Shown here: one piece after another, positions 1 to 64,000 of the stretch | How positions within the stretch are numbered: position 1 is the first letter of the stretch | Layout: each line of letters starts with the position of its first letter | Source: an uncultured Bryobacteraceae bacterium | GTDB lineage: Bacteria > Acidobacteriota > Terriglobia > Bryobacterales > Bryobacteraceae | DNA: 64,000 bases | Direction: 5' to 3' | NCBI GenBank assembly: GCA_938027685.1 | Contig: CALJAM010000014.1 | Coordinates: 1 to 64,000, forward strand | Translations under genes and position numbers: made by a program | The notes under the pieces: model-generated | Told to the model about the DNA's origin: nothing | Databases searched by the model: none | Seen by the model: only the letters and a program-made list of their open reading frames with translations

Positions 1-625
1 GGTTACTGTGCCGCGCGGCCAAACTCTCGGCGGTAGTGAAATCCACAGCGCGGCCCGAAAGGCTCGCGGGCGCCGGCGGCCAGCATGACCGTATTTCAGT
101 CTCCTCCCGGGTGGTCGCACCCGCAAGTGCTCCTCACCTCCACGAGATGTTGGAGTACTGACCACGGCAACCGGCAAGCCAGCCGACGTTCGCCGTTCAA
201 AAAACTTGCCAGAGCGTTCCTCGCTGCCCCCAGAGGTCAGTTGCGCGGCCGCGTGCGATCGGGATGCTGGTTAACCCCTCACCCAACGTTGCTCCGCAGG
301 CCCGACGCTGCCCTTAACGAAAGCCTGGATGTTCATGGCACAGCAGTGCCCAGGCCGTCTACAAGGTAGCGAGCCTTTGCCTGTGCACGGGTGTCCCCGC
401 CAAAATTCGCTGTTATGCATCTTCGGCTCGCGCTTACCACTTTCCTTGATGAACCAACAGCCACCGTCCTGAGGCGGTTTCCCCATCCTCCAGCCGGCAT
501 GGCGATCAATCCTGCCCTGGAGCAACCGATCAGCCCGCTGCCGCTCTGTCCTCGCGATCGCGCCTCCCGAATCATTTTCCTGATGGCTTCCCCCGTGGAG
601 CCTGCTTTGTTCTTACTCTGCGCCC
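1..625. other. Non-coding edge region
   Basis: No gene can be supported here. The short open frames overlap each other on both strands, lack recognisable motifs and have the low-complexity Arg/Pro/Ser composition typical of shadow frames in high-GC DNA. The stretch lies downstream of the minus-strand glycoside-hydrolase-like gene that ends at 626, so it may hold that operon's 3' end, but I see no convincing terminator hairpin. Confidence 0.5.
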
Positions 626-2902
626 TCACTCGATCACCACCATCTCGTGATCTCGTACCTCCGGAACCTCGAACCCGACCCGCCCCTGTTTTAGCACGAA
701 GCGCAAATTCCCGCCTGCGACCCTCGCACGTGCGCTTCCCGGCGCTAGCCCCGCCGGCAAACGTACCGTCACCTTCAGCGGCCCCGCGCGTATGTATTCC
801 TCCGCCGGCGCCCGCCACGCGGCCGGGTTCGTCAGATTGACGATGTGTAAAATCAGACGCCTCTCCTGCCGGTAAAGATGGCAGTCCAACAGACCCGGAC
901 CCTGTATCTCTAACGGCACGTTCTCACTCGCGCACCACCGCGCCGCGTTCGCCAGTAAGTCCCCATGGTCCGGCAACCGATAATGGAAATACAACCGGTC
1001 TAACTCCGCCGGCAAAAAAATCACCCGCGAGCCGCCGCGTTCCGAAACAACCAGCCCGGGAATGTCCGTCCTCGCGGTCCTCATCCAAGCGAACTCGGGC
1101 GGATAAGTGGGGAAGGGAGGTACATAAGTCAAAAGAACGCTCGCGCCCGGCTCGACTCGGTGCGGCAGCAGGATGGCCCCGTAAGGTATAAGATCAGTAT
1201 CCTCGAATCCGCGTAACACCGGATGGCGCACGCCCTGCGGCGCTGGTTCGTCGCCCGACCTCGGGCCGTCCACCAGAGCCCTCAGCTCCGGATGGAGCCG
1301 TAGGTACGTGTGCTGCGGCGCCGGCCGTCCCCGCGCTCCGACAGGTCGCGGCTCCCGCCGGCCCGGCAGCCGCGGCGCGGGCGCGTCCAGGCGCACGCCG
1401 AACAGGTCCGCCAGCGCATAATCCGCCCGCGCGTCCCCCCATTCGTCATACAGCGAAGTTACGCCCGTCGCGACCACTCCGCCTCCGGCTCTTACGAATG
1501 CGCGCACCGCCTCGCATTGCCCCTCCGTCAGCGCTCCCACGTTCGGCAGGATCAGTACCGACAGGCGCCCGACGCCTCGCGCGATGTCATCCGCATGAAC
1601 CGGCAGGTAAGCAATGCGCGCGCGCACCAACGCGTGTACCCACCCGTAATAAGGCGCCTCGACCCGTTCGTCCGCTTCGTCCCGACCGAAAAAATCCGTG
1701 TTCCTCTGCGACCACACCAACCCTACCGCCGCTACCGGCTCCCGGTTCACCAGATACTCTTCGTTCTCCTTCACCCACTTCATGACGGGCTCCGGCGTCC
1801 GGTACATCCGCCGGTCCTCGTGCCACGCTCCCACGTAATGCCACCACGGCTGCAGGCCTCCCGCAATGCCGGCGATCATCCACAGCCGCGCCTCCGCCGG
1901 ATGCTTGCTCGCCACCCGGAAATAGCCCGGATGGTTCTGGTACATCGCCATGCTCTCCGGCGCAAGTTTGTCCCAGCCCATCACCTCGTGCACCCGCTTG
2001 CCCACTTCCGCGTTCTGCTGGAAGCCAAGCTCGTCCTCTCGCCTCTGGTGATCCACCATCAGGATCGCCGCACGCCGCCCGATCTCCCGCAGATCCCGCA
2101 GGCTCGCCGCCATCCCCGCCAGCGAGCCGCTCACCATCCCCGACCAGATGCAATCCCGGCCTCCCGCCGACCGCGTCGTGCGATTGTTCAGCTCCCAGAT
2201 TTCGATCCGCCGCGCATAACTCCATAGGATCCACCGCCGGTACGCCGTATCGTCCCAGTCCACCCGGGTTGGCAATTCCATCCCGGTCGCCGCGCGGAAC
2301 TTAAGTGCGCAGCGCTCGCAGTAACAGATACTCTCGCGACCCGGTCCCGCCCAACTGTTGTCCGTGAAACCGTCCGGCTGCGCCCGCTCGATAATTTCTC
2401 TGAGCAGCGAGGGAATCCATTCTTCGTAATACGGGCTGTTGATGCAGGCTAGATAGCGATCGCCTGCCCGGTACGGGTTGCCCTGCCTGTCACGCGCGAA
2501 CCAGTCCGGATGCGCACGGTAAAATTCCTCGTCCGCGCGGCTCGAGTCCATGCGAGCCATTACGTAAATCCCGTCCCGATGCGCCGCCTCCGTCAGCTCC
2601 CCGAACAAATCTCGCCCTCCCAGGAAGCGCGCCCGATAATGCAGCGGATACTTGCTGGGGTAATAAGCCACGATCCCCCCGGCGTTGATGATTACCGCCT
2701 GCACGTGCGTGCGCTTCCACTGCCGACGCCACCACTCCACGTCGTACCGCTCCGGGTCCCTTTCCGTGATGTTGGTCTGGCCCCAGCGGTAGACGCGTTT
2801 GTACCACGGCTCGCCGACCGCTGCGGGCGTCTTGGCCGCAATCGATCCAAGCCCCGCGCCCAGCAGCTCGCGCCGCGTCAAGCCTCCCGCCCCTCCCGCC
2901 AT
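626..2902 (-). CDS. Tat-signal glycoside-hydrolase-like protein (GHL6-like with beta-galactosidase trimerisation-like domain)
   Basis: 758 aa. The N-terminus carries a twin-arginine-like signal (TRRELLG, residues 9-15) followed by an Ala/Gly-rich stretch, so export is likely. Residues ~35-380 look like a hypothetical TIM-barrel glycosidase (GHL6 type): a DIY-style strand with VMARMD, a CYCERC cysteine pair and a TDNSW segment. Residues ~395-520 resemble the glutamine-amidotransferase-like trimerisation domain of GH42 enzymes. The C-terminus has a small beta-domain beginning LILHIVNLTN. Its AGGAGGT ribosome-binding site overlaps the stop codon of the upstream gene 2 nt away, so translation is coupled. 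It probably acts on extracytoplasmic glycosides; the substrate is unknown and catalytic acids were not assigned. Confidence 0.75.
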   Translation of the reverse strand: MAGGAGGLTRRELLGAGLGSIAAKTPAAVGEPWYKRVYRWGQTNITERDPERYDVEWWRRQWKRTHVQAVIINAGGIVAYYPSKYPLHYRARFLGGRDLFGELTEAAHRDGIYVMARMDSSRADEEFYRAHPDWFARDRQGNPYRAGDRYLACINSPYYEEWIPSLLREIIERAQPDGFTDNSWAGPGRESICYCERCALKFRAATGMELPTRVDWDDTAYRRWILWSYARRIEIWELNNRTTRSAGGRDCIWSGMVSGSLAGMAASLRDLREIGRRAAILMVDHQRREDELGFQQNAEVGKRVHEVMGWDKLAPESMAMYQNHPGYFRVASKHPAEARLWMIAGIAGGLQPWWHYVGAWHEDRRMYRTPEPVMKWVKENEEYLVNREPVAAVGLVWSQRNTDFFGRDEADERVEAPYYGWVHALVRARIAYLPVHADDIARGVGRLSVLILPNVGALTEGQCEAVRAFVRAGGGVVATGVTSLYDEWGDARADYALADLFGVRLDAPAPRLPGRREPRPVGARGRPAPQHTYLRLHPELRALVDGPRSGDEPAPQGVRHPVLRGFEDTDLIPYGAILLPHRVEPGASVLLTYVPPFPTYPPEFAWMRTARTDIPGLVVSERGGSRVIFLPAELDRLYFHYRLPDHGDLLANAARWCASENVPLEIQGPGLLDCHLYRQERRLILHIVNLTNPAAWRAPAEEYIRAGPLKVTVRLPAGLAPGSARARVAGGNLRFVLKQGRVGFEVPEVRDHEMVVIE

Positions 2903-2904
2903 GC

Positions 2905-4380
2905 CTACCTCCTGGCTTGTGCCCCCGCAAACTCGCGCACCGCCTCGCCCGCCGCCGCCAGATTCGCCAGCCGCATCTCCGAATACTTCCGCGAAAGCAG
3001 CACACCGTGCGCTCCTGCCCTCAGCGCCGCCAGCACCGCGGCCTTCGTCCCCGGCGGCGTCGACCGCGAGTGCTCCAGCGCCGTCGGGATGTCTATGTCG
3101 ATCCCCGGCCAGATCTGCGTCCTCGTGCCCGCCACGCCCGCCAGAGCCCGGCGCGTCTCCCGTTCGACATAGCCCGCCGAAAACCCTGTGTAAGGAATTT
3201 GCTCGTATCCTCGCTCCGCATAATTCATCACACGGTAGTGGAAACTCAAAGCCTCCTCCTTGCTCATATCTCGAAATATATGCTCTTGCACGCTGTCTAT
3301 ATAACTCGCCATTCGCTCCCCCGCGCAGTTATGATACATCACGATCTTCAGGAAATCCGAATAACTCGCAAGCTCCCGGAGATCCTGCTGGGCACGATAG
3401 AACGGACTGAAGGAATTGTTATGCCAGATGTGCCAGCCCGCCTGCACGCTCGCTCGCGCCGCTTTCACACGCTCATAAATCAGCCGGTAACACTCCCGCA
3501 GGCTGTCATGAAACATCTGCTCCCAGGCCAGGATTTCCGGATACCGCATCAGGATCCGCAGGAACTCGACGAAATGACCGTCCGCGGGTCGCCGCCCCGC
3601 ACGCGCGGATTTCACGTAGCCCTCCAGCACGCGGAAGCCTTCCTTGGCCCGCTGCACCGAAATGCCTCTTTCCCGCGCCTTCTTTTCGCAGTGGGCACAG
3701 AAGCAGCCTACCCGTCCCGGATCGCTGCCGCGGCCGCCGTGGCTCGCCCCCAACGCCGTGCCCAGCGCGCCGTGCCGCTCCGAACCCCACATCACGCCGT
3801 CTATCTCGTAGCTGCGCGTCCAGTCCTCTGCAATGCCCGCCAGAAAAGCGCGGTGGTCCGGATTGTTCACACACGTGCGCGAGCCGCGCCGCCCGTAAAG
3901 ATCCACCTCCTGCACCTTCTCGATTCCCGGCACGTCGTTGCGCCACACGTCCTCGTACCAGCAGAAAACCTTCAGCCCCCGCCGCCTCGCCGCCGGGATT
4001 ACCGCCTCCAGCACGTCGTAGTCCCCGTAGTCGCGCGAGCGAACCTCCTTGAGCACGGTGTCCTTGTAAAATTCCGGACGCATGCGCGTGAAACATCCCC
4101 CGCGAAAATCCAGATCGTACTCCGGCTTGCCGTGATCCGGCAGCGGCTGTCCCGGCACCTGCCGTCCCGCAATGCCCCGGCCGTAAGTGAACGTGGCGAC
4201 GAAAAGCGTGTTCACTGCCGCCTTCTCCTGCAGGATGTCCAGCACCGGCTCCACTCCCTCGTCCAGAAACGACACGGCGCCGATCTGGATGCCAACCATC
4301 CCGCGCCACGCGCCGCTCTTCGCCGCGCTTGCGCCGCCCAGCATCGCCGCCCCCATGAACTCTCTGCGCGATACGCTCAT
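2905..4380 (-). CDS. Tat-signal glycosidase-like TIM-barrel protein
   Basis: 491 aa from the ATG at 4380, which is preceded by a strong GGAGGTG site; a longer upstream open frame is spurious because it runs through the divergent cytochrome gene. The N-terminus SRREFMGAAMLGG is a good twin-arginine signal. The body looks like a TIM-barrel glycoside-hydrolase-like protein (FCWYEDVW, GVMWGSERHG, a CFCAHCEKK cysteine pair, WHIWHNNSF), sharing architecture with the downstream gene but without a recognisable trimerisation domain. The downstream gene starts 2 nt after the stop and uses overlapping bases as its ribosome-binding site, indicating a two-gene operon. The fold call is inference from motif layout; no reaction can be named. 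Confidence 0.7.
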   Translation of the reverse strand: MSVSRREFMGAAMLGGASAAKSGAWRGMVGIQIGAVSFLDEGVEPVLDILQEKAAVNTLFVATFTYGRGIAGRQVPGQPLPDHGKPEYDLDFRGGCFTRMRPEFYKDTVLKEVRSRDYGDYDVLEAVIPAARRRGLKVFCWYEDVWRNDVPGIEKVQEVDLYGRRGSRTCVNNPDHRAFLAGIAEDWTRSYEIDGVMWGSERHGALGTALGASHGGRGSDPGRVGCFCAHCEKKARERGISVQRAKEGFRVLEGYVKSARAGRRPADGHFVEFLRILMRYPEILAWEQMFHDSLRECYRLIYERVKAARASVQAGWHIWHNNSFSPFYRAQQDLRELASYSDFLKIVMYHNCAGERMASYIDSVQEHIFRDMSKEEALSFHYRVMNYAERGYEQIPYTGFSAGYVERETRRALAGVAGTRTQIWPGIDIDIPTALEHSRSTPPGTKAAVLAALRAGAHGVLLSRKYSEMRLANLAAAGEAVREFAGAQARR

Positions 4381-4485
4381 CACTGCACCTCCTCGATCTC
4401 GTGCAAGTTTACTGCTTCGCGAGGTGTCCCGCGCCCGACTTTGCCGAAACCCCACACCGGCCGCCTCGGCGATACGATCAATAGC

Positions 4486-5589
4486 GTGACCCCACGGGCT
4501 GCCCTCTTTCTGCTCGCGGCCTCTGTCTGCGCCGTCGCTCAAACCCTCGCCGGGGACGCCGACCGCGGCCGCCTCCGCTTCCGCGCCCTGGGCTGCATCG
4601 CCTGTCACAGCGTGGACGGCGTCGGCGGCGGCTACGCCCCCGATCTGGCCAAACGCATCGGACGCGAAACCACCCCCGTCGCCATGGCTGCGCAGTTTTG
4701 GAACCGCAGTCCCTTTATGTGGCGCATGATCCGCACCCGCCGTATCGTGCTGCCCGAACCTGATGCTCAGGACTTCGCTGATCTTTACGCTTACTTTTAC
4801 TCGGCTCGCTTCTTCGACCGCCCGCCGGAGGCCGCCCGCGGCCGCGAAGCCTTCTCCCAGAACCGTTGCGCATCCTGCCACGCCCAGGCATCTCCGGTAG
4901 GGGCCCCCGCGCCCGAAGAACTCCCGCCCGTAGCCGACGCCATCGCGCTCCTGGAGCGTATGTGGTGCGCCGCCAGTCGAATGCTGGAAGCCTGCTCCAG
5001 CCGGCGAACCCCTTGGCCCGAGCTGACCTCGCAGCAGGCGGCTGACATCGCAGCTTGGATCCGCGAACTCTCCGCCCGCAAGCCTCTCGCCGGCGAGCTT
5101 CCCGCCCCCTCCGCCCAGCCCGGCGAGCGCCTCTTCCAGCAAAAGGGCTGCGCGTCCTGCCACACCGGCCCCCGCGCCCTCCACGGCCGCTTCAGCGGCC
5201 GCACGCTGCTGGATTTCGCCGTCGCCATGTGGAACCGCGCGCCTGAAATGCGCCGCCGGCCCCCGCTCGATTACGGCGAAATGCGCCAGTTAGTCGCCTG
5301 GCTCTGGCTCCTTCAGATTCCCACCCCTAAAGGCGACCCGGCGCGGGGCGCCGCGTCTTTCACCCAGAAAGGTTGCGCCTCTTGCCACCAGCGATCCCTC
5401 ACCGGCGCACCCCGCCTCACCGCCCGCCGTTGGGACCCGTTCCTTTTCATGCAGCATCTCTGGCGCCAGAGCGCGGACATGCACGCCGGCTTCACCGAAA
5501 ACCGCCGCACCTGGCCTACCCTCACCCCTACCGACGTCTCCGACATCCTCGCCTGGCTCAATCGCCCCCCGACTCCCCGCTCTTATTGA
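4486..5589 (+). CDS. Secreted tetrahaem cytochrome c
   Basis: 367 aa starting at a GTG; an N-terminal hydrophobic signal (AALFLLAASVCAVAQ) follows at once. Four c-type haem motifs CxxCH are visible at residues ~37 (CIACH), 128, 222 and 297 (each CASCH). Each haem module is followed by a repeated pattern of aromatic and Arg residues (AAQFWNRSPFMWR, VAMWNRAPEMR, MQHLWRQSADM), so the protein looks built from repeats of one cytochrome-c-like module, one of them lacking the MWxR segment. Likely a periplasmic electron carrier. It is divergent from the glycosidase-like pair with ~105 nt between the starts. No strong Shine-Dalgarno sequence precedes the GTG, which lowers certainty about the exact start. 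Confidence 0.85.
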   Translation: MTPRAALFLLAASVCAVAQTLAGDADRGRLRFRALGCIACHSVDGVGGGYAPDLAKRIGRETTPVAMAAQFWNRSPFMWRMIRTRRIVLPEPDAQDFADLYAYFYSARFFDRPPEAARGREAFSQNRCASCHAQASPVGAPAPEELPPVADAIALLERMWCAASRMLEACSSRRTPWPELTSQQAADIAAWIRELSARKPLAGELPAPSAQPGERLFQQKGCASCHTGPRALHGRFSGRTLLDFAVAMWNRAPEMRRRPPLDYGEMRQLVAWLWLLQIPTPKGDPARGAASFTQKGCASCHQRSLTGAPRLTARRWDPFLFMQHLWRQSADMHAGFTENRRTWPTLTPTDVSDILAWLNRPPTPRSY

Positions 5590-5944
5590 GGCTTCACGCA
5601 ACCTGACCCCCGCCGCTCGGCCTCGCAGTACCGGGACCTGAACCGAACCAACGACGTACCCGGACGAAGCCCCACGACTCGCCCTTCGCTCCCTCCCGGA
5701 TCTCCCTCCCGCAATCCTGCTCGCCGCACGTTGCGAGCTAGAGGCGGACACCCTCGCCCTGTCCGACCCATCCGTGTCCCTACGCAGCGACGCTGCCACC
5801 GCGCCGTGCGCTGCAAAGCGACCCGCTCCGGCGCACTCTGCCGCCCGCACGCAGCTTGACCTTACCCGCGTCGGCCACGTCACCCCGGACGAGCACCCTC
5901 GTCGTGCCACGCCCACCCTAGCGCTGGAGCCTTAGCAGCCCGAC
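5590..5944. other. Spacer without a recognisable gene
   Basis: About 355 nt between the cytochrome stop and the ars-type promoter. Open frames here show no motifs or ribosome-binding sites. No clear terminator hairpin with a T-tract was found. Confidence 0.5.
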
Positions 5945-5980
5945 TTGACACGCTCTCCCATATATGCGAATATGCATATA
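5945..5980 (+). promoter_or_regulatory. ArsR-type promoter with palindromic operator
   Basis: A perfect -35 hexamer TTGACA (5945-5950) is followed after 17 nt by GAATAT (5968-5973) in the -10 position. The -10 is the exact spacer of a perfect 7-bp inverted repeat, TATATGC (5961-5967) and GCATATA (5974-5980). An AT-rich palindrome covering the -10 is the usual layout of ArsR/SmtB repressor operators, and the next gene is an arsR homologue, so autoregulation is the natural reading. Confidence 0.75.
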
Positions 5981-5993
5981 GGTGGGTAGAAGG

Positions 5994-6401
5994 ATGCCCC
6001 TCGAGAGGCTTTTCAAAGCGCTGGCCGATCCGACCCGCCTGCGCATCATCAACCTCCTCCTCGAAGAGCCCTTCTGCGTCTGCGAGCTGGAGGCCATCCT
6101 CCAGTTGCCCCAGTCGTTGCTCTCGCGGCATCTCGCTTACCTTCGCGCGGCGGGGCTGGTGACGGACAAGCGCCGGGGCCCGCGCGTTCAATATTCGCTC
6201 TCCACGGCCCAGCCCGCTTTTGAGCTCTTGAAATCTTGCCTGCGGCAGGCTTTGCGACTGGAGAGGGTTTGTGACGAGGATTTGAATCGCCGCCGGCAGC
6301 TGCGCCTGCCGTGCTGCCCTCCGGCAAGCACCGGCTCCGGGGCGGTCTCCGGAATTCCCATGGAGGTAAAAGGTCATGAAAATCAAAGTGCTGATGTGTA
6401 A
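5994..6401 (+). CDS. arsR: ArsR-family transcriptional repressor with CVCEL metal site
   Basis: 135 aa from the ATG at 5994, preceded by GGTGGG; a GTG at 5982 is an alternative that would be almost leaderless. Winged-helix DNA-binding fold: KALADPTRLRIINLL near the N-terminus, recognition-helix region LPQSLLSRHLAYLRAAGLV, wing RRGPRVQYSL. The Cys-Val-Cys motif at residues 28-30 matches the arsenite/antimonite site of type I ArsR proteins; Cys107-Cys108 in the C-terminal tail could add ligands. It probably represses its own operon through the palindrome just upstream. The 3' end overlaps the next gene by 26 nt. Confidence 0.9.
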   Translation: MPLERLFKALADPTRLRIINLLLEEPFCVCELEAILQLPQSLLSRHLAYLRAAGLVTDKRRGPRVQYSLSTAQPAFELLKSCLRQALRLERVCDEDLNRRRQLRLPCCPPASTGSGAVSGIPMEVKGHENQSADV

Positions 6402-6819
6402 CTGCAAAGGTCTCTGCGACTCCTTCAAAGCGACCGACTTCAACACCCTTCCTTTCCAGGTGGAAAGCGAGCTGGACGTAAATTATGTCGCCCTACACCC
6501 GCAAACCTGCGGACAGGGCGGCAACGAGTTCCTGGCCGACGTCATGCGCAACGCCGATGGCGACACCTACATCATCAGCGCCGCCTGTGCGCCGGCCGCC
6601 CAGGACAAGCTCTTTCGCCGCATCATGCGGCAGACCGGCTTCCCGCCCGAGCGCTTCATCGCCGTCGACATCCGCATGACCAACAACGAGGGAGTGCTGG
6701 AGCGCATTCGCGAGGCTGTCGAAAAGTTGCTCCAGAGGGAAAATGCGCGTCGGCAGCTCCCTGAAGAGGAACTGGCGGGGGCTGGGTGCTGCTCGCTGCT
6801 CCCCGCGGACCAGCAGTGA
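6376..6819 (+). CDS. Free-standing HdrA N-terminal-domain-like cysteine-rich protein
   Basis: 147 aa. The sequence follows the N-terminal domain of HdrA-type heterodisulfide reductase/electron-bifurcation subunits: a strand leading into MCNCKGLC (C8, C10, C14), then HPQTCGQGG (C45) and ISAACAPAAQDKLFRR (C71). In HdrA this domain carries conserved cysteines but is followed by a flavin domain and ferredoxin motifs; here the protein stops after ~120 residues of domain plus a tail with GAGCC (C138, C139). It overlaps arsR by 26 nt and is followed after 13 nt by a ferredoxin gene, so all three are likely one transcript. A redox or metal-thiolate role partnered with the ferredoxin is inference; the reaction is unknown. 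Confidence 0.7.
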   Translation: MKIKVLMCNCKGLCDSFKATDFNTLPFQVESELDVNYVALHPQTCGQGGNEFLADVMRNADGDTYIISAACAPAAQDKLFRRIMRQTGFPPERFIAVDIRMTNNEGVLERIREAVEKLLQRENARRQLPEEELAGAGCCSLLPADQQ

Positions 6820-6832
6820 GTCGGGGGGAAGG

Positions 6833-7156
6833 ATGGAAGCGAAATTCAAAGTGCCGCGGGAAAGGATTCCCTGGTTTCCCACCATCAATTACGACGCCTG
6901 CATCCACGATCGCGAGTGCCTGGAGTTCTGCAAGAACGGCGTGTTCGATTGGGACGAGGCTCTGGGCGTGCCGATCGTCAGTCACCCGTACAACTGCGTT
7001 GTAGGTTGCGACGCCTGTGCCAAGATCTGCCCTGCGGAGGCGATCAGTTTTCCGCCAATGGATGAGTTCAGGGTCACGCTACGGAAGCTGATCGCGGATC
7101 TCAACCGTGAGGCCGAGCAGGCGCGTCGGCAGGAAGCTGTTACCGAGAGCCGTTAG
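6833..7156 (+). CDS. 2[4Fe-4S]-type ferredoxin with an Asp in cluster I
   Basis: 107 aa from the ATG at 6833, preceded by GGGGGGAAGG. Cysteines lie at residues 23, 29, 33 and 55, 59, 62, 66. The first site reads C-x2-D-x2-C-x3-C, with Asp26 where the second cysteine of a standard C-x2-C-x2-C-x3-C motif should be; the second site reads C-x3-C-x2-C-x3-CP, one residue longer than usual. The family is a bacterial dicluster ferredoxin; Asp ligation of one cluster is known from Pyrococcus furiosus ferredoxin. Third gene of the ArsR operon, and the probable electron donor or acceptor for the HdrA-like protein. The N-terminal and C-terminal extensions contain no further motifs. Confidence 0.85.
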   Translation: MEAKFKVPRERIPWFPTINYDACIHDRECLEFCKNGVFDWDEALGVPIVSHPYNCVVGCDACAKICPAEAISFPPMDEFRVTLRKLIADLNREAEQARRQEAVTESR

Positions 7157-7720
7157 TTTCGTCGAATCGGCGTGGCCGATACGGGTTCGATAACCGCCTG
7201 CTGCCGATTCGCGGAGCTCGGCTTCCACCACGAGGAAAACCCTCATGACCATACGGCGCGGGAGACCAGGCGGTCGCGACGCTCAACCAGGTTCGGCTTT
7301 CTGCCGCCCGGGAGTACGCGGCACGAGGGAAAGGAGCGCTTGTTCCGCCAGGCCGCGGAGTCCACAGGGTCTCCCGCGCGGCAGCGGACCGGCCCCTTGC
7401 GCGTGCGTGGGCGAAAGGCTGGTCGTAGGGTCTCCCGCGCGGGCGCAGACCGGCCGAAAGCGGCTGCGGCGTGGCGTCGATCCCGTACGAGCGGAAGCGC
7501 GCGTCCCTCACGCCAGGGATGCAGAGTTCCCTTGGCAATCGCGCCGGGAAACTCCGGCCGGCCGCCTTCAGCGGTTTCAGCCGTGCGCGGGTGACGGCTG
7601 CTGGCCTAATCGGCAACCAGAGACATGCGACCCAGGAGTGCCGGCCCCTGCCGGCCATAACAGCGACCCGATCGTTCGGCGTTCAGGTCGTGCAAGGCTA
7701 GAGACGGTGCTCCTTCGTCC
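7157..7720. other. Spacer between ars-type operon and RND operon
   Basis: About 560 nt with no supportable gene. It contains a pair of imperfect 29-bp direct repeats (listed separately) and otherwise GC-rich sequence whose frames have shadow-like composition. The RND operon's ribosome-binding site AGGAG lies just past its end (7721-7725). Confidence 0.5.
7366..7455. repeat. Pair of imperfect 29-bp direct repeats
   Basis: Copies at 7366-7394 and 7427-7455 share AGGGTCTCCCGCGCGG and end in ACCGGCC, differing only in a few central bases; the offset is 61 nt. This could be remnant tandem duplication in non-coding DNA. Confidence 0.6.
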
Positions 7721-7732
7721 AGGAGCCGGGCC

Positions 7733-10700
7733 ATGTGGATTGTAAAGCTGGCGCTACGGCGACCGTACACCTTCGTGGTAGCCGCCATTCTGGTGATGGT
7801 TCTCGGCGTCATCGCCGTCCAGCGCATGCCCACCGACATCCTGCCCGAGATCGACATCCCGGTGGTCAGCGCCATCTGGCAGTACCGCGGTCTTTCCCCT
7901 GAGGAAATGGCCAACCGCATCACCACTCTCTCGGAGCGCTCACTCACTACTACGGTCAGCGACATCGAGCACATGGAATCGCAGTCGCTGACCGGATTGG
8001 GCGTCATCAAGGTTTTCTTTCACCCGGGAACACCCGTCGAGGCCGCGGTCGCTCAGATGACCGCCATTTCGCAGACGGTGACCCGGCAGATGCCGCCCGG
8101 CGTGACCCCACCGCTGATCATCCGCTTCAACGCCTCCAGCGTGCCCATCTTGCAACTAGGCCTCGGCGGCCAGGGCCTTTCCGAACAGGCGCTCTACGAC
8201 ATCGGGGCCAACTTCCTCCGCACCCAACTCGCCACCGTACAAGGGGCCTCCGTACTCATGCCGGCCGGCGGACGCGCGCGCCAGATCATGGTGGACCTCA
8301 ACCCCGAGGCCCTATACGCACGAGGCATTTCTCCGGCGGAGGTCTCCGCCGCCCTCAATGCCCAGAGCCCCATCTTGCCCTCCGGCTACATAAAGATCGG
8401 TCCACGCGAGTACAGCGTCCGCTTGAACAACAGCCCCGACGTCGTCGAGGAGCTCAATAACGTGCCCGTGCGACAGCAGGGCCCTGCCACCGTTTACCTG
8501 CGCGACGTGGCGCAGGTGCGTGACGGCGGCGCCGTGCAAACCAACATCGTGCGAGTCAATGGCCGCCGCGGCGTGTTGCTCTCCATCTTGAAGACGGGCT
8601 CGGCCTCCACACTCGAGATCGTCGAGAAGGTCAAGCGCGAGCTGCCCCGCATCCTCTCCACGCTTCCCCCGGAGCTCGATGTCCGGCTGATGCTCGACCA
8701 GTCCCTCTTCGTGCGGGCCTCCATCCGCGCCGTGCTCTACGAAGCCCTGCTGGCGGGCCTACTCGTTTCCGTGATGATTCTGCTGTTCCTGGGCAGCTGG
8801 CGCAGCACCCTGATCGTCTGCACCTCGATTCCTCTTTCCATCCTGGTTTCCCTCATCGTGCTGTATCTGCTGGGGCAAACCATCAACGTGATGACGCTGG
8901 GCGGACTGGCCTTGGCGATCGGAATCCTCGTGGACGAGGCGGTAGTCGCGGTCGAGAACATTCATCGCCACCTGGCTCAAGGCAAGAGCATGATCCGCAG
9001 CGTGCTGGACGGCGCCGGGGAGATCGCGGTGCCCGCGCTGGTTTCGGCGTTGGCCATCTCCATCGTCTTCGTGCCCGTGGTCCTGCTGCGCGGTACCGCC
9101 AAGTTCCTTTTCCAACCGCTGGCCATGGCCGTGGTCTTTGCCATGTTGGCTTCCTACGTATGGTCGCGCACTCTGGTGCCGACCATGGCTCGCTATCTCC
9201 TACAACCCGAGATGCGCCGCCACCAGCACGGCGCGGAAGCCAAGCGAGCCGGTCCGCTGTTGCGCGCACACCTGGCTTTCCATCGGTGGTTCGAGAAGCT
9301 GCGGCAAAGTTACGGCCGTGCCTTGGCCTGGTCCCTGATGCACCGTCGCACCCTGCTGGCGGCATACGGCTTGCTGATTGCCGCTTCCTTGGCGCTCAGC
9401 CCGAATCTGGGCCAGGATTTCTTCCCCCGCGTAGACGCCGGCCAACTGCGCCTGCACGTGCGCGCCCCCGCCGGAACGCGGCTGGAAACCACTGAGGAGC
9501 TTTTCGCGCAGGTCGAGCAGCGGATCCGCGAAATCATACCAAGCGAAAAACTGGACGCCGTCGTTGACAACATCGGCCTCCCCGTACTGCCGCTGAACAT
9601 GGCCTACACCGACTCCGCCACGATCGGCTCTTCGGACGGGGAGATTCTCATCTCGCTCTCCAAAGCGCGCCGAAGGGGCGAAACCTGGGACTATGCACGT
9701 CGGCTCCGTGAAGAGCTGCGCCGCAGCTTTCCCGAGATGACTTTCTTTTTCCGCTCGCCGGACATGGTCAGCCAGATCCTCAACTTCGGCATCCCCGCGC
9801 CCATTGACATCCAGCTGATAGGGCGCAACCTCGCGGCCAATTACCGTCTGGCGCGCGACATCGAGGAGCGCCTGCGCCGCCTACCGGGTGTGGTCGACGT
9901 CAGGCTCCACCAGGTCCTGGATGCGCCCGAATTGCGCGTCAACGTCGACCGCGCACGCGCCGGCCAGATGGGGCTCACGCAGCGCGAAGTGGCTGGCAGC
10001 GTGTTAGTATCGCTCAGCTCCAGCGGCCAAGTTTCCCCGAATTACTGGCTCCACCCGGCCAGCGGCGTCAGCTACCTCATCGCAGTGCAAACCCCGGAGC
10101 ACCGCGCAGACTCCGTCGAAGCGCTGCTGACCACTCCTTTGGCCTCCGGACGCGGCAGTACCCCCCAGCTCCTCGGCAACCTCGCGGAACTGGAGCGCGG
10201 CGTCAGCAGCCAGGCGGTCTGCCACTACAACGTACAGCCGGTCCTGAACATTTATGCCGCTGTCGAAGATCGTGACCTCGGTAGCGTGGCGCGCGAGGTG
10301 GACCGCATCGTCAAAGAAGTCGAGCCTCGGTTGCCGCGCGGAAGCTTCCTACAGCTGAGAGGCCAGATTCAAACCATGCGCGATTCTTTTCAGGGCCTGG
10401 CCGGCGGGCTCCTGCTCGCCGTGCTGCTCGTCTACCTCATCATGGTCGTGAACTTCCAGAGCTGGCTGGATCCGCTCATCATTCTGCTCGCCTTGCCGGG
10501 CGCCTTGTCGGGCGTCATCTGGGGACTCTACCTCACCGACACCACCGTCAACGTCCCCTCGCTCATGGGCGCCGTCATGAGCGTGGGGGTGGCCACGGCG
10601 AACAGCATCTTGGTGGTCACCTTCGCCAACCAGCAACTCGCCCAGGGCGCGCCCGCAGCTGAGGCGGCAATATCGGCGGGCCTGGTGCGCCTGCGTCCCG

Positions 10701-10918
10701 TATTGATGACCGCGCTCGCCATGATCCTCGGCATGTTGCCCATGTCGCTCGGACTCGGTGAAGGCGGGGAACAGAACGCGCCCATCGGGCGCGCGGTGAT
10801 CGGCGGCCTTATGGTAGCCACCTTCGCCACACTGTTCTTCGTTCCCGTGGCCTACAGCTACTTCCGCGGAAGCGCACGCAGCGCCCCGCGCGAACCGGAT
10901 TGGGAGCTGCTCGCATGA
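7733..10918 (+). CDS. RND efflux transporter permease subunit
   Basis: 1061 aa, the normal length for an AcrB/MexB/CzcA-superfamily pump. TM1 begins at residue ~13, followed by the porter-domain signature PTDILPEIDIPVVS; TM2-TM6 lie at ~335-480, TM7 at ~545, and TM8-TM12 at ~875-1045. The TM4 proton-relay segment is GGLALAIGILVDEAVVAVENI, with Asp-Glu where AcrB has Asp-Asp. It drives proton-coupled export of hydrophobic compounds or metals from the periplasm/inner membrane through a TolC-type channel. AGGAG precedes the ATG. The order permease-adaptor-channel, with 4-nt ATGA overlaps, makes one translationally coupled operon. The substrate class cannot be decided from sequence alone. Confidence 0.95.
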   Translation: MWIVKLALRRPYTFVVAAILVMVLGVIAVQRMPTDILPEIDIPVVSAIWQYRGLSPEEMANRITTLSERSLTTTVSDIEHMESQSLTGLGVIKVFFHPGTPVEAAVAQMTAISQTVTRQMPPGVTPPLIIRFNASSVPILQLGLGGQGLSEQALYDIGANFLRTQLATVQGASVLMPAGGRARQIMVDLNPEALYARGISPAEVSAALNAQSPILPSGYIKIGPREYSVRLNNSPDVVEELNNVPVRQQGPATVYLRDVAQVRDGGAVQTNIVRVNGRRGVLLSILKTGSASTLEIVEKVKRELPRILSTLPPELDVRLMLDQSLFVRASIRAVLYEALLAGLLVSVMILLFLGSWRSTLIVCTSIPLSILVSLIVLYLLGQTINVMTLGGLALAIGILVDEAVVAVENIHRHLAQGKSMIRSVLDGAGEIAVPALVSALAISIVFVPVVLLRGTAKFLFQPLAMAVVFAMLASYVWSRTLVPTMARYLLQPEMRRHQHGAEAKRAGPLLRAHLAFHRWFEKLRQSYGRALAWSLMHRRTLLAAYGLLIAASLALSPNLGQDFFPRVDAGQLRLHVRAPAGTRLETTEELFAQVEQRIREIIPSEKLDAVVDNIGLPVLPLNMAYTDSATIGSSDGEILISLSKARRRGETWDYARRLREELRRSFPEMTFFFRSPDMVSQILNFGIPAPIDIQLIGRNLAANYRLARDIEERLRRLPGVVDVRLHQVLDAPELRVNVDRARAGQMGLTQREVAGSVLVSLSSSGQVSPNYWLHPASGVSYLIAVQTPEHRADSVEALLTTPLASGRGSTPQLLGNLAELERGVSSQAVCHYNVQPVLNIYAAVEDRDLGSVAREVDRIVKEVEPRLPRGSFLQLRGQIQTMRDSFQGLAGGLLLAVLLVYLIMVVNFQSWLDPLIILLALPGALSGVIWGLYLTDTTVNVPSLMGAVMSVGVATANSILVVTFANQQLAQGAPAAEAAISAGLVRLRPVLMTALAMILGMLPMSLGLGEGGEQNAPIGRAVIGGLMVATFATLFFVPVAYSYFRGSARSAPREPDWELLA

Positions 10919-12222
10919 GTTCCACCGCTCACCAAAATCTCTCTGTTTCGGCGCCTTCCGGCGGCCCCCGCCCGCACCGCCGCCCCCTCGCCGTACTGCT
11001 GGCGCTCGCGCTGCTGCTGGCCGCCTTATGGGCGCTGGGCTATAGGGTCCGCCAGACACGCGCCCAACGCCTGGCCGGCTCCGCGGCGCGCGAACAAAAC
11101 GCCTTGCCGGTGGCCGCCGTGGCCCCCGTTCAGCTCGCGCCTACCGTCCTGGAGCTCAGCCTACCCGGTAACATCCAGGCGTTGCTCGAGACGCCGATCT
11201 ATGCCCGTGCGGACGGCTACGTCAGGCGCCGCCTGGTAGACATCGGTGATCGGGTCCAGGCCGGGCAGTTGCTCGCGGAAATCGAATCGCCGGAATTGGA
11301 TCAGCAGATTCTGGAAGCCGAAGCCAACTTGCGCCGCGCCCGCTCCAGCCTGGAGCAGGCGCAGGCCGCCCTCGAACAGGTTCGGGCTCACATGGAATTG
11401 GCCCAGGTCACCGCTCAACGCTGGCAGACGCTGGTCGCCAAAGGCGTGCTCTCCAAGCAGGAAGGGGACGAAAAGCAGGCCGTCTTTCTGGCGCGCAAAG
11501 CCGACGTGGCGGCCGCCGAGGCGGCGGTGCGAGCGGCCGAGGAGGCGGTTGCCGCCAACGAATCCAGCCTCCGGCGCCTTCTCGAGCTGCGCGCGTTCCG
11601 ACAGGTCCGAGCGCCGTTCGCCGGCGTCATCACTGCTCGCAACGTCGAGGTGGGCGCCCTGGTGACCGCGGGCAGTAGCGCCGCCGTGCGTGAGATGTAC
11701 CGGCTGGCCCGAATCGATCGGCTGCGAGTGCAGGTCATGGTTCCCCAAAGTGAGGCCCCGCTAATCCGTGTGGGCCTACCCTGCGCACTGCATGTCGCCG
11801 AATTCGGGGAGCGGCGAATTCCGGCTGTGGTGAGGCGCACCGCCACCGCCTTGGATCCCTCGACGCGAACCCTGTTGACCGAAGTCGAAGTCGCCAACCC
11901 GGCAGGAAAACTGCTGCCCGGTATGTACGCCATAGTCCATTTCCGTCTGGAGCGTTTGCGCCCCCCGTTGTTGATTCCCTCCGGCGCTTATCGCAACACC
12001 GAGAAAGGTCCCGTGGCGGCAGTCGTCGGACCTGACGGCGCCGTGCGCTTCGCCTCCCTGCGCCTCGGACGCGACTACGGAGGACAAATCGAAGTGCTCA
12101 GCGGCTTGGAGGTGGGGCAGAGAGTCGTCGTCAACCTGACCGACGAGATCCGGCCGGGCGTCAAGGTGCGCGTCGTCTCTTCGCCCAAAGGCCGCCAGGG
12201 CCGGCAGGAGCGCGGGTCATGA
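10915..12222 (+). CDS. RND periplasmic adaptor (membrane fusion protein)
   Basis: 435 aa from the ATG at 10915 that overlaps the permease stop (ATGA). A single N-terminal membrane segment (LLALALLLAALWALGY) anchors it. The lipoyl/barrel-sandwich half-motif ARADGYVRRRLVDIGDRVQAGQLLAEIESPEL is followed by a long alpha-helical hairpin rich in Ala/Gln/Glu (~residues 135-230), then the second lipoyl half (VRAPFAGVITARNVEVGALV) and a beta-barrel and membrane-proximal region. It joins the inner-membrane pump to the outer-membrane channel. Overlaps the following gene by 4 nt. Confidence 0.94.
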   Translation: MSSTAHQNLSVSAPSGGPRPHRRPLAVLLALALLLAALWALGYRVRQTRAQRLAGSAAREQNALPVAAVAPVQLAPTVLELSLPGNIQALLETPIYARADGYVRRRLVDIGDRVQAGQLLAEIESPELDQQILEAEANLRRARSSLEQAQAALEQVRAHMELAQVTAQRWQTLVAKGVLSKQEGDEKQAVFLARKADVAAAEAAVRAAEEAVAANESSLRRLLELRAFRQVRAPFAGVITARNVEVGALVTAGSSAAVREMYRLARIDRLRVQVMVPQSEAPLIRVGLPCALHVAEFGERRIPAVVRRTATALDPSTRTLLTEVEVANPAGKLLPGMYAIVHFRLERLRPPLLIPSGAYRNTEKGPVAAVVGPDGAVRFASLRLGRDYGGQIEVLSGLEVGQRVVVNLTDEIRPGVKVRVVSSPKGRQGRQERGS

Positions 12223-13943
12223 GATTGCCTTTGGCCGTGGCCATCCTCGCCGCAGCACTCGGCGCGCAAACTTATCCCGACCCACGCCCATTGAGCGCGT
12301 TGGCGCGCGGCAACCTGGTATACCTCTCCCTGCAAGACGCCATCGCTTTGGCCATCGAAAACAATCTCGACGTGGAGTTGCAGCGGGTGGGGCCTGCCAT
12401 CGCCGAAACCGATCTGAAGCGGGCCCTCGCTGGGGCCGCGTTGCGGGGCGTCCCCATGACCGCCCGCGAGGGGCCCCGCAGCGCCGCAACCGACGCGGCC
12501 ACGGCGGCTCTAGGCCCGGAGATGAACTTGTCCATCGCCGGGCCTACTCCCATTAGCACGGGTAAGCTGCCGCCTGCCCTCGTGCCTGCTCTCACTGGCG
12601 TCCTGCGCCGCAGCCACCAGTCCGCCCCTCAATTGAATTCCTTCATGGCCGGAACTAGCGCCCTGGTTTCCGACACCAGTGCCGGCAACCTTGGATTCCA
12701 GTTGGGGTTTCTCACGGGCGGTGAAATCAGCTTGGGCTGGGAGAACTTGCGGCAGAGCATCAACCACAGGCGCTACGACCTGAACCCGTACCACGCCTCT
12801 GGCCTGGGCTTCACTTTCACGCAACCTCTGCTGCGCGGCTTCGGCCGGGCCCTAAACTCCCGTTTTATCCGCGTGGCCAGAAGAAACCGGCAAATCTCCG
12901 AGCTGGTCTTCGAGCAGCAACTGGTCAACACCGTCTTCGGAGTGATCCGGCTTTACTGGGACCTGGTCAGCTTGAACGAGGAGCTCCATGTCCGCCGCCA
13001 AACCCTGGAGCGGGCCGAGCGCCTGCTCGCCGACAATCAGGCCCAAGTCGAAGTCGGCGCACGCGCCCCCATCGAGGTCGTACGGGCCCAGGCGGAAGTC
13101 GCGCGAAGTCGGCGTGATCTGGCCGCGGCCGAAGCCCTCATCCGGCAGCAGGAAAACATCCTCAAGGACTATCTGTCCCGCGACACGCTGGACAGTCCGG
13201 AGCTCGCGCCGCTGCGAATCGTCCCCACCGATCGCCTGCGCGTCGACCCGACCGAAAAGCTGCCGCCCGCCGAGGACCTCGTGGAGGAAGCACTACGCTC
13301 CCGGCCCGAACTGATCTCAGCCCGCCTGCAACTCGAAAATGCCCGCACGCTTCTCGAAGGCAGTCGCAACGCCCTGAAACCATCTCTGGACTTGGTGGCC
13401 GGCGCGCGGAACAACGGCCTCGCGGGCGACGTCAATCCCCTCACCCTGCCGGGCGCCGGGCCGCACCTGCCGCCTCCCATCCTCGTCGGCGGCTTCGGCG
13501 CCGCGCTCGGGCAACTGGTGCGCCGAAATTTTCCCGATTACTCGGTCGGCTTACAGTTATCCCTCCCCTTGCGGAACCGCGTCGCGGAGGCCGACTACGC
13601 CCGGGATTCCTTGACCGTGCGTCAGCAGGAGATACGGATCCGGCAACTGGAAAAGCAGGTCCGCGTGGAGATCTACAATCTGCTGGCGGCGCTGGAGCAG
13701 GCGCGCGCCTCCTTGGAGGCCGCACGGCAGGAGTTGCGCTATCAGCAGGAGGCGCTGGCCGCGGAAGTCGAGAAACTGGCGGCCGGCATCTCGACTACTT
13801 TCCTCGTGATTCAGTACCAGCGCGATTTCGCGCAGGCGCAGTCCGCCGAGGTCGCCGCCCGCGCTGCCTATGTCAAGACCCTCGCCGCCCTCTACCGCGC
13901 CCGCGGCCGCCTGCTGCCCGCATACGGAATAGTTGCCCGCTAA
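12219..13943 (+). CDS. TolC-family outer-membrane efflux channel
   Basis: 574 aa with an N-terminal signal peptide (RLPLAVAILAAALGAQ). Two long coiled-coil halves typical of OEP proteins are visible: LYWDLVSLNEELHVRRQTLERAERLL with EVVRAQAEVARSRRDLAAAEALI, and LEKQVRVEIYNLLAALEQARASLEAARQELRYQQEAL. Between residues ~70 and ~150 there is an extra variable stretch with no clear motif, which makes the protein ~100 aa longer than E. coli TolC's mature core. ATGA overlap with the adaptor gene. It forms the outer-membrane exit duct of the pump. Confidence 0.93.
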   Translation: MRLPLAVAILAAALGAQTYPDPRPLSALARGNLVYLSLQDAIALAIENNLDVELQRVGPAIAETDLKRALAGAALRGVPMTAREGPRSAATDAATAALGPEMNLSIAGPTPISTGKLPPALVPALTGVLRRSHQSAPQLNSFMAGTSALVSDTSAGNLGFQLGFLTGGEISLGWENLRQSINHRRYDLNPYHASGLGFTFTQPLLRGFGRALNSRFIRVARRNRQISELVFEQQLVNTVFGVIRLYWDLVSLNEELHVRRQTLERAERLLADNQAQVEVGARAPIEVVRAQAEVARSRRDLAAAEALIRQQENILKDYLSRDTLDSPELAPLRIVPTDRLRVDPTEKLPPAEDLVEEALRSRPELISARLQLENARTLLEGSRNALKPSLDLVAGARNNGLAGDVNPLTLPGAGPHLPPPILVGGFGAALGQLVRRNFPDYSVGLQLSLPLRNRVAEADYARDSLTVRQQEIRIRQLEKQVRVEIYNLLAALEQARASLEAARQELRYQQEALAAEVEKLAAGISTTFLVIQYQRDFAQAQSAEVAARAAYVKTLAALYRARGRLLPAYGIVAR

Positions 13944-13999
13944 CCGGCCCGCTGCACCTCCCGATCCCCTCCGCCCCTGCGCCTCGGGCCGCGCACCGG

Positions 14000-14473
14000 T
14001 TGACGGGTGCGAGCCACAGTTATAAGTTGGGCTTCAGCGGCACCCCCACGCCGAACGCCAACTTTGCCACCAACCGGGCGCTGATCGTGAACCCGAACAA
14101 CGAGCCGTTGGGCGTCGCCTTCGATCCCAAGCGGTTCGATATGTCGCTGGTCTCAACGCCCGCAACCGCCGCCCACAAGAAGGTCAACACCGCGATCATC
14201 AAAGACCCGCCGCGTTACGTACGGGGCAACGCCAGCTACCGCTTCTCCCAGATCCGGGGCTTCGCCTTCTACAGCGAAGACTTCGGCCTTCGCAAGAACA
14301 TCTCTGTGAAGGAGCGCTTCCGCATCCAAATTCGCGGCGAATGGCTGAACGCTTTCAACCGCCACCGCTTCACGGACATTGATACCCATCCCGCCAGCCC
14401 GCTCTTCGGCCAGGTGGTCGGCGTGGGCGGGTTGCCGCGCCAGACCCAGGTGGGAGTTCGGTTGGACTTCTGA
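14000..14473 (+). pseudogene. TonB-dependent receptor, C-terminal relic
   Basis: Only ~155 codons remain. The sequence matches the last strands of acidobacterial carboxypeptidase-regulatory-like TonB-dependent (Oar-like) receptors: RALIVNPNNEPLG, GNASYRFSQIRGFAFYSEDFGLRKN, IRGEWLNAFNRHRFTD and a terminal aromatic VRLDF, the outer-membrane barrel signal. Whole proteins of this group are about 1000-1200 aa; the plug and most of the barrel are missing and no start with a ribosome-binding site exists. The relic begins 57 nt after the tolC-like gene and precedes the beta-helix/GH42 genes, so it is probably the surviving end of a receptor that belonged to this carbohydrate locus. Confidence 0.8.
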
Positions 14474-14531
14474 GGCGGGTGCCAACCGGAACGGGCGTCC
14501 GCCAGACCGCATAACCTCGGGCTGCAAGGCG

Positions 14532-16391
14532 ATGCATCCGCTCGGCGCATGGCTTCTCGCGCCCGCTTTGTTGGCCGGCGGCGTGACCTACTACGTCGAT
14601 TGCGAGTCCGGCTCCGATGCGGCCGCCGGCACTGCGCCGGACAAAGCCTGGCGCACGCTGCAAAAAGTCGCCGCCACCACCTTCGCTCCCGGTGATACGA
14701 TCCTGCTACGGCGCGGAACCCGCTGCCGCGGCATGCTCTGGCCTAAAGGCTCCGGCGCCGAGAACCGCCCCATCCGCATCGACGCGTACGGCTTCGGCCC
14801 GCTGCCGCTCATCGAAGCCCAAGGCCACGAAGCCGCCATCAAGCTGTTTGACCAACAGTACTGGCACGTCGCCAATCTTCATGTGCGCGGCAGCAGCCCG
14901 TATGGCGTGCTCGTCACCGGCAGCGGCGGCACTCTCCGTCAGCTCCGGCTGCAGAATCTCCTGGTCGAGGACGTGCACGGTACGGTCAAAACCAAGTCTT
15001 CGGGCTTGCTGGCCGTCCTTGCGCCGGAAAAGCTCCACATGCAAGACGTAATGATTGACGGCGTCACCGCCCGCAACACTACGCAGTGGGCGGGCATCAT
15101 CGTGCGCGGAGGTTCCCGCCAGAACCGCATCCGCAACGTGACGGTTCGCAACTCGATCGTCCACGACGTCTACGGAGACGGCATCGTACTCTTTCAGGTC
15201 GAACACGGCCTCATCGAAAACAGCGCCGTCTGGCGAACCGGTTTGAATCCCTCAGCCGAAGTCGGTACGCCCAACGGCATCTGGACCTGGCGCTGCCGTA
15301 GTTGCACCGTGCGGCTTAACGAGGGCTTCTTCACCGATTCGCCCGGCGTCGACGGCGGCGTCTTTGACATTGATTGGGGCAACGAAGACAATGTCGTCGA
15401 ACAAAACTACGCCCACGATGCCCAGGGTTACTGCGTTTCCGTTTTCGGCGCGCACGGCGAGGTGACCGCCAATAGCGTCGTCCGCTATAACGTCTGTGTC
15501 AACAACGGCCGAAGCCCCAAGCTGGCGCGGCGGCAAGGCGACTTCTACATCACAACCTGGGAAGGCGGCGCGCTCGACGGCGTTTTAGTGCACAATAATA
15601 CCTTCTATTGGATGCCGCCCCTTGACGTCCCCATCGTCCGCGTGGATCACGCGGAGTTTCGCGGCAGCCGTCCTAATGTGTTCCGCAACAACGTCCTGTT
15701 CTCGGCCGTCCCCACGATGATCCATAGCAGCGCCGACCTTCGCTTCGAAAACAACCTCTATTGGTATCCCGGCCCCAGAGAACCGCTCTGGATCTACGCC
15801 GGCGTGCAATACAGAGGTATTCACGCCTGGCGCTCGGCTGCGGGCCCGCAAGAATTCTTCGCCGACCCGGCTTGGGACGCGACCCTCCGGCCCAAGCCCG
15901 CTTCCCCCCTCCTCGATCACGCCTTGCGGCTCCGCTGTGGTGCTCTCGGGCCCGCGCATCCTACCCTGAAGCCGCTCCGCGTTACCGTGCCCGGGCGGAT
16001 CCCCGCGAGGTGGCTCCTGCTGGTTCTTTCAGGCGCGGAGTGGGAAATCTGCCGAAGCCAGATGGTCTTCGTCCAAACCGCTCTCGCTCAATACGGCGAC
16101 GCCTTCCTCGATGCATTGCTGGTCTGGGAAGGCCGTCCTGAAAAAGCGCAGAATCTGCCGTACGACTGGCACTTGCAGCAAGTGCGCTTCGAGCGCGACC
16201 CCTCGCTGCGCCGAATCATCCGGAGCGCCTCCGGGTCTGGTATGATCACTGCGCTCTTGGACCCTGCGGGGCGCGTGGTCGCGCGGTGGGATGGTCCCGT
16301 GCCCCCCGCCGAGTTGGGTCTTACTCTGCGTTATCATCTTGGACCGCCCCCTGGCGCCGGAACGCGACACCCGCTCTGGCCCGTGCGCTAG
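14532..16391 (+). CDS. Secreted right-handed beta-helix protein with degenerate thioredoxin-like C-terminal domain
   Basis: 619 aa from the ATG at 14532. A signal peptide (LGAWLLAPALLAGG) precedes TYYVDCESGSDAAAGTAPDKAWRTLQ, the standard opening of parallel beta-helix polysaccharide-lyase-like proteins. Repeated turns with Asn ladders follow (NRIRNVTVRNSIVHDVYGDGI, ENSAVW, EQNYAHDAQGYCVS, HNNTFYW, FRNNVLFS). From residue ~490 the character changes: WLLLVLSGAEWEICRSQ, a helix, a strand-like ALLVWEG and ALLDPAGRVVARWDG resemble a TlpA/peroxiredoxin fold with only one cysteine at the active site. The stop is 18 nt before the GH42 start, so the two are probably co-transcribed. Likely a carbohydrate-binding or lyase-type protein; substrate unknown. 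Confidence 0.75.
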   Translation: MHPLGAWLLAPALLAGGVTYYVDCESGSDAAAGTAPDKAWRTLQKVAATTFAPGDTILLRRGTRCRGMLWPKGSGAENRPIRIDAYGFGPLPLIEAQGHEAAIKLFDQQYWHVANLHVRGSSPYGVLVTGSGGTLRQLRLQNLLVEDVHGTVKTKSSGLLAVLAPEKLHMQDVMIDGVTARNTTQWAGIIVRGGSRQNRIRNVTVRNSIVHDVYGDGIVLFQVEHGLIENSAVWRTGLNPSAEVGTPNGIWTWRCRSCTVRLNEGFFTDSPGVDGGVFDIDWGNEDNVVEQNYAHDAQGYCVSVFGAHGEVTANSVVRYNVCVNNGRSPKLARRQGDFYITTWEGGALDGVLVHNNTFYWMPPLDVPIVRVDHAEFRGSRPNVFRNNVLFSAVPTMIHSSADLRFENNLYWYPGPREPLWIYAGVQYRGIHAWRSAAGPQEFFADPAWDATLRPKPASPLLDHALRLRCGALGPAHPTLKPLRVTVPGRIPARWLLLVLSGAEWEICRSQMVFVQTALAQYGDAFLDALLVWEGRPEKAQNLPYDWHLQQVRFERDPSLRRIIRSASGSGMITALLDPAGRVVARWDGPVPPAELGLTLRYHLGPPPGAGTRHPLWPVR

Positions 16392-16409
16392 TTGAGTTCG
16401 GGTTACGTC

Positions 16410-18515
16410 ATGATGCCGAAGTGGTTGCTTGCTTGCCTCTGTCTCCCCGCTATGGCGGAGATCCCCCAGTGGAAAACGCTCCTCTACGGCGTGTCCTACT
16501 ACCACGAATACATGCCTTACGAACGACTCGAAGAAGATGTGCGCTTGATGCAGAACGCCGGCATCAACGTCGTACGCTTGGGCGAGTCCGTCTGGAGCAG
16601 TTGGGAACCCCGAGATGGTCAGTTCGAATTCGGCTGGATGGAGCGTATTCTGGATCGCCTGCACAAGGCAGGCATCAAAGTCATCCTCGGAACCCCTACT
16701 TACTCGATCCCCCCGTGGCTCTACCGTAAGCACCCGGAAATTCTCGTCAGCCATCTTACCGAGGCGCCGCCCCTCGTCGTCCGCACCCAGCCCACCTACC
16801 CCGGTCGTGCCGCCGGCGGCGCCTACGGGCCTCGGCAGAACATGGACCTCACGCACCCGGTCTATCGCTACTACGCAGAGCGCCTCATCCGGCAGATCGT
16901 AGCCCGCTTCAGGGACCATCCCGCCGTCATCGGCTACCAGATCGACAACGAAACTCATCCGAATCCCTCGAATGCCCCCCACATGCATGTAGATTTCGTG
17001 AACTATCTCAAACGCAAATTTAAGAACCCCGAGACGCTCAACCGATTGTGGGGTTTCGCCTACTGGGGCCAACTGGTACAGGACTGGGACGAGTTCCCTC
17101 CCCGCCAGGGGATTCTTAACCCGGGTTACAAGCTCGAATGGGAGCGCTTCCAGCGCCAGACCGTGACCGACTTTCTCGCCTGGCAGGCCGCCATCGTCCG
17201 CCGGCTCAAACGGCCCGATCAGTTCATCACCCACAACTTCGTCGGCGGCGTGCGCACCGAGGTCGATCAGCCCGCTATCGCACGCCACCTGGACATCGCC
17301 GCCGTCAACCCGTACCACGCAGTTCAGGACGAACTCGACGGGCTTGCCATCAGCCTCTCCGGCGACCTCTGCCGCTCCCTCAAACGCAAGAACTACCTCG
17401 TCATGGAGACAAACGCCCAAACCATAGGCTGGGATTCCCGCACCCAGTTCCCCCCTTATGACGGTCAGCTCCGATTGAGCGCCTACAGCCATTTCGCCTG
17501 CGGAGCCAATATGGTCGCTTACTGGCATTGGCACTCCTTGCACTATGGCCAGGAAACGTACTGGAAAGGAGTGTTGTCACACGACCTGGAACCTAACCGC
17601 ATTTATCGGGAAATGGCCCGCATCCGGAGCGAGCTTCAACGCGTCGGCCCTTCTCTTGTCAACCTCAGGAAGGACAATGCCGTGGCCCTGCTGGTCAGCC
17701 TCGATTCCTATCACGGCCTTCGCTTCATGCCCTTCGACGACCACGTGAACTACATGACCGTACTCCACCAGATGTACCGCGCGCTCTACCGGCTGAATGT
17801 CGAAGTGGACTTCGTTTTCCCGGAAACCCAAGACCTGAGCCGATACAAAGTGATCGTGGTGCCCCCGCTCTACGTAGCCTCCGACGAGCTGCTCGGCAGG
17901 CTCGCAAGCTACGTCCAAACTGGCGGTCATCTGGTCCTTTCCTTCAAGAGCGGCTTTACCAATGAGTATTCGACAGTCCGCTGGACCCGTGCCCCAGGAC
18001 CCTTGCGACAGGCGGCCGGCTTTTCTTACCAGGAGTTTTCCAGCTTGGCGCGCCCCCTCGCCTTGAAAGGCGATCCCTACCGACTCGGTGAGCACAACCG
18101 CGTCTCCGTGTGGGCCGAGATGATTGAACTTGAGGGCGCTGAACCCTTGGCTTGGTACGATCATCCCTTCTTCGGCAAGTATCCTGCCCTTACGCGTAAC
18201 CGCTACGGTCGTGGAACGCTCACTTACCAAGGAACATTTCTTTCCGACGAACTCCAGCTAAGAGTGCTGAAGGAAGTGCTCGAGTTGGCCGGCTTGTTGG
18301 GCCCCGAGCAGCAGCTCCCGCCCCACGTGAGACTGAAACGCGGCGTCAATGCGGCCGGCAAGACCGTGCGTTTCTACCTTAACTTTTCCGCGCAGCCCCA
18401 AACCGTCCGCTATGCCTATCGGGCCGGCCGCGAGCTGCTCACGAATCGAACCATCGATTCGGGTGCGACCGTCTCCGTTGGCCCCTGGGACCTGCTTATC
18501 GTTCAGGAACAGTAA
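16410..18515 (+). CDS. Secreted GH42-family beta-galactosidase
   Basis: 701 aa from the ATG at 16410, with a signal peptide (PKWLLACLCLPAMA). The TIM barrel opens with the GH42 pattern GVSYYHEYMPYERLEEDVRLM and NAGINVVRLGESVWSSWEP. The acid/base glutamate is Glu181 in QIDNETH and the nucleophile is Glu333 in LVMETNAQ, the positions expected for this family. Residues ~425-560 form the trimerisation (glutamine-amidotransferase-like) domain and the end is a small beta-domain. It hydrolyses terminal beta-D-galactosides (possibly beta-arabinosides or related sugars) outside the cytoplasm. It lies 18 nt downstream of the beta-helix gene, which supports a shared role in plant or microbial polysaccharide breakdown. 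Confidence 0.92.
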   Translation: MMPKWLLACLCLPAMAEIPQWKTLLYGVSYYHEYMPYERLEEDVRLMQNAGINVVRLGESVWSSWEPRDGQFEFGWMERILDRLHKAGIKVILGTPTYSIPPWLYRKHPEILVSHLTEAPPLVVRTQPTYPGRAAGGAYGPRQNMDLTHPVYRYYAERLIRQIVARFRDHPAVIGYQIDNETHPNPSNAPHMHVDFVNYLKRKFKNPETLNRLWGFAYWGQLVQDWDEFPPRQGILNPGYKLEWERFQRQTVTDFLAWQAAIVRRLKRPDQFITHNFVGGVRTEVDQPAIARHLDIAAVNPYHAVQDELDGLAISLSGDLCRSLKRKNYLVMETNAQTIGWDSRTQFPPYDGQLRLSAYSHFACGANMVAYWHWHSLHYGQETYWKGVLSHDLEPNRIYREMARIRSELQRVGPSLVNLRKDNAVALLVSLDSYHGLRFMPFDDHVNYMTVLHQMYRALYRLNVEVDFVFPETQDLSRYKVIVVPPLYVASDELLGRLASYVQTGGHLVLSFKSGFTNEYSTVRWTRAPGPLRQAAGFSYQEFSSLARPLALKGDPYRLGEHNRVSVWAEMIELEGAEPLAWYDHPFFGKYPALTRNRYGRGTLTYQGTFLSDELQLRVLKEVLELAGLLGPEQQLPPHVRLKRGVNAAGKTVRFYLNFSAQPQTVRYAYRAGRELLTNRTIDSGATVSVGPWDLLIVQEQ

Positions 18516-19027
18516 CGCTGCCCGGCTGCATGCGGCTTACCCCGATCGCTTGTCCTGTGCGACAGCCCGCCTACCTTGATCCGCCCCGTGAGCTAAGCTC
18601 GTTCGCCCCTCTGCCGGGCTGCGGCCGGAGATTGCCCCACGCAACCCTCGGCAAGGACTGTGAAGGACCCCGCGTAGAGCCCTCCCGCTGGCGCGTGACT
18701 TCTGAAAAATTACCTGAGCCCCGTCGAGTGCCGTCTGGATTGAGCGCGGCCGCCCGCAGCCGTCGGACCGTCTGCCGGCCCAGACGTCCTCCTGGCTGGC
18801 CGTCGCTGCGTCACGCACTGCCGCCTCCGAAATATGGTTGACAGAACTACTACCGCAGGAGAACGCGAGCCTTGTTTCCGCGCACCGGCTCGCAAAAAAG
18901 GCCAACCCCGGACCGCCCACAGGAGCTTGTCCCGGGTGCAATAAACACTGCCCAAGAGCGGCCGATTCGCTGCTGGCTCCCTCCCAAGGACTCGGCAGAG
19001 GCGACTTCGCTCAGCGACCAAGAGACT
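18516..19027. other. Spacer without a recognisable gene
   Basis: About 510 nt of mixed GC-rich sequence between the GH42 stop and the transposase relic. No frame has a ribosome-binding site plus a motif. It may be decayed DNA associated with the former insertion. Confidence 0.4.
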
Positions 19028-20100
19028 GCAGGGCTCTGCTGAAAAACCCGCCGAGGCTTCGTCAGAAAGAACATTTTGTGCCATCATTGTTTTAATGGTC
19101 GCCACGACCGGCTACGTCTCCCTCGTGCAGCGCGTCCCCACCGACCACCCCTCGCGCGCCCACCCGGCCCCGCCGTCGGGGTCCTGCGCGGCCTCTGTGT
19201 CCGCGGGGGCCCGCCCCCATCTCGCCCGAACGCGTCCTGGGCAGCATGCTATTCGGGCCTTCCACTCCCTCCCCAGCGAGCGGCCTCTAGTCGTCGCGCT
19301 CCACTACAAACCGCTGCTGGGCTGGTTCTCAGATCTGCAGATGGACGAGGCCGAACCACGCGGTGTTCAACAACAAGTGCGCGTCGCTTGTGAACCGGCC
19401 GAAAACGGGCGCATTCTTCCGCCGCCTGCTCGCCCTGGCCCAGCCCTATCTTTCCGACGAGCACTTCACGGCAACCCCACGCTGATCGAGGCCTGGGCCG
19501 GCCGGAGAAGCTTCCGACGCAAGGGGGATGGCGAGGACGAAAGGGCCGATTTCCGCGGCCGGCGGCGGTCGAACCGGGCCCGCCGGTCCACGACCAATCC
19601 GGAGGCGCCGCTGTACCGGAAGGCGCGCGGCCGGGAGGCCCCGCTGGCCTACCTGGCGCAAGTGCTGGTGGAGAACCGTCACAGTCTGATCGTGGACGTC
19701 ACGGCCACGACCGCCGACGGCACGGCCGAGGTCGATACCGCGCTGCTCGTGGCCTACGGGCTCGGGCAACGCCGGCCGCACCCGGTTCCCCCGGCGGCGG
19801 AGGCCTATGATGGCCTGGACCTGGTCAAGAGACGTTGCGTGATCTGGGAATAGTCGTGCACACGGCCGGGAGAAGCCGGGCGAGCGCGCTGGATCGGCGG
19901 ACGACGCGACCCGCCGGCTACCCGGTGAGCCGGGGCGACCGCCCTCGGAGCAGCGGATCTCTGCCTGGCCGCAGTGCGTGACGGGGCGTGAGCGGATGAA
20001 GTGGCGCGGGCTCGCGAAGGCTAACCGGCTGGTGGAGGTTCCTGCGGCCCACAATCTCCGGCGCCTGCGCAATGCGCGAGCCCAGGCAACGTAAGCGACC
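19028..20100 (+). mobile_element. Decayed IS5-like (DUF772/DDE) insertion sequence
   Basis: The plus strand preserves pieces of an IS5-superfamily transposase in several frames. From ~19095: GYVSLVQRVPTDHPSRA (usual N-terminus) and, further on, SERPLVVALHYKPLLGWFSDLQMDE. A second frame then gives NHAVFNNKCASLVNR and LALAQPYLSDEHFT. Back in the first frame come TLIEAWAGRRSFRRK, RRSTTNPEAPLYRKARG and LVENRHSLIVDVTATT, and finally SALDRRTTRPAGYPVS (~19885) and AAHNLRRLRN near 20050. The first catalytic Asp (normally V-D-G-T-L-I-E-A) is lost. CTGCTGAAAAAC at ~19037 looks like the left terminal repeat; no right-hand copy is visible. The element is inactive. Confidence 0.8.
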
Positions 20101-20287
20101 GCGAGCAGCGCGGCAGGGGCGGGGAAGCCCTCAAAGGGCCGCCTGGTCTGCCTCGACCTGCACGAAATCGGGCTGCGAGAACTGACCCGCCTCAGAGCAA
20201 TGCCTCCGGAGCAACTGCTTCGTCCATACGGAGGGCCTGGTTCCCTTACACGCTAAGCCATTGAAATCACGAGATGTTTGCCGTCTC
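20101..20287. other. Short spacer before arsR2 promoter
   Basis: No coding signal; lies between the insertion-sequence relic and the promoter of the second ars-type operon. Confidence 0.4.
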
Positions 20288-20316
20288 TTGCAATTGCTGC
20301 GATCGGTTGCTACGAT
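20288..20316 (+). promoter_or_regulatory. Promoter of the second arsR operon, probably giving a leaderless mRNA
   Basis: TTGCAA (20288-20293) and TACGAT (20311-20316) are separated by exactly 17 nt. Transcription would start about 5-7 nt after the -10, at 20321-20323, which coincides with the ATG at 20322. The spacer begins and ends with GCAA/TTGC halves that could be part of an operator, but the symmetry is weak. Confidence 0.6.
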
Positions 20317-20321
20317 AGCGG

Positions 20322-20657
20322 ATGGCCATGCCTGATCCGAGCGGCCAGCGCATCCGCACGGCTCGCCTACTCAAGGCCATGGCGCACCCCCTACGCCTCC
20401 GGATCCTTGACGAGTTGGCCCAATACGGCGAGCGTTGTGTATGTGAGTTGGCGGCGCTGTGTGATGCCGACGAGTCGACGACCTCGCGTCACCTGACACG
20501 CCTGCGGGTTGTCGGCCTGGTCGCCGACCAGCGCCGCGGCCCGCAGGTCTTCTACCGGCTGTCGGGCCCCCATGTGCTGCGTTTACTGGAAGCGGTTCAC
20601 GCGGTTTCCGCGCGCCAAACGGTTTCTCCGGTCGAGCACTGCTTTGGAGCTTACTGA
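20322..20657 (+). CDS. arsR: ArsR-family transcriptional regulator with CVCEL metal site
   Basis: 111 aa if started at ATG 20322 (109 aa from ATG 20328). Winged helix-turn-helix: LKAMAHPLRLRILDELAQYG, then RCVCELAALC (C39, C41, C47), recognition region DESTTSRHLTRLRVVGLV and wing RRGPQVFYRL. The Cys-Val-Cys motif is the type I ArsR arsenite/antimonite site. There is no Shine-Dalgarno sequence, and the predicted -10 lies only 5 nt upstream, so translation may be leaderless. It is first in a run of four tightly spaced genes (next start 12 nt after its stop) and probably represses them. Confidence 0.9.
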   Translation: MAMPDPSGQRIRTARLLKAMAHPLRLRILDELAQYGERCVCELAALCDADESTTSRHLTRLRVVGLVADQRRGPQVFYRLSGPHVLRLLEAVHAVSARQTVSPVEHCFGAY

Positions 20658-20669
20658 AGGAACAAGGAA

Positions 20670-20927
20670 ATGGCTACGGTTACGGTGCAATTAAAGATTC
20701 TGGGACCTGGATGCACGAATTGCAAAAGGCTGGCGGCAAATGCCGAAGCTGCCGCCCGCGAAATGGAGCTCGCTTACGAACTCGAAAAAGTCACCGATAT
20801 CGGCAGGATGATCGGCTACGGCATCCGCCGTACACCGGCCCTGGTCATCAACGGCAAGGTAGCCGTGGAAGGGCGCGTGCCGTCACCCGAAGAACTCATG
20901 TCGATCCTGGCGCAACATACGGCCTGA
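20670..20927 (+). CDS. arsE: Small thioredoxin-like protein (ArsE-like)
   Basis: 85 aa, the size of TIGR00412-type small redox-active disulfide proteins. Active-site CTNC (Cys15, Cys18) follows a first beta strand (VQLKILGPG); TPALVINGKVAVEGRVPS holds the cis-Pro and the following strand pair. The gene order arsR - small thioredoxin - CPTC protein - DsbD-like membrane protein matches arsEFG loci known from Shewanella putrefaciens, where ArsE and ArsF are linked to reduction of nitroaromatic arsenicals. Cytoplasmic, since no signal is present. The symbol is assigned mainly from context; a generic thioredoxin role is the alternative. Confidence 0.7.
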   Translation: MATVTVQLKILGPGCTNCKRLAANAEAAAREMELAYELEKVTDIGRMIGYGIRRTPALVINGKVAVEGRVPSPEELMSILAQHTA

Positions 20928-20944
20928 CCTAGGGGGGGAGTCCC

Positions 20945-21454
20945 ATGTCCTGGAAAAGCCTGACGAAGTATTCACTGCTCGCTTTCGTCGCCGTCAGCGT
21001 GGCGGTGAACTTTTGGCAACTGGTGCGCCGCGACTCGCCGGCAGCCGAAGCCGCCGCCGCGCCCGTGGCTGCGGCGCCGAGCGCCGAGACAGCCCCGGCT
21101 CAAGCCCGTCCCGCCGAAAATAAGGTCCTCGTCTATTACTTTTACACCACGATACGCTGCCCTACTTGCCGGCGCATTGAAGCCCTGTCCGAACACGTAG
21201 TTAGGACCGCCTTCAGCGACGAGCTCCGCAAAGGGCTGATCGAGTTTGTGCCGATCAACGTGCAGTTGCCGCAATACCGCCACTTCATCCGCGACTATCA
21301 ACTGTTCACTAAGTCGGTGGTCATCGTGCGCCTCGAGGACGGCCGGCAGGCCGAATGGAAAAACCTGGAAAGAGTATGGGAGCTGGTTTATGACCCAAAG
21401 GCGTTCTTTCGGTATCTTCAGGATGAAATTCGGATTTATCTGAGAAAGCTATGA
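20945..21454 (+). CDS. arsF: ArsF-like membrane-anchored thioredoxin-fold protein
   Basis: 169 aa. An N-terminal membrane segment (SLLAFVAVSVAVNFW, residues 10-24) is followed by an Ala/Pro-rich linker (~30-58) and a thioredoxin-like domain with RCPTCR (Cys72, Cys75), then VPINVQLPQYRHFIRDYQLFTKSVVIVRLEDGR. This matches the family annotated as nitrophenyl compound nitroreductase subunit ArsF. GGGGGG precedes the ATG. The stop overlaps the next start (ATGA), so its partner is the following membrane protein. Likely passes electrons between the DsbD-like permease and an extracytoplasmic or membrane substrate; the substrate is inferred only from the family name. Confidence 0.75.
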   Translation: MSWKSLTKYSLLAFVAVSVAVNFWQLVRRDSPAAEAAAAPVAAAPSAETAPAQARPAENKVLVYYFYTTIRCPTCRRIEALSEHVVRTAFSDELRKGLIEFVPINVQLPQYRHFIRDYQLFTKSVVIVRLEDGRQAEWKNLERVWELVYDPKAFFRYLQDEIRIYLRKL

Positions 21455-22146
21455 TGGAGGGACTCTTATTGGGTTACGGCGGCGCCCTCTGGCTTGGCGT
21501 GCTGACCTCCGTCAGCCCCTGCCCGCTGGCGACCAACATCGCGGCCATCTCCTGGCTCACCAAAAGCATCCGGTCGCCACGACTCGTTTTGGCCGCCGGC
21601 GCCCTTTATGCCATCGGCCGAGCGGTTGCTTATATCGCACTGGCTGCGCTTTTGCTCACCAGCCTATTCTCGGTGCCTCGCCTTTCGGAAATTTTGCAGA
21701 ACCATCTGAATAAATGGCTCGGGCCGCTGTTGATTCTAGTGGGAATGTTCTTACTGGGTCTGCTCGAATTCCGCTTCTCGACGCGAGTTGGCAGCGGCAA
21801 GTTGGAGCAGAAGCTGTATGACAGCGGCGCCTGGGGTGCCGCCTTCCTGGGCATGCTCTTCGCGCTGTCGTTCTGTCCTGTCTCGGCGGCCCTCTATTTC
21901 GGCAGCCTCTTGCCCCTGGCGTTGCAGCACCGATCCACGCTGGGGCTTCCCGCTCTGTTCGGGATCGGGACAGGGTTGCCGGTGCTTGTTTTTGCCTGGT
22001 TATTGGCGGCGGGCGCGCGCTCCTTGAGCGCCGCGTTCCAACGACTCTCGGCGCTGGAGCGATATGCGCGGCCCGCCACGGGTGTCGTGTTCGTGCTCGT
22101 CGGGATCTATCTGTCCCTGGTTCACATTTACCGTGTCGAGCTGTGA
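21451..22146 (+). CDS. arsG: DsbD/CcdA-like membrane protein (ArsG-like)
   Basis: 231 aa with about six membrane segments. Two conserved intramembrane cysteines sit in the DsbD/CcdA positions: Cys24 in SVSPCPLATN and Cys142 in ALSFCPVSAAL, an internal-repeat arrangement typical of thiol-electron transporters. The closest named family is the aromatic aminobenzylarsenical efflux permease ArsG, part of arsEFG operons. It overlaps arsF by 4 nt and is last in the operon; the next gene starts 257 nt on. Whether it exports a reduced arsenical or only moves electrons across the membrane cannot be told from sequence. Confidence 0.75.
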   Translation: MMEGLLLGYGGALWLGVLTSVSPCPLATNIAAISWLTKSIRSPRLVLAAGALYAIGRAVAYIALAALLLTSLFSVPRLSEILQNHLNKWLGPLLILVGMFLLGLLEFRFSTRVGSGKLEQKLYDSGAWGAAFLGMLFALSFCPVSAALYFGSLLPLALQHRSTLGLPALFGIGTGLPVLVFAWLLAAGARSLSAAFQRLSALERYARPATGVVFVLVGIYLSLVHIYRVEL

Positions 22147-22402
22147 CGGCCTCTAGAGCAGAGAAGCGGTGGCGGACAGGACGTTCCCTGCCTCCGGCCC
22201 GGATTTTTCTACAGCCGGGTTCGAGCGCCATGACCGGGAGCGCTTGGGACCTAAACGCCGCCCACGCAGGGAGCCCGGCAAGGCTCAGCCATCACACCCC
22301 GCCCCGCTCGTCGGCACCGTCGCTGCCGCAGGGTGCACATCATCGGCAACGAACCGACCGCGGGAATATGGAATTCGTGTTCAGGCAGCGAAGGAGGAAC
22401 TC

Positions 22403-23236
22403 ATGACGGCTCCGGTCCTAGCAGAAAAGGACTACGCGTTTCTCGGCTCCGGCATCATCGCCGGCGTCTTCGCGGAGCGAATGGTCAACGCCGGAATCCC
22501 CGCCGGCAGACTGCACGTGTCCGACGTCGATCCGGGCAAGGCCAAAGAGCTCGAGCGCAAGCTGGGCGTGCGCGCGGCTCGGGACAACCGGGAGGCGGCC
22601 GCCGCAGCCGATGTCGTCTTCCTCTGCGTACCTCCCCAGGCGGTCAAGACCGTGATGGACGAGGTGCGCGCCGCGCTGCGGCCGAACGTGCTGCTGGTCT
22701 CGCTGGCCGCTGCGGTCCGGACCGAATGGATCGAGCAGAGCGCGGGCGGGGCCGTAAAGGTTCTCCGCGTGATACCAAACACACCCTCGCTGATCGGCGC
22801 GGGAATGAATCCTCACTGTCTGGGCCGGCACGTGACAGAGGCCGATCTGGCCTTCATCGACGCCTTACTGGGGTTGTTCGGCACCACGGTGCGGCTCCGG
22901 GAAGACCAGATGGAAGCCTTCACCGCCCTGACCGCTGTCGGCCCCACCTACGTATTCCCCATCATCCAGGCCCTGAGGGACGCCGCCGCGGGCGCCGGCG
23001 TGGAGAAGCAGGCAGCTGAGCGCGCCGCAGCGCAGACGGTTCTGGGAGCAGCGCAGTTGGTGCTGCAAACCGGCCGCGGACCCGAGGACTTGATCCAAAT
23101 GATCGGCACCCGCACGCTGGCGGAGGATGCGGCCCGAGACTTATTCCGTCAAGCCTACGAGACCGCCCTCGGCAAGCTGCGGCAAGCCGTCCAACGGCTC
23201 TCGGCCCCCTGGCAGCAGCCGCCTCCTCGCGGATAA
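22403..23236 (+). CDS. proC: Pyrroline-5-carboxylate reductase-like oxidoreductase
   Basis: 277 aa from the ATG at 22403 with an excellent AAGGAGGAAC site; the longer upstream frame lacks one. The N-terminal Rossmann motif is FLGSGIIAGVFAERM and the central part has VLRVIPNTPSLIGAGM, the ProC substrate-binding region. The C-terminal half is the helical dimerisation domain (FTALTAVGPTYVF and AAQTVLGAAQLV). ProC reduces 1-pyrroline-5-carboxylate to proline with NAD(P)H. Some members of the family act on other imines, and this gene stands alone, so the proC symbol is probable rather than certain. Its last codons lie in the first copy of a 37-bp direct repeat. Confidence 0.8.
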   Translation: MTAPVLAEKDYAFLGSGIIAGVFAERMVNAGIPAGRLHVSDVDPGKAKELERKLGVRAARDNREAAAAADVVFLCVPPQAVKTVMDEVRAALRPNVLLVSLAAAVRTEWIEQSAGGAVKVLRVIPNTPSLIGAGMNPHCLGRHVTEADLAFIDALLGLFGTTVRLREDQMEAFTALTAVGPTYVFPIIQALRDAAAGAGVEKQAAERAAAQTVLGAAQLVLQTGRGPEDLIQMIGTRTLAEDAARDLFRQAYETALGKLRQAVQRLSAPWQQPPPRG

Positions 23237-23320
23237 CCGCTCCGCGCCCCGGAGTGGTATGCGTGCGGCGCGACGCTGATCTAGCAGCAGCCGCCTCCTC
23301 GCGGATAACCGCTCCGCGCC
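23212..23320. repeat. Perfect 37-bp direct repeat
   Basis: Identical 37-nt copies occupy 23212-23248 and 23284-23320 (offset 72 nt). Copy 1 contains the last codons and stop of the proC-like gene; copy 2 lies in the intergenic DNA between it and the convergent zinc-ribbon gene. Both begin GCAGCAGCCGCCTCC and end TCCGCGCC. The spacing suggests a local duplication of the gene's 3' end. Confidence 0.85.
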
Positions 23321-23327
23321 GGCTCCA

Positions 23328-23549
23328 TCAGTTGCCGCCGCAGCAGGACGGACCCCAACAGCCTCCTCCAAAGCCTCCGGAGCCCCCGGCGCCTCCCCTG
23401 AAGATGGCGGCCAGGGAGATCAGTTGCTCACCGTCCTCCGAACCGCATGAGGGACACACCGTCTTGAGGCCCTTGGAGTACTCGGAAATGGTGGCCCGAA
23501 TTTCGTACTCCGTACCGCACTGGCGACACCGGAACTCGTAGGCAGGCAT
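23328..23549 (-). CDS. FmdB-family zinc-ribbon protein
   Basis: 73 aa. The opening MPAYEFRCRQCGTEYE, with Cys8/Cys11 and a second pair Cys32/Cys35 in VCPSCGS, is the signature of the FmdB putative regulatory zinc ribbon. The C-terminal tail is almost all Gly with three cysteines (GGGCWGPSCCGGN), seen in many members. Function is not established beyond zinc binding. It is convergent with the proC-like gene and divergent from the secreted protein starting at 23713. Confidence 0.88.
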   Translation of the reverse strand: MPAYEFRCRQCGTEYEIRATISEYSKGLKTVCPSCGSEDGEQLISLAAIFRGGAGGSGGFGGGCWGPSCCGGN

Positions 23550-23712
23550 AGGCGATCCTTATATTAGGCTAGCGCAGAAGTGGACGAGAGGGGCTGGTGC
23601 CTGGTGCTGCTCAATCCCGGCCCACGTCCCCCGCACGCCGTGCGTGATTTGTCCCGACGATCCGCGGACTAGGCTCGGCGAAACACGGCGGTCTTAGCGC
23701 TACAGTGGGAAT

Positions 23713-25074
23713 ATGCTTGCTGCCCTGCTGCTGCTCGCGGTCTCCGCGTGGGTCCCCGCCCGCTGGACAAGTCCGGACCCCGGCTCTCTCGAGTTGCTGG
23801 AGGGCTCGCCCATTAATTGCCTGCTGTTGGAGCGCGTGACGCCCGAGTTCACCGCCGCCGCCCGCGCTAAGGGGATCGCGGTTTTGCGCGTCGTACGGCC
23901 GGGCCCCGACCTGGACGCCGCGCTGCAGGAAACGGCCGCCACGAAGGCGACCGGTCTGGTTCTCGAGGGCGCTTTCGGCCCGGACGAGCAGGCCCGCGCA
24001 CGCGAGGTCGCCGACCGCCAGGGATGGCGCCTCATCGAGCTGCCGCCGCGCGCAAGCCTGAAGCTGGATCGCCCCGACGGCATCATCGGCACCTATCAGG
24101 GCCTCTGGCCCGGAATCCGCGCATTCGAAGACAACGCGGTCCGCGCCGCGCCCACCGGAGGACCCTGGGTCGAGACCAACGCCGGTTTTCTCCGGTACCT
24201 GCGCGCCGCCACAGGCGCCGAGATCTGGATGGCCAACACGCCGCCCAAGACGATGCTGCCCGCTCATCGCTACCTGCATGCCGTCGCGGACGCCGCCAGC
24301 AGCGGTGCGCGCTGGGTCGTGGCCCTGGATGCCGATCTCGATCGCCGCCTGCATGCCCGCGAGCCCAAGGCTCTCGCGGCTTGGCGCCGCATCTGCACGT
24401 ATCTGAAGTTCTACGAGGATCACAACCACTGGCGAAGCTGGGAACCGGCCGGCCGGCTCGCCCTGGTTCAGGATGAATCGAGCGGCGCGCTGCTCTCGGG
24501 GGGCATCCTCGACATGATTGTGGTCAAGCACGTGCCAGTGCGACCGCTGCCGCGGGCGCGGCTGAATGCCTCGGCCCTGCAGGGAGCTCGCCTGGTTGTG
24601 AATGTCGACCCGGCTGCGCTCGGCGAGGCCGACAAGGAAGCACTTCGCACCTTCACCCGAGCGGGCGGCACCCTTCTCTCAGGCCCTCCCGGATGGAAAT
24701 TCCCGCCCCCGCAAGACGACAGGATCACTCTGGATGAGAAGGATGTGACGCGGCTGGATGACATCTGGCGCGAGGTCAACATGCTCATCGGTCGGCGCAA
24801 TTTCGGCGTACGGCTCTTCAACGTCTCCGGCATGACCTCCAACCTCCTCGCCGACCCCGATCGTAAACAGCTTCTGCTGCACCTTGTCAACTACACGGAT
24901 TATCCGGCCGAAAACATCACCGTCCACATCGCGGCCCCATGCCGGTCGGCGCGCCTCCTGGAACCGGGAGAAGCCCCCCGCAGCCTTTCGCCCTACGAGA
25001 TCGAAGAAGGCGTAGCGGTCGAGATCGATCGGATCGCGATCGCTGCCGCTCTGCTGCTAGACTGTATGCCATGA
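23713..25074 (+). CDS. Secreted glycosidase-like protein of unknown substrate
   Basis: 453 aa starting with a signal peptide (LAALLLLAVSAWVPARW). No clear family name. Residues ~30-240 alternate strands and helices as in a TIM barrel (GLVLEGAFG, GIIGTYQGLWPG, WVVALDADLD). Residues ~290-330 (ARLVVNVDPAALGEADKEALRTFTRAGGTLLSG) resemble the amidotransferase-like domain that follows GH42 barrels. The C-terminal LLHLVNYTDYPAENITVHI parallels the ILHIVNLTN end of the first gene in this window. It overlaps the DUF362 gene by 4 nt (ATGA), indicating an operon. A distant GH42/GHL-type hydrolase is the best guess; no catalytic acid can be assigned. Confidence 0.55.
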   Translation: MLAALLLLAVSAWVPARWTSPDPGSLELLEGSPINCLLLERVTPEFTAAARAKGIAVLRVVRPGPDLDAALQETAATKATGLVLEGAFGPDEQARAREVADRQGWRLIELPPRASLKLDRPDGIIGTYQGLWPGIRAFEDNAVRAAPTGGPWVETNAGFLRYLRAATGAEIWMANTPPKTMLPAHRYLHAVADAASSGARWVVALDADLDRRLHAREPKALAAWRRICTYLKFYEDHNHWRSWEPAGRLALVQDESSGALLSGGILDMIVVKHVPVRPLPRARLNASALQGARLVVNVDPAALGEADKEALRTFTRAGGTLLSGPPGWKFPPPQDDRITLDEKDVTRLDDIWREVNMLIGRRNFGVRLFNVSGMTSNLLADPDRKQLLLHLVNYTDYPAENITVHIAAPCRSARLLEPGEAPRSLSPYEIEEGVAVEIDRIAIAAALLLDCMP

Positions 25075-26186
25075 CTCGGAGGGAATGGCTGGGAATTGTC
25101 GCGGGCGCGGCGCTGGGAAATGCCGCGCAACCGCCGGCCGCGCCTGTCGCCATTGCGAAGGCCGAAACTTACGACGCGCGGCTGGAAGATATCATCGGAA
25201 GGCTCTTCGATCAACTGGGTGGCTTGAGCCGGTTGGTCAAAGGCAAAACGGTCACGATCAAGTTGAACCTCACCGGGAGTCCCGCACTTCGTTTCGAAGG
25301 CAGGCCGTTGGGCGCCACCCACTACGTCCATCCGCGCGTCGTAGGGGCTGTCCTGCACGCCATGGGGCGTGCCGGTGCGCGCCGTATCCGGCTGGTGGAA
25401 AGTTGTTGGGCCTCGGGCGGCCCGATGGAAGAGTTCTTGCTCGACAGTGGCTGGCCCCTCCGTGCGCTGGCCAACGCCGCCCCGGGCGTCGAGTTCGAAA
25501 ATACCAACAACGCCGGCAGAGCGCGGCGTTACGCCCGCTTCAAAGTGCTTCCGCGGGCCTGGATTTACCCGGCGTATGACTTGAACGTCGCCTACGAAGA
25601 AACCGACGTGTTTGTGAGTCTGGCGAAACTGAAAAACCACGAAACCTGCGGCGTGACCCTTTCTCTGAAAAACTGTTTCGGCATCACCCCTGCCTCCATC
25701 TACGGGGACGATGCCGGCCGCGAGGAACCCAACGAGAACCCCGCCAAGGGACGCGCCGACGTGTTCCACTTTGGCAAGCGGCCGCCTTCGTTGAGCGCCC
25801 CGCAGGAGCTGGCGCCCGGCTCCAGCCGCGATCCCGGCTATCGCGTCCCGCGAATTACGGCCGAGCTGGTCGCCGCTCGTCCCGTCCACCTGGCGCTCAT
25901 CGACGGCATCCAAACCGTCACCGGCGGTGAGGGGCCGTGGATCCGCGGTCTGAAATTCGTGGAGCCCCGCGTGTTGATCGCCGGTTTGAACCCCGTTTCC
26001 ACCGACGCCGTCGCCATGGCCGTCATGGGCTATGACCCGCAAGCCGACCGCGGCGTAGCGCCTTTCCTGCGCTGCGACAACACGCTCAAGCTCGCCGAGG
26101 CGCTAGGCGTCGGATCCGCCGATCTGCGCCGCATCGAGATCCGCGGCGTGCCCATCGAGCAGGTTCGGTTTCCCTTCCCGGTCTGA
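25071..26186 (+). CDS. Tat-signal DUF362 domain protein
   Basis: 371 aa from the ATG at 25071, overlapping the preceding stop. The N-terminus TRREWLGIVAGAALGNAA is a twin-arginine-like signal. The DUF362 core is visible: VTIKLNLTG, THYVHPRVVGAVLHAM, RIRLVESC, DVFVSLAKLKNHETCGVTLSLKNCFG and LALIDGIQTVTGGEGPW. DUF362 proteins often carry or accompany iron-sulphur clusters, but no ferredoxin motif is present here. Role unknown; the coupling to a secreted glycosidase-like gene suggests an envelope function. Confidence 0.82.
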   Translation: MTRREWLGIVAGAALGNAAQPPAAPVAIAKAETYDARLEDIIGRLFDQLGGLSRLVKGKTVTIKLNLTGSPALRFEGRPLGATHYVHPRVVGAVLHAMGRAGARRIRLVESCWASGGPMEEFLLDSGWPLRALANAAPGVEFENTNNAGRARRYARFKVLPRAWIYPAYDLNVAYEETDVFVSLAKLKNHETCGVTLSLKNCFGITPASIYGDDAGREEPNENPAKGRADVFHFGKRPPSLSAPQELAPGSSRDPGYRVPRITAELVAARPVHLALIDGIQTVTGGEGPWIRGLKFVEPRVLIAGLNPVSTDAVAMAVMGYDPQADRGVAPFLRCDNTLKLAEALGVGSADLRRIEIRGVPIEQVRFPFPV

Positions 26187-26203
26187 CGGGGACCCGCTCT
26201 CGT

Positions 26204-27166
26204 ATGCTTGCTCTCGAACCGCTTGTACGGGAGCTGAGGCGCCTGCCGGAGCTCACGGTCGCACAGAACGCGCCGCTGGCGCCGCGCACGCGCTTCGGTT
26301 TGGGCGGGCCGGCCGACCTCTACCTCGAAACGCCGCGTGAAGACGCGCTGGTCGAAGCGCTTCGCACCCTCTCGCAAGCGCGTGTGCGCTGGGCGGTGAT
26401 CGGAGGCGGCACCAACCTGATCGTAGCCGACGAGGGCTTCCGCGGCGCGGTCCTGCGCTACTTGGGGAATGACCTCCGCCGGGACGGAGCGACCGTGACG
26501 GCCGAGGCGGGGACCGAACTCCAGCAACTGGTCGACTTCACCAACGCGGCAGGACTGGCGGGATTGCAGACGCTGGCCGGCATCCCGGGCACCCTGGGCG
26601 GCGCCGTCTATGGGAACGCCGGCGCCTACGGGCATTCGATATCGGAGTGCGTTCGCGCAGTGCGCATCTGGAACGGTGCCAAGATCCAGCGGCTCGACGT
26701 CAGCGAGTGCGCCTTCGATTACCGGGAGAGTATCTTCAAGCAGCGGCCCGAGTGGGTGATCCTTTCCATCGAGTTGGGCCTTCGCCCCGGCGATCCCGAC
26801 CGGCTGCGTGAATGCAGCGCCCAGCTCGTCAGCCTGCGCTCGCAAAAATATCCCCCCGAGATGAAGTGCGCGGGAAGCATCTTCAAGAACCTGCTTTATG
26901 ACCGCCTGCCCGAGCCCGCACGCAGTGCGCTGCCGGCCGCGCTGGTCCGCGAAGGCAAGGCGCCCGCGGCATGGTTCCTCGAACAAGTCGGCGCCAAGGG
27001 GATGCGACGCGGCGGCATCCAGGTGGCTGCCCATCACGCCAATCTGATTTTCAACGCCGGCGGAGGAACGGCACGCGAACTGCTCGAACTCATCGCGGAG
27101 TTGAAGCTCCGCGTACGCGAGCGCTTTGGCATCGAATTGGAAGAGGAGGTCCGTTTTCTCGGCTGA
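26204..27166 (+). CDS. murB: UDP-N-acetylenolpyruvoylglucosamine reductase
   Basis: 320 aa. FAD-dependent reduction of UDP-GlcNAc-enolpyruvate to UDP-MurNAc in peptidoglycan synthesis. FAD-binding segment: VIGGGTNLIVADEGF and AGIPGTLGGAVYGNAGAYG. Active-site features: Tyr173-Arg174, Ser225 in CAGSIFKN as general acid, and a late Glu in EEEVRFLG. The short length and the lack of the large type I insertion indicate type II MurB. It starts 17 nt after DUF362 and is followed 49 nt later by miaB, so all may share a transcript. Cytoplasmic. Confidence 0.95.
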   Translation: MLALEPLVRELRRLPELTVAQNAPLAPRTRFGLGGPADLYLETPREDALVEALRTLSQARVRWAVIGGGTNLIVADEGFRGAVLRYLGNDLRRDGATVTAEAGTELQQLVDFTNAAGLAGLQTLAGIPGTLGGAVYGNAGAYGHSISECVRAVRIWNGAKIQRLDVSECAFDYRESIFKQRPEWVILSIELGLRPGDPDRLRECSAQLVSLRSQKYPPEMKCAGSIFKNLLYDRLPEPARSALPAALVREGKAPAAWFLEQVGAKGMRRGGIQVAAHHANLIFNAGGGTARELLELIAELKLRVRERFGIELEEEVRFLG

Positions 27167-27215
27167 GCGGCCGCGACGCCTGTGCCCTTATAATGAGTAA
27201 GCAGACGGGGCTGCG

Positions 27216-28532
27216 ATGAAGACCTTCTACCTGGAGACCTTCGGCTGCCAGATGAATGTCCACGATTCTGAGAAGGTCGTGGGCACTCTGCTGGCGCGCG
27301 GATACCGGCGCGTGGACGATCCTGGGCAGGCCGATCTCATCCTTTACAACACTTGCAGTATTCGCGAGAAGGCCGAGCAGAAGGTCTACAGCCGTCTGCA
27401 GCAGTTCCGGCGGGAGGCCGGCGCCGGCAAGTTGTTCGGCGTGCTGGGATGCGTGGCGCAGCAGGAAGGCGAGCGCATCTTCGAACGGGCCCCGCACGTC
27501 GCCTTGGTGTGCGGTTCGGCCAGCTACCGTCGCTTGCCCGAATTGCTGGACCGCATCGAAGCCGGCGATCGCCGGGTCGCGGGCCTCGACCTGGATACGG
27601 ACGAAACGTTCGAGACGCCCTTCACGCGGCGCGATAGCCCCTACCGCGCCTACCTGACCATCATCGAGGGTTGCGACAAGGATTGCAGCTTCTGCGTGGT
27701 CCCCTTCACGCGCGGGCGCGAGCGCAGCCGTCCGAGCGAAAGCATCATGCGGGAAGCCCGCCAGCTGGCAGCAGCCGGTTACACCGAAATCCAGTTGCTG
27801 GGCCAGAACGTCTCCAGTTACCGTGATCCCTCGCCCGCGGGTTGGGATTTCGCCACGCTCCTCGAGCAGGTGGCCGGGATCCCGGGGTTGCGGCGCGTGC
27901 GCTTCACCACCTCGCACCCGCGCGATTTCGATCGGCGCATTGTCCGGGCGATCGAAGAGAATCCTGTCCTGGCCAACCACGTCCACCTGCCCGTGCAGTC
28001 GGGTTCGAACCGGGTGCTCGAGCGCATGCGCCGCCAATACAGCCGCGAGGAATATCTGGAGAAGATCGGCTGGCTGAAAAACGCGCGCCGCCCGATCGCG
28101 ATTTCCACCGACATCATCGTAGGCTTTCCCGGCGAAACGGAGGAGGACTTCCGGCAGACGCTCAGCCTGCTCGACGAAGTCGGCTACGACTCCGTGTTCA
28201 GCTTCAAGTACTCGGCGCGCCCCAACACCGCCGCACTGGCGCTCGACGGGCATCTGCCCGAGCAGGAAAAGAGCCGCCGCCTGGCTATCCTCCAGGAGAA
28301 GCAGCGTGCCATTCAGTTGCGGCGCAACAGCGAGTGGATCGGCAGGCGTGTCGAGGTGCTCGTCGAGAACTTCAATCCCGGCACCGGCCAGTGGGTGGGG
28401 CGCACCTCGGAAAACCGAGTGGTTAACTTCACCAGCCCGCAGGGCCCGGCCGAGGCTCTGGCGGGTCGTTATGTGGAGGTGCACGTGACGCGGGCCGGCC
28501 CGAATTCGCTGGCCGGCGAGCTGGCGGTCTGA
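27216..28532 (+). CDS. miaB: tRNA-2-methylthio-N6-dimethylallyladenosine synthase
   Basis: 438 aa. Radical-SAM methylthiotransferase modifying A37 of tRNAs reading UNN codons. The N-terminal MTTase domain starts TFGCQMN with cluster-binding Cys11, Cys47 and Cys79. The radical SAM motif CDKDCSFC gives Cys153, Cys157 and Cys160. The C-terminal TRAM domain holds RVEVLVENF and GRTSENRVVNF. Length and all six cysteines agree with MiaB rather than RimO. The ATG follows GGGGC with moderate spacing. Confidence 0.95.
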   Translation: MKTFYLETFGCQMNVHDSEKVVGTLLARGYRRVDDPGQADLILYNTCSIREKAEQKVYSRLQQFRREAGAGKLFGVLGCVAQQEGERIFERAPHVALVCGSASYRRLPELLDRIEAGDRRVAGLDLDTDETFETPFTRRDSPYRAYLTIIEGCDKDCSFCVVPFTRGRERSRPSESIMREARQLAAAGYTEIQLLGQNVSSYRDPSPAGWDFATLLEQVAGIPGLRRVRFTTSHPRDFDRRIVRAIEENPVLANHVHLPVQSGSNRVLERMRRQYSREEYLEKIGWLKNARRPIAISTDIIVGFPGETEEDFRQTLSLLDEVGYDSVFSFKYSARPNTAALALDGHLPEQEKSRRLAILQEKQRAIQLRRNSEWIGRRVEVLVENFNPGTGQWVGRTSENRVVNFTSPQGPAEALAGRYVEVHVTRAGPNSLAGELAV

Positions 28533-28586
28533 ACGCCGCCGGTCGGTCCCCACGCGTGCTCTAATGGTGCTTGGAAAGGAGACGCC

Positions 28587-29072
28587 ATGGAAGTCGAAAT
28601 GAAGATCCGCGGCCTGATGATGGACCCGGTCACCAACATGCCGATCGTCATCCTCAAGGATGTCAACGGCAACACCATCTTGCCCATCTGGGTCGGGATC
28701 TACGAAGCCAACGCCATCGCGCTGGAGATCGAAAAAGTTTCGACGCCGCGGCCCATGACCCACGATCTGCTGAAAAGCATCTTGCAGGGTCTCAGCGCAG
28801 GCGTGCGAAAGGTCGTCGTCAGCGACTTGCGGGACGACACCTTTTACGCCGTCATCTGGCTCGAAAAGGACGGCGAGCTCATCAGCGTCGACTCGCGCCC
28901 CAGCGACGCCCTTGCCTTGGCCCTCCGTGTGGACTGCCCGATCTACGTCGAAGATTCCGTGCTGAAATCCTCCCGCATGGCGGCTGCCGTCTCCGACAAA
29001 GTCAACAACGAAGAGCTGCGGCGCTGGCTCGAAGGACTCAACGACGAGGACCTCGGGCGCTACAAGATGTGA
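28587..29072 (+). CDS. Bifunctional nuclease-domain protein (DUF151)
   Basis: 161 aa with GGAAAGGAG 7 nt before the ATG. The DUF151/BFN core is clear: PVVILKD-like start (MPIVILKDVNGNTILPIWVGIYEANAIALEIE), RPMTHDLLKSIL, a KVVVSDLRDDTFYAVIWLEKDG strand pair and SVDSRPSDALALALRVDCPIYVED. Family members have been reported to have DNase/RNase activity; the physiological role in bacteria is unclear. It follows miaB by 54 nt and probably ends the murB-miaB transcript. Confidence 0.93.
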   Translation: MEVEMKIRGLMMDPVTNMPIVILKDVNGNTILPIWVGIYEANAIALEIEKVSTPRPMTHDLLKSILQGLSAGVRKVVVSDLRDDTFYAVIWLEKDGELISVDSRPSDALALALRVDCPIYVEDSVLKSSRMAAAVSDKVNNEELRRWLEGLNDEDLGRYKM

Positions 29073-30176
29073 TCGGGGACGCGCACCCGGCTTGCTCGTC
29101 GACGCCCGTTTCAACATAAGCCTTCGCGGGCATCCGCGGATGACCGGCGAACGTACACCCACCCGCCCGTGCGGCCGGTGCGCCGCCGCAGGAAATCCCG
29201 CGGATCGTACCGCTCATCGACAGCAGCTTCACCCGTGCCAGGCCCGGCCGGAGAGCCTGCCGGATTGCGCCCTCAGTGCACCTTGACATGCTCTGCCTGC
29301 AACGAATGGGCTGGGCGTGTCGCCACGCACCGCCGTTCCTCCGCGACTCGTTACGCCCCCGCGCCGCCCACCCTGCAACCTCGGGTTAAGGCCCGCCGGG
29401 GCCCGGGCGTTCCAGATCGCTCCCTCGCCACTCTCCGCCCGCACGAGCCAGAGGTAAGCTGGCCCTACCCGTCGCCCACGCACCTCCCGACAGAGCCGTA
29501 CCTCGGGATCCGTCGTCGATTCCTGCGTTCAGTGCGTGTGGCTGGTGCACCGGCCGGCGCAGTCGCTCCCCTTGCCCCTCCGTGACCGTCCCTTCGTGCG
29601 TTGCTCTTTTCGCCCACGCCTCGAACAGGGCGCCGCGGAGATGGAAGTGCTCAACCGAAAGATACGACTCGGCCGGCGCCCACGCCGCTCAGAATAACTG
29701 CTCTCGACTCGCTGCTCAACGGCCGTCGGCGGCTTTATCTGCGCACGGCGTGGGCTCCAGGCCCCTCGTCTAGCTTCCGCCTTGCGAGCCAGGTTGGCAG
29801 CGGACTGTAGCCGAGCTCGGCGCCCCGCGGCCGCTCGCCGCGGAGCCGGTAGACGAGCTCGAGCGGCTGGCATTCGCCCGCGAAGGACTGCGGGCCGGTG
29901 TGGGCGTACGGGCCGTCGAAGCGGCGCTGGGGCTTGCCTAGGACCTCGTCGGCCCGACCAAGAATGGCGAGGAGCTAGGGACGTGCCCTTGCACCGAGGC
30001 AAGTGGAAGTCTTTATTGGCCTCGACCCTTGGCCATCATTCGTACAATTGCGGCCTGAAATGTTTCAATCGGCAGGAGCCGAGCGTCACCCGGACAAATT
30101 CGTTGCGCTATCACTACCGCCGGCACGAGAAATAATCTCGCTCGCCGTTCAGTTTTTTTGTTACTTTACTTATAAA
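29073..30176. other. 1.1-kb spacer with possible coding relic
   Basis: No intact gene. On the minus strand, one frame between about 29972 and 29765 reads through ~65 codons with protein-like composition (for example ADEVLGKPQRRFDGPYAHTG and ELVYRLRGERPRG) but has no start or ribosome-binding site; I cannot name it. The rest has shadow-like frames. The last ~60 nt are AT-rich and include TATAAA just before the next gene's GTG. Confidence 0.4.
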
Positions 30177-31697
30177 GTGCCTTCCGCCTTCTCCGAGGAC
30201 TCCGATGTTCGTATCCGCATCGCCCTGACCGGTGCGACCGGCTACATCGGCGGCCGGCTGGCGCCGGCCCTGCTGGAGGCCGGCCACCGAGTGCGATGCC
30301 TGGTACGATCGGCCCGCAAGCTCGAGGACCGAACCTGGGCGAAGGATCCGCGTGTCGAGATCGTCGAAGTCGACCTCAGCGACGCGCCGGGCCTCGTTCA
30401 AGCACTCACCGGCTGCTCTACCGCGTATTACCTGGTTCATTCCATGCTCTCGGCCGGTAAGGACTACGCCGCCCGCGACCGCCGGCTCGCCCTTACCTTC
30501 GCTTCGGCGGCGCAAAAGGCCGGGATCACGCGAATTCTCTATCTCGGCGGCTTGGGCGAGATGGGCCCCGATCTGAGCGAGCACTTGGCTTCGCGCCGCG
30601 AGGTCGAGGAGGCCCTGCGCTCGAGCGGCGTCCCGGTAACCGTGCTACGCGCGGCGATGATCATCGGTTCCGGCTCCGCCTCCTTCGAAATTCTGCGCTA
30701 CCTGGTGGAGCGGCTGCCCGTCATGATCACGCCGAAATGGGTGATGACGCCGTGCCAGCCCATTGCTGTCCGTAATGTCATCAACTATCTGGTCGGCTGC
30801 CTGGCTGTGCCCCAAACCGTGGGCGGCACCTTCGACATCGGCGGACCGGACGTGCTTTGCTACCGGGACATCATGCAGATCATGGCCGAGGAGCTCGGCC
30901 TCCGCAGACGCCTGATCATCCCCGTCCCGGTCCTAACCCCCAGACTTAGCTCTTACTGGATCCACTTGGTCACCCCTCTGAGCCATCAGATCGCCCGACC
31001 GCTGGCGGAGGGCCTGCGCAATCCCGTGGTGTGCCGTGACCACCGGATTCGCGAGTTGATCCCGCAGGAGCTGCTTAACGTTCGCCAAGCGATCCGCGCC
31101 GCACTCGTCAGCATTGCCAATCGGCAGGTGGAAACCAGTTGGTCCATGGCGGGCCCCGTTCGGGGCGACCCGGATTGGTCCGGCGGCAAGGTGTTTCGAG
31201 ACAGCCGCCAAATCCAGGTCGAAGCTCCCGATTGGGCCGTCTTCCGCGCCGTTTGCCGCCTCGGCGGCCGACACGGTTGGAAGGCTGCCGATTGGTTGTG
31301 GCGCATACGCGGCTTTATCGACCGGCTCGCTGGCGGCCCAGGCCTACGCCGGGGACGACGCGACCCCGAGCGGGTACGCTACGGCGAAGCGCTCGACTTC
31401 TGGCGCGTAGTCGGCCTCGAGGAAAACCGGCGGCTCGCGCTGCGTGCGGAAATGAAACTGCCCGGCGAAGCGATGCTCGAATTCCGCATCCAGCCCGAGG
31501 GCGAGCGCCGCTCGGTCCTTTGCCAGACCGCCCTGTTTCAACCCCGCGGGCTGCTCGGTCTGCTCTACTGGTATGCCGTCCTGCCGCTTCACCACCTCGT
31601 CTTTGCCGGCATGCTGCGTAGCATCCGCCGCGAGGCCGTCGAGCTCGCCGAGCGCAACAAAAGCTCCGCCCTCCCGGCGCCCACCGTCACGCCGTAG
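30177..31697 (+). CDS. NAD(P)-binding SDR-type protein with DUF2867 domain
   Basis: 506 aa if the GTG at 30177 is used; ATG 30060 is an in-frame alternative and neither has a good ribosome-binding site. The N-terminal extended-SDR Rossmann motif TGATGYIGGRLAPALLEAGH is followed by LVRSARKL, VDLSDAPGLVQAL and LGGLGEMG, typical of atypical SDRs. From residue ~320 the sequence changes to a DUF2867/START-like part (FRDSRQIQVEAPDWAVFRAVCRLGGRHGW, LDFWRVVGLEENRRLALRAEMKLPG) ending in the conserved LLGLLYWYAVLPLHHLVF. Proteins with this two-domain layout are annotated as SDR oxidoreductases of unknown substrate. It stands alone between two spacers. Confidence 0.82.
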   Translation: MPSAFSEDSDVRIRIALTGATGYIGGRLAPALLEAGHRVRCLVRSARKLEDRTWAKDPRVEIVEVDLSDAPGLVQALTGCSTAYYLVHSMLSAGKDYAARDRRLALTFASAAQKAGITRILYLGGLGEMGPDLSEHLASRREVEEALRSSGVPVTVLRAAMIIGSGSASFEILRYLVERLPVMITPKWVMTPCQPIAVRNVINYLVGCLAVPQTVGGTFDIGGPDVLCYRDIMQIMAEELGLRRRLIIPVPVLTPRLSSYWIHLVTPLSHQIARPLAEGLRNPVVCRDHRIRELIPQELLNVRQAIRAALVSIANRQVETSWSMAGPVRGDPDWSGGKVFRDSRQIQVEAPDWAVFRAVCRLGGRHGWKAADWLWRIRGFIDRLAGGPGLRRGRRDPERVRYGEALDFWRVVGLEENRRLALRAEMKLPGEAMLEFRIQPEGERRSVLCQTALFQPRGLLGLLYWYAVLPLHHLVFAGMLRSIRREAVELAERNKSSALPAPTVTP

Positions 31698-32081
31698 TTG
31701 CTCGATGTTCGGGCTAACGCTGTCTGGTTGAGGGGACCGGGTTCCCGCCTCTTTCTAGACGAGTGCGCGCGTAGCGGCCGACGCGAGCCGCCCACCCCTC
31801 CTGCCGCACCCGACCTTCCTACCCAGTCTTGTGAAGCACCGTCCTGCGGTGCCCTAAGGGCAAACTCGGCCCGTCCGACCTGCTGCCGGTATCCTAAGCG
31901 CAGTGCCGGCGGCCGCCTGCTGCTCTTGGTGGCTCGCGGAATTACCTCGGCGCCGCGATCAGCCGCTCCACCGAGGATGCATGCGCGGTAGCCCGAGCCC
32001 TACACTGCACAACAAGTCCCCTCCCCCCGCGTGGGAGAAGTCTCGCTGAGTCCTACCGGCCATTGAGGCCGACCGGCTGAA
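31698..32081. other. Convergent spacer, no gene seen
   Basis: About 380 nt between the convergent SDR and TPR genes. No frame with motifs and no hairpin with a T-tract that I can support. Confidence 0.45.
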
Positions 32082-33392
32082 TCACTTTTTCTTGGTCACG
32101 ACTTTCTTGGCGGGCGGCGCTTTCTTCGGCGCGGGGCTCGGCCAGCCGATGATCTGGTCTTTTTCGGCCTCGAAAACGATCATGAAGGGTTCTCGCGTGA
32201 ATTGCTTGGGTACTCCACGGAACTGGATCACGGTTCCCGGTTCGGCGGCTCCGGTCAGCGGCTCCTCCAGGCGGATGGTGACCTCTGGCGTATGGTCGTC
32301 CGATAGCGCCAAGACGAGTTCTTTCGGGTTCTTGGCGGGGCTGTGACGCAGCAACCTTCCGCGCAGCGGGCGCTCGTTCTCGGGAGGAACCAGTGCATCC
32401 TTCATGCCCTGTTCGAAATACTGCTCGCCGCCCTGCTCCTTAAGCGCATCCCGCAGCTTCACCCAGAAGGCCAGTTGCGGATCCTTCTCGCGCAGCTCCT
32501 TCTCCTTGAGCTCGGCAATCTCGGCCACGCTGAGGATGGTGAAGTCGGCCGGAGGCAAGGCCTGCTTACGCGCCAGGTCGCAGACGTGCTGCAAGCCCTC
32601 GTTGCTGCCGTGGTACTTCGTGTAAGCCTTCTCGAAGTAACTGTACATCTGCTTGCGGCGCGCCGGGTCCAGGGCGCCGGGTCCCTCGTAGCAACCCGCA
32701 CGGGCGAAGTGGAAAAGAGCATGCGGGTAGGTGTCGACCTTCTTGGCCTGCACGATGACCGTTCCCAGCCAGGCGGAAGCCTCAGCGTCGTTGGGATTGA
32801 GCTTCAGGTTCTCGACAAGGTGCTTTTCCGCCTCGTCGTAGTTCTTGCGCGAGAGGTTGACCCAACCAAGCGTGCGGTGGGCCAACGCCGCCATGTCCGA
32901 ACGCGCCTTCTGCCAATCGGCGTCGCTGGTGCCTGCGGGCTTCTTCTCGGGCGCGAAGAACTCGTTGAGATTGGCCAACAGACTCTTGGCGGCGGCCTCG
33001 CTCGTCGCCAGACCCTCGGCAGAGGTGTCGTTCACACTGGGCGTAAGCAGGTTGATGTAGTACAGCGCCTGGATGCTCTTCGGGTTTACGGCCAGCCACT
33101 CTTTGGCCGCGGCCATCATGCCCGCCGCACTGTTGAGCTTGCGCTGCGTTTCGATCGTCCAGCGCAGGCGTTCCTCTACGAACTGCGAGTCGGGATACTT
33201 CTGCTTCCATTGCTCCAGCAGCGCGAGCGCCTTTTTGGGATCGGCTTCCTTGGTGATGGATACGTACAGCTCGTACTCGGCGTGGTCTTTCCACTGCGGT
33301 TGCTGCTGCTGTCCCTGCGCCCAAACCACCTGCAGGCTCAAAGCGGAGCAGAGCGCAATCACGCTCCCGATCTGCCAGGCCTTCGCCACCAC
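32082..33392 (-). CDS. Secreted TPR-repeat protein
   Basis: 436 aa from the GTG at 33392, which has GAGGAGG six bases upstream; the longer frame starting 129 nt earlier has none. A signal peptide (IGSVIALCSALSLQVVWAQ) is followed by a Gln-rich start and helical repeats: AEYELYVSITKEADPKKALALLEQW, AAGMMAAAKEWLAVNPKSIQALYY, LAHRTLGWVNLSRKNYDEAEKHLVENLKLNPNDAEASAWLG. These are tetratricopeptide-type pairs. The C-terminal ~100 residues form a beta-rich segment with an inserted PEVTIRLEEPLTG and a Lys/Pro tail (KKAPPAKKVVTKKK). Likely a periplasmic scaffold; widespread but uncharacterised in Acidobacteriota. Confidence 0.8.
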   Translation of the reverse strand: MVAKAWQIGSVIALCSALSLQVVWAQGQQQQPQWKDHAEYELYVSITKEADPKKALALLEQWKQKYPDSQFVEERLRWTIETQRKLNSAAGMMAAAKEWLAVNPKSIQALYYINLLTPSVNDTSAEGLATSEAAAKSLLANLNEFFAPEKKPAGTSDADWQKARSDMAALAHRTLGWVNLSRKNYDEAEKHLVENLKLNPNDAEASAWLGTVIVQAKKVDTYPHALFHFARAGCYEGPGALDPARRKQMYSYFEKAYTKYHGSNEGLQHVCDLARKQALPPADFTILSVAEIAELKEKELREKDPQLAFWVKLRDALKEQGGEQYFEQGMKDALVPPENERPLRGRLLRHSPAKNPKELVLALSDDHTPEVTIRLEEPLTGAAEPGTVIQFRGVPKQFTREPFMIVFEAEKDQIIGWPSPAPKKAPPAKKVVTKKK

Positions 33393-33613
33393 GGATTGCC
33401 TCCTCGATTCCCGGTTGCTTTTGGTTTCTTCCGGCGGCCGGAGCCGCATTCTGCCGCGGCCTTTCCGCTCACCACCGAAGTCGCAATGCGGAGTATAACG
33501 GAAAGCCCTGGCGCGCCGCAACCTCTATGACGCAGCCACGTCGCCGGCGGTTCCAGCGGGCGCCGAGGCCGCGGTGGCCCGCCCGATCCCTGTGTTAGAA
33601 TCCGCCTTTCCCC

Positions 33614-35077
33614 ATGCGCTACGCCGACCTGGCGATCATCCTTGTCTACCTCGTCGGCATCACCGCCTTCGGCGCCAGATTCCGTCACACGCAAAGAGAT
33701 CTGAAGGATTACTTTTTGGGCGGGCGCCGCGCTCCCTGGTGGGCCATCGCGCTTTCGATCGTCTCAGCCGAGACCAGCACCCTCACCATCATCGGCACCC
33801 CGGCCCTTTCTTTCGCGGGCAATCTGGGGTTCCTTCAGGTGGTCTTCGGGTACCTGCTGGCGCGGCTCGTCATTTCCTTCCTGCTGCTGCCGCAGTATTT
33901 CCGCGGCGAAATGTTCACCGCCTACGAGCTCATGGAACGGCGGTTCGGCCCCGGTCTGCGCAAACTCACGGCAGGCACGTTCCTGCTCATCCGCTCGTTG
34001 GCCGAAGGAGTCCGGGTATTCGCCATCTCCATTGTCATCTCGGTGATCCTAGGCACCGGTGAGTTGGCCTCCATCCTGCTCATCGTGGGCCTGACGCTTT
34101 TTTACACGTTCGAGGGCGGCTTGTCGGCCGTCATCTGGACCGAGGTCGTGCAGATGTGCCTATATATTTTCGGCGCCGCCGTGAGCCTGCTGGTCATTCT
34201 TCAGAACATCCCGGGGGGCTGGTCCGAAGCGGCTGCCCTCGCCGCCGCCGCAGGCAAGTTTCAGCTCTTCGATTTCACGTTCGAATGGTCGGCCTCGTTC
34301 TTCGCCCGCACCTATACCTTCTGGGCGGGCATCATCGGCGGCTGCTTCCTCACCACCGCCAGCCACGGCACCGAGCAATTGATGGTGCAGCGGTTGCTCG
34401 CCGCCCGTAGCCAGAGGGAAAGCCGTGCCGCCCTGCTGGCAAGCTGGCTCGTCATCTTCGTGCAGTTCACGCTCTTCTTGCTCATCGGAATTCTGCTTTA
34501 CGCCTACCACACCTTAATGCGGCTACCCGCTCCGCAGGTGCTCGACCGCGTCTACCCCGAATTCGTCTGGCGCTACCTGCCCCCCGGGATCGCGGGACTG
34601 GTGATGGCGGCGGTTCTGGCCGCGGCCATGGCCAATCTGAGCGCGGCGCTCAATGCCTTGGCTTCAACCAGCGTCATGGACTTTTACCGGCCCATCGCCG
34701 CCCGTCTCGGAAAACACCAGCTCTCCACGATGGATTCTCTCAAGCTGGCCCGCTGGGCCACCGTGGCTTGGGGCATCCTGCTCACCGCCATCGGCTTCAT
34801 GGCGCGGCGCTGGGGCTCGGTTCTCGAGGCCGGCCTCTCGGTGGCGTCCGTCGTCTACGGCGCGTTGTTGGGCGTATTCCTGCTGGGCGTGCTCACCCGC
34901 CGGGTCGACCAGCTAGCTGCCGGCGCGGCGATGTTCGTGGGCCTGGCGACCATGCTGTACGTGAAATTCGCCACGCAAATCGCCTGGACCTGGTACGTCG
35001 TGATCGGAACCAGCGCCACTTTCGCGGCTGGCCTGCTGCTCGGCGCACTGCTTCCCTCCGGCAATCGCCATGGCTGA
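33614..35077 (+). CDS. Sodium:solute symporter family permease
   Basis: 487 aa with about 13 membrane segments. SSS features: FLGGRRAPWWAIALSIVSAETSTLTIIGTPALSF near TM1-TM2, GGLSAVIWTEVVQ, FLTTASHGTEQLMVQRLLAARSQRESR and AAAMANLSAALNALASTSVMDFYRPI. Na+-coupled import of a small organic solute; the substrate cannot be read from sequence. The next permease gene overlaps it by 8 nt, so the two are translated together. Confidence 0.93.
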   Translation: MRYADLAIILVYLVGITAFGARFRHTQRDLKDYFLGGRRAPWWAIALSIVSAETSTLTIIGTPALSFAGNLGFLQVVFGYLLARLVISFLLLPQYFRGEMFTAYELMERRFGPGLRKLTAGTFLLIRSLAEGVRVFAISIVISVILGTGELASILLIVGLTLFYTFEGGLSAVIWTEVVQMCLYIFGAAVSLLVILQNIPGGWSEAAALAAAAGKFQLFDFTFEWSASFFARTYTFWAGIIGGCFLTTASHGTEQLMVQRLLAARSQRESRAALLASWLVIFVQFTLFLLIGILLYAYHTLMRLPAPQVLDRVYPEFVWRYLPPGIAGLVMAAVLAAAMANLSAALNALASTSVMDFYRPIAARLGKHQLSTMDSLKLARWATVAWGILLTAIGFMARRWGSVLEAGLSVASVVYGALLGVFLLGVLTRRVDQLAAGAAMFVGLATMLYVKFATQIAWTWYVVIGTSATFAAGLLLGALLPSGNRHG

Positions 35078-36509
35078 GGTAACCACCGGTCTGCGGCGAG
35101 AATTGGGCCTGTGGGCGGCGACGGCGATCGTGGTCGGCACCGTCATCGGAAGCGGCATCTTCCTCGTGCCCAAGGACATGATCCTGCACGTGGGATCGCC
35201 GGCCACGGTGCTGGCGGTCTGGGTCGTTGGAGGGCTGCTCTCGCTGGCCGGCGCCCTCAGCTATGCGGAACTCTCGGCGGCCATGCCGGAAGCGGGCGGC
35301 GAATACGTCTACCTTCGCCAAGCCTACGGCCCGCTCTGGGGTTTCCTTTACGGTTGGACTCAGTTTTGGGTGGCGCGCGGCGGTTCGATCGCCACCCTGG
35401 CCACCGCTTTCTTCCTTTATCTGGGTAATTTCTTCCCCGCGCTCGAGCAGATTTTCTACACCGTGCCACTGCCCATAGGCCCGGGGGGCGCACCCCTTGC
35501 CATCCGCTATGGACAACTGCTCGCGGTCGCGGTCATATTGCTCCTGGCGGCGGTGAATTATCTCGGCGTCCGCTTTGGTGCGGGCGTGCAAGTGGCCGTC
35601 ACCATCCTCAAACTCGGCCTCATCGCTGCCTTGATCGCAGTGGGGCTCTGCGCCCGCAAGGGCGATTTCGGACACTTCGCCCAGTCGATTCCCGCTCCGG
35701 GCGGCTTCTCCGGCTTTTTCGCCGCCCTCGTCGCCGCCCTGTGGGCTTATGACGGCTGGAACAACGTCAGCATGGTCGCGGCCGAGATCCGGCGTCCGCA
35801 GCGCTACCTGCCCATTGCACTGGTGGCGGGTACCGGCCTTGTCATGGCAACCTACTTGCTAACCAACGTCGCCTACTTCTACGTGCTCCCGGGAGAGCAG
35901 GTTGCTCGAACCGACCGTGTGGCCGCCGAAATGATGCGAGCAGTGGCAGGCGATTGGGGCGCCGGCGCCGTCTCGCTGGCTGCCATGGTGTCGATCTTCG
36001 CCGCTTTGAACGGATCGTTGCTATCGGGAGCCCGCGTGCCCTATGCCATGGCCCGGGACGGCCTCTTCGTGGCGCGCTTCGCCCACATTCATCCCTCTTA
36101 CCACACGCCCTCGGTTTCCATCCTCGGCCTTGCCGCCTGGGGTTCGGTGCTGGTTTTCACCGGCCGCTACGAAGACCTCTTTCGGTACGTGATCTTCGCC
36201 AGCTGGATCCTCTACGGCATGACGGCGGCAGCCGTGATCCTGCTACGCAAACGCTGCCCAGGCCTGGCTAGGCCCTACCGGGTGCCCGGCTACCCCGTTC
36301 TGCCGGCGCTGTTTGTGCTGGGGGCCGCCGCTGTCATTTGGTCGAGCCTGAGGAATTTTCCTCGTGAGTCCGTCTTGGGATTGGCACTAATTCTGTTGGG
36401 CTTGCCCTACTATGGCTGGTCGCGTCGCAGGGGGTCATTCGGGCGCGTTGCGGAAGCGGCTCCGGACCAGACGCGAAATTCTGTTCCGAAAACGGAACGA
36501 ACCCCTTGA
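35070..36509 (+). CDS. APC-superfamily amino acid permease (LAT-like)
   Basis: 479 aa with 12 predicted membrane helices. The TM1 signature VVGTVIGSGIFLVPK is the unwound Gly-rich substrate site of LeuT-fold APC transporters. Other landmarks are ALSYAELSAAMPEAGGEYVYLRQAYGP, LWAYDGWNNVSMVAAEIRRPQRYLP and ALNGSLLSGARVPYAMARDGL. Resembles LAT/SteT-type amino acid exchangers. It begins within the 3' end of the SSS gene (8-nt overlap). Confidence 0.92.
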   Translation: MAEVTTGLRRELGLWAATAIVVGTVIGSGIFLVPKDMILHVGSPATVLAVWVVGGLLSLAGALSYAELSAAMPEAGGEYVYLRQAYGPLWGFLYGWTQFWVARGGSIATLATAFFLYLGNFFPALEQIFYTVPLPIGPGGAPLAIRYGQLLAVAVILLLAAVNYLGVRFGAGVQVAVTILKLGLIAALIAVGLCARKGDFGHFAQSIPAPGGFSGFFAALVAALWAYDGWNNVSMVAAEIRRPQRYLPIALVAGTGLVMATYLLTNVAYFYVLPGEQVARTDRVAAEMMRAVAGDWGAGAVSLAAMVSIFAALNGSLLSGARVPYAMARDGLFVARFAHIHPSYHTPSVSILGLAAWGSVLVFTGRYEDLFRYVIFASWILYGMTAAAVILLRKRCPGLARPYRVPGYPVLPALFVLGAAAVIWSSLRNFPRESVLGLALILLGLPYYGWSRRRGSFGRVAEAAPDQTRNSVPKTERTP

Positions 36510-36623
36510 AAACCGCGCGAAACTGCGGTAAAAAGAGGGAAGCGCAGCCGTGGTTGCTTCGCTTTCGTTCCGATTGCAGAACAGAAGCCCGGCGCTGCCA
36601 ACCCGGTCCTCAGGAGTGTGCCC

Positions 36624-36824
36624 ATGGATGTGGCCAAAATTCTGGCCGAATTGCGCCAGGAACGCGAACTGATTGAAGATGCCATTATCAGCCTGGAAAG
36701 ACTCGCCAGAAGCCGTGGCAAACGGCGGGGACGCCCCCCCGCTTGGCTCGCCATGGCAAAAAAGCGTACCCGTGCCACCCCAACCAAGGCCAAGGCTCCC
36801 CAACCCAAACAGCCCGCAACCTGA
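36624..36824 (+). CDS. Small coiled-coil protein with AT-hook-like motif
   Basis: 66 aa from the ATG at 36624, with AGGAG 8 nt upstream. The first half (DVAKILAELRQERELIEDAIISLERLA) is a predicted amphipathic helix or short coiled coil. It is followed by KRRGRPPAW, an AT-hook-type R-G-R-P core, then a Lys/Pro/Ala-rich tail. The composition suggests DNA binding in the minor groove with dimerisation through the helix. No named family; similar short proteins appear to be frequent in Solibacter-type genomes (from memory). Convergent with the NamZ gene, 17 nt between the stops. Confidence 0.7.
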   Translation: MDVAKILAELRQERELIEDAIISLERLARSRGKRRGRPPAWLAMAKKRTRATPTKAKAPQPKQPAT

Positions 36825-36841
36825 GCCGCCCCAGCCGGCCC

Positions 36842-39181
36842 TCAGCGATACAGAAGGCTGGCTTGCCGGCGCTCCAGGAATTCCTCCAGAGCCTGCTGCT
36901 GGCTTTCCAGGATACGGCGCGGGTCCTCGCCTGCCTTGAGCGCCGCTGCTACGGCCTTGCTGCCGATCAACCTCAGGTTCGCGTCGAGATCGAGCCTGCC
37001 AGGATAGAGCCGCAAAAGCGCTGCGGCCAGCTCCAGACCCAGCCGCGCCGAGTTGAAATTCTCGCGATCGGTGATGACGAAACGGACTCCCTCGATCCAC
37101 TGGCCGGCAAACCGCGAAGAGGTCGGTCGAAAGCGGGTGGGGTACGCTCGAACGCCAGGAATGAATCTTCGGTTCAGGTACGCAGCCAGTTCCTCACCCC
37201 GGATCCAGTCCGCCCCCACCTGCTCGAATGGCGCGTCCGTTCCCCGGCCCACCGAATAATTGCGCGAGTACTCCAGCAGAGCGACACCGGGATAAAGTAA
37301 CGCAGCGTTCAGACTGCGCATGTTGGGCGAGGGGTCGACCCAGGTGAGTCCCGTCGAGTCGAACCAATCACCCCTCTGCCAGCCCTCCATGGCAATTACG
37401 GTCAGCTCCGCCCCGATCCGCTTCTCGCTGTTGAAGTAGCGCGCCAGTTCTCCGACCGTCATGCCGTGGCGAAGCGGCAAGGGCATGTAGCCGACAAAGC
37501 TCGCAAGCTCGGCCTCCAGCATGGGGCCCTCCACCCGCGTGCCGGTGATGGGATTGGGTCGGTCGAGAACGATGAAAGGGATCTTGCGCCGCGCCGCCTC
37601 CTCCATCGCGTACGCCATCGTGGTCACGTACGTGTAAAAACGCGCGCCGACGTCCTGGATGTCGAACACCAGCACGTCCGCTTCGCGAAGCATCTCATCT
37701 GTGGGCCGCCTCTGATCGGCTTGGTACAGACTGAAGATCGGGATCCCCGTCGCCGGATCGCGCGAGTGACCGATCCGGTCGTGATCCTCCGTGCCCGTTA
37801 TGCCGTGCTCGGGCGAGAACAGGGCCGTCACGCGAATGCCCGCCTCCCGCATCAGATCCACGTTCCGCCGCCCGTGGCGGTCCACGCCCGTGTGATTCGT
37901 GATCAGGCCTACGCGCTTGCCCGCTAGCGGACGGAATCTCTCGCGCGCCAACACCTCCAGCCCCGTCAGCACATTCCCGTTGCGGGCCACCACCCGCCTG
38001 CGGCCCGGCCCCACCACTGTCTCGTTGTACCCGCTAATGACCACTCCGGGCGTGCGGATGTCCAGGGCCGCGGCTACGGCGGTCGCCACACGAGCCCGCA
38101 ACGACGTGATCGGCGGCCGCAGATAAGGATGCACGCTGTTGGCCAGCAAAATGACATAGCTGCGACTGACCGGATCCACCCAAAGCGAGGTCCCCGTGAA
38201 GCCCGTGTGGCCGTAGGAACCCACGGGGAACAGCTCGCCTCGGTTGCCCGAATACGGCGATTCGATGTCCCAACCCAACCCCCGAAGAACAGGCTGATCC
38301 GGCGGCGATTGCGGCGTAGTGAACTTGCGCACCGTGAGCGCACTGAAAACCCGTATGCCCTCACGCTCGCCCTCCCCCAGCAGCATCTCGGCATACCGGG
38401 CCAGATCGGCCGCCGTCGTGAACATGCCCGCGTGACCCGCGACACCCCCCATCGCGCGAGAGGTGGGATCGTGAACGACGCCTCGCAGCAACACCCCGTC
38501 TACGATCTCCGTCGGCGCAATGCGAGCCAGTAGCGCCGCCGGCGGCCGGAACATGGTTTCTTTCATGCCCAACGGCAGCCAGACCTGCTGGCGCACGAAT
38601 TCATCAAGCGGCTGCCCGCTCAGCTTCTCCACCAGGGCCCCCAACAGGATGAAATTGATGTCGCTGTAAATGAACCGCACGCCGGGGCTCTCCGCCGGCG
38701 GGTCCACGAAAGCCAGATAAAAGCCCGTCTGCGCTCCGCTCCACGGCGGTCGCAGATCCAATCCCGGCCGCAGCCCGGAAAAATGCGTGAGCAGGTCGCG
38801 GACCGTGATCGGGCTGGCGCCGCCCTGAAACTCGGGCAGGTAACGCGTGACCGGATCGTTCAGCCGCACCTTGCCCCACTCGAACAGCTTCATAACCGCC
38901 GGCGTCGTGGCGACCACTTTCGTCAGCGAGGCCGCATCGAATATCGTGTCCGTCGTCATCGCTTCGCGCTCTGGTTCGAGCGCTCTCCAGCCGTAGGCTG
39001 CGAAGTGCAGAATCCGCCCTGGCTGACCCACCAACAGAACCGCGCCCGGAATCTCGTCCCGAGCGATTGCCTCCTCGATGATCGCGTCCAGATTTTCCGA
39101 GGCCGCGAACCGCTGAGCGCTCGCCGCCGCGGCGCCCGCCACCAGCAAGGCCACCAGTCTCTTCATACGCGCTTTCATCAT
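36842..39181 (-). CDS. Serine hydrolase (class C beta-lactamase-like) fused to NamZ/DUF1343 exo-muramidase
   Basis: 779 aa; alternative starts at 39178 and 39166 keep the signal peptide (VALLVAGAAAASA). Residues ~30-380 are a penicillin-binding/beta-lactamase-fold serine hydrolase: Ser85-Leu-Thr-Lys88, Tyr172-Ser-Asp174 and a GHTGFTG block near 308. Residues ~400-779 are DUF1343: VGLITNHTGVDRHG, FSPEHGITG, DVLVFDIQDVGARFYTY, VLDRPNPITG, WVDPSPNMRSLNAALLYPG and RNYSVGRGTDAPFEQ. DUF1343 includes NamZ, an exo-beta-N-acetylmuramidase releasing terminal MurNAc. The fusion suggests coordinated trimming of peptidoglycan fragments in the periplasm. Confidence 0.9.
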   Translation of the reverse strand: MMKARMKRLVALLVAGAAAASAQRFAASENLDAIIEEAIARDEIPGAVLLVGQPGRILHFAAYGWRALEPEREAMTTDTIFDAASLTKVVATTPAVMKLFEWGKVRLNDPVTRYLPEFQGGASPITVRDLLTHFSGLRPGLDLRPPWSGAQTGFYLAFVDPPAESPGVRFIYSDINFILLGALVEKLSGQPLDEFVRQQVWLPLGMKETMFRPPAALLARIAPTEIVDGVLLRGVVHDPTSRAMGGVAGHAGMFTTAADLARYAEMLLGEGEREGIRVFSALTVRKFTTPQSPPDQPVLRGLGWDIESPYSGNRGELFPVGSYGHTGFTGTSLWVDPVSRSYVILLANSVHPYLRPPITSLRARVATAVAAALDIRTPGVVISGYNETVVGPGRRRVVARNGNVLTGLEVLARERFRPLAGKRVGLITNHTGVDRHGRRNVDLMREAGIRVTALFSPEHGITGTEDHDRIGHSRDPATGIPIFSLYQADQRRPTDEMLREADVLVFDIQDVGARFYTYVTTMAYAMEEAARRKIPFIVLDRPNPITGTRVEGPMLEAELASFVGYMPLPLRHGMTVGELARYFNSEKRIGAELTVIAMEGWQRGDWFDSTGLTWVDPSPNMRSLNAALLYPGVALLEYSRNYSVGRGTDAPFEQVGADWIRGEELAAYLNRRFIPGVRAYPTRFRPTSSRFAGQWIEGVRFVITDRENFNSARLGLELAAALLRLYPGRLDLDANLRLIGSKAVAAALKAGEDPRRILESQQQALEEFLERRQASLLYR

Positions 39182-39255
39182 AGCCGAAGCCCCAAGTCCC
39201 TCCCCCGCCGTACGTGATAGACTGGCGGTAAGTTCTTTCGAAAAGGTTGCCCTTC

Positions 39256-40149
39256 ATGCGACTCCTCCTGCTGTGGACCCTCCTCGCCGCAAGCGCCCCG
39301 GCTCAGTCCGCCGACGCCGTGGCGCCCGACACGGTCGTGGCCACCGTCGACGGCAAGCCGGTCACGGCCGCCGAACTACAGGGACTTTACCGAACGGTGG
39401 GACCGCAGGTGCAGCAGAACGCCGCTCGTGACCCTGCCGCCTTCCTGCGCCAGTACGCCATGCTCAAACGCCTCTCCGATTACGCCGAAAAACAGAAGCT
39501 CGATCAGCAGAGTCCCTATCGCGAGGCGCTCGCAGCCGGACGCATGCAGATCCTCTATCAGGCCGCTATCCAACACACCTACGAGAACATCCCTGTTTCG
39601 CCCGAAGACCAGAAGAAGTTCTACGAAGCCAATCATGACCGCTGGGTCCAGGCTCGCGTGAAAGTCATCTACATTCCCTTCAGCGACAATCCGGCTGCGG
39701 CGGCGGGCGAGAAAAAGCCGCTCTCGGAGAAGGAGGCGCGCGCAAAAGCCGAAAGCATCGTCAAGCAGCTCCGCGCCGGAGCAGACTTCGTAAAAATGGT
39801 CCGCGAGCACTCCCAGGATCCTACCTCCGCAGAAAAGGACGGCGATTTCCCGCCCATCAGCAAGTCCGATCAGATCCCCGACGCCGTCAAGCAGGCAGTC
39901 TTCGCCCTCAAGAAAGGAGAGATAAGCGACCCGGTGCGCGCGCCGAACGGTTTTTATATTTTCCGTGCCGAGGAGATCACCACCAAGCCCTATGAGGCGG
40001 TCAAGGACGAGATCTTCAACGAGATCAAGCTCGCCCGGCTGCGGGAGTTCCTCGACTCGATCCAGAAAGAGGTCCAGATCAAGATCGAGAACGAAGCCTT
40101 CTTCCGCCAGACCCCCGCGAACCAGGGCAGCTCAGGCCCGCCCCGCTGA
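39256..40149 (+). CDS. Periplasmic parvulin-type peptidyl-prolyl isomerase
   Basis: 297 aa from the ATG at 39256 (AAAAGG upstream; a TTG 9 nt earlier is less likely). A signal peptide (LLLLWTLLAASAPAQS) is followed by a SurA/PrsA-like N-domain (DTVVATVDGKPVTAAELQ) and a PpiC domain at ~125-250 with KVIYIPFSD, ADFVKMVREHSQDPTSAEKDGDFP and AVFALKKGEISDPVRAPNGFYIFRAEE. It helps fold envelope proteins by cis-trans isomerisation of X-Pro bonds. The next gene starts 4 nt after its stop. Confidence 0.9.
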   Translation: MRLLLLWTLLAASAPAQSADAVAPDTVVATVDGKPVTAAELQGLYRTVGPQVQQNAARDPAAFLRQYAMLKRLSDYAEKQKLDQQSPYREALAAGRMQILYQAAIQHTYENIPVSPEDQKKFYEANHDRWVQARVKVIYIPFSDNPAAAAGEKKPLSEKEARAKAESIVKQLRAGADFVKMVREHSQDPTSAEKDGDFPPISKSDQIPDAVKQAVFALKKGEISDPVRAPNGFYIFRAEEITTKPYEAVKDEIFNEIKLARLREFLDSIQKEVQIKIENEAFFRQTPANQGSSGPPR

Positions 40150-40153
40150 GCAT

Positions 40154-40723
40154 TTGCTCCGTTTCCCGAGCGGACGGGCGAAGCCCTCGCTCGCCAAGGC
40201 CCTCGAGCGTTTGCCCCTTTTCACAGGTTCTGCCATCCGCGTGCTGTTCCGTGACCGGCTGTGCGCGCGACGCGGCCGCCTGGTGCGCCGACCGCCCGGC
40301 ATCGAAGTGCACGCAGCTGCCATGCTACGCCGCCGCCGGATTTACCTCGAACGCTCCCTGCTGCGCAACCCCCTCGAGCTGCGCCGCATCCTGATTCATG
40401 AGCTGTTCCATTTCGTCTGGTTGCGGCTCGGCAACGCGTTGCGCCGCCGGTGGGAGCTGTTGCTGCGCGACGAAGTCCTCGCGGGCGCGCGCGGCGAACT
40501 GGGCCATTCGGCAGAATGCCGGAAAGACGCGCTGGAAAGGTCCGCCTTGCGCACCCGCAGCAACCCCTGGCGCCGGTACGTGTGCGAAAGCTTCTGCGAT
40601 TCCGCCGCCTGGTGGTTTCTCAGACCTGCGAGGCACCAAGAGTTCACTCTCCCCCGGCGGTGGCGCGCACGACGCGCACGCTGGCTCGCCCGACTGATGG
40701 AACGGCCGGCGCTGCCGTTATAA
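40154..40723 (+). CDS. Unrecognised HExxH-motif protein
   Basis: 189 aa if the TTG at 40154 is the start; no better start with a ribosome-binding site exists, although a GTG further in is possible. The only clear motif is LIHELFHFVWLRLG (HELFH), the zinc-metallopeptidase helix, with a later ESFCDSAAWW that could supply the third ligand Glu. Very Arg-rich (about one residue in five). I do not recognise the family. It is 4 nt after ppiC and 28 nt before the TlpA gene, so it is part of an envelope-related run. It could be a small zincin or a non-catalytic relative. Confidence 0.6.
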   Translation: MLRFPSGRAKPSLAKALERLPLFTGSAIRVLFRDRLCARRGRLVRRPPGIEVHAAAMLRRRRIYLERSLLRNPLELRRILIHELFHFVWLRLGNALRRRWELLLRDEVLAGARGELGHSAECRKDALERSALRTRSNPWRRYVCESFCDSAAWWFLRPARHQEFTLPRRWRARRARWLARLMERPALPL

Positions 40724-40751
40724 TCGAGACATAGCCCGCAAGGAGAAAACC

Positions 40752-41348
40752 GTGTTCAACGCTCTACGCCGTGCTGCGGGAGTCCACGCGCTGGCGGTCT
40801 CGCTCATTCTCTCCGCCTGCTCGTCGGCGACCCAGGCCCAACGTTCCTCGGTCAAACCCGAGTCCCAGCGGCGCAAAGCGCCCGATTTTGCGCTGCGCGA
40901 CGCCGACGGCAAGCTCGTGCGGCTCTCGGACTACCGCGGCAAGGTCGTGCTGTTGAACTTCTGGGCCACCTGGTGCGGTCCCTGTCGCTTCGAGATCCCC
41001 TGGTTCATCGAGTTCGAACGCATGCACAAGCATCGCGGTTTCGCGGTCCTGGGTATCTCCATGGACGAAGACGGCTGGGACGTGGTCAAACCTTACATCC
41101 GCCGCCTCGGCGTCAACTACCGCATCCTCATGGGCGACGACATGGTCGCCCAGCTCTACGGCGGCGTGGACGCCTTGCCTACCACGTTCTTGATCGACCG
41201 CGAAGGCCGTATCGCCGGCGTGCACGTGGGGTTGGTCAGCAAAAGCCGTTATGAAAGAGACCTCGCCGAACTCTTGGGCCTCGAGCAGGAAAGCGCGAGC
41301 GGCTCTGTTCAGCCTTCTCCTGCTGCCTTGGCTGCCGGCCCAAGATGA
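40752..41348 (+). CDS. TlpA-like thioredoxin-family lipoprotein
   Basis: 198 aa from a GTG with AAGGAG upstream. A lipoprotein signal with a lipobox-like LSAC (Cys23) points to membrane anchoring. The thioredoxin domain holds FWATWCGPC (Cys75, Cys78), the strand GISMDEDGW and the cis-Pro in ALPTTFLIDREGRIAG. TlpA/ResA-type reductants keep extracytoplasmic thiols reduced, for instance in cytochrome c maturation. The last 98 nt overlap the next gene, whose product resembles the DsbD N-terminal domain, a natural redox partner. Confidence 0.9.
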   Translation: MFNALRRAAGVHALAVSLILSACSSATQAQRSSVKPESQRRKAPDFALRDADGKLVRLSDYRGKVVLLNFWATWCGPCRFEIPWFIEFERMHKHRGFAVLGISMDEDGWDVVKPYIRRLGVNYRILMGDDMVAQLYGGVDALPTTFLIDREGRIAGVHVGLVSKSRYERDLAELLGLEQESASGSVQPSPAALAAGPR

Positions 41349-41748
41349 TCCGCCGCTGAGCCTTCGGCCTCCGGCCAAGTTGCGCGTCGCGCGGGGCCGG
41401 CGCGCAGAGATCCGCCTCGTGGTGGAGCTCAAGCACGGCTACCACGTCAACAGCCATGTGCCCACCGAACCCACCTTCGTTCCGCTGCGCCTCCGTTGGG
41501 AAAAGCAGCCATTCCGCGTGATCCAGATCCGTTATCCGAAGCCGTCGCTTGAAAACTACGCCTTCAGCCCACGCCCGCTCTCGGTGCTCAGCGGCGCCTT
41601 CGAGATCACGACCGTGCTCGAAGCGCCCGCCGACGCCCCGCGCGGTCCCGGCATCCTGCTCGGCTGGCTGCGTTACCAGGCCTGCACGGCTACGCTCTGC
41701 CTGCCGCCCCGTACCGTCCCCGTGCGCCTGCCTTACGAGATCCGATGA
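41251..41748 (+). CDS. Free-standing DsbD N-terminal-domain-like protein
   Basis: 165 aa from the ATG at 41251, inside the upstream tlpA-like gene. A signal peptide (RAALFSLLLLPWLPAQ) precedes an immunoglobulin-like domain with VELKHGYHVNSHVPTEPTF and YQACTATLCLPP. In DsbD the corresponding YQACxxxxCYPP segment holds the redox cysteine pair that passes electrons to DsbC-like partners; both cysteines (Cys-x5-type spacing) are present here. The membrane and C-terminal domains of DsbD are absent. It ends 1 nt before the GT9 gene. A thiol-exchange role with TlpA is inference from adjacency. Confidence 0.78.
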   Translation: MKETSPNSWASSRKARAALFSLLLLPWLPAQDDPPLSLRPPAKLRVARGRRAEIRLVVELKHGYHVNSHVPTEPTFVPLRLRWEKQPFRVIQIRYPKPSLENYAFSPRPLSVLSGAFEITTVLEAPADAPRGPGILLGWLRYQACTATLCLPPRTVPVRLPYEIR

Positions 41749-41749
41749 A

Positions 41750-42547
41750 GTGCGACGACTGGTCATCCGTCCCGGCGGCATCGGCGACTGCATTCTGGCC
41801 CTGCCTGCGATCGAAGAGCTGCGCGCCGACTATCTGGAAGTCTGGGTCGCCCGCCGGAACCTGCCGCTCATCCGTTTCGCGCATCGCGTCGAGGCCATCC
41901 AGGATACCGGCCTGGACTGGCTCGAAGTGCCGGACCGCCCGCCGCCCACGCCGCTGATCGAGCGGCTGCGCAAATTCGATTCCATCGTTTCCTGGTACGG
42001 CGCCAACCGCCGGGAGTTCCGCGACGCCGTGGCTCGGCTCCGCCTCCCATTCCACTTCCTTACTGCCTTGCCCGATGTGCCGGGCGTCCATGCAGCCGAC
42101 TATTTCTTGCAACAAATCGGACGCGGCCACCTTGCCGGCTTCCCGCGGCTGGATTGCCCACGCTGGGACGGCGGCTTTGCGGTGATCCATCCCTTTTCGG
42201 GCAGTCCCCGCAAGAACTGGCCGCTCGAAAACTTCCGCGCCGTGGCGCGCTGGCTCGAGCGGCGCATGCCGGTCTATTGGTGCGCGGGTCCCGAGGAGCC
42301 CCTGCAAAATGCCGTGCGCATCGAGAATCTTTACGAGCTGGCCTGCTGGCTCGCAGGCGCCCGCATCTACCTGGGCAACGACTCCGGCATCACCCATCTC
42401 GCCGCAGCCGCCGGCGCCCCGGTCGTCGCAGTGTTTCTGGTTACCGATCCGGCCGTTTGGGCGCCCCGCGGCGAGCGCGTGCGCGTCGTGACCGGCGGCG
42501 CGATGGACGATGTCATGGCCGCGGTGGTCTCGCTGCTGGCTGCATGA
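41750..42547 (+). CDS. GT9-family (heptosyltransferase-like) glycosyltransferase
   Basis: 265 aa from the GTG at 41750, 1 nt after the preceding stop. GT-B fold landmarks: LVIRPGGIGDCILALPAIEEL at the N-terminus, FAVIHPFSGSPRKNWPLENFRAVARWL, then ARIYLGNDSGITHLAAAAGAPVVAVF, which carries the donor-binding D-S-G-x-T-H-L-A motif. The family moves ADP-heptose or related sugars onto LPS core. It is shorter than WaaC/WaaF (about 320-350 aa). Its 3' end overlaps the convergent membrane protein gene by 35 nt. Confidence 0.88.
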   Translation: MRRLVIRPGGIGDCILALPAIEELRADYLEVWVARRNLPLIRFAHRVEAIQDTGLDWLEVPDRPPPTPLIERLRKFDSIVSWYGANRREFRDAVARLRLPFHFLTALPDVPGVHAADYFLQQIGRGHLAGFPRLDCPRWDGGFAVIHPFSGSPRKNWPLENFRAVARWLERRMPVYWCAGPEEPLQNAVRIENLYELACWLAGARIYLGNDSGITHLAAAAGAPVVAVFLVTDPAVWAPRGERVRVVTGGAMDDVMAAVVSLLAA

Positions 42548-44465
42548 ATCCCACCCCCGTTACGATCACCCCCAACTCGCGATGATCGCCGGGTACGCGA
42601 AAGGTCCGGTCCAGCTCGATCGTTACTCGCGCCGTCGGACCCTCAGGCTTCACAGGTTCGGAAGCCACAATGTGCAGGCCCGGACCGGGCAGGAGCCGCT
42701 CGAGCACCCGGCTTCCGTCCACCTCGAGACGGATCCTCCGCGCCGGAGCGTTCTCGGGAATGAACACCCGAACCTCCAGCGGCGTCGGCCGTTGCGGTGA
42801 ACGCAGCAAAACAATTGCCCGCCCGGCCATCCACCGGTACCTCCCTTCCTCCAGTTCGTAAAGTCCGCTCACGATCTGATGCGCCGCCCCAGGCGAGTTC
42901 ATCGGCAGATACTCGAGCTCCGGCGCCCGCTCCACGATCAGCTCCGCGCGCACCACATCCAGCGCATCCCTGCGCCAATCGAACGGGCGCAAGCCGAACG
43001 ATGCCGACGACCATGCCGAGCGTGCCTTCAGCCCGATCAGCCGCAGAGGCAGCGAGGCGTTTATCGTGCTTTCCGCCAACGGGACCGGAGCGCCTCCGCC
43101 CGTAGTGAACGGAATCGGGTAAGCCAACCGACTGCTCACCACAATCTCGCCGGGCTGGACGGCCTGTCCGCGCAATAGCGGCAGCCCACCTTCCGATTCC
43201 AGGTAGTAGCGCAACCCCCATTCCCCGTTGATCCAGACCCGCCGTACCTGACACTCCGGCGCCAGAGTCCGCGCGAACTGTCGGTAGCCGTCCCAGTGCT
43301 CATAGTTCACGCGGGCGAGGGCGACCCCCAGCAAAATCTGGCACGCAAGCCCGACCCACACCCATCGCCGAAGCGTTTCGAGCCGCCGCGACGCCAGCAA
43401 GGCCACCGGCGCCGCCATCGGCAGCAGGTAGCGCGCCGAACCCGCGAAAAACAGCACAAGCGCGGCAGCGAAGAAACCGATCGCCCAGAAAGCCAGGAAC
43501 GTCTCGTCCGCCTGGCCCCTGTGCGCGATCCGGCTCACCAGCTCGGACAACACGAGCACGCCTACCGCCAGCGAGCACCAGAACAGCGGGTGAGCATCGA
43601 GTGCGGCGCCCGCGGCAGCCGCCAAAACCGCTACCACGAGGCGCGCGCGCCCTCGCCCAAACGCCATCACCGCCGCCGGAGGAAACACCAACCAGGCCAG
43701 GTGCGCAGTGAGCGCTGCGGCGTTGGCCATCTTGTGCTCCAACGTTTGCAGGCCGTAGGTGCGGAAGAACCCGGCGAGGATCGCGGCGGGCAGGGCTCCC
43801 GTCGCCAGGCGCTCGAAGAGCTGCCAGGCGCCGATGACCGCAAGCGGCGTTGTCGACGCCGCCCAGCCCCAACGCCACCCGCGCGCTCGCTGCCACAGGT
43901 AAAACCCCAGAATCGGTGCGAGCAGCACTGCCTGATACGCCGTCAGCGCTGCGAGCGCCATCGCCGTGGCTGCCGCAACGAGCCGCCGCAGCGAACCCTC
44001 ATCCACCGCGCGGACGAACAAAGCCGTGGCCGCCAGCCAGAACGCCATCAGCGGCACGTCCGCCTCCAGCGAGTTACCGTTTACCACGAACGCGGGCGCC
44101 GCCAGCGTCAGCAGAGTGGCGGCCGCCGGATGCGGCGAGAAGCGGCGCGCCAGCGCCCAAGCGGCCACGGCGGCCGTCACCGAGAAGATTAGGTACGCGC
44201 TGTGGTAGGGTACCTCGTAGATGTCGCCCGCCAGCGCCAGCAGCAGCGCCAGAAACCAGGCATTGAAGGGCGGGTGCGGGTGGCCCTGCATTTCCACCAC
44301 CTGCCCCAGGAAAACGTAGCGGGCGTGCGTGGGATGCAGCGGGTCCACCTGCGCGTGCTGCGCGCCGGCCAGATAGTAAATATCGTCGCCCTGAATGGCT
44401 TGATCGAGAAAGGGCAGGCGAATGAGCAACGCGAACGCGACCGCCGGCAGCAGGCCGCGCAGCAC
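42513..44465 (-). CDS. GT39-like multi-pass membrane glycosyltransferase
   Basis: 650 aa from the GTG at 44465, which overlaps the gcvPB stop (TAGTG), so translation is coupled. The protein has ~10 membrane segments in the first 400 residues and a soluble C-terminal domain with a beta-rich region (RVFIPENAPARRIRLEVDGSRVLERLLPGPG). An acidic loop early in the protein (QGDDIYYL, residues ~26-33) and HPPFNAWF match the catalytic/loop region of ArnT/PMT-type transferases, which use lipid-linked sugars. Acceptor and donor are unknown. The 3' end overlaps the convergent GT9 gene by 35 nt. Confidence 0.75.
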   Translation of the reverse strand: MLRGLLPAVAFALLIRLPFLDQAIQGDDIYYLAGAQHAQVDPLHPTHARYVFLGQVVEMQGHPHPPFNAWFLALLLALAGDIYEVPYHSAYLIFSVTAAVAAWALARRFSPHPAAATLLTLAAPAFVVNGNSLEADVPLMAFWLAATALFVRAVDEGSLRRLVAAATAMALAALTAYQAVLLAPILGFYLWQRARGWRWGWAASTTPLAVIGAWQLFERLATGALPAAILAGFFRTYGLQTLEHKMANAAALTAHLAWLVFPPAAVMAFGRGRARLVVAVLAAAAGAALDAHPLFWCSLAVGVLVLSELVSRIAHRGQADETFLAFWAIGFFAAALVLFFAGSARYLLPMAAPVALLASRRLETLRRWVWVGLACQILLGVALARVNYEHWDGYRQFARTLAPECQVRRVWINGEWGLRYYLESEGGLPLLRGQAVQPGEIVVSSRLAYPIPFTTGGGAPVPLAESTINASLPLRLIGLKARSAWSSASFGLRPFDWRRDALDVVRAELIVERAPELEYLPMNSPGAAHQIVSGLYELEEGRYRWMAGRAIVLLRSPQRPTPLEVRVFIPENAPARRIRLEVDGSRVLERLLPGPGLHIVASEPVKPEGPTARVTIELDRTFRVPGDHRELGVIVTGVGFMQPAARPPRP

Positions 44466-45946
44466 TAACTCTCGGGCCGCCACCTCAGCACAGGCTTCCG
44501 CGCCGCGGCGGCTTCGTCCACGCGGCTGGTCCGCGTGCTGTGCGGCGCCGCTCGCACCAACTCCGGATTTTCCTCCGCCTCCCGAGCGATCGCAATCATG
44601 GCCTCCACGAACAGCTCCAGCTCGCGCAGGCTCTCGCTTTCGGTCGGCTCGATCATCATGGCGCCCGGCACGATGAGCGGGAACGCCACCGTGTAGGGAT
44701 GGAATCCGTAATCGATGAGGCGCTTGGCGATGTCCATGGTGCGCACGCCGTGGCGCGCCTGGCGCCGGTCGCTGAACACGCACTCGTGCATCGAGGGTTC
44801 TTTGTGAGGCAGCTCGTAGTATGGCTCCAGAGCCTTGCGCACGTAATTGGCGTTCAGGACCGCGTCGACCGTCGCCGCACGCAGCCCCTCCGCCCCGCAG
44901 GCCATGATGTACGCCAGGGCGCGCACCAGCACGCCGAAGTTGCCGTAAAAGGCGCGCACGCGCCCGATCGATTGCGGCCGGTCGTAGTCCCACCGCCACT
45001 GCCCGTCCACCTGCTTCAGCCGCGGGACCGGCAGGAAAGGCTCCAGTTCCTTCTTCACCGCCACCGGTCCGCTGCCCGGACCCCCGCCGCCGTGCGGGGT
45101 GGAAAAGGTCTTGTGCAGATTCAGGTGCAGCACGTCCACGCCCGCCTCCCCAGGTCGCGTCCAGCCCACCAGCGCGTTCATGTTCGCGCCGTCCATGTAA
45201 AGCAGGGCGCCCTTGCTGTGCAGAATCTCCGCGATGCGCGCGATGTTGACTTCGAACACCCCCAGCGTGTTCGGGTTCGTAATCATCAGCGCCGCAACGT
45301 CCTCGTTCACCAGGGACGGAAACGCCTCGAGATCGATCATCCCGCGAGCGTTCGAGCGGATGTTTTCGACTTCGTAGCCCGCAATCGCGGCCGTAGCCGG
45401 GTTGGTACCGTGGGCCGAGTCCGGTATCAGGATCTTTCGCCGCGGATTGCCTTTACTCTCCAACAGCGCGCGAATCAGCAGGATCCCCGTCAGTTCCCCG
45501 TGCGCGCCGGCCGCGGGTTGCAGGCACACCGCGTCCATGCCCGTGATTTCCGCCAACGCCTGCTCCAGCCGCGCCATGATTTCCAGGCATCCCTGGACCT
45601 GCTCTTCCGGCTGATACGGGTGGGCCCAGAGCAGTCCCTCCGTGCGCGCCGCCTCTTCGTTAGCCCGCGGGTTGTACTTCATCGTGCAAGAGCCCAGCGG
45701 GTACATCCCCAGGTCGATGGCGTAGTTCCACGTGGAAAGGCGCGTGAAATGCCGCACGACTTCCACCTCGCTCACTTCCGGAAAGCCCTCGATGCCTTCC
45801 CGCACGCTCCCTTCGCCCAGAGCCGCGGCCGGATCCACCGCGGGCACGTCCAACCGGGGTAGCTGACAACCGCGCTTGCCCGGCGTGCTCAACTCGAACA
45901 GCAGCGGTTCGTCCTGCACGATATGGCTGCGCACCTTCCGCCTCAC
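44465..45946 (-). CDS. gcvPB: Glycine dehydrogenase (decarboxylating) subunit 2
   Basis: 493 aa starting at a GTG within GTGA shared with the gcvPA stop. PLP-dependent half of the P-protein: it binds glycine, decarboxylates it and passes the aminomethyl group to lipoyl-GcvH. The PLP lysine is Lys279 in LNLHKTFSTPHGGGGPG; MYPLGSCTMKYNP and GANMNALVG are other conserved blocks. With GcvPA it replaces the single-chain P-protein. Third overlap in a gcvT-gcvH-gcvPA-gcvPB run. Confidence 0.96.
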   Translation of the reverse strand: MRRKVRSHIVQDEPLLFELSTPGKRGCQLPRLDVPAVDPAAALGEGSVREGIEGFPEVSEVEVVRHFTRLSTWNYAIDLGMYPLGSCTMKYNPRANEEAARTEGLLWAHPYQPEEQVQGCLEIMARLEQALAEITGMDAVCLQPAAGAHGELTGILLIRALLESKGNPRRKILIPDSAHGTNPATAAIAGYEVENIRSNARGMIDLEAFPSLVNEDVAALMITNPNTLGVFEVNIARIAEILHSKGALLYMDGANMNALVGWTRPGEAGVDVLHLNLHKTFSTPHGGGGPGSGPVAVKKELEPFLPVPRLKQVDGQWRWDYDRPQSIGRVRAFYGNFGVLVRALAYIMACGAEGLRAATVDAVLNANYVRKALEPYYELPHKEPSMHECVFSDRRQARHGVRTMDIAKRLIDYGFHPYTVAFPLIVPGAMMIEPTESESLRELELFVEAMIAIAREAEENPELVRAAPHSTRTSRVDEAAAARKPVLRWRPES

Positions 45947-47271
45947 GCCCGACCTCCCACCCGGAAGATTTCAACCAGCCGATCCATGTCCTCGCGGCGG
46001 CTCATCTCGGTGGCGCACAGCAGCATCGAATCCGCCAGCTCGGGGTAAAACCGGCCCAGCGGCAAGCCTCCGATGATGCCGCTCACGGCGAGCTCGCGGT
46101 TGATCGCTTCCGGCGATCGCCCGTTGGCGCGCGCCACGAACTCGTTGAAAAACGGCCCGGAGAAACGTCGCTCGAGTCGGTCGGCCAGATAGTGCGCCTT
46201 GGCGAGGTTCTGCTCGGCCAACTCCCGCAAGCCCTGCTTGCCGTAGAGCGCCATGAATATGGTGGCCATCAGGGCCACCAGCGCCTGGTTCGTGCATATG
46301 TTCGAGGTGGCTTTCTCGCGCCGGATGTGCTGCTCGCGCGTCGCCAGCGTGAGGCAGAACGCCCGTTGACCGCGTGTATCCGTGGTCTGACCCGCCAGGC
46401 GGCCCGGCAGTTGCCTCACGAAGCGCTCCCGAGTGGCAATGACGCCCGCGTAGGGACCGCCGTAGCTGGGCGGCAGGGCGAACGATTGTAGCTCGCCCGC
46501 CACGATGTCGGCCTGCGCGCACGGTTTCAGCAGGGCCAGCGCCGCCGCTTCGCTGAAGACATGAACCAGCAGCGCCCCCGCCGCGTGGGCCGCTTCCGCC
46601 GCCTCCTCCAGCGTTTCCACCACGCCGAAAAAGTTGGGTGATTGCACGATCAGCGCCGCGGTGTTGCCGTCGAGCAGAGTTGCCGCGCGGGCCGTGTCCA
46701 GACGGCCCGTCTCCGGATCGTAAGGCGCCTCGCGGACGCGGATGGCCTGGTTGTGGGCGTAGGTCCGCAGCACCTGCCGGTATTCCGGATGCACCGAGGC
46801 CGCCACTACTACGTGCTCGCGGCCCGTAATGCGCCGCGCCATCAGCGCCGCCTCCGCCATGGCCGTCGAACCGTCGTACATGGACGCATTGGCCGCGTCC
46901 ATGCCGGTCAACTGGCAAATCATCGTCTGAAACTCGAAGATCGCCGTCAACAACCCCTGCGAGATCTCCGCCTGGTACGGCGTGTACGCGGTCAGGAATT
47001 CACCCCGTGAAACCAGCGCATCGACGACCGCCGGCCGATAGTGAAAGTAGGCGCCCGCCCCAAGGAAACAGGGTTGACCAACCATGTTCCGGCGACCGAC
47101 GGACCGCATGAATTCGAGCACTTCAAACTCGGAGAGTCCCGGCCCCAGCCGCAGGGGTTCCTTCAGCCGCAGCTCCTGCGGGATCTGCGCAAACAGCTCC
47201 TCCACCGATTCCAGGCCCAGCGCCTGCAGCATTCGGCGCCGCTCTTCGTCCGATTTGGGCAGCAACCTCAC
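45943..47271 (-). CDS. gcvPA: Glycine dehydrogenase (decarboxylating) subunit 1
   Basis: 442 aa starting at a GTG 1 nt after the gcvH stop. The sequence has the GcvPA signatures FLGAGAYFHYRPAVVDALVSRGEFLTAYTPYQAEISQG, MDAANASMYDGSTAMAEA, SPNFFGVVE and GLREKAT-like REKATSNICTNQALVALMA. It forms the heterodimer with GcvPB and overlaps it by 4 nt. The missing PLP lysine is normal for this subunit. Confidence 0.96.
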   Translation of the reverse strand: MRLLPKSDEERRRMLQALGLESVEELFAQIPQELRLKEPLRLGPGLSEFEVLEFMRSVGRRNMVGQPCFLGAGAYFHYRPAVVDALVSRGEFLTAYTPYQAEISQGLLTAIFEFQTMICQLTGMDAANASMYDGSTAMAEAALMARRITGREHVVVAASVHPEYRQVLRTYAHNQAIRVREAPYDPETGRLDTARAATLLDGNTAALIVQSPNFFGVVETLEEAAEAAHAAGALLVHVFSEAAALALLKPCAQADIVAGELQSFALPPSYGGPYAGVIATRERFVRQLPGRLAGQTTDTRGQRAFCLTLATREQHIRREKATSNICTNQALVALMATIFMALYGKQGLRELAEQNLAKAHYLADRLERRFSGPFFNEFVARANGRSPEAINRELAVSGIIGGLPLGRFYPELADSMLLCATEMSRREDMDRLVEIFRVGGRA

Positions 47272-47272
47272 C

Positions 47273-47656
47273 TCAGGATTCCTCGGCCACCAGCGCCTGA
47301 TACTGCTCCGCGTCGAGTAGCTTTTCCAGTTCCTCCGGTGCGCTCAACCGGATCTTGGCCAGCCAAGCGGCCCCGTGCGGATCTCGGTTCAGCAGTTCGG
47401 GCGTCTCCGCAAGCGCCTCGTTGACCTCGATCACCTCGCCCGATACCGGCGAATAAATGTCGGAGACGGCTTTGACCGACTCTACCGCCCCGATCGTCTT
47501 GCCTTGCACGGCCTGAGTCCCAACCTTGGGCAGCTCGACATAGACAATGTCGCCTAGGGCCTGCTGCGCATGAAAGGTGATGCCGATGACGCCCACGTCA
47601 CCTTCCACCTTCACCCACTCGTGCTCCCGCGTGTACTTGTAATCCGTCGGGTACAT
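47273..47656 (-). CDS. gcvH: Glycine cleavage system H protein
   Basis: 127 aa. Lipoyl carrier of the aminomethyl group; the lipoylated lysine is Lys62 in GAVESVKAVSDIYSPVSGEV. The start MYPTDYKYTREHEWV and end are standard. Between gcvT (6 nt upstream) and gcvPA (1 nt downstream). Confidence 0.97.
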   Translation of the reverse strand: MYPTDYKYTREHEWVKVEGDVGVIGITFHAQQALGDIVYVELPKVGTQAVQGKTIGAVESVKAVSDIYSPVSGEVIEVNEALAETPELLNRDPHGAAWLAKIRLSAPEELEKLLDAEQYQALVAEES

Positions 47657-47662
47657 GTCACC

Positions 47663-48775
47663 TCACTGGTTCAGGCGCCGACGCCTGTAAAAGGGCGTCG
47701 GCACGACCTCAGCCTCCGCCGGCACACCCCGGACGCCGATCTGGATGACGCGGCCCACTTGGGCCAGCTCCGCCGGAAGATAGCATAGTCCGATATTCTT
47801 GTTTAGGTAGGGCGCCGGGCCGCCGCTGGTGACCCAACCCACCGCGCGACCTTCCACGTACACAGGGTAGCCGTCGCGCGCGACCTGCCGGCCACGCATC
47901 ACGAAGCCTGCCAGGCTTCGCCGCACGCCCTCGGTTGCCAGCCTGCGCAATGCTTCGCGGCCCACGAAATCGCCCTTGTCGGCCTTCACGATCCAATCCA
48001 GGCCCGCCTCGGCCGGCCGGATGCTCGCATCGATCTCGTGCCCGTAAAGCGCCATTCTCGCTTCCAACCGCAGCGTGTTGCGGGCGCCCAGCCCGCAAGG
48101 TCGGATCCCGAACTCTTCCCCGGCGCGCAGCAGCTCACGAAAGATGCGCGGCGCTTCGGTCGGCGCAAGATAGAGCTCGAAGCCGTCCTCGCCGGTGTAA
48201 CCCGTGCGCGCGATACGGGCCGGCGCACCCGCCACCTCGCCGTCCGTGAAGTGATAGTAGCGAATCGCGGCCAGGTCCGTCGTGGTGAGTCTGGAAAGCG
48301 TGTCCGGCGCGCGCGGCCCCTGCACGGCCAGCTGCGCGTAGCGCTCGCTGGCGAACTCCACTTCCGCCCGGAAGCGATTGTAGCGGCAGATGTGCCGGTA
48401 GTCCTTTTCCTGGTTGGCGGCGTTCACGCACAGGAAGTAATGATCGTCGGCAACCTTGTGCACGAGCAGGTCATCGACGAAACCCCCGTGCTCGTACAGC
48501 ATCGCCGAGTACTGCGCCTGACCGATCCTCAATCGGGACGCATCGTTTGTCGTGACCAGATTCACGAGAGCCAGGGCTTCCGGACCGCGGATTTCGATTT
48601 CACCCATGTGGCTGACGTCGAACAGCCCCACCGCGTGTCGCACGGCCAGATGCTCTTCGACGATGCCCGAGTAAAGGACGGGCATTTCCCAGCCCGCAAA
48701 CTCCACCATCCGCGCCCCCAACTCCCGGTGCAGTTGATACAACGGCGTGCGTCTCGGCTCCCCACCCGCGCTCAT
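47663..48775 (-). CDS. gcvT: Aminomethyltransferase (glycine cleavage T protein)
   Basis: 370 aa from the ATG at 48775 (a TTG one codon earlier also fits). It takes the aminomethyl group from GcvH to tetrahydrofolate, releasing ammonia and 5,10-methylene-THF. Conserved blocks: MVEFAGWEMPVLYSGIVEEHLAVR, GLFDVSHMGEIEIRG, RTGYTGEDGFELYL and RLEARMALYGHEID. First gene of a five-gene minus-strand unit ending in the GT39-like gene. TTGACA on the minus strand at 48814-48809 could be the -35, but no good -10 follows. I see no glycine-riboswitch pattern upstream. Confidence 0.96.
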   Translation of the reverse strand: MSAGGEPRRTPLYQLHRELGARMVEFAGWEMPVLYSGIVEEHLAVRHAVGLFDVSHMGEIEIRGPEALALVNLVTTNDASRLRIGQAQYSAMLYEHGGFVDDLLVHKVADDHYFLCVNAANQEKDYRHICRYNRFRAEVEFASERYAQLAVQGPRAPDTLSRLTTTDLAAIRYYHFTDGEVAGAPARIARTGYTGEDGFELYLAPTEAPRIFRELLRAGEEFGIRPCGLGARNTLRLEARMALYGHEIDASIRPAEAGLDWIVKADKGDFVGREALRRLATEGVRRSLAGFVMRGRQVARDGYPVYVEGRAVGWVTSGGPAPYLNKNIGLCYLPAELAQVGRVIQIGVRGVPAEAEVVPTPFYRRRRLNQ

Positions 48776-48778
48776 CAA

Positions 48779-49208
48779 ACCTGAAGGCTAACAAGGCCCG
48801 CGTGAAGCTGTCAATCCGCGAACGGGAATGCAGCTCGCGCCCACTCGGACTTGCACGGCGCCGACCCCGCCGCTTAGCCTCCCCTCACCCGCGCACCCTG
48901 AACGGCGGCCGCCCGCACTTCTTCCGCTAGGGTCTCCGGCTGCTGAACCACGGGGATTTTATCGGCCCACTGGCCCATGCCGAACCGCCCGCACCCCCAA
49001 GTGGGCGAAGTCGCTGCCTCCGTCAGAGCCGCGCCCGGTCTTCATTTGCCGAACGACGGCCGCAACCCGGATCGAGCAGCTCGCTGCCCCGTCCCGCCGC
49101 CTCACCGGATTCGACCTTCACCCTCGTACCGGCACGCAATTCGATGGCGGCGCTGGTGTGAATTTCAGGATTCCGCTCGTCCAGCCGGCTTTCATCCCCA
49201 CCGCCGCC
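48779..49208. other. Spacer upstream of gcvT
   Basis: About 430 nt between gcvT and the small hypothetical gene. No coding signal that I can support, and no recognisable tandem glycine aptamer. One plus-strand frame around 49090-49200 has somewhat protein-like sequence (LTGFDLHPRTGTQFDGG) but no start. Confidence 0.4.
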
Positions 49209-49694
49209 CTACTCGGCCGACAGCGTGTAAGTTCTGACCAACCGAGCGTAACGGCTCCGGTTCGGGCCGATGCGGTCGTGAGCCAAGTTGGGCAGGTAGA
49301 CCTGCTCGAACCCACCGCTCTTATGAAACAGCGGGGCGGCAGCACCCACCCACGCCCACACGGGCTCGATCAGCTCGATCTCGATCACTAGGCTCCGCAG
49401 CCCGCCGGGAGACTTCGGCATCGCCTGCCCGTGCTGCCACTGGATCCGCAAGTCGCGAGCCGACTCAGCCTTCTTCAGCAGATCCTCGAAGATTCCCCGC
49501 CTCATCCACCAGACGCGCGTGAATACATCCGAGATCGGTGCGTGCTGGTAGTCCAGGCGGACCAACCGCGTCCCTACCGGCAAGAGCACTTTCCTCGGTT
49601 CCCCCAGGAAACAGAAGGCCGCGTCGTAGGGCGACAAGCGGCGAGAAATGGAATAGCGTACGTCGTGAAAACTGTACTCTTCGTTCAGAGGCAT
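49209..49694 (-). CDS. Hypothetical protein
   Basis: 161 aa from the ATG at 49694, with GGAG 6 nt upstream; the longer upstream frame lacks a site. I recognise no family. Visible traits are a mixed alpha/beta composition, no signal peptide or membrane segment, and several Trp/aromatic patches (TRVWWMRRGIFEDLLKKAES, WAWVGAAAPLFHKSGGF). The even codon usage, good ribosome-binding site and lack of a competing frame support a real gene. Position between gcvT and rpsA on the same strand gives no functional clue. Confidence 0.65.
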   Translation of the reverse strand: MPLNEEYSFHDVRYSISRRLSPYDAAFCFLGEPRKVLLPVGTRLVRLDYQHAPISDVFTRVWWMRRGIFEDLLKKAESARDLRIQWQHGQAMPKSPGGLRSLVIEIELIEPVWAWVGAAAPLFHKSGGFEQVYLPNLAHDRIGPNRSRYARLVRTYTLSAE

Positions 49695-49820
49695 CCCCGG
49701 CTCCGTGCAGGCCGATTTCTCCACGACTACCGCGGAGGGCCGCGCTTTGTCAAGTGTTTCGCACGGGAGGCAACGCCGACTCCCTACGCCCCCCACCGCG
49801 CCGCTCACCGGGCAGCGCGG

Positions 49821-51524
49821 CTAGCCCGCGGGCTCCAGCTCGATACGCTTGCCGGCGGCATCCATGGACACGATGCGAAAGCTTCGTACCTGCCCCGCGC
49901 GCAGCGGCTCGATGGCGGGCGTCGGCGCGCGACCCTGCTTCCACTTGGCCGCCAGCATAGCCGTCAGCACGCTCAGATCTGCGGACCCGACCGCCGGGGC
50001 CGTCGCTTCCTTGGTCGAGCCGACCGGACGGCAATCCGCCCACACGCGATCCGCCACTTCCACGCGCGCCCACCCGTCCCGCGCCACCTCGACCACGCGG
50101 CCGGTGACCACGTCGCCCGTGCGGTGCTCGGCGATGTACTCGTCGGTCGTGGTCGGCTGGAGCTGCTTCATCCCAAGGCGCAGACGCCGGCGCTGACGGT
50201 CGATCTCCAGAACCTGCGCGCGCACCAGCTCGCCTTCCTTCAGAGCTTCGCGCGGATGCTCCAGCCTCTTCTCGGCGCTGATGTCGCCGATATGGATCAT
50301 ACCTTCCACCCCCTCCGCGATTTCCACAAAGGCCCCGAACTTCGCCAAACGGATCACCCGTCCTTCCACCACACTCCCCACCGGATAGCGCTGCTCGACC
50401 TGATCCCACGGATCTCCGAGGGCCTGTTTCAGGCTCAGCGAGATGCGCCGCTCGGTCGGGTTCACCGACGTGACGACGACCTCGACCGTCTCGCCCACTT
50501 TGAGGACGTCGGCAGGCTTGCGCGCCTTCTTCGACCAGGAAAGATCCGATAAATGAATCAGTCCCTCGATGCCCGGCTCCAACTCCACAAAAGCGCCGAA
50601 ATCTGCCAGCCTCGTTACCGTGCCGCGGACTCGCTCTCCGGGCTTGTACTTTTCCTCCGCCAGCGACCAAGGCTCGGGCGTGAGCTGCTTGAGGCCGAGC
50701 GAAATCCGGCGCGCCTCGGGGTCCACCTTGAGCACCTTCACCTCGATCACGTCGCCCGGCTGGACCACATCCGTAGGTTTGTGCACGCGGCCCCAGGACA
50801 TGTCGGTGACGTGCAACAGGCCGTCCACGCCGCCCAGGTCCACGAAGGCGCCGAAATCGGTCACGCTGCGCACCGTCCCACGTACGATCGCGCCCTCTCG
50901 TATCGCCTGGAAAGCCTCTCGCCGCGCCCGCTCCTGTTCCTCCTCGATCACCGCCCGTCGGTCGACCACCACATCCTCGCGTGACACATCCAGTTCGATG
51001 ATCTTGCAGGCGATCTCCTGCCCGACCAACGCTTCCATCTCCGCAGGATCCTTCACGCCGCTGCGCGAGGCGGGCAGAAAAGCGCGCACGCCGATATCCA
51101 CGCTGAAGCCGCCCTTGACTTGCCCGGTCACCACGCCCGCAATGGTGCGCTTCTCACGGTAGGCCTGCTCCAGGGCCGCCCAATCCTTCGGTCGCTCCAC
51201 CTTGAGCAGAGAGAGCAGATAGTAACCCTCAGAATCCCGACCCCGAATTTCGACGCGCAGCTGATCGCCCGGTTCAACCGCGAGTTTTCCCGTGCGATCC
51301 CGCAGCTCTGCCGCAGCTAACACGCCCTCGGTCTTCAGGCCCACGTCGACGAAAACCTGTTCATCCGAGATTGCAACCACCACGCCCAGGCGACCCTCGC
51401 CGCCCTTCTCGGGTACGTGCTGCCGAGTCTGCTCGAACTCGCTCAGGATCTCGCCGAACGAACTCTCGGCGGGTTGCGAAGCAGTCCATTCCTGATTCGG
51501 GGTGTCCGTGTCGGGGTGACGCAT
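49821..51524 (-). CDS. rpsA: Ribosomal protein S1
   Basis: 567 aa from the ATG at 51524; no strong Shine-Dalgarno site, which is usual for rpsA. S1 RNA-binding repeats lie at ~41-108, 124-192, 209-278, 294-366 and 380-454, with a divergent sixth at ~467-560. The central repeats are canonical (VTDFGAFVDLGGVDGLLHVTDMSW, LADFGAFVELEPGIEGLIHLSDLSW, LAKFGAFVEIAEGVEGMIHIGDIS). It unfolds mRNA and brings it to the 30S subunit. Divergent from the secreted pseudoprotease at 51691. Confidence 0.93.
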   Translation of the reverse strand: MRHPDTDTPNQEWTASQPAESSFGEILSEFEQTRQHVPEKGGEGRLGVVVAISDEQVFVDVGLKTEGVLAAAELRDRTGKLAVEPGDQLRVEIRGRDSEGYYLLSLLKVERPKDWAALEQAYREKRTIAGVVTGQVKGGFSVDIGVRAFLPASRSGVKDPAEMEALVGQEIACKIIELDVSREDVVVDRRAVIEEEQERARREAFQAIREGAIVRGTVRSVTDFGAFVDLGGVDGLLHVTDMSWGRVHKPTDVVQPGDVIEVKVLKVDPEARRISLGLKQLTPEPWSLAEEKYKPGERVRGTVTRLADFGAFVELEPGIEGLIHLSDLSWSKKARKPADVLKVGETVEVVVTSVNPTERRISLSLKQALGDPWDQVEQRYPVGSVVEGRVIRLAKFGAFVEIAEGVEGMIHIGDISAEKRLEHPREALKEGELVRAQVLEIDRQRRRLRLGMKQLQPTTTDEYIAEHRTGDVVTGRVVEVARDGWARVEVADRVWADCRPVGSTKEATAPAVGSADLSVLTAMLAAKWKQGRAPTPAIEPLRAGQVRSFRIVSMDAAGKRIELEPAG

Positions 51525-51690
51525 GAGGATGGCCAGACGACTATTCTGCCACAACCGCAAGGGCCGCTCATTTCGGAGTTGAATGGGCCGAAATCCCTCT
51601 GCTACACTGCCCGACTTGCGCCGTTCCGGGCGGGATCTGGGGCTCCCGGACCTGCGCATCCACAAGATCGTACGGCACTTCGTGGGCAGT

Positions 51691-54600
51691 ATGCGTGCGC
51701 TGAACTTTTTCTCGCTTTCCGGCTTGGTGATTGTGGGCTGGACTTTTGCCGCCTCGCAAACGCAGAGATTTACCTCCGATTCGCAGGCCAGGCGCCTGTA
51801 CTGGATCCTGCTTCGATCGCAGCCGCAGGATGAGATTCTTCGTCGCGTGGAGCGCGCCGCCGAGCTGCAACTCACCCTGCACGAGAGCCGCTACCGCGCG
51901 GCGGTGCAGTCAGTCTGGCCGGATTCCGCCTCCTACGAGCCGGCTCTCGAACAATGGGTGCAAGCCCAGCGCGAGGTCCGTGCCGCCGCCTTCGCCGAAA
52001 TCGAGCGCGCCCTCGCTCCCCAACAGGAGGCCATCCGGCTCCGCATCGAGAGCCTCGGTGGCCGAGTGCTCCGACGCTACCTCTCCATCAGCCTGCTGTT
52101 AGCCGAACTCCCTCCGGCCGCAGCCGAGGAACTGGCGCGCGATGAGCGCGTGGCCGACGTGAGCCCCGATCCCGGGCCGATCCCGTTCGCCCAGGTCCTA
52201 CCTGAGCAGCCCGATCCCAAACCGGCTGCGCATCGCGCGGCATCCGCGGAGCGCCTCCAAACGGTGCAGGCCGATTCCCCCGCACTCGCCATCGCTGCCG
52301 GGCCGCTTTGGAGCCAGGGGATCAACGGAAGGGGCCAATGGCTCGCCTACATCGGTTCGGGAGTGAACGTGAATCACCCCGTGTTTCGCGGCGTACGATT
52401 CGAAGGCGACTCGTTCCTGAAAGCCGGGCAAAATGAGCCCGGTTTTAGCGACGACGCTTCATTCACGGTGGACAGGACCGGCACCGGCACAGCGGCCGCG
52501 ACGCTGCTCGTCGCACAGGGCATGCCCGGAGGCTGGGAGCAGTATCGCGGCATCGCCCACGGGGCAGCCGGCCTATTGGTGCTCAAGGCTGCGTACCGCG
52601 GATACTCAGTCGCGACCTCGACGTACGTCGAGACCACTAAGTTCAGCGATGTTCTCGATGCCTGGGAGTGGCTCGTAAGATACCGCCCGGAGGTCAAAAT
52701 CGTTTTCTCGCTCTTAACGCAGTACAGCGAATACTTCGCCGCCACGTATGGTTTGTTCGTGCCCATTCGCTCGGGTCTTGTGCCCGAGACGGAACACAAC
52801 AAGCCCGATCGCCAGTACGAGATCCCGGAACTACCCTCCGATAACCGGGAGGGCGGGATACCCAGCCTGTTGACTGTCGCCACGCTGGATTACCGCGGCA
52901 CCGCCAGGACGGACGACGACCTGGTCAGTCCCTTCAGCGCGCGCGGCCCGACCCCTAACAACCGGCGCAAGCCTGACGTAGCCGCCCCGCCTACTAACTT
53001 CTGGGCCGCCAGCCGGGATGACGACAGGATGGTTGAACTCCGCGGCACAACCGCCGGCAGCGCCGTCCTCCTCGCGGGCGCTGCTGCTCTGTTGCGGCAA
53101 GGTGGCGTTGACGACCCTCTGAAACTGAAGGCCCTCTTAATCAACACCGCATCTCGGACCCAGTGGGACAAGGCTTGGGGTTGGGGAACGGTGAATTTGC
53201 AGCGCGCCTACGAGCAGCGGCAACGCGTCATCTCCGGTGAAATCGCTCCCAACTCGTCGGCCTTCTACCGTTGGACTCCACAGGGCTCTACCTCCGCCAC
53301 GCTGGTTTGGGCTCGGCGCGTCGACCGCGGTGTCGTCGGTGATTACTGGAGCAGCGGTTGCCAGGCGAACCTCGATCTTCGACTCTATAACGAAACCACG
53401 GGGACATCGCTGGGGGCTTCTGCGAGCACGAACGACAGCGTGGAACGCGTAATCGTCAACGCTTCTGCGCCGGTGTTGGCCAAAATTTCCTATACGGGTA
53501 CACCCTGTCGCCAGACCGAGCGGTTTGCCCTCGCCGTCTCGGATGCGACGCCCCTGCGCGCCACAGGCCCTGCCCTCTCGGTCGGCTGTGTGGAGCCTCC
53601 CCAGCTCGTGACCAATCGACCCTTCACCCTGACCTGCACCCTGAGCAACCGGGGCGACCTGCCGGTCAAAAATGCGCGGGCGACACTCGTGGCCGGCGGC
53701 GCATCGCTGGGCGAGCTCGGCTTCGGTGACGTGGGGCCGGGCGCGTCCGGCACTCGTTCGCTCACCGTAAACGCACCCGGCTCCACCGGCCGCATCCCCT
53801 GGCGGCTCGAGGTTTCCGCCGGCGCGTTCGACGACACCTATACGGCCGCCGCCTCGGGAACCTTCAACGTGGTCGCTGCGTCTGCAGCCACCGGTCCCGT
53901 CTTGGCCCTCTCGCCCGCTTACACCTATTTGTCTGTCCGTGCCACCGACTCGCCGGTGAGCCGCATCATCCGCGTGGAAAACACGGGCGCCGGCAGCTTC
54001 CAGTGGAGGGCCACGGCCAGCCATGCTTGGCTGCATGTTTCGCCCGGCTCCGGTGCAGGCTCGATGGACCTCACGATCACGATCCTGCCCGACCGTCTCG
54101 GCGCGGGGCGGAACGTAGCTACGGTCACCATCGAGGTGCAGGGTCTACCCCCGCAATCCCTCGTCGTGGTCGTCGACTTAATCGGCGAGCCGGCAGCCGG
54201 CCCCGTCATTACCGCGGTGGTTAACGGCGCAAGCTTCCAGGAAGGTTTCGCGCCCGGTTCTTGGATCTCGATCCTCGGCGAGCGCCTGGCCCAGACAGAG
54301 CGTGTCTGGCGCGACGAGGACTTTCAGGACGGCCGGTTGCCCGTCACCCTCGACAACGTCCGCGTCAAGGTCGGCGGCCGTACGGCCCCCCTCTACTACA
54401 TCAGCCCTAAGCAGCTCAACGTCCTGGCGCCGGATGATGATGCCGAGGGTGAGGTGGAAGTGGAGGTCGTCACGCCCCAGGGGCGCGCCGTAGGCCGCGC
54501 ACGGCGTCAGCGTTGGGCGCCGGGCGTATTTGTATATCACGCGGCCGGCCGCTCGTTCGTCGCCGCTGTGCATAATGTGAATCCGAGCTCACCCAAGAGC

Positions 54601-54942
54601 GGGGTGCTCGTGGGTCCCGAAGGGATCGCGCCCGGCTACCGAACGTTGCCCGCCGCTCCCGGTGACATCGTCTGGCTGTATGCGACCGGGCTCGGCATCA
54701 ACACCGACCCGCGCCCGCCCTTCGGCCTCCTCGAAGGTTATCCCGCCAAGCTCGTTGATCCGCTGGAGCTTCGCATCGGCGGCACACCGGCCCAAGTGTT
54801 CTGGAGCGGCCTGGTGAGTCCCGGCCTCTATCAGATCAACTTCGTCACTCCCGATCTGCCCTCCGGCGAGCATCCCGTGGAAATCAGGGTCGGCGGGTCG
54901 GCATCCTTCAGGGCTGGAGGCGTACTTTCCGTGGTGCGCTGA
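51691..54942 (+). CDS. Secreted subtilisin-fold pseudoprotease with TIGR03437 C-terminal domain
   Basis: 1083 aa from the ATG at 51691 with a signal sequence (FFSLSGLVIVGWTFAAS). An inhibitor-like propeptide region lies at ~40-150. The S8 fold is clear (GINGRGQWLAYIGSGVNVNHP, SPFSARGPTPNNRRKPDVAAPP, GTTAGSAVLLAGAAALLRQ), but the catalytic Asp is Gly222, the HGTH His is Thr263 and the GTSMA Ser is Thr454. After a CARDB-like segment (PQLVTNRPFTLTCTLSNRGDLPVKNA) and a BACON-like segment (residues ~740-830), the last ~240 residues are the TIGR03437 'Solibacter' domain (VNGASFQEGFAPGSWISILGERL, YYISPKQLNVLAPDD). Probably an extracellular binding or structural protein rather than a protease. Confidence 0.88.
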   Translation: MRALNFFSLSGLVIVGWTFAASQTQRFTSDSQARRLYWILLRSQPQDEILRRVERAAELQLTLHESRYRAAVQSVWPDSASYEPALEQWVQAQREVRAAAFAEIERALAPQQEAIRLRIESLGGRVLRRYLSISLLLAELPPAAAEELARDERVADVSPDPGPIPFAQVLPEQPDPKPAAHRAASAERLQTVQADSPALAIAAGPLWSQGINGRGQWLAYIGSGVNVNHPVFRGVRFEGDSFLKAGQNEPGFSDDASFTVDRTGTGTAAATLLVAQGMPGGWEQYRGIAHGAAGLLVLKAAYRGYSVATSTYVETTKFSDVLDAWEWLVRYRPEVKIVFSLLTQYSEYFAATYGLFVPIRSGLVPETEHNKPDRQYEIPELPSDNREGGIPSLLTVATLDYRGTARTDDDLVSPFSARGPTPNNRRKPDVAAPPTNFWAASRDDDRMVELRGTTAGSAVLLAGAAALLRQGGVDDPLKLKALLINTASRTQWDKAWGWGTVNLQRAYEQRQRVISGEIAPNSSAFYRWTPQGSTSATLVWARRVDRGVVGDYWSSGCQANLDLRLYNETTGTSLGASASTNDSVERVIVNASAPVLAKISYTGTPCRQTERFALAVSDATPLRATGPALSVGCVEPPQLVTNRPFTLTCTLSNRGDLPVKNARATLVAGGASLGELGFGDVGPGASGTRSLTVNAPGSTGRIPWRLEVSAGAFDDTYTAAASGTFNVVAASAATGPVLALSPAYTYLSVRATDSPVSRIIRVENTGAGSFQWRATASHAWLHVSPGSGAGSMDLTITILPDRLGAGRNVATVTIEVQGLPPQSLVVVVDLIGEPAAGPVITAVVNGASFQEGFAPGSWISILGERLAQTERVWRDEDFQDGRLPVTLDNVRVKVGGRTAPLYYISPKQLNVLAPDDDAEGEVEVEVVTPQGRAVGRARRQRWAPGVFVYHAAGRSFVAAVHNVNPSSPKSGVLVGPEGIAPGYRTLPAAPGDIVWLYATGLGINTDPRPPFGLLEGYPAKLVDPLELRIGGTPAQVFWSGLVSPGLYQINFVTPDLPSGEHPVEIRVGGSASFRAGGVLSVVR

Positions 54943-54945
54943 CAG

Positions 54946-54976
54946 GCGAGGCCTTCCTCAGGCGCCGCGGCCTCGC
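54946..54976. terminator. Candidate bidirectional hairpin between convergent genes
   Basis: GCGAGGCC (54946-54953) and GGCCTCGC (54969-54976) form a perfect 8-bp stem around a 15-nt loop, immediately after the plus-strand stop and across the minus-strand stop at 54958. No T-tract follows on either side, so this is a weak terminator call. Confidence 0.4.
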
Positions 54977-55557
54977 GGGTACTTTGGGTCCGCCTTGATG
55001 CGCTGGATCTCTTCGACGATCCTTTCTGTGAAGCCGGCGAGCCGGACAAACCACTGGTAAGCGTCCAATGCCTGCTCGCCCGCGCCATCGAGCCGCAAGC
55101 GCAGCGGGTCTTGCGTCGTCGCTACGTAGGCGATGGTCCGATCCCGACGTTCCCGGAAGGCCCGTGCGGCTTCTTCCGGCAGAGCGAAACGCCCGCGCGG
55201 TGACAACATGGCGTCTGCGAAGGCCGGTTCCCGCGTCGCGTCCGCAGCCTGCCGATAAACGGCGTCATCGTCGAGCGTTGACCTGCGATCCCGCTGCGGC
55301 GGCTCTGCCAACAATCGCTGGACCCGCTCGGAAACGAAATCCTCCGCCAGAATGACGTGCTCGATGCACTCGGCGATCGATCGACCGCCGCCGGGCTTGA
55401 ACCTCCACTGCGCCGGAGTCAGATCCGCTATCGCATCGAGCAGCATCTTGCGCGTGGCGTGCAACTGGCTCATGGCGTAGTCCCGCTCGCCTTGAGTCAG
55501 CGCCTGCGGCCACAAAAGCCCAACCGGCAGCAACGCAACCATCCAGCGTCGAATCAT
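54958..55557 (-). CDS. Secreted DinB-superfamily protein
   Basis: 199 aa from the ATG at 55557, preceded by AGGTGGG. A signal peptide (MVALLPVGLLWPQA) is followed by a four-helix DinB_2-type bundle: YAMSQLHATRKMLLDAIADLTPAQWRFKPGGGRSIAECIEHVILAE holds the first metal-ligand His (H in EHVILAE), and GAGEQALDAYQWFVRLAGFTERIVEEI the last helix, where the usual second H-x3-H pair is not evident. DinB-like proteins bind a divalent metal and act in thiol transfer or unknown reactions. An exported copy is typical for Acidobacteriota. Confidence 0.82.
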   Translation of the reverse strand: MIRRWMVALLPVGLLWPQALTQGERDYAMSQLHATRKMLLDAIADLTPAQWRFKPGGGRSIAECIEHVILAEDFVSERVQRLLAEPPQRDRRSTLDDDAVYRQAADATREPAFADAMLSPRGRFALPEEAARAFRERRDRTIAYVATTQDPLRLRLDGAGEQALDAYQWFVRLAGFTERIVEEIQRIKADPKYPRGRGA

Positions 55558-55672
55558 CCCACCTAAAATTCTGCCCAAACCCGGCCGATAAAGCAAAAGG
55601 CGAAGGCGCGGCTCAGCCCCTGGCCGAAGCCAGGCGCCGCGGCCGAGCCGCTGCCACGCCCCCGGAGACGGC

Positions 55673-56812
55673 ATGGAGCCGCGAGAAATGGGAATGGCCG
55701 GCCCGAGCCGGCTCGCCAGGCTGGGCGCCCTCGAACTCCCCACGCCTATTCGTACTGCACCGGCCGGGCCCCCCCTTGAGCAGCCCACCATTCTGATCGC
55801 GGACTCGCATGAAATCAACCGCCGCGTCCTGCGCGGCATCCTTCGCTGCGAGCCCTACCGCGTGCTCGAGGCGGCTCATCACGAGGAGGCCTTTCGCCTG
55901 CTCGAACGGGAAAAGATCGACCTGGTCGTTCTCGACCTGATGCTCCCCGACATCGGCGCGCCCGAGTTCTGCCGACGCCTCAAGCTGCAGCGACACACCC
56001 GTCTGATCCCGCTGTTAGTCATGACCAGCGTGCAGGGCGTGGAGAACGAAATCGCCGGTCTCGAGTCCGGCGCCGACGAGTTCCTCACCAAACCCCTGCA
56101 TCCGGCCGTGGTGCGCACGCGCATCGCCACTATGCTCCGGCAGAAGGCGGCCATCGACTCGCTCGAGGAGGCCGAAGGCATCCTCTTCGCACTCGCTCAA
56201 GCCATCGAGCAGCGAGATACCTGCACCGGCTTGCACTGCGAACGCCTGGCGCTGATCAGCGTCACCATCGGTCACAGCCTCAGCCTCACACAACGTGAAC
56301 TGGTCGCCCTCTACCGTGGCGGCTTTCTGCACGACATCGGCAAGGTCAGCGTCCCCGACGCGATCCTACGCAAGCCCGGCCCGCTCACCGAGGAGGAATG
56401 GCGCATCATGCGCGGCCACACCATTCACGGGGAAGCCATCTGCCGCCCCCTGAAGACCCTGGCGCCGGTGCTCCCCATCATCCGCCACCACCACGAGCGT
56501 TGGGATGGCTCCGGCTACCCCGACGGCCTGCGCGGCGAGCAGATTCCCCTGCTGGCGCGTATCCTCCAGATCGCCGACATCTTCGACGCGCTCACCTCTG
56601 AGCGCCCCTACAAACCGGCTCTGCCCTGGCAGGAAGCCGTCGCCATCCTGCAAGAAGAGACTCGCCGCGGCTGGCGCGATCCTGAACTGGTCGCGGTCTT
56701 CCGCTCCATTTGCGAGAGCAAAACCGAGTTCACTCAAGCGCTGTGCCCGAATCTCGAGCCCGATGTCGTCCGCACCTCGCTCGAGAACATGCGCGTCGCG
56801 CTGTTGCAATAA
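55673..56812 (+). CDS. Response regulator with HD-GYP phosphodiesterase domain
   Basis: 379 aa; starts at 55688 and 55694 are also possible. The receiver domain (~38-155) has Asp44, phosphoacceptor Asp88 in VVLDLMLPD and Lys140. The HD-GYP domain (~165-350) has His220-Asp221 in FLHDIGKVSVPD, HHHERWDGSGYPDGLRGEQIP (272-292, with GYP at 281-283) and IADIFDALTSERPYKPA. Such proteins hydrolyse cyclic di-GMP under control of a histidine kinase. No kinase gene is adjacent, so its partner lies elsewhere. Confidence 0.94.
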   Translation: MEPREMGMAGPSRLARLGALELPTPIRTAPAGPPLEQPTILIADSHEINRRVLRGILRCEPYRVLEAAHHEEAFRLLEREKIDLVVLDLMLPDIGAPEFCRRLKLQRHTRLIPLLVMTSVQGVENEIAGLESGADEFLTKPLHPAVVRTRIATMLRQKAAIDSLEEAEGILFALAQAIEQRDTCTGLHCERLALISVTIGHSLSLTQRELVALYRGGFLHDIGKVSVPDAILRKPGPLTEEEWRIMRGHTIHGEAICRPLKTLAPVLPIIRHHHERWDGSGYPDGLRGEQIPLLARILQIADIFDALTSERPYKPALPWQEAVAILQEETRRGWRDPELVAVFRSICESKTEFTQALCPNLEPDVVRTSLENMRVALLQ

Positions 56813-57541
56813 CTCTTGACGGGCGCCGATCATCGACGGTGACGGAGGCGACCATCGGCTCCCTCAGACCTTGCCGTCGGTTCTGTTCGCCGACGAGACC
56901 CCCTCTCGGCCACTGGATACCCCGTCGCGTACCCGTTGCATTAACCCCTGCTGTCCGCTGAGACCGCCCAGGCCGGCGCAATGGCTCCGTCGCACGTTGC
57001 ACCAACAGGTCCCAGGCGCCGACCATTCCGGGGCGAACCGCAGCATCGGCATGCCGCCGCCCCCCGCTTTGCCGTGACTCACTCTGACAGCGCACGACAA
57101 ACCGGTTCTGCTTCAAGGAAGCAGGCCCGGATTTCGAGCGCGCAGTAAAAACGCCTCGCACGCCCTAGCCGTCCCTGTTGCATCGTGCGTCGCAACCCCT
57201 GCCCGCCTTAACGCCTTGCATTAGGTCGTGCGAGCTGGTGGCTGTCGTCCACAGATCGCCCCTGCACCCGCATGAATCGCTGGCGGCCGTGAGTCATGGT
57301 GTGTGAACTATTGGTGCTCAGCGCGTCGTCTGCTGCAATAAAAGCACCGGGAATTTTGAAAACTTGGCTCCGGCCCGGCTCTAGCTTCCCGTTTTTTGAC
57401 GTCCCCGCCGTCAGTCGCCGAACCGGCAGCCAAACTTCACGGTCTTCCGTACCCCGCCTGGAACAGCTCGACCGAGTTTGCCTACTCTGCGGGAGGTCTC
57501 CCCATGCCCGAGATGCTTACAACAATTGCAAACACGGTAGA
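56813..57541. other. 0.7-kb spacer, no gene seen
   Basis: Open frames on both strands look like shadows. No ribosome-binding site followed by a motif-bearing protein was found. The last part runs into the start of the frameshifted DUF6569 gene. Confidence 0.4.
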
Positions 57542-58450
57542 ATGACTCGAAATCGGCCGACCCATCGTTTTTCACAACCCTTGTCGTTTTTCCCCCTGCT
57601 CGCTCCCGACCCCGATTCCCCTCCGCAATATCTGCTGCTCGAAAAAGCCTTCGAACGACGAATGCTAAAAGTCGTCGAAACTTTCGAAGAAGGCGTCGTA
57701 CCGGAAATCGTCCTCGCCCACTCCGCCGAACAACCGGTACTGATTTTCGATGGAGAGGAGCTGGTCGGCGCCAGGCAGAACCGCATCGTCAACCTGACAA
57801 TCCTCGTCCCGGCCAAGACCGCCCTGCGCATCCCGCTGAGTTGCGTCGAGGCCGGACGCTGGTCGTTCCGCTCGCGCACGTGCAGACCCGCGCCCCATTT
57901 TGCAGTACGCCTCGGCCCGCGCCGCCGGTGCCAGGCAGCTCACCTGGGAAATGCGCACCACCGGTCCCCGACGCTCCGACCAGGCTGCGGTTTGGGCTGA
58001 CACCGCCGAGAAATCCCGGCCAATGAGGGTCTATTCCCCCACCGGCGCCATGCGTGACATCCTCGACGACCGCCGACCGCGCCTCGAACAGTACATCGCC
58101 GCCGTCACCTTCGTGCCCGGCCGGCGCGGGACTGTGTTCGCGGTGGACGGCAGGGTCCGCGGGCTCGACCTCTTCGACCGCCCGGCGGCTCTCCGCAGGA
58201 TGCTGCCCATGCTGATCTCCCGCTACGCCCTCGATGCGCTGAATAGCCCTGAGCCGCGGCCCTCCCCCCGCGCCGCATCGCAGCCGCCGCCTTGCTGCGC
58301 CTGCTCCTGCCAACCGAAATCCATGAGGAACCGGCGCTCGGTCCCGGCACCCACGTGCGCTTGGAATCAGACGGCGTGCTCGCCGCCGCTCTGGTGACCC
58401 TGGCCGGCGTTATCCACCTCTGTGCCTTCCGCTTCACACAGTTACCGAGC
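57542..58450 (+). pseudogene. DUF6569 (ARPP-1-like) gene broken by two compensating frameshifts
   Basis: Three successive frames together encode one DUF6569-like protein. Frame A (from ATG 57542): LSFFPLLAPD, YLLLEKAFERRMLKVVE, VLIFDGEELVGARQNRIVNLTILVPAKTALRIPLSCVEAGRWSFRSR. Frame B (~57900-58262): QYASARAAGARQLTWEMRTTG, RRSDQAAVWADTAEKS, YSPTGAM, GRVRGLDLFDRP. Frame C (back in the first phase, ~58275 on): ALLRLLLPTEIHEEPALGPGTHVRLESDGVLAAALVTLAGVIHLCAFRF. Removing one T from TTTT at 57898-57901 restores the first join; the second falls in a C-rich run near 58262-58270. Function of the family is not established. Confidence 0.8.
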
Positions 58451-58614
58451 TGCCTGCCGTCTTACCCCTGGTGCTTGCGGTATCGTCGAAACCAGCGGCC
58501 AGGGAGCGCACTCGCGTCGCCCTGCCCAACCTCAAGATCTTGGCGCTCGCGCAAAGTCGAAAGCCTGCCCTCTCCGGGGCGCCCGCGCGTTAGCGTCGCC
58601 TCGGGTCGCTACCT

Positions 58615-59940
58615 TCAGGCTTTGACCAAATCGGCGGCGTGCGCCTGAATCTTGCGGATGGCCTCCGCAATCTGCTCCATATCGCGCCGCGTCCCCAGCA
58701 GCATGTTCTGCGTGAACCACACCGCTTCCTCGCAGAGCCGGTCGTTCTCCGGGCACTGATTGCGCTCTTCCCACTGCCGCAATCGCTCGGGCGGACATAC
58801 GGCGCGGAAAGCGCGCGAACTCAGCGCCTGTTTGATGAAAGGCTCCTTGTTGAGCGGCCGATACCCCTCGGAAGCCGGAATGCCCTCGGCGCGCAGGGCC
58901 TTCAGGAACTTTGCCCGCGGCAGTCCCGCGAAGTGCTCCTTGCGGTACCGCAGCATGTAGAGATGATACGCGTTGCGCGTGCAGCCTTCGTAGGTTCGGG
59001 CGGGTTCGATGCCGGGGATCTCACGGAGCAGGCTGGTCAGATACTGGCCATTCTCGTCCCGCGCGCGCACCTGCTCTTCGAGGCGCGTCATCTGCGCCAT
59101 CAGCAGCGCCGCCTGGAACTCGGTCATGCGAAGGTTGTGCCCGCTGGATTGATAAGTGAAGTTCTCGCTCGTAATCCGGCGGCCGCGCCCGTTGTTGTGG
59201 AACGTGTAGCAGCGCTCGATGAGCTCGTCGCTGGCGGTCAGGATGGCGCCGCCCTCGCCCGAGTTCAGGTTCTTGGAGGCCTGAAAACTGAAGCAGCCCG
59301 TATCACCTAGCGTGCCCAGCTTCCGTCCGCGCCACTCGCCCAGGTGCGCCTGGCAAGCGTCCTCAATGACCGGCAGCTTGTGTTTGCGCGCGATGGCCAT
59401 GATCCGGTCCATGTCCGCCGCCGAACCCCCGATGTGCACCGGAATCATAGCCGTCGTGCGGTCCGTAATCGCCGCTTCGATCTTGCGCGGGTCGATCTGG
59501 AACGTTTCCGGGTCTGTGTCCACGAAGACCGGGATGGCGTGCATCAGCAGCACCACGTTCACGGTCGCAATGAAGGTGTAGGGCGGCACGATCACCTCGT
59601 CGCCCGGAGCCACGCCCAGCGCGTTCAGCGAAATGAACAACGCGCTGGTGCCGTTGGCCGTCGCCAGGCAATGTTTGGCCCCTGTCAGCCGCGCGTAGGC
59701 TTCCTCGAAGCGGGCGACCTGAGGCCCGTTGCCGCGAAACCAGCGGCCGCTACGCAGAACTTCGAGCAGCGCCTTTTCCTCGGTCGCGTCCATCTTCGGC
59801 CAGGAGGGGAACGGTTCCGTGCGCACGGGTTTCCCTCCCAGCAGAGCGGGCTTCTCCCCGACCTGGATGGCAAAGCTCGCCGCACCGGCCGCTGCCGGAC
59901 TGGCGGCGAGGAACGTCCTCCGGCTCAGTTTCTCTCCCAT
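58615..59940 (-). CDS. DegT/DnrJ/EryC1/StrS-type aminotransferase with Tat signal
   Basis: 441 aa from the ATG at 59940, preceded by AAGGAAG. The N-terminus [19 protein letters not shown] is a twin-arginine signal, unusual for this PLP enzyme family. The fold is otherwise complete: [67 protein letters not shown] with Asp194 and the PLP lysine Lys223 in [15 protein letters not shown]. Such enzymes aminate keto-sugars for surface glycans or antibiotics. Export to the periplasm is inferred from the signal alone. Divergent from the UDG gene by 100 nt. Confidence 0.88.
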
Positions 59941-60040
59941 CGCTCTTCCTTTCGGCTTCCGGGGCCGGCCCGGATTCTCCCTGTCGCTCGGCCCCGCAAG
60001 CGACAATATGAATATATCGCCGCGAATTCGACCGCGCCAC

Positions 60041-60772
60041 ATGAACTCCGCCCGCACCGCCTTGGCGGACCTTCAACTGCAGGTCATCGCCTGCGAGCGC
60101 TGTCCGCGCCTGCGCGCCTGGTGCCAACAGGTCGCACGACGGAAGCGGGCCGCCTTCCGTGACTGGGAGTACTGGGGCAAGCCGATCCCCTCCTTCGGCG
60201 ACCCCGACGCTCGCCTGCTCATCGTGGGGCTGGCCCCCGCCGCTCACGGGGCCAACCGGACCGGCAGAATTTTCACCGGCGACCGCTCGGGCGACTTCCT
60301 CTTTCGCGTCCTCCACCACACGGGATTTGCTTCTCAGCCCGTCAGCCGGTCTCACGACGACGGCCTGCGGCTGCACGACGTCTGGATCGCGGCCGCGGTG
60401 CGCTGCGCGCCGCCCAAAAACAAACCGCTGCCTGAGGAGTTCCGCAACTGCAGGCCGTACCTGGTGCGCGAAATCCAACTCCTCACACGCCTGCGCGTCA
60501 TCGTCGCGCTGGGACGGCTGGCCTTCCGCGCCTGCCTGGACGCCCTGCGCGAGCTGGGTCTCGAGCGGCCGCCGGCGGACTTCCCCTTCGCCCACGCCCG
60601 CCTGCACCGGCTCGGGCCCGACCGGCCCCTGCTGATCAGCTCCTACCACCCCAGCCAGCAAAACACCCTCACCGGCCGCCTTACCGAACCCATGTTCCGC
60701 AGGGTCTTCCTCCTGGCCCGCCGCCTCATGGATGCCGGCTCCGAGGCAGCGCGAGCCGGGTCCCGATCCTGA
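60041..60772 (+). CDS. udgB: Family 5 uracil-DNA glycosylase (UdgB)
   Basis: 243 aa from the ATG at 60041; an in-frame ATG at 60008 is an alternative and neither has a strong ribosome-binding site. Cluster cysteines Cys18 and Cys21 (CERCPRL), Cys122 (RCAPP) and Cys137 fit a [4Fe-4S] UDG. Motif A is [19 protein letters not shown] (family 5 has Ala/Gly where family 4 has Glu), and the C-terminal loop is SSYHPSQQN. The enzyme removes uracil and other deaminated bases from DNA. Cytoplasmic, stand-alone gene. Confidence 0.92.
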
Positions 60773-60917
60773 GCGGCACTGCTGCGCCCCGGACCGAATC
60801 CCGCTGCCCGCAGGCCCCGCGCCTCCAAGATACCGGAGGGCCCGGATCGAAATTCCCCGCCCGCAGCCGATCGAACCGCTACAATAAGAGAGCGCGTTCA
60901 AAAAGGGGCCGCTGCTC

Positions 60918-62522
60918 ATGTCCATCCCGTTCACGCTCTTGTTGGCTTCGTCGCCCTGGCGTCAGGTCGAGCGGGCGCTGTTCGACGACACCTTCGCCGG
61001 AATCCACCAACTGAGCTGGTTCGACTGGCTTATCTTGGTCCCTTACTTCGGACTGCTTTTCATCGTCTCGCTCTACGGCCTGCATCGCTACGAGGTGATG
61101 CGCGTTTATTACAAGTTCCGCAAGCGTCTGCCCGCGACGCCTCCGCGCAAATTCGAGCAGTTGCCCCGCGTCACCATTCAGCTCCCCATTTACAACGAGC
61201 GCTATGTGGTCGAGCGGCTCATCGAGCACGTTCTCCAAATCGACTACCCCAGGGAACTCCTCCAGATTCAGGTGCTCGACGACTCGACCGACGACACTCA
61301 CCCCTTCACCGAAGCCCTCGTCGCCCGCTATCGGGCGCTGGGATACCCCATCGAATACCATCACCGCACCCATCGTGAGGGCTTCAAAGCGGGCGCCCTG
61401 GCCGAAGGTCTGAAGACGGCGACCGGCGAGCTGATCGCGATCTTCGACGCCGACTTCCTTCCCCCGCCGGATTTCCTCCACCGCACCGTCCACTACTTCA
61501 CCGATCCCCGGGTGGGTGTGGTGCAGACCCGCTGGGGCTACCTGAATCGCGAGGCCAACCTGCTCACCGAAGTCGAGGCCATGATGCTTGACGGCCACTT
61601 CGTCTTCGAGCAGACCGCCCGCTGCGCACGCGACCTGTTTTTCAACTTCAATGGCACCGCTGGCGTGCTCCGCCGCAGCATGATCGAGGACGCCGGCGGC
61701 TGGCAGCATGACACGCTCACCGAGGATGCCGACCTCAGCTACCGCGCTCAATTGCGCGGTTGGAAGTTCATCTACCTGCCGTGGGTCGAATGTCCTTCGG
61801 AACTGCCCGATGAAATGTACGGCTTCCAGGTACAGCAGTCGCGCTGGGCCAAAGGCCTGACTCAGTGCGCGCGCAAGCTCCTGCCCGCCATCCTGCGCGC
61901 TCCCATCCCCTGGCGCGTCAAGCTGGAAGCTTTCTTCCACCTCACGCCCAACATCACCTACCCGCTCATCGTCATCGTCTGCGCACTGATGCTGCCCGTC
62001 ATGATCGTGCGCTTCTACATGGGCTGGCTCCAGATGCTCGTGCTCGACCTGCCCCTGATCGTGGCCTGCTTCTTTTCCATGTTCGTCTTTTACACAGCCG
62101 CCCAGCGGGAACTATTCCCTCGCACCTGGTGGCGCAGCATCTTCCTGTTCCCGGCGCTGCTGGCCGCCGGCGTGGGCCTTACCGTGGTCAACACGCGCGC
62201 GGTCATCGAGGCATTGCTCGGCCGTCCCTCCAGCTTTGTGCGCACCCCCAAGTACGCCGTCGCGGGCAAGGCGCCTAAAACCCCGCGTCAGAAGTATCGC
62301 CGCAAGAGCGGCTGGCTGCCGTGGATCGAGCTGGCCATCGGAACCTATTTCCTGGGCATGGTGGCCTTCGCCATCGATACCTACAACTTCTTCTCGCTGC
62401 CCTTCCTTCTGCTCTTCGTAGTCGGCTACTGCTGGGCGGGACTGGCGACGCTGTTCCAGGAATACCGCGACCGGCTGCGCGCCGCGCGGCAGCGTCGCCT
62501 GGAGTGGGAGACCGCGCACTGA
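60918..62522 (+). CDS. Cellulose-synthase-like membrane glycosyltransferase (GT2)
   Basis: 534 aa. A first membrane helix (LILVPYFGLLFIVSLYGLHR, ~39-58) precedes the GT-A catalytic domain: LPIYNERYVVERLI, QVLDDSTDDT, FDADF (Asp177-Ala-Asp179), TEDAD (268-272) and QQSRW (306-310), the D,D,D,QxxRW set of processive GT2 enzymes. Four or more membrane helices follow from ~350. No PilZ domain is present, so it is shorter than BcsA. Probably makes an exported beta-glycan. TACAAT at 60880-60885 may be a -10 element for it; no clear -35 was found. Confidence 0.92.
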   Translation: MSIPFTLLLASSPWRQVERALFDDTFAGIHQLSWFDWLILVPYFGLLFIVSLYGLHRYEVMRVYYKFRKRLPATPPRKFEQLPRVTIQLPIYNERYVVERLIEHVLQIDYPRELLQIQVLDDSTDDTHPFTEALVARYRALGYPIEYHHRTHREGFKAGALAEGLKTATGELIAIFDADFLPPPDFLHRTVHYFTDPRVGVVQTRWGYLNREANLLTEVEAMMLDGHFVFEQTARCARDLFFNFNGTAGVLRRSMIEDAGGWQHDTLTEDADLSYRAQLRGWKFIYLPWVECPSELPDEMYGFQVQQSRWAKGLTQCARKLLPAILRAPIPWRVKLEAFFHLTPNITYPLIVIVCALMLPVMIVRFYMGWLQMLVLDLPLIVACFFSMFVFYTAAQRELFPRTWWRSIFLFPALLAAGVGLTVVNTRAVIEALLGRPSSFVRTPKYAVAGKAPKTPRQKYRRKSGWLPWIELAIGTYFLGMVAFAIDTYNFFSLPFLLLFVVGYCWAGLATLFQEYRDRLRAARQRRLEWETAH

Positions 62523-62598
62523 GTCCGGCTCCCTGTTCGATCGAGCCGCCACCTTTGCCGTCCTTCCTCCGCCGGAGGAAGCGCCCGCTCCATCCCGC

Positions 62599-63999
62599 TT
62601 ACCAGATCCCCAGCAGCTTCCACCACCAGAACCCCACTGTGGACCAAACCGCCAAATTCACCAGGGAGACGATCGCGCCCACCTTCCACCAGTGGCCCAG
62701 ACTCGCGTAACCGTGCGCGAAATACATCGGCGCCGGCGTGGTCCCGTAATGCGTCAGCCCGGCGGCCAGATTCGTAAAGCAGGCGAAGGCGTACACCACC
62801 AGGCCCAACGGCGCTCCCTGAGCCGCCAGCACTGCCAGAAACGGCGAGTACATGGCTAGAATGTGCGCCGTGATCGAAGCGTAGGCGTAATGCGCGTAAA
62901 AGTACACGGGCAGCGCGATGGCCAGCAGCGTCACCCATCCGGCGCCCCCGAAAGCGCTCCCCACCGCTTTGGCAAAGGCCGTCGTCACGCCGGCTGCGTT
63001 CAGCGCCTTGCCCAGCATGAGCAGCCCCCCGTACCAGATGAAAATGTCCCACGCCGCCCGCTCGTTCTTCACGTCCTCCCAGCTCAGCACCCCCGATACC
63101 AGCAGTGCGCATGCCCCCAGCAACGCCGTCACCGTGATGTCCATGTGGTGCCAGCGCGTCGTCATCCAGGCCCCGCACACGCCCAGGAAAACCGCCAACA
63201 CCAACCACTCCCGGCGCCGGATGGGCCCCATCGCCTCCAACTCCCGCGAGGCAAAGGCCGCCGCCTCCGGCGTGCGCCGGATCTCCGGCGGCCGGATGCG
63301 GTACACCACGATCGGAACCAAGACCAATGAGCACAGCCCGGGCACGATCCCCGCCAGGAACCAGCTCACCCAGTCCACGCGATAACCGAAACTCTCGGTC
63401 GCGATCTGCGCCGCCATCGGATTCGACGCCTGCCCCGTCATGTACATGGCCGCCGTCACGCAGATGGATTGGTAGACGGCCGTCATCAGGAACGATCCCA
63501 GCAGACCCGCCGTAGCACCCGGTTGCGAACCGTAAAGCTCCGCCACCGAGCGCACGATGGGCAGGATGACTCCGCCCGAGCGGGCCGCGTTCGAGGGAAT
63601 AATGCTGGCCAGCACCATGTCCGATAGCGACAGCGCGTAGCAGACCCCCAGCGACGTGCGCCCGAACCAGCGCACGAAGCCCAAGGCTATGCGCCGCGCC
63701 AGGCCCGTTTTGATCAGGGCGCGGGAAACAAAGAAGGCGGCCATCACCAGCCACACCGACTCATTCGCGTAGCCGCTCAACGCCTGCTCCAGCGTGAGGC
63801 CGCCCCACAGCGTGCTCAGCGTGACCGCCACCAATACTACCGCACCGCCCGGCAACGGTTGCAGCAGCAACCCCGCCACTGCGGCCGCGAAAATCGCCAG
63901 CAGCCGCCACCCCTCGGCCGTGATTGTCGCCGGCCGCGGCACGATCCAGCCGATCCCTACCAGCAGCGCTAGCGGGATCGCCGCTCGCCACCACTGCAA
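62599..63999 (-). CDS. DASS-family (SLC13) anion transporter, possibly truncated at the window edge
   Basis: 466 aa as seen; the first visible codon is a TTG one base from the window end, so the true start may lie outside. About 12 membrane segments. Family landmarks: a Ser-Asn-Ala block (SNAARSGGVILPIVRS, the Na+/substrate loop), FLMTAVYQSICVTAAMYMTGQASNP, a second hairpin ITAHILAMYSPFLAVL and LTHYGTTPAPMYFAHGY. These match bacterial 2-oxoglutarate/malate or citrate/succinate translocators. Na+- or antiport-coupled dicarboxylate transport; the exact anion is unknown. Convergent with the GT2 gene. Confidence 0.9.
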   Translation of the reverse strand: MQWWRAAIPLALLVGIGWIVPRPATITAEGWRLLAIFAAAVAGLLLQPLPGGAVVLVAVTLSTLWGGLTLEQALSGYANESVWLVMAAFFVSRALIKTGLARRIALGFVRWFGRTSLGVCYALSLSDMVLASIIPSNAARSGGVILPIVRSVAELYGSQPGATAGLLGSFLMTAVYQSICVTAAMYMTGQASNPMAAQIATESFGYRVDWVSWFLAGIVPGLCSLVLVPIVVYRIRPPEIRRTPEAAAFASRELEAMGPIRRREWLVLAVFLGVCGAWMTTRWHHMDITVTALLGACALLVSGVLSWEDVKNERAAWDIFIWYGGLLMLGKALNAAGVTTAFAKAVGSAFGGAGWVTLLAIALPVYFYAHYAYASITAHILAMYSPFLAVLAAQGAPLGLVVYAFACFTNLAAGLTHYGTTPAPMYFAHGYASLGHWWKVGAIVSLVNLAVWSTVGFWWWKLLGIW

Positions 64000-64000
64000 T

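Follow-up and report, generated by a model that had tools for sequence, protein, structure and literature searches.

What does an arsenic-type repressor control when neither an arsenic pump nor an arsenical-modifying enzyme is encoded in its operon? Known ars genes serve to pump arsenic, to reduce or methylate it, or to sense it, and the question is raised by three genes near the start of the window, that is, the whole 64,000-nucleotide stretch of DNA from an uncultured Bryobacteraceae bacterium that was analysed. The original prediction described an ArsR with a CVCEL motif that overlaps by 26 nt a small cysteine-rich protein similar to the N-terminal domain of HdrA (HdrA-N), followed after 13 nt by a ferredoxin, and these coordinates were confirmed to the base. 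The trio and its control region comprise the following features:

5945–5950, plus strand: TTGACA, a −35-like hexamer read from the sequence
5961–5980, plus strand: candidate ArsR operator, an imperfect palindrome TATATGCGAATATGCATATA with 8 of 10 pairs
5962–5973, plus strand: core ATATGCGAATAT of the candidate ArsR operator
5994–6401, plus strand: ArsR/SmtB repressor of 135 aa with CVCEL, matching HTH_5 and HTH_metalloreg
6376–6819, plus strand: stand-alone HdrA N-domain-like protein of 147 aa, by profile, fold and Cys pattern
6833–7156, plus strand: dicluster ferredoxin of 107 aa, whose first cluster motif has Asp26 in place of its second Cys

The repressor starts at the ATG at 5994, with an in-frame GTG also present at 5982, and ends at the stop at 6401. 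It scores 63 bits with HTH_5 (cut-off 22) and 89.9 bits with the NCBIfam HTH_metalloreg model (cut-off 55), and its motif reads FCVCEL, so that by its vicinal thiols it is a repressor of the ars-operon type. The As(III) site of As(III)-sensing ArsR proteins is made up of three cysteines, CxCxxC, and the trio repressor has two of them, the third being absent. Upstream, the hexamer and the palindrome claimed for the promoter are both there, but a scan for the sigma-70 consensus turned up no complete promoter (0 found against 0.2 expected), so the label "promoter" covers the −35-like hexamer only. The operator core was present in three of the 13 ArsR upstream regions compared, and not in the other ten: those of the window trio, of a related trio (L031), and of a cluster with the order ArsR-Acr3-HdrA-N-ferredoxin-ArsP (L042), which belongs to another family than the window. 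In its own genome the core occurs once (reversed control, 0). On the 3′ side of the trio about 580 bases follow with no gene recognised, and at 7733 begins a gene that by eye encodes an RND-type pump. In L031 a DGC gene sits between the ferredoxin and the RND pump; a DGC remnant was looked for by tblastn in the window and rejected, with no trace at 7157–7732 (the best match in the window, E 0.18, lies elsewhere), and at E 0.001 the own genome showed no member of this protein family.

The identity of the middle protein was approached from both sequence and fold. It carries the motifs CxC (MCNCKGLC), HPQTCGQGG and SAACAP and has no Pfam match; over 18 members of its family, matches to six Pfam families were seen, each in a single member and none consistent (best E 0.0088). 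The NCBIfam HdrA models align to its residues 1–101, with HdrA2 at E 2.9e-5, and their scores stay far under the cut-off because these models span the whole 770-aa HdrA; HdrA2 was matched by 10 of the 18 members at E 0.1. When a profile of the 18 members was compared with the PDB, the three best matches were all HdrA chains (2.1e-5, 0.0016 and 0.0052). The AlphaFold2 model is of modest quality (pLDDT 67, pTM 0.62) and weakest at residues 11–50, which hold three of the five conserved cysteines, Cys14 and Cys45 included. With this model Foldseek gave only two matches below 0.001, both HdrA chains (TMq 0.45–0.46), and the top seven rows of VIA were HdrA as well (Z 9.1–10.3, 119–137 residues aligned, rmsd 3.4–7.5), the next row being an unrelated protein at Z 8.7, less than 1 Z below the lower HdrA rows. 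Taken together, sequence and fold evidence make the middle protein, as judged from profiles and a predicted model, a free-standing relative of the N-terminal domain of HdrA (HdrA residues about 1–130). The assignment made in the original prediction was thus upheld by NCBIfam, the PDB profile, Foldseek and VIA, none of which placed the protein outside HdrA-N. Whole HdrA has in addition a flavin (thioredoxin reductase) domain and ferredoxin domains, whereas the 147-aa ORF contains neither, and no HdrB or HdrC was recognised by eye near the window trio. In a tree of 53 rows, which omits a copy split over two frames (L084) and a broken one (L193), the split between the stand-alone proteins and 16 HdrA N-domains has a support of 100/100.

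A closer view of the cysteines shows both the likeness to HdrA and a difference from it. The window protein has them at positions 8, 10, 14, 45, 71, 138 and 139, and the first five are conserved in the copies of ars type. Cys8, Cys10 and Cys71 occur in 38 of 39 stand-alone rows each and Cys45 in all 39, the missing cases being gaps in two broken copies. Equivalents of these four were found together in 16/16 HdrA N-domains, a CxC...C...[AS]C pattern that the small protein has in common with HdrA along with sequence profile and fold. In contrast, the position of Cys14 is Cys in 36/36 readable ars-type copies and Ile in 16/16 HdrA N-domains; these domains come from 17 HdrA loci, of which the profile missed one (L028), which by eye has the same CHCGGNI. 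In HdrA, according to the accessible text of PMC9012536, the N-terminal cluster takes one ligand in trans, Cys197 of the other HdrA chain, for which Cys14 of the stand-alone protein may stand in, as conservation suggests. In two further copies (L122 and L123) the HdrA-N-like protein lacks Cys14, with Lys at this position in both, and is the last gene of an operon that by eye resembles KorDABC, a 2-oxoacid:ferredoxin oxidoreductase. These Kor-linked copies nest within the stand-alone clade, where a long-branch warning applies. The presence of Cys14 in the ars-type copies and its absence from the two Kor-linked ones make a one-residue test possible.

How widespread is this arrangement? Searches of genome sets covered the phylum Acidobacteriota, and 13 of 396 phylum genomes have stand-alone copies at E 2.1e-11 or better; a fourteenth holds a copy split over two frames, found via its ferredoxin. 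A weaker match in one more genome, a 310-aa frame at E 4.8e-4, falls outside this count. Within the window's family 12 of 121 genomes match, with nine ars-type copies, two Kor-linked ones and a 668-aa frame taken as HdrA proper, and two of the three genomes of its genus in this set have a copy. Further sets, which overlap with that of 396 genomes, gave 12/94, 3/13 and 2/37. The pair is present in several families of the phylum. A single-protein search of genome contigs gave six loci. Spread on plasmids was considered and rejected, since two queries gave no HdrA-N-like match among 72,556 plasmid records. In all, 39 loci of the stand-alone family were laid out; L035 and L037, taken as the same contig, were counted once, and L114–L117, which repeat L031, L034, L032 and L036, were excluded from the counts. 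The search for the order ArsR, HdrA-N-like protein, ferredoxin across genomes showed that it recurs: ArsR lies directly upstream on the same strand at 20/39 loci, and the ferredoxin directly downstream at 34/39 by rule or 35/39 by eye (L051 fails the automatic rule), the exceptions being L039, L041 and the two Kor-linked loci. Read by eye, 13 of the 20 upstream ArsRs have CVC and seven AVC, the latter all in one genus. The L032 locus, filed as Arcobacter sp., resembles the Bryobacteraceae loci and probably comes from a mislabelled bin.

The partner ferredoxins form a recognisable set, which shares IPREKIPW close to the N-terminus and a second cluster motif CVVxCxxCxxxC. In the window protein the first motif reads CIHDRECLEFC, and the Asp for the second Cys is found in 11 of the 34 pairs scored, the window's included; such a replacement in other ferredoxins accompanies a [3Fe-4S] or Asp-bound cluster. 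A structure model of the protein (pLDDT 59) was too poor and was discarded. A link with mercury methylation was also rejected, as the ferredoxin scores 27.7 of 99 bits with HgcB and 29 of 285 with the HgcAB-like model, far below cut-off.

The genes in the neighbourhood bear on what the pair is for. Markers of ars systems were counted within 8 kb of the 39 loci and in 40 arbitrary control stretches, 492 kb against 519 kb of sequence. The controls come from 24 of the genomes, 16 of them giving two, and are contig starts (C3, C5) apart from one mid-contig stretch; the genomes of 11 later loci and of L033 gave no control, and several test and control stretches are shorter than 16 kb. A neighbour was counted when its phmmer score exceeded bit thresholds that we set ourselves, other neighbours were named by eye, and the marker queries were drawn from the test loci, which consequently match themselves. 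The Acr3 queries (L042 and L048) score 378 and 460 bits against an NCBIfam cut-off of 283, the ArsM query (L120) 354 against 263, and the ArsE query is above its NCBIfam cut-off; those for ArsP (ArsP_1, 235 bits, cut-off 32) and ArsC (LMWPc) have a Pfam match only, ArsA was named by eye only, and ArsD by eye with no NCBIfam match. On this basis Acr3 was found at 14/39 loci and 0/40 controls (Fisher 1.2e-5, a value that overstates the evidence because the loci are related to each other), ArsM at 4/39 and 0/40, ArsA at 6/39 and 0/40, ArsP at 4/39 and 0/40, ArsD-like proteins at 3/39 and 0/40, and LMW-type ArsC at 7/39 and 1/40. Any of these six occurs at 17/39 loci against 1/40 controls, the one control (L156) having ArsC-like and ProC-like matches; Acr3, ArsM, ArsA or ArsP likewise at 17/39 against 0/40, and Acr3 or ArsM at 15/39 against 0/40. 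ArsR lies within 8 kb at 31/39 loci, ArsE at 14/39, and ArsE, ArsF and ArsG together at 6/39, with 0/40 controls in each case. The remaining 22 loci, the window among them, have none of the six markers. Altogether, an arsenic linkage of the HdrA-N-like/ferredoxin pair is well supported.

Two details of these clusters can be added. In L120 (4359–5453) an arsenite methyltransferase (ArsM) is fused to an ArsE-type thioredoxin-like domain, and the fusion ends directly before the HdrA-N-like gene. In L043, L184, L188 and L189 the trio is followed by a fourth gene, which encodes a protein of 114–115 aa with RSCCSS near its start, which by eye looks like an ArsD-type fold; its L043 copy has no Pfam match.

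In the window itself, ArsR was the only ars marker found in the 6.4 kb before the trio and the 8 kb after it, and a complete ArsR-ArsE-ArsF-ArsG set (20322–22146) lies 13.2 kb from the trio:

20322–20657, plus strand: second ArsR (CVCEL), heading the arsEFG set
20670–20927, plus strand: ArsE-family thioredoxin-like protein (TIGR00412, 93.6 bits, cut-off 62)
20945–21454, plus strand: ArsF-family protein (NF040494, 105.7 bits, cut-off 60)
21451–22146, plus strand: ArsG-family permease (NF040495, 270.5 bits, cut-off 200)

In four close relatives (L032, L033, L034 and L037) such a set is found within 8 kb of the trio. The arsEFG genes (Chen, Zhang and Rosen 2019) are named in the introduction of PMC9144182, in whose accessible text this ArsR-led system of thioredoxin-like proteins and a permease does not include the HdrA-N/ferredoxin pair. 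A ProC-like reductase (22394–23236; 169.5 bits, below the cut-off of 196.75) follows the set in the window, and its relatives also lie near the trio in L032, L034 and L037. Elsewhere in the own genome, no Acr3 was found at E 0.001; two ArsP_1 permeases score above cut-off, one near ArsR and ArsD-like ORFs and the other near ArsR and ArsE-like ORFs, and an ArsM-like gene under the curated cut-off is split over reading frames (C12:53882–54621, L205). The original prediction that this is not a standard ars operon holds for the trio, which has no arsenic pump or arsenical-modifying enzyme, but the pair does keep company with ars systems: in many relatives it stands in ars clusters with Acr3, ArsA, ArsM or ArsP. 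Because of these clusters, and of the arsEFG set less than 8 kb away in four relatives and 13.2 kb away in the window, we regard the pair rather as an arsenic-resistance accessory that is also found alone behind an ArsR.

What could such an accessory do? The metalloid redox module that had been proposed is the best reading, and we would word it as an arsenic-responsive ferredoxin/HdrA-N electron-transfer pair serving reductive, thiol-based detoxification, an explanation that we place midway between doubt and confidence. The repressor would hold the operator at 5961–5980 and release it when the CVC thiols bind a trivalent arsenical, whereupon the ferredoxin and the stand-alone HdrA-N-type protein would be made. 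The latter is predicted to carry one [4Fe-4S] cluster and, if Cys14 replaces the trans ligand, could hold it alone. The ferredoxin would then give low-potential electrons to the HdrA-N-type protein, which would hand them to a thiol-disulfide or arsenical partner, candidate acceptors being the ArsE/ArsF thioredoxin-like proteins, ArsC and ArsM, so that the ferredoxin pool would feed reductive steps of arsenic detoxification. Trivalent arsenic or antimony is the likeliest inducer, judging from the CVC motif, the shared operator core and the linkage, with the AVC trios as a caution; for the acceptor, our first guess is ArsE-type proteins, in view of their frequency at the loci. The electron theme is strengthened by the prevalence of the ferredoxin, by the KorDABC-like operons (names by eye) that the two Kor-linked copies follow, and by the fusions of ferredoxin relatives to flavin oxidoreductases described below. 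That the pair often lies inside ars clusters in related bacteria hints at a so far undescribed helper that supplies electrons for arsenic detoxification.

It is commonly assumed that ars proteins draw their reductant from thioredoxin or glutaredoxin, with NADPH, and a pair of a ferredoxin and an HdrA-type protein that recurs in ars clusters would link the pool of low-potential electrons with arsenic detoxification. No description of the HdrA-N-like/ferredoxin pair in an ars context was found among the papers listed by literature searches, which took in few subscription titles, and the word "ferredoxin" is absent from the accessible text of a survey of transporters in ars operons (PMC4435449). 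A precedent is Fusibacter sp. 3D3, with the order arsD-arsR-ferredoxin-acr3-arsC, for which ferredoxin-fed arsenate reduction has been proposed (PMC9751042). Its 4Fe-4S ferredoxin (Pno), encoded between arsR and acr3, is likened here by description, whereas "HdrA" and "heterodisulfide" do not appear in the accessible text of that paper. The ars accessory module draws on a known domain, HdrA-N, in an apparently new role, and the stand-alone protein would offer the HdrA cluster domain in a minimal form that is tractable for study.

A more specific version of this electron-transfer explanation, possible though doubtful, would make the pair a two-protein ferredoxin-dependent reductase of arsenic detoxification. 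In it, the cluster domain of HdrA would have been released from flavin bifurcation and become self-sufficient through one extra Cys, and it would pass single low-potential electrons from the ferredoxin to ArsE/ArsF-type thioredoxin-like proteins or directly to oxidised arsenicals, in a role like that of ferredoxin:thioredoxin reductase and with a separate origin. That enzyme has CPC/CPC/CHC motifs with a redox disulfide and would work alike, from ferredoxin through a [4Fe-4S] protein to thioredoxin-like targets. In contrast, the CPC/CHC motifs are absent from the HdrA-N-like protein, which has no conserved redox disulfide pair and is not filed as its relative.

The same cysteines allow other explanations. 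The small protein might be an As(III) chaperone or scavenger, in which CxCxxxC is a three-thiol arsenite site that the ferredoxin keeps reduced, or the pair might hand As(III) to Acr3 or ArsA as ArsD does. It is only in ars-type copies that Cys14 turns the CxC of HdrA into CxCxxxC, all seven closest copies end in a C-terminal CC or CxC, and Acr3 and ArsA recur at the loci; a chaperone, however, would need neither the four cysteines shared with HdrA nor a dicluster ferredoxin, and both are kept, so we consider this unlikely. It seems also improbable that the repressor answers to another ligand (sulfane sulfur, thiol stress or another metal) and that the pair works as a redox module for thiols or sulfur, sharing ars neighbourhoods. 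ArsR/SmtB proteins sense many ligands, and the absent third Cys, AVC in seven of the 20 upstream ArsRs, the thiol-type nature of ArsE and ArsG, and the RND-type pump (by eye) rather than Acr3 downstream of the window trio would all fit, but the enrichment of Acr3 and ArsM, whose queries score above curated cut-offs, and the operator core common to the window trio and an Acr3 cluster argue for arsenic. That the pair protects or repairs Fe-S clusters during metalloid stress appears more improbable still: SufC-like and SufB/D-like genes occur within 8 kb at 5/39 loci and 0/40 controls, and in L040 the SufB/D-like protein scores 64.5 bits with Pfam SUFBD_core, above the cut-off of 27, yet five loci are few, and both the SufC-like and the SufB/D-like proteins of L040 fall below their NCBIfam cut-offs. 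Finally, chance neighbours with no joint function are very hard to credit, as the pair recurs in several families of the phylum and is enriched over controls in ars company, even with 22 of 39 loci lacking the six markers.

Beyond the pair, ferredoxins of the next score class have ars-like surroundings (names by eye) in L082, L083, L085, L087 and L088, with no HdrA-N-like ORF near them. A relative of the ferredoxin with 45% identity is fused to a flavin oxidoreductase, as annotated, on the Sulfuricella plasmid pSCD, where the fusion adjoins an RND pump and a YeeE/YedE protein, and by eye a fusion to a flavin oxidoreductase is also found in L090.
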